Positions 1 through 10,830 of a stretch of 10,830 nucleotides of DNA are shown here, piece after piece. The notes under the pieces were generated by a model. It searched no databases and had not been told where the DNA came from. It saw nothing but the letters and a program-made list of their open reading frames with translations. The DNA lies in contig CALLZA010000644.1 of assembly GCA_937858165.1 (NCBI GenBank), positions 1-10,830 of the forward strand, read 5' to 3'. The first letter of the stretch is position 1; each line of letters starts with the position of its first letter. This DNA is from an uncultured Ardenticatenia bacterium. GTDB taxonomy: Bacteria; Chloroflexota; Anaerolineae; Promineifilales; Promineifilaceae. The translations under genes and the position numbers were made by a program.

Positions 1-122
1 GTGGGTACAGGCTGTATTGATATGTTTAGTACTAGAGTCTACTGGTTTACTCATGTTTATTCTATGATGTTGTTTGATCACGTCTAGTCTTGCGTCGTAT
101 GCTATCGTGTTTTTTTTTTTTT
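1..122. other. Non-genomic read-through noise ending in poly-T
   Basis: This stretch is AT-rich, has no coding character and differs sharply from the GC-rich remainder. It ends in a run of 13 T (110-122) that abuts the outer end of the P7 flow-cell adapter at 123. When a short insert is sequenced through its adapter and off the end of the molecule, base calls become poly-A and then noise; reverse-complemented, that gives exactly this order. I treat it as an artefact, and any reading frame starting here should be ignored. Confidence 0.9.
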
Positions 123-188
123 CAAGCAGAAGACGGCATACGAGATCTAGTACGGTCTCGTGGGCTCGGAGATGTGTATAAGAGACAG
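123..188 (+). other. Illumina Nextera P7 / i7 adapter contamination
   Basis: Four blocks match known library oligos: the P7 flow-cell sequence (123-146), an 8-base index CTAGTACG (147-154, which I recognise as Nextera N702), GTCTCGTGGGCTCGG (155-169) and the 19-base Tn5 mosaic end AGATGTGTATAAGAGACAG (170-188). The tagmentation junction is therefore between 188 and 189, and genomic DNA begins at 189. The adapter happens to be open in several frames, so gene callers can create chimeric proteins across it. Confidence 0.98.
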
Positions 189-610
189 GTATTGTCCTGC
201 CCGCAGCAAAGGGGGCCGGCGACAAGAAAGCAGCGTCGCCCGCCGCGACGGAGAGCCGGCGCGCCCGGCCCAAGGCGGCCGGGGACAACGGCGCTCAGGC
301 CACCCCCCCGCCGTCCGCCGCGCCCGTTTCCAATGGCAATGGCGGCAAACGCGCTCGCGCGTCGGCGGAGAAGCCGGCGGCCACGAAAACGGCCGAGCCG
401 CCGGCCCAGATGGCGTTGCCGATAGACGAGCCAGCGGAGGCTCCTAAGGCCGCGCCGCGCGCTGGCAAATCGTCCGCGAGAAAGTCGCCCGCGCCGGCGA
501 AACAACCCGCTCCCCCGAAAGCGGCCAAGAAAGTGACGCCGGCTGCGGCCGAACCGCCACCGCCCGTGGCCAAGGAAGAGAAAAAGACAACAAGGACGAA
601 GAAGTCCTGA
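189..610 (+). CDS. 3' end of an unidentified protein with an Ala/Lys/Pro-rich basic tail (5' truncated)
   Basis: Read from 191, the frame is open to TGA at 608-610 and gives about 139 residues made almost wholly of Ala, Lys, Pro, Arg, Glu and Thr, with stretches such as KSPAPAKQPAPPKAAKK and a final EKKTTRTKKS. This looks like the disordered, histone-H1-like tail carried by some bacterial topoisomerases, helicases, RNA-binding proteins and nucleoid proteins. The folded part lies upstream and is missing because the contig begins at the Tn5 junction at 188/189. An internal ATG at 410 is probably not the start, since the same composition continues upstream of it. The parent protein cannot be identified. 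The cold-shock gene downstream makes a nucleic-acid-binding role plausible, but that is only inference. It is low complexity throughout, so homology searches will be weak. Confidence 0.6.
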
Positions 611-689
611 TGTTTTACCCGCCCTCTAGCGACGATAATGACGCGGGTAGAGCAACCCGCGCTACGACTATAGCTGATCGGAGAACAAT
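611..689 (+). promoter_or_regulatory. Structured leader of the cold-shock gene with two competing hairpins
   Basis: Two mutually exclusive stems share one strand. TACCCGC (616-622) can pair with GCGGGTA (643-649). Alternatively CGCGGGT (642-648) can pair with ACCCGCG (655-661) around a 6-base loop. The second lacks a T-run, so it is not a standard terminator of the upstream gene. GATAAT (634-639) and TATAGC (669-674) are possible -10 boxes, but neither has a convincing -35. A clear ribosome binding site, GGAGA (680-684), sits 5 bases before the ATG at 690. Confidence 0.4.
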
Positions 690-1229
690 ATGAACTTTCG
701 TGATCGTTGGGAAGAGAATGAGCAAGGGGAACGCTTCGTGTTCACCGTAGAGATGCAGCGCCGGCTGAGTCAGGCCGGGCTGCCCATCGAGCCAACGGCG
801 CTGGCGCAGTTGCCGGCTGTGGCCGCCCGCGCGCCGCGCGAATCGCGCGAGCCGCGGGAGTCACGCGACTGGCAGCCGAGTGGCGAGCAGTCGTCGGGTG
901 ACAGCTATGCCCCGTCGCGCGAACGCGAACCGCAGCGCGAACGGGAGCGCGAACAGGAGCGCGAACAGGAGATCGTCGGGCCAGAGACCATCCAGATCGA
1001 CCCGATGACAGGTAAGTACATCGGCCTCGTCAAGTGGTACAACGATAAGAAGGGGTACGGGTTCATCGTCCGCGGCGCGGGCGAGGAGATCTTCTTTCAC
1101 AAGTCGGCCACCGTCGGCGAGGTCGAGGGGTACGAAGAAGGGCAGTGGGTCCTCTACGACGTGGAGACCCGCCAGAAAGGCCCCGAGGCGACCGACGTGG
1201 AGCCGTACACTGGCGAGCCTATCGAGTAA
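690..1229 (+). CDS. Cold-shock-domain protein with a charged N-terminal extension
   Basis: The 179-residue protein carries a C-terminal cold-shock domain (about 108-173): GLVKWYNDKKGYGFI includes the RNP1 motif KGYGFI (121-126), and EIFFHKS (133-139) is RNP2. Such OB-fold domains bind single-stranded RNA or DNA, and the small stand-alone members act as RNA chaperones. Typical CspA proteins are about 65-75 residues, so this one has roughly 105 extra N-terminal residues. Residues 1-35 (starting MNFRDRWEENEQGERF) look weakly ordered or form a small unknown domain. Residues 48-95 are a disordered Arg/Glu/Ser-rich linker with RES and RER repeats. The aromatic at KWYN is Tyr where Phe is usual. The start is supported by GGAGA 5 bases upstream. 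The gene stands alone, behind a structured leader and ahead of a large hairpin that ends the transcript. Confidence 0.9.
   Translation: MNFRDRWEENEQGERFVFTVEMQRRLSQAGLPIEPTALAQLPAVAARAPRESREPRESRDWQPSGEQSSGDSYAPSREREPQREREREQEREQEIVGPETIQIDPMTGKYIGLVKWYNDKKGYGFIVRGAGEEIFFHKSATVGEVEGYEEGQWVLYDVETRQKGPEATDVEPYTGEPIE
932..970 (+). repeat. 12-bp in-frame tandem repeat in the charged linker
   Basis: The unit GGAGCGCGAACA occurs exactly twice (944-955 and 956-967), with a degenerate copy just before (from 932) and a partial one after. Because 12 is a multiple of 3, each copy adds four charged residues of the Arg/Glu/Gln type (RERE or REQE). This is likely a slippage-prone tract whose copy number could vary between strains without a frameshift. 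Confidence 0.7.
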
Positions 1230-1239
1230 ATGTAGAAGA

Positions 1240-1333
1240 GCTCACGCAAAGGACGCCAAGATAGCAAAGAGCGCAAAGAAGAAATAATGTTCTTCTTTGC
1301 GCTCTTTGCTTCCGTGGCGTTCTTGGCGTGAGC
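1240..1333. terminator. Large 44-bp stem hairpin between convergent genes
   Basis: The arms 1240-1283 and 1290-1333 are complementary at 39 of 44 positions, closing on the 6-base loop ATAATG (1284-1289). The inner 21 bp are perfect (1263-1283 against 1290-1310), and so are the outer 8 bp (GCTCACGC / GCGTGAGC). It fills the gap between the cold-shock stop (1227-1229) and the permease stop (1337-1339), so it can act as a bidirectional terminator or transcript stabiliser. No long T-run follows the stem on either strand. Its size and purine-rich AAAGAGCGCAAAGAA arms resemble a dispersed palindromic element that has settled in a terminator position; that reading is inference. Confidence 0.75.
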
Positions 1334-1336
1334 CTC

Positions 1337-2326
1337 TTACTCTTTGGCCACACCGCTGCCGTGGACCAGGCGGGGGTCAAGCGCGTCGCGCAGACCGTCG
1401 CCCAGTAGATTGAAGGCCAGCACGGTCAGCATAATGGCCAGACCGGGGAAAAAGACGAGATGCGGCGCGCTGAAGACCTGATTGCGCTCCTGGGCCAGCA
1501 TCGCGCCCCACTCCGGCGTCGGCGGTTGCGCCCCCAAGCCGATGAATGACAGGGCGGCTGTGTCCAAAATAGCCGTAGCGATGCCCAGCGTGGCCACGAC
1601 GATCAGCGGTGGCAGGGCGTTGGGCAGGATGCGGTTGAACAGGATGTGCCAACTGCTGGCCCCCAGCGCGCGCGACGCTTCGATAAAGTCCATCTGGCGC
1701 ACTGATAGAACGCTGGCCCGCGTCACGCGGGCGTAGGAGGGGATGCTGATGATGGCAATGGCCAGCATGGCGTTCGTAAGCCCCGGGCCCAGCACGCTGA
1801 CGATGGCGATGGCCAACAGCAGGAATGGGAAGGCCAGCACGACGTCCAGGATGCGCATGATGAAGTTGTCGGCCCAGCCGCCGAAGAAGCCGGCGATGGC
1901 CCCCAGCAGGGTGCCGGTGATGACGGCGAAGCCCACGGTCAGCAAGCCGACATAGAGCGAGACGCGCGTGCCGTAGATAATGCGGCTGAACACATCGCGG
2001 AAGTTGCCGTCGATGCCCATGATGTGCTGCGGCTGGTCGGTCGGGCAACCCAGCAGATGGATGCACGGGCCGTCGCGCTTGCCGACGTTCTCAATCCCAA
2101 TGAGCGGCTGCTCCGGGTCATAGGGAGCGATAAGCGGGGCGAAGAGCGCGCTGAACAGCAGTGTGCCCAGTAGGATCATGCCGACGACGGCCGACTTCTG
2201 GCGGAAGAGCCGCCGCAGTGTCAGCCGCCACAGCGTATTGGCGCGATAGTCGCCGATACTGGCGACGGCGGCGTCGTCCAGCGGCGGCAGGGTGGTGACC
2301 GGTGTTGGCTCGGACGCGAGTGACAT
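1337..2326 (-). CDS. Peptide/nickel-type ABC transporter permease, DppC/OppC-like
   Basis: This 329-residue inner-membrane protein is one of two permease subunits of a family-5 importer for oligopeptides or similar solutes. After a cytoplasmic N-terminus, a first membrane helix lies at about 44-68. A periplasmic loop follows and leads into FRDVFSRIIYGTRVSL (109-124), the equivalent of the GRDVLSR motif typical of DppC. The permease core runs from about 122 to 315. The ATPase-docking EAA loop is visible as EASRALGASSWHILFNRILPN (216-236). LSFIGLGAQPPTPEWG (259-274) and the C-terminal LGDGLRDALDPR are classic for the subfamily. An unusual insert before the GRDV-like motif carries Cys88 and Cys94. 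It starts 5 bases after the DppB-like stop with only a weak ribosome site, so translation is probably coupled. Substrate cannot be told from sequence. Confidence 0.95.
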   Translation of the reverse strand: MSLASEPTPVTTLPPLDDAAVASIGDYRANTLWRLTLRRLFRQKSAVVGMILLGTLLFSALFAPLIAPYDPEQPLIGIENVGKRDGPCIHLLGCPTDQPQHIMGIDGNFRDVFSRIIYGTRVSLYVGLLTVGFAVITGTLLGAIAGFFGGWADNFIMRILDVVLAFPFLLLAIAIVSVLGPGLTNAMLAIAIISIPSYARVTRASVLSVRQMDFIEASRALGASSWHILFNRILPNALPPLIVVATLGIATAILDTAALSFIGLGAQPPTPEWGAMLAQERNQVFSAPHLVFFPGLAIMLTVLAFNLLGDGLRDALDPRLVHGSGVAKE

Positions 2327-2331
2327 GGTGG

Positions 2332-3411
2332 TTAGTCCAAATGGATGCGCGGGTCCAGAATGGCGTAGGACAGGTCAACGATAAGGTTGACCATGACGTA
2401 GCCGACGGCGATGACGACAACGAAGCCCTGGATGATGGGGTAGTCGCGGGCGGTGATGGCTTCGTAGAGGCTGCGGCCGACACCGGCCAGCCCGAAGGTC
2501 GTCTCGGTCAAAATGGCCCCGCTGAGCACCAGGCCGAATTGCAGGCCGATGATGGTCACGATAGGGAGTAGGGCGTTGCGGAAGGCGTGTTTCATGACGA
2601 CCTGACGCTGGCGCAGCCCCTTGGCTCGCGCGGTGCGCACGTAGTCCTGGCCCAGCACCTCCAGCATGGCCGAGCGGGTCATGCGGGCGACGATAGCCAG
2701 GGGGATGGTCGCCAGAGCGACGGCGGGCAGGATCAGGTGGCGGACGGCGTCGGCCAGTACGTCCCACGCGCCGGTAATGATCGAGTTAAAGATGTAGAAG
2801 TTGCTGATGAACTCCGCCAGACCGGCGCTGAAGGTGCCTTCGGTCAGCTGCCAGCCATAAACCTCATAGAACGGCACGGCGCTGACGCCGGCCGAGAGGC
2901 GGCCGCTGGCCGGCAACTGGAACGGCGTATCCTTTAGCAGCAGGGCGAAGACGTAAATAAGCATCAACCCCAGCCAGAAGACAGGCATGGACACGCCGAT
3001 ATTGGCGCCAATCATCGTCGCCACATCGGTCGGCGAGTTGCGCCGCAGGGCAGAGATGATGCCGAGAGGAATACCGATGCTGATAGCCATCACGACCGAG
3101 GCGATGCCCAACTCGATCGTTTGCGGCAGGCGCTCGATGAGGATCTCCATGACTGGCCGCTTGAAGCGGATGGAGTCGCCGAAGTCGCCGCGCAGCATGT
3201 CACGGGCGAAGATGAGGAACTGCGTCGACAGCGGTTTGTCTAGTCCCTTTTCGGCGTTGAAGATGGCGCATACTTCGGGCGTGGCCTTTTCGCCGAACAT
3301 GGCGGTGCAAGGCTCGCCGGGAATGGCGCGGGCCAGGGCGAAGGTGACGATTAGAACACCGATGACCACTGGGATAGCCGCCAACAGCCGGCGGATCGTG
3401 TATTGGGTCAT
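2332..3411 (-). CDS. Peptide/nickel-type ABC transporter permease, DppB/OppB-like
   Basis: The 359-residue protein begins MTQYTIRRLLAAIPVVIGVL, the standard DppB N-terminal helix, followed by a periplasmic stretch with GDFGDSIRFKRPV (75-87) and LPQTIELG (95-102), all characteristic of the DppB family. The permease core covers about 100-355, with the EAA loop at 256-283 (DYVRTARAKGLRQRQVVMK) that docks an ATPase. FGLAGVGRSLYEAI (306-319) and the terminal ILDPRI are further hallmarks. A long periplasmic segment (about 160-215) is somewhat enlarged. Cys35 and Cys48 lie in the first periplasmic loop. I chose the start at 3411 because GAGGGG lies a few bases upstream; the in-frame ATG 48 bases further up would add a non-conserved tail read from a hairpin. 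It pairs with the DppC-like subunit to form the channel. Confidence 0.95.
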   Translation of the reverse strand: MTQYTIRRLLAAIPVVIGVLIVTFALARAIPGEPCTAMFGEKATPEVCAIFNAEKGLDKPLSTQFLIFARDMLRGDFGDSIRFKRPVMEILIERLPQTIELGIASVVMAISIGIPLGIISALRRNSPTDVATMIGANIGVSMPVFWLGLMLIYVFALLLKDTPFQLPASGRLSAGVSAVPFYEVYGWQLTEGTFSAGLAEFISNFYIFNSIITGAWDVLADAVRHLILPAVALATIPLAIVARMTRSAMLEVLGQDYVRTARAKGLRQRQVVMKHAFRNALLPIVTIIGLQFGLVLSGAILTETTFGLAGVGRSLYEAITARDYPIIQGFVVVIAVGYVMVNLIVDLSYAILDPRIHLD

Positions 3412-3433
3412 GTTTGCCCCTCGGTCGAAAAGG

Positions 3434-3472
3434 GCAGGCGGGATGGAGGACGCGGCCATCCATCCCGCCTGC
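3434..3472 (-). terminator. Intercistronic hairpin followed by T's, between binding protein and permeases
   Basis: Arms 3434-3447 and 3459-3472 form a perfect 14-bp GC-rich stem with an 11-base loop. In the direction of transcription (minus strand) the stem is followed by CCTTTTCG, so it resembles a partial rho-independent terminator. In importer operons, hairpins after the binding-protein gene commonly give more binding protein than permease by attenuation or 3'-end protection. The permease start lies 22 bases beyond the stem. Confidence 0.7.
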
Positions 3473-3488
3473 GGCGATCAGTTAGAAA

Positions 3489-3504
3489 GCAAGCTCACGC
3501 TTGC
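3489..3504 (-). other. Small hairpin just after the binding-protein stop codon
   Basis: GCAAGC (3489-3494) and GCTTGC (3499-3504) form a 6-bp stem around TCAC. It lies between the stop codon at 3517-3519 and the larger terminator-like hairpin. It may help protect the 3' end of the binding-protein message, but a stem this short can arise by chance. Confidence 0.35.
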
Positions 3505-3516
3505 GTGCCGGCGGGC

Positions 3517-5352
3517 CTACCCTTCGGCCGGCGGGGCGTTCAGGAAGCCACCCCACAGCGCCGAGAAGTAGGAGAACGCGCCGGTGTTGCCGACGTGGAA
3601 CGGATGGGAAGCATCCCACTGCACCACGTAGGACATGACGACGTCATTGGCGTCCAGGGCCGACCCGTCGTGGAAGGTGACGCCTTCACGCAGGGTGCAA
3701 GTCCAGACGGTCAGGTCTTCGTTGGGCGTGCAGGCCGTGGCCAGCGACGGCTCAACAGCCGTGCCGCCGACCTCATAGGCCAGCAGCGCTTCAGTCGTCT
3801 GCTCGCAAGCGCGCAGCGACTCGCCGTCGGTCTCGTCGGCGCAGTAGAGGCTGATCGGCTCAGCGTTCTGCATCCAGACGAAGGTGTCCTTGCCGGGGTT
3901 CATACGGGCGAAGGACTCGTTGCCCAGCGGGCTGACGTGCGGCTCGGTGACCGAGGCCAGATAGGCCACGCCGGAACCGCCGTGGGCCACAGGAACCATC
4001 GGCACCAGGTCGCGGATCAGGTTGTTGGCCTGCTCATAGAGCGGGGCGCGGTCGTCATCACTGGCCAGCGAGGCAGCCTCGGCCAGCACCGTGGTCAGCT
4101 CGTCGAACTGGTCGCCGAACTGGGCCGACGAACCGGCGCCGAAGTGGTAGTCAACGAAGTTGGTCATGTCGGGGTAGTCAGCGCCCCAACCCAACAGGTG
4201 CAACCCCTCGATCGCGCCGGCGTCGGCCGCTTCGAGGAACGCGCCGGACTCCATGACCACGATCTCGGCCGTGATGTTCAGGTTCTCCAGCAACTGGGCC
4301 TGAATGTCCTGGGCGACGATGTTGGGGTCGGGCAGATAGCCGCGGACGACGTCACGATAGGTGATGGTCGTCTCGAAGCCGTCGCCGAGACCCGCTTCTT
4401 CCAGCAGGGCGCGGGCGGCTTCGACATCGAACTCGTGCCACGCCTCGCCGGCGCAGCCGTTGGGGATGGAGCACGGGGTGAAGTGCGACGCGACCTCAGA
4501 GCCGGCCGGGTAGAAGTTGTCGACGATGCGCTGCCGGTCGATGCCCATGGCGATCGCCTGGCGGACGAGAACATCGTCGAACGGGGCGAAGGTATTGTTC
4601 ATACCAACGTAGAAGACGTTGAGGGCCGGACGCTCCAACAGTTGCAGGTTGGTGTCGCCGGCGATGGTCTCGAAGTCATCCGGGGCCGGGTTGTCGATAC
4701 CGTCTACCGCGCCGGTCTGCAGTTCCAGCAGGCGCGCCGCGGACTCGGTCTGCCAACGGAAGACGAGTGTGTCGGCGAAAGCCGCATCACCCCAATAGTT
4801 GGGGTTCTTTGTGTAGACCAGCTCTTCGCCGCGGCTCCAGTTCTCGACCATGTAGGGGCCGGTACCGATGGGCTTCTCCAGCAGGTCGCCGGTGCCGCCG
4901 GTGGACTCGAGGTACTCCGAGGGCTGGATGGCGAACGACGTGAAGGCCGCCTTCGACGGGAAAGCCGGGTCGGGCGAGCACATGGAGAACTGCACCGTCA
5001 TCGGATCGATGGCCGCGATTTCCTGGAACAGACCGGTATAGCCCTCAGCCTCGCAGTCGGCCGAGACGACCATCAGGTCGCCGGCCGGTTCTTCGGCCAT
5101 AGCGGTAGCCGCGGCCTCAACCGTGGGGGCGATCTCTTCGACCGCCGCCGCGACGGTCGGCGCCAGCTCGGTCGCCGCGGCTTCGAGGGTCGGCGCGAGC
5201 TCCTCGACTGCCGCCTGAACCGTCGGGCCGACCTGGGTCGCCGCGCTTTCAATCGCCCCCTGAATATCGCCACTCGTCGCCGTACAGGCGGTGAGGGCCA
5301 GGGCAGCGATGAGAAGCAATCCTAACATCCACAAAACACGATTCTTCTTCAT
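3517..5352 (-). CDS. Peptide/nickel-type ABC transporter substrate-binding lipoprotein, circularly permuted
   Basis: The 611-residue lipoprotein captures the solute outside the membrane and passes it to the two permeases downstream. Residues 1-23 are a signal peptide ending in the lipobox LTAC (lipid-anchored Cys23). Residues 30-84 are a five-unit stalk of 11-residue repeats. The family-5 (SBP_bac_5) fold follows in unusual order. It opens with IDPMTVQFSMCSPDPAF (115-131), KPIGTGPYMVENW (160-172) and NPNYWG (183-188). These continue through FDDVLVRQAIAMGIDRQRI (258-276) and LLGWGADYPDMTNF (386-399) to VPMVPVAHGG (450-459). Only then comes the block that normally opens the protein: AEPISLYC (497-504), TEALLAYEVGGTAVEPSLA (520-538) and WTCTLREGVTFHDG (550-563) with DANDVV. 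Cysteines occur in possible disulfide pairs, for example 541/552 and 504/516. AAGGAG precedes the ATG at 5352; ATGs further upstream lie within polX or the promoter region. Confidence 0.95.
   Translation of the reverse strand: MKKNRVLWMLGLLLIAALALTACTATSGDIQGAIESAATQVGPTVQAAVEELAPTLEAAATELAPTVAAAVEEIAPTVEAAATAMAEEPAGDLMVVSADCEAEGYTGLFQEIAAIDPMTVQFSMCSPDPAFPSKAAFTSFAIQPSEYLESTGGTGDLLEKPIGTGPYMVENWSRGEELVYTKNPNYWGDAAFADTLVFRWQTESAARLLELQTGAVDGIDNPAPDDFETIAGDTNLQLLERPALNVFYVGMNNTFAPFDDVLVRQAIAMGIDRQRIVDNFYPAGSEVASHFTPCSIPNGCAGEAWHEFDVEAARALLEEAGLGDGFETTITYRDVVRGYLPDPNIVAQDIQAQLLENLNITAEIVVMESGAFLEAADAGAIEGLHLLGWGADYPDMTNFVDYHFGAGSSAQFGDQFDELTTVLAEAASLASDDDRAPLYEQANNLIRDLVPMVPVAHGGSGVAYLASVTEPHVSPLGNESFARMNPGKDTFVWMQNAEPISLYCADETDGESLRACEQTTEALLAYEVGGTAVEPSLATACTPNEDLTVWTCTLREGVTFHDGSALDANDVVMSYVVQWDASHPFHVGNTGAFSYFSALWGGFLNAPPAEG
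5101..5265 (-). repeat. Five 11-residue (33-bp) repeats forming the lipoprotein stalk
   Basis: Residues 30-84 of the binding protein divide into five 11-residue units: IQGAIESAATQ, VGPTVQAAVEE, LAPTLEAAATE, LAPTVAAAVEE, IAPTVEAAATA. Odd units carry AAT and even units AVEE at the same place, so the true period may be 22 residues (66 bp). An 11-residue period is typical of extended right-handed helical coils. The likely role is a spacer or oligomerising stalk between the lipid anchor and the binding domain. Confidence 0.75.
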
Positions 5353-5404
5353 CTCTTTCTCTCCTTGCCTAACTTGGGGCCAAGACCGGCCCATGAGGGA
5401 TACT

Positions 5405-5432
5405 AGAATAGCATGGCCGAACCAAAAGACAA
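5405..5432 (-). promoter_or_regulatory. Candidate promoter of the ABC importer operon
   Basis: On the minus strand TTGTCT (5427-5432) and TATTCT (5405-5410) are separated by 16 bases, each matching 4 of 6 bases of the sigma-70 consensus. Transcription would start near 5398 and leave a leader of about 45 bases, including the AAGGAG ribosome site, before the ATG at 5352. Position and direction fit, but the match is modest. Confidence 0.4.
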
Positions 5433-5441
5433 GGAAGTTAT

Positions 5442-5477
5442 AAGACCTCGAGGCTCTTCTGAGACCTCTGAGGTCTT
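5442..5477. promoter_or_regulatory. Palindromic element between divergent promoters (operator-like or dispersed repeat)
   Basis: Outer arms AAGACCTC (5442-5449) and GAGGTCTT (5470-5477) are perfectly complementary. Within the element are the palindromes CCTCGAGG (5446-5453) and AGACCTC-T-GAGGTCT (5462-5476), so the heptamer AGACCTC appears twice in direct and once in inverted orientation. It lies between the importer promoter and the polX -10 box, over the place where the polX -35 would be, which suits a shared operator. It may instead be a mobile palindromic repeat. Confidence 0.45.
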
Positions 5478-5483
5478 TCGCGC

Positions 5484-5489
5484 TATAAT
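5484..5489 (+). promoter_or_regulatory. Perfect -10 box of polX, implying a leaderless transcript
   Basis: TATAAT ends 8 bases before the polX ATG at 5498. A start 6-8 bases downstream of the box would fall at about 5495-5497, so the mRNA would begin almost at the start codon. There is no good -35 at 16-18 bases upstream. The adjacent GGAGG (5491-5495) is only 2 bases from the ATG and would be largely outside such a transcript. If transcription starts further upstream, GGAGG would be a badly spaced ribosome site. Confidence 0.5.
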
Positions 5490-5497
5490 GGGAGGCC

Positions 5498-7261
5498 ATG
5501 AAAAACCGCGAGGTCGTCGAACTCTTCAGCCGCGTAGCCGACATGCTCGCCATTCGCGGCGACCAGATCCACCGCATCCTGGCCTATCGAAAGGCGGCGG
5601 AGAGCATCGACGCTCTCGGCCGCGACGTGAACGTCATCTTTGCCGAGGGCAAGCTGACCGAGATTCCCGGCATCGGCGATACGCTGGCGGCCAAGATCGA
5701 AGAGATGCTCACCACCGGCCGGCTGGTGTTCTATGACAAGCTGGCCCAGGAGATTCCGCCGGGCCTGGTTGACATGCTGCGTGTCGAAGGACTGGGGCCG
5801 AAGCGCGTCAAGCAGGTCTATGAGACGCTGAAGATCACGACGCTGGACGAATTGACAGCGGCCGCTCGCGCCGGCAAGCTGCGCGATCTGCCGGGCATGG
5901 GGGCCAAGTCGGAGGCCAAGATTCTGGCCGGCATCGAGGCGCTGGCTCGCCACGGCGACACGCGCATCCCCCTCGGCGTGGCCTGGCCCATCGCCCAGAC
6001 GATGCTCGACGAGTTGGCCAAGGTTCCGGGCGTCACGGCAGCGGCGGTTGGCGGTTCGCTGCGCCGGATGCGCGATACGATCGGCGACATCGACCTGCTG
6101 GTGGCCTCCGACGATGCTGCGCCGGTCATGGATCGCTTTGCCGCCCTGGAGAACGTTGAATCGGTAGCCGGGCGCGGGCCGACCAAGACTAACGTTGTGT
6201 TGCTCAATGGATTGGGCGTCGATCTGCGTGTGTTGCCCGCCGCGCGCTGGGGCACGCTGCTCAACTACTTCACCGGCAGCCAGGCCCACAACGTCAAGCT
6301 GCGCGAGATGGCCCTCAAGAAGGGGCTGAGCCTGAATGAGCACGCCTTCACGCCGCTCGACGGCGGGCCGGAGATTCTGTGCGCGACGGAAGAAGAGGTC
6401 TATGCTCGCCTCGGCCTGCCGTTCATCCCGCCCTGTCTACGCGAGGATCGCGGCGAGATCGAGGCCGCACTGGCCGGCCGGCTGCCGTTGCTCGTCCAAC
6501 TCGACGACATCCGTACCGACCTGCACATGCACACCCACTGGTCCGACGGCACGCTGAGCGTCCTGGAAATGGCCCGGGCGGCGCGCGACGCCGGCTTGCA
6601 GGCCGTGGCCATCACCGACCACTCGGTCAGCCTGGGCGTGGCCAATGGCCTGTCGGTAGAGCGTTTGCGGCAGCAGGCGGCCGAAGTGCGCGCCGCCAAT
6701 GAGGCACTTGGCCCCGACTTCCACGTGCTCCACGGTACGGAGATGGAGATTCGCGCCGACGGCACGCTGGACTACCCCGATGAGGTGCTGGCGGAACTCG
6801 ACTTCGTTATCGCCAGCCTGCATACAGGCCTCAGCCAGCCGCGCGAGCAGGTCACGACGCGCTTGCTGAACGCCATCCGCAACCCACACGTTGACATGAT
6901 CGCTCATCCGACCGGCCGGCTGCTGCCCGATCGGGCTGGGGCCGACCTGGATATGGACGCCGTGCTGGCCGCGGCGGCCGAGACGGGGACGATTCTGGAG
7001 ATCAACGCCCACCCGGCGCGGCTCGACCTGCGCGATAGCCACGTCCGGCGGGCCGTTGAGCTGGGCGTGCGGATCGCTATCAACACCGACGCCCACCGAC
7101 CGGGCGAGTTCGATAATCGGGGTTACGGCGTGGCCACAGCGCAACGCGGCTGGGCCACGGCCGGCGATGTGGTCAACACCTGGCCGCTCGCCGACTTCCT
7201 GAGCTTTATCGCCGCCAAGAACGCCCCGCCGAGCGCATCCGGCAGCGAGCGTGCCCAATGA
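5498..7261 (+). CDS. polX: DNA polymerase/3'-5' exonuclease PolX (family X, with PHP domain)
   Basis: This 587-residue repair enzyme fills short DNA gaps, as in base excision repair, and trims 3' ends with a second active site. An N-terminal helix-hairpin-helix 8-kDa-like region (1-95) contains IPGIGDTLAAKIEEM (56-70), and a second hairpin region includes LRVEGLGPKRVKQVYE (94-109). The palm starts at VGGSLRRMRDTIGDIDLL (184-201), with catalytic Asp197 and Asp199; the third is Asp242 (VDLRVLP). The thumb includes LLNYFTGSQAHN (254-265) and GLSLNEHAF (276-284). The C-terminal PHP domain (about 337-575) keeps all the metal ligands expected of an active exonuclease: His343, His345, Asp350, His375, Glu415, His442, His470, Asp531 and His533. 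The length is normal for bacterial PolX. The start is fixed by the conserved N-terminal pattern. The stop overlaps the next gene (ATGA), so the two are co-transcribed. Confidence 0.97.
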   Translation: MKNREVVELFSRVADMLAIRGDQIHRILAYRKAAESIDALGRDVNVIFAEGKLTEIPGIGDTLAAKIEEMLTTGRLVFYDKLAQEIPPGLVDMLRVEGLGPKRVKQVYETLKITTLDELTAAARAGKLRDLPGMGAKSEAKILAGIEALARHGDTRIPLGVAWPIAQTMLDELAKVPGVTAAAVGGSLRRMRDTIGDIDLLVASDDAAPVMDRFAALENVESVAGRGPTKTNVVLLNGLGVDLRVLPAARWGTLLNYFTGSQAHNVKLREMALKKGLSLNEHAFTPLDGGPEILCATEEEVYARLGLPFIPPCLREDRGEIEAALAGRLPLLVQLDDIRTDLHMHTHWSDGTLSVLEMARAARDAGLQAVAITDHSVSLGVANGLSVERLRQQAAEVRAANEALGPDFHVLHGTEMEIRADGTLDYPDEVLAELDFVIASLHTGLSQPREQVTTRLLNAIRNPHVDMIAHPTGRLLPDRAGADLDMDAVLAAAAETGTILEINAHPARLDLRDSHVRRAVELGVRIAINTDAHRPGEFDNRGYGVATAQRGWATAGDVVNTWPLADFLSFIAAKNAPPSASGSERAQ

Positions 7262-8514
7262 TCGATTCAGTGCCAACCGCCGCCGGCCAATTGGATGCCC
7301 AGATACTGGCCAGCCTGCGCGCCGTTGCCGCTCCACACACCTACCCGCCGGAAACCCAACTGACCCACCAGGGGGAGACGGAGCATACCTTCTACGTCAT
7401 CGAGGACGGCCGCGCCGCCGTCTCGCGCCGGCTGGAGGACGGCACGGAGCAGTTGCTCAACGTGCTCGGCCCGCGCCAGATCTTCGGCGAGATGGCCCTG
7501 CTGGACAACAGCCCGCGTCTGGCAACAATCACGACGCTGACTGAGACGCGCGTGCTGGAGTTGACGGCCGAGCAGTTCAAACAGTTGTTGCGCCAGGACC
7601 CCGACCTGGCGCTGCACATCACCCGGCGCATTCTGTCCAACCTGCGCACGATCGACCAGTTGGCCATCCACGATCTGCGAACGAAAAACACCCTGTTGCA
7701 AGAGGCCTATCACAGTCTGAAGGCGGCCCAGGCTGAGCTGGTGGAAAAGGAGCGGTTGGAGCGGGAGATGGAGCTGGCGGCCGAGATGCAGCGTAGTCTG
7801 TTGCCGGCCGTCTTGCCGCGCTACGACGACTACTTTTTCGCCGCCTATCTGGCCCCGGCGCGCCACGTTGGCGGCGACCTGTTTGGCGTGCAACCGCTCG
7901 ATGATGAGCATGTGGGCCTGCTCATTGCCGATGTGGCCGACAAGGGTATGTACGCCGCGCTGCTGATGGCCGTCACGCGGACGCTATTCATGCAGGAGGC
8001 GCAACGCTCGTTATCGCCGGCTGAGGTCACCCTGGCCGTCCATCGGGGTCTGATGACTGTGGGCGGCGGGGAGGACGGCTACAGCATGGACGCTTTCGTT
8101 ACCGCCTTTTATGGCGTGCTCCACCGGCCGAGCGGCCGCCTGACCTACGTGCGGGCGGCTCAGGATCGGCCGCTGCTACTGCGCCCCAACCAGGCGCCCG
8201 TCTCTCTGCCCGGCGACGGCCGCTTCCTGGGCATGTTGCCCGAGCTGGAGTTGCGTGAGGAGGTGGTGACGTTGCAGCCCGGCGACTCGCTGCTCCTCTT
8301 CAGTGACGGCGTTACCGACGCGCATAACGAGGCGGACGAGCGGTATGGGCTTGAGCGGCTGCAACGCGTGTTTCAGAGCGTTGCCGGCCACGGCACAGAG
8401 ACGCTCGACCGGCTGGCCCAAGACGTGAACGCCTGGCGCGGCAACGCGGCGGCGTTCGACGACGTCACGATGTTACTTGCGGAGGCCATCGCTCCTGACA
8501 CGGGCGACGAATAA
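7258..8514 (+). CDS. Cyclic-nucleotide-binding domain / PP2C-type (SpoIIE/RsbU) serine phosphatase
   Basis: The 418-residue soluble protein has three parts. Residues 10-125 form a cyclic-nucleotide-binding domain with the phosphate-binding cassette FGEMALLDNSPRLAT (76-90); Glu78 and Arg87, which hold the ribose and phosphate in true cNMP binders, are present. Residues 140-188 are a helical, probably coiled-coil linker (KAAQAELVEKERLEREMELA) ending in MQRSLLP, the usual lead-in to SpoIIE-type domains. Residues 193-412 are the metal-dependent phosphatase: GGDLFG (Asp207), IADVADKGMYAALLMA (Asp225), LLFSDGVTDAHN (Asp350) and FDDVTMLL (Asp401/402). Such enzymes dephosphorylate anti-sigma-factor antagonists or similar regulators, so this one may do so in response to cAMP or cGMP. 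No partner kinase or antagonist is encoded nearby. GGDLFG lacks the second Asp of GGDxxD, and AAQDRP replaces the common AGHNPP. Its ATG overlaps the polX stop. Confidence 0.93.
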   Translation: MIDSVPTAAGQLDAQILASLRAVAAPHTYPPETQLTHQGETEHTFYVIEDGRAAVSRRLEDGTEQLLNVLGPRQIFGEMALLDNSPRLATITTLTETRVLELTAEQFKQLLRQDPDLALHITRRILSNLRTIDQLAIHDLRTKNTLLQEAYHSLKAAQAELVEKERLEREMELAAEMQRSLLPAVLPRYDDYFFAAYLAPARHVGGDLFGVQPLDDEHVGLLIADVADKGMYAALLMAVTRTLFMQEAQRSLSPAEVTLAVHRGLMTVGGGEDGYSMDAFVTAFYGVLHRPSGRLTYVRAAQDRPLLLRPNQAPVSLPGDGRFLGMLPELELREEVVTLQPGDSLLLFSDGVTDAHNEADERYGLERLQRVFQSVAGHGTETLDRLAQDVNAWRGNAAAFDDVTMLLAEAIAPDTGDE

Positions 8515-8517
8515 CCT

Positions 8518-9054
8518 ATGCTAAGATCAACACCCCCTCAGCGCCCCTCGCCGGCCGAGTCGCGCTGGGCGACGCCCTGGCTGTGGCTGGGTCTAGGGAC
8601 GCTGGTGACCGTCATCGGCCTGGCCGTCTTCCTATGGGCGCTGGCCGCCTTCTTGACCCGCGTCCCGGACGAGCCATCGGCCGATGTCGCGCCGACCATC
8701 ATCCGCCTGACGGCCCCGCCCGTGCCCACGGCGACCGTAGCTGTCTTCGTGCCCGCGCCGACCATCGCGCCCACGTCCACGCCTGTGCCCACGCCTGATG
8801 TGTCCGTGGCGCCGCCGGAGGTGACGGCCGGCTACTACGCCACTGTCGTCGAGACAGGGGGCGTCGGCGTGACTGTCCGCAATGGCCCCAGCACGAGTAA
8901 CGTCCTGGTCACCGTAGCCGGCGAGAACTCATCCGTCCTGGTCATCGAAGGGCCAACGCCCGGTGGGGCGTATCAATGGTGGCGCGTCCGTCTGCCCGAC
9001 GGCACTGAGGGGTGGGTGGCCGGTGACTTCCTGGCCCCCGCCGCCGCGCCCTAA
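8518..9054 (+). CDS. Single-pass membrane protein with extracellular SH3b domain
   Basis: The 178-residue protein has a short cytoplasmic Pro/Ser/Arg segment (1-19), one strong membrane helix (about 20-46, PWLWLGLGTLVTVIGLAVFL) and a Pro/Thr/Val-rich external linker (about 50-102, with repeated PTP and PVPT). A C-terminal bacterial SH3 domain (about 104-173) shows VTVRNGPSTSNVLVTV (118-133), WWRVRLPDGTEGWV (154-167) and a closing GDFLAP. SH3b domains of this kind usually bind cell-wall peptides or act as envelope modules; no catalytic domain is attached. It begins 3 bases after the phosphatase stop with no clear ribosome site, so it is probably translated by reinitiation as the third gene of the operon. 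A role as an envelope sensor or anchor for the phosphatase is possible but is inference. Confidence 0.85.
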   Translation: MLRSTPPQRPSPAESRWATPWLWLGLGTLVTVIGLAVFLWALAAFLTRVPDEPSADVAPTIIRLTAPPVPTATVAVFVPAPTIAPTSTPVPTPDVSVAPPEVTAGYYATVVETGGVGVTVRNGPSTSNVLVTVAGENSSVLVIEGPTPGGAYQWWRVRLPDGTEGWVAGDFLAPAAAP

Positions 9055-9057
9055 TCC

Positions 9058-9128
9058 ACCGTTCTTCGTTCGTAGAGAGCGCTTCAGCGCGTTCCTCGGC
9101 CGCGCTAAGGCACTCTACTACCAACGGT
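9058..9128 (+). promoter_or_regulatory. Nested inverted repeats between the SH3b gene and ligA
   Basis: Three short inverted repeats are nested: ACCGTT (9058-9063) with AACGGT (9123-9128), GTAGAG (9072-9077) with CTCTAC (9113-9118), and AGCGCG (9086-9091) with CGCGCT (9101-9106) around a 9-base loop. Together they make a long imperfect hairpin filling almost the whole 86-base gap. There is no T-run, so it may be a leader structure or a processing site rather than a classic terminator. I see no convincing promoter here. Confidence 0.5.
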
Positions 9129-9140
9129 TAGGTAACAGTT

Positions 9141-10830
9141 ATGAACCCAGAAGACCGTATCCACCAACTGCGCCAGGAGATCAACTTCCACCTCTACCGC
9201 TACCACGTCCTCGACGCGCCGGTGATCAGCGACGCCGAGTACGACGCACTCTACCGCGAGTTGGTCGAGTTGGAGACGGCGCAGCCCGAACTGCTGACGG
9301 CCGATTCGCCCACGCAGCGCGCCGGGGCGGCCCCCTCCGACGCATTCGCCAAGGTGCGTCATCCCGCGCCCATCCTGAGCCTGATGAATGCCTTCGACGC
9401 CGACGGACTGCGCGCCTGGCGGGCGCGCCTTGGCCGTCTGTTGCCGCCGGATACTCATCTGGCGTACGTCGTCGAGCCGAAGCTGGACGGGTTGACCGTC
9501 GTGTTGACCTATCGCGATGGCCGTTTCGTGCAGGGGGCGACGCGCGGTGACGGTGAAGTGGGCGAGGACGTGACGGCCAATCTGCGCACGTTGCACGGCG
9601 TGCCCAAGCGCATTCCGGTCGATCCGGCGCAGCCGGTTCAGGCCCCCGCCCATCTGGTTGTGCGCGGCGAGGTTTTCCTGCCGCTGGATAAGTTCGAGGC
9701 GCTGAACGCCGAACGGCTGGCCGCGGGCGAGCCGGTCTACATGAACCCGCGCAACACAGCCGCCGGTTCGCTGCGCCAGCTCGACCCGGCTAAGACGGCC
9801 GAACGGCCGTTGCGCCTCTACTGCTACGACGTGGTGGCTATCGAGGGGGGCGAGTTGCCCGCCCGGCAGTGGGAGCGGCTGGCCTACTTGCGCGACCTGG
9901 GCTTCCCGGTCTCGCCCGACAATCGCTACTGCGCCAATCTGGATGAGGTCGTGGCCGTCCACAGCGAGTGGATGGAACGGCGCAACCGCATCAACTATGA
10001 GGTGGACGGCGTTGTGGTTAAGGTCGATGACCGCCAGCTGGCCGAGCGGCTGGGCTACTCCGGCAAAGATCCGCGCGGCGCACTGGCGATGAAGTTCCCG
10101 GCGCGCGAGAAGACGACGACGCTGCTCGATCTCCAGGTCAACGTCGGCCGCACCGGCGTGCTGGCTCCCAACGCCGTGCTGGAACCGGTCGAGATCGGCG
10201 GCACGATGGTCAGCAAAGCGACCCTCCACAACTTCGACGAGATCGCCCGCAAGGACATTCGCATCGGCGACCGCGTTGTCGTCAAACGGGCGGGCGACGT
10301 CATTCCCTACATCGTCGGGCCAATCGTCGACGCCCGTCAGGGGCACGAGCGGCCCGTCGAACGGCCGACGACCTGCCCCGTTTGCGGTCAGCCGATTGTC
10401 CAGTTGCCGGACGAAGTCGCGCTCTATTGCGAGAACGCCGCCTGTCCGGCGCAACTCATCCGGCGCGTGGAGTACTTCGTCAGCCGTGGGGCGATGGACA
10501 TCGACGGCTTCGGCACGCAGACGGCGGCGCTGCTGTTCGAGAAGGGGCTCATCCACGATGTCGCCGACATCTACACGTTGCGGCGCGACGATCTGCTGCA
10601 ACTGGAAGGGTTCAAGGAGAAGAAGGTCGACAAGTTACTGGCGGGCATCGACGCCAGCAAGGGGCAGCCGTTAGATCGGCTGCTGACGGCCCTGGGCCTC
10701 CGCCCCCTCGGTGGCGGCGGGGCTGGGGGGGTGGGCGGGTGTCCGGGGGGTCTGTGTGGCCAACCCGCGTGCGGCGTCGCCGCCGCCCGAAGTAGCCAGG
10801 GGGGGGGCCCGCGACAGCGGGGGCCGCGCG
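9141..10830 (+). CDS. ligA: NAD-dependent DNA ligase LigA (3' truncated, error-prone end)
   Basis: LigA seals nicks in duplex DNA using NAD+, in replication and repair. The frame from ATG 9141 gives, in order, the NMN-binding Ia domain (YRYHVLDAPVISDAEYDALY, 19-38), the adenylation domain with nucleophile Lys114 in EPKLDG (112-117), TRGDGEVGEDVT (134-145), MNPRNTAAGSLRQLD (201-215), YEVDGVVVKVD (286-296) and MKFPA (317-321). The OB fold shows NVGRTGVLAPNAVLEPV (334-350) and VVKRAGDVIP (380-389). A zinc site follows with Cys412, Cys415, Cys430 and Cys435, then the helix-hairpin-helix domain to about residue 521 (LLTALGLR). Beyond 10703 the frame stays open, but the residues become Gly-rich and unlike LigA. 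The rest of the helix-hairpin-helix region and the BRCT domain are missing. A weak AGGT lies 7 bases before the ATG. Confidence 0.96.
   Translation, partial: MNPEDRIHQLRQEINFHLYRYHVLDAPVISDAEYDALYRELVELETAQPELLTADSPTQRAGAAPSDAFAKVRHPAPILSLMNAFDADGLRAWRARLGRLLPPDTHLAYVVEPKLDGLTVVLTYRDGRFVQGATRGDGEVGEDVTANLRTLHGVPKRIPVDPAQPVQAPAHLVVRGEVFLPLDKFEALNAERLAAGEPVYMNPRNTAAGSLRQLDPAKTAERPLRLYCYDVVAIEGGELPARQWERLAYLRDLGFPVSPDNRYCANLDEVVAVHSEWMERRNRINYEVDGVVVKVDDRQLAERLGYSGKDPRGALAMKFPAREKTTTLLDLQVNVGRTGVLAPNAVLEPVEIGGTMVSKATLHNFDEIARKDIRIGDRVVVKRAGDVIPYIVGPIVDARQGHERPVERPTTCPVCGQPIVQLPDEVALYCENAACPAQLIRRVEYFVSRGAMDIDGFGTQTAALLFEKGLIHDVADIYTLRRDDLLQLEGFKEKKVDKLLAGIDASKGQPLDRLLTALGLRPLGGGGAGGVGGCPGGLCGQPACGVAAARSSQGGGPRQRGPR
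10704..10830. other. Low-quality, G-enriched contig end
   Basis: From about 10704 the sequence is dominated by G runs (such as the stretch near 10725-10760 and the run near 10800) and the LigA match stops. A different frame regains LigA-like residues (VANPRAASPPPEVA, around 10757-10798), which indicates insertions, deletions or substitutions to G rather than real divergence. This is typical of poorly supported read ends. Amino acids translated from here should not be trusted. Confidence 0.75.

Follow-up and report, generated by a model that had tools for sequence, protein, structure and literature searches.

The window, meaning the whole 10,830-nucleotide stretch of DNA analysed here, encodes a family-5 substrate-binding protein, predicted to be a lipoprotein, whose blocks stand in a rotated order. 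Very probably this is the working, tethered binding protein of a Dpp-like importer, a permuted DppA-type protein whose order arose by duplication, in a family that has undergone at least three permutations, one of them apparently reversed. The window makes up all of contig C644, and the genome it comes from is fragmented (4.45 Mb in 1043 contigs, 79% complete, 5.9% contamination).

Block order of the window protein

We built segment profiles separately for the usual N-terminal block (N), the middle (M) and the C-terminal part (C) of the chain. An ordinary protein of this type runs signal peptide, stalk, N, M, C, whereas the window chain has M, C and then N after its signal peptide and stalk. 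The gene and its neighbours are laid out as follows:

3517..5352 (-), gene of the circularly permuted family-5 substrate-binding protein (predicted lipoprotein), 611 aa plus stop, frame intact (Pfam, profile scan)
5284..5352 (-), predicted lipoprotein signal peptide with the lipobox LTAC (Cys23) at its end (read from the sequence)
5068..5283 (-), stalk, spanning residues about 24-95 (extent by eye) and containing a repeat of 11 residues (33 bp)
4378..5037 (-), segment M, residues 106-325, the second block of an ordinary DppA-type protein, here first in the mature fold (phmmer against the PDB, genome scan, segment profiles)
3901..4377 (-), segment C, residues 326-484, the ordinary DppA-type C-terminal part, holding Arg337 and Asp392 (phmmer against the PDB, segment profiles, alignment)
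3892..3900 (-), residues 485-487, the new joint from ancestral C-terminus to N-terminus (gap between segment matches)
3538..3891 (-), segment N, residues 488-605, the block that ordinarily comes first, now C-terminal (phmmer against the PDB, genome scan, segment profiles)
2332..3459 (-), DppB-like permease (BPD_transp_1 and BPD_transp_1_N), 57 bp downstream (domain match)
1337..2326 (-), DppC/GsiD-like permease (OppC_N and BPD_transp_1), downstream on the same strand (domain match)

Tandem Repeats Finder places the stalk repeat at 5103-5245 with a period of 33/66. The divergent upstream neighbour of the permuted gene encodes DNA polymerase beta thumb, HHH and PHP domains. At the other side of the window, positions 1-188 are a chimeric contig end carrying library adapter; the Illumina P7 adapter matches exactly at 123-146, with Nextera-like sequence after it.

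Pfam, a genome scan with the same profile and phmmer against the PDB all resolve the protein into two swapped collinear blocks, which bears out the rotated order that the initial annotation had read from the letters. SBP_bac_5 (PF00496) matches in two stretches (E 2.4e-75; 254.4 bits against a curated cut-off of 32.4), the strongest of which lays residues 108-408 on profile positions 64-365. In the genome scan, profile positions 64-365 fall at 4129-5031(-) with 208 bits and positions 2-53 at 3601-3756(-) with 46.7 bits. Each piece exceeds the 32.4-bit cut-off separately, and 64-365 comes before 2-53 in the chain, so that alignment to PF00496 and DppA gives the profile's C-terminal part first and its N-terminal part second, as had been predicted. 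Neither Pfam nor the genome scan yielded a collinear N- to C-terminal SBP_bac_5 match in the window protein.

The best PDB relatives include HbpA (3m8u, 1e-58) and, lower down, DppA (1dpe, 1.2e-51). Residues 4-120 of 3m8u align with query residues 490-599 (39.5 bits, i-Evalue 3.4e-9) and residues 123-485 with 106-464 (162 bits); the DppA-type chain 5f1q is likewise swapped (62-149 on 521-602; 148-531 on 105-483). The bridge drawn at residues 471-496 was too wide, since the segment matches leave only about three residues (485-487) uncovered. The window protein scores below the cut-off of the DppA equivalog NF043070 (181.8 bits against 1005). We found no sign of a relationship to cluster B or MglB: SBP_bac_5 is the only Pfam family matched by the window protein, and no MglB-like name occurs among the best 60 of its 98 PDB matches.

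Conservation of the moved block and the joint

Mean pairwise identity among 101 thinned permuted relatives is 61% in N, 57% in M and 55% in C. Conservation by column agrees with the pattern in DppA-like natural-order relatives (rho 0.51 in N, n=113; 0.51 in M; 0.55 in C) and, to a lower degree, with the pattern in more distant OppA-like natural proteins (0.27, 0.31 and 0.44, respectively). The moved N block is not vestigial and is as conserved as the rest of the chain. Arg337 and Asp392 are invariant in 66 aligned sequences; in the alignment with the DppA-type chain they would correspond to the dipeptide-binding Arg355 and Asp408 of DppA. A lipobox-like pattern lies within the first 45 residues in 112 of the 119 clusters with the M-C-N order (MCN; set P0001-P0120, pattern count).

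Around the joint, residues 462-500 span 39 or 40 positions in all 66 aligned sequences, the window protein included. A joint so short and so nearly constant in length leads us to expect that the fold closes within one chain. The C-terminal block might instead swap into a neighbouring molecule to give a domain-swapped oligomer; intra- and intermolecular docking are indistinguishable from sequence alone, and one doubled relative (P0009) indicates that the domains can be concatenated. We regard such a swap as improbable, given the length of the joint and the fact that ordinary family-5 proteins are mostly monomeric. The window protein would most likely adopt the two-lobed fold usual for binding proteins. 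It is predicted to be tethered to the membrane by the stalk and the lipid at its N-terminus, the anchor entering the fold at the start of M and not of N. The moved block would still be needed; what would have changed is how the chain is connected, and hence where the tether enters.

Association with transporter genes

A DppB-like permease gene starts within 400 bp in 68 of the 81 permuted loci that have at least 1.3 kb downstream. The same holds for both loci of the C-N-M type described below (2/2), for the OppA-like permuted locus (1/1) and for 24 of 30 natural-order loci. At least two of the 13 permuted loci without such a neighbour reflect limits of the count, namely L100, with a frame overlap beyond the permitted limit, and L157, which has a second permuted gene in between. 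Most exceptions are divergent or front-fused (L084, L085, L086, L092, L149, L150 and L151); a few more are L042, L064, L066 and L088.

Genes for Dpp/Opp ATPases lie inside the gene clusters of the permuted relatives L078, L079, L082 and L085. None was seen among the genes examined on the window contig. The window genome has nine oligo_HPY matches off this contig, among which a partner of the permuted protein may lie. Beside the Dpp-type ATPases of L085 we also observed a gene in which WD40-type repeats are joined to a BPD_transp_1 permease domain (9769-12045(-)).

The 13 loci lacking a nearby DppB-like permease gene, the lack of an ATPase gene among the window-contig genes examined, and the fusion of other binding modules to some relatives could each be read as marks of sensors or scavengers uncoupled from transport. 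There is little to recommend that reading, because B and C permeases adjoin the gene in the window and in most relatives, and ATPases are present in some permuted gene clusters. As the binding protein of an importer, the window protein would capture a peptide-like substrate and hand it to the downstream DppB/DppC-type permeases, and Dpp/Opp-type ATPases from other parts of the genome would presumably supply the power.

Recurrent permutation and an apparent reversion

All three cyclic block orders are represented at related loci. Among 521 fetched proteins and ORFs in which each of the three segments was at least half covered, a biased set with repeats, we counted 238 in the natural order (NMC), 227 MCN and 56 CNM, and none in a non-cyclic order; distinct core sequences number 233, 201 and 45, respectively. 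The CNM order makes up 52 of the best 120 clusters for the query L078. Proteins of this type carry a signal and stalk in front, like the natural form, and are cut in a loop that links M to C. Some natural-order relatives retain this loop in full and share 73-83% identity with them over both blocks (P0171, P0179). MCN also occurs within the OppA-like branch, in L082 and four clusters (P0241-P0244). In the two pairs compared here, identity to the natural relatives is 64-76% across both blocks, and the cut maps between positions 206 and 208-210 of the natural profile.

We placed 123 representatives in an unrooted joint tree of re-ordered segments. Three order changes suffice for its 123 rows. The window's clade (63 rows, SH-aLRT 95) is entirely MCN, L082 falls within natural OppA-like proteins, and CNM falls within natural DppA-like proteins. 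The spread of the natural order over this unrooted tree and its presence in the three displayed PDB chains point to it as ancestral. Trees of single segments are noisier, with six order changes for N, three for M and four for C, and the N-segment tree does not hold the window's clade together (three changes, against one each for M and C). Each of them places L082 among natural OppA-like relatives, so this protein shifted in one piece and is no patchwork of unrelated parts.

On these trees, there seem to have been at least three independent permutations: in the window's clade, in the CNM type near natural-order proteins, and in the OppA-like case. A single ancient permutation behind all permuted forms, with the natural-order relatives as reversions, could draw on the one reversion that apparently did occur (see below). 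It is nonetheless very unlikely: forcing all MCN sequences into one clade costs 339.7 log-likelihood units and is rejected (p-AU 2e-59), L082 lies among natural-order proteins in all three segment trees, the three displayed PDB chains have the natural order, and the CNM type is cut at a different place.

Besides these independent permutations, the data hold a strong hint, from sequence comparison, that the CNM permutation has been reversed in P0165 and P0168, two near-identical metagenomic sequences. Both have the natural order; they are 99.5% identical to each other and come from 2.9-kb contigs of two sources. P0165 is nested in the CNM clade (P0168 was thinned out of that tree) and shares 94% and 86% identity over two blocks with the CNM protein P0134. 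Constraining CNM and P0165 to one clade improves the likelihood by 20.3 units (p-AU 0.65), and a CNM clade without P0165 is rejected (p-AU 0.003); one CNM origin followed by reversion is preferred on these two results. We also considered several CNM origins, as P0184 and P0166/P0175 did not group with the main CNM clade in the first tree; this was set aside because the joint clade of CNM and P0165 is likelier.

The loop between M and C, which could be measured by motif in 36 of 68 natural clusters, has 11 residues in P0165 and P0168 and 24 in all 34 other natural relatives measured. By eye, both ends of P0165 resemble the CNM linker split in two. Such a loop and such ends would be left if a permuted protein were closed up again and then cut elsewhere, and the pattern fits that course. 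The recurrence, the second cut site and the apparent reversion all go beyond what the initial annotation foresaw.

Distribution in Chloroflexota

The permuted subfamily of this known family is confirmed as real and widespread in the phylum. A homologue search with the window protein returned the permuted order in all of the best 120 of 5839 clusters, 119 of them MCN and the remaining one, P0009, a single chain made up of two permuted copies. In a sample of 400 Chloroflexota genomes, 62 match the window protein at 1e-60: 55 through the C-to-N junction, one over residues 97-462 only, and six in the natural order. Carriers occur within as well as beyond the window's class, and three single-contig genomes (G063, G389 and G048) match through the junction. 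MCN was also found at 33 of 35 loci from named genome records (Promineifilum, Anaerolineae and Candidatus Oscillochloris fontis are among the names); the two exceptions are a fragment, L075, and a locus in the natural order, L077. The guess that other Chloroflexota share the order was therefore right.

Within the window's genus, the gene is present on a 118,372-base contig of G002. In the near-complete G001 (three contigs; L087, G001:C1) it is split over two overlapping frames, and this copy is counted among the 55 junction-spanning genomes. The gene is not universal in relatives, some genomes, such as the same-genus G007 (68% complete), giving weak matches only. Permuted proteins also appear in records named Actinomycetota (L055, a MAG), Acidobacteria (L068, a MAG) and Pseudomonadales (P0087), by transfer or mis-binning. 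The loci L149 and L150, from two congeneric genomes, each have a permuted family-5 gene head to head with a natural-order one.

Misassembly or a repeat-induced chimera in a fragmented MAG, at which the contig number, completeness and contamination of the source genome and the Illumina adapter within the first ~190 bases of the contig might hint, is refuted to near certainty by the permuted order of all the best 120 of 5839 clusters, 33 of the 35 named-record loci and 55 of the 400 genomes, independent single-contig ones included. The initial annotation had argued against both misassembly and fusion, and the results agree with it on each count: the gene frame is intact and the same order recurs in independent genomes, all 120 listed relatives are alike, and the moved block matches the remainder of the chain in conservation. 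Swapped collinear blocks, an order shared by relatives and single-contig genomes, and equal conservation together argue for the circular permutation of a single protein.

Origin and fused forms

Most likely, the permuted order would stem from a duplicated gene whose copies were fused in frame and which then lost its first N block and its second M-C part. Permutation by duplication (PMC3320104) offers the simplest path. The protein P0009 (1050 aa) carries two complete permuted binding domains in one chain, so doubling does occur in the family, yet P0009 is not the ancestral intermediate. A second doubled protein like it was not seen in the 298 genomes of the class that were searched, 27 of which matched. 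We searched the C-N junction of L078 in 396 genomes and found, among the matches listed, no partial-duplication intermediate (N-M-C-N or similar); the new loci opened from this search hold only MCN, CNM and natural NMC forms and one cut NM form.

Other binding modules are fused in front of some family members. By our own profile, and with repeats included, an SBP_bac_3 module precedes 12 of 228 MCN calls and 23 of 243 NMC calls. Fusions ahead of natural and permuted SBP_bac_5 were observed in L080, L084, L085, L086, L092 and L194-L196, and near-alike SBP_bac_3 modules before both orders (L021, L080 and L086, by eye) suggest module swapping. L091 encodes a lipoprotein-like chain of 1140 aa with Peripla_BP_6, SBP_bac_3 and permuted SBP_bac_5 (4621-8040(-)), and L057 joins two Peripla_BP-like modules to a permuted one (3484-7527(+), by eye). 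In L096, a Ser/Thr protein kinase domain is fused to a natural-order SBP_bac_5 (271-3114(-)).

We put forward more tentatively, as somewhat more doubtful than likely, that the order of family-5 proteins in Chloroflexota has been permuted repeatedly and reversibly (at least three gains, two cut sites and one reversal that left a scar), being near-neutral for folding and selected for where a tether or front module enters. If so, the phylum would provide, for ABC importers, a natural experiment on where the tether is placed.

Comparison with known systems

The window protein is like DppA and HbpA (PF00496) in its similarity over all three segments, its predicted lipoprotein-type signal and its adjoining DppB/DppC-type permeases, and like DppA in its conserved Arg and Asp at the putative dipeptide anchors. 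It differs from both, which belong to structural cluster C, in its rotated order, with the tether before the second block and the C- and N-terminal blocks joined. It also differs from multi-module Chloroflexota binding lipoproteins with SBP_bac_3 or Peripla_BP_6 in front, having only the stalk there.

With linear profiles, genes of this kind come out as partial hits, as this one did, so permuted members are easily mistaken for truncated or mis-assembled ones. No description of the permuted family-5 subfamily was found in CC-licensed PMC full text. Among the matches listed there, we recognised no natural permuted substrate-binding protein other than TpMglB-2 (Tp0684), a permuted glucose-binding lipoprotein of Treponema pallidum for which 'Cluster Bc' was proposed (PMC4990184); it is the nearest precedent found, from a different structural cluster.

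Both the window protein and TpMglB-2 are natural permutations of a tethered ABC binding protein in which the first part of one lobe is now C-terminal (PMC4990184). TpMglB-2 has the sugar-binding cluster B fold, whereas the present case is a family-5 protein with three origins, two cuts and one apparent reversion. The same paper raises permutation as a possible adaptation to anchoring (PMC4990184); the repeated cases here, some with a front-fused binding module, fit this idea and are no test of it. Natural-order relatives 73-83% identical to the CNM type provide matched experimental pairs, with which the role of chain order in tethering, lobe closure and docking, as proposed for TpMglB-2, becomes testable. 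Beside that precedent, a single large and well-studied family would here show three independent permutations and an apparent reversion.
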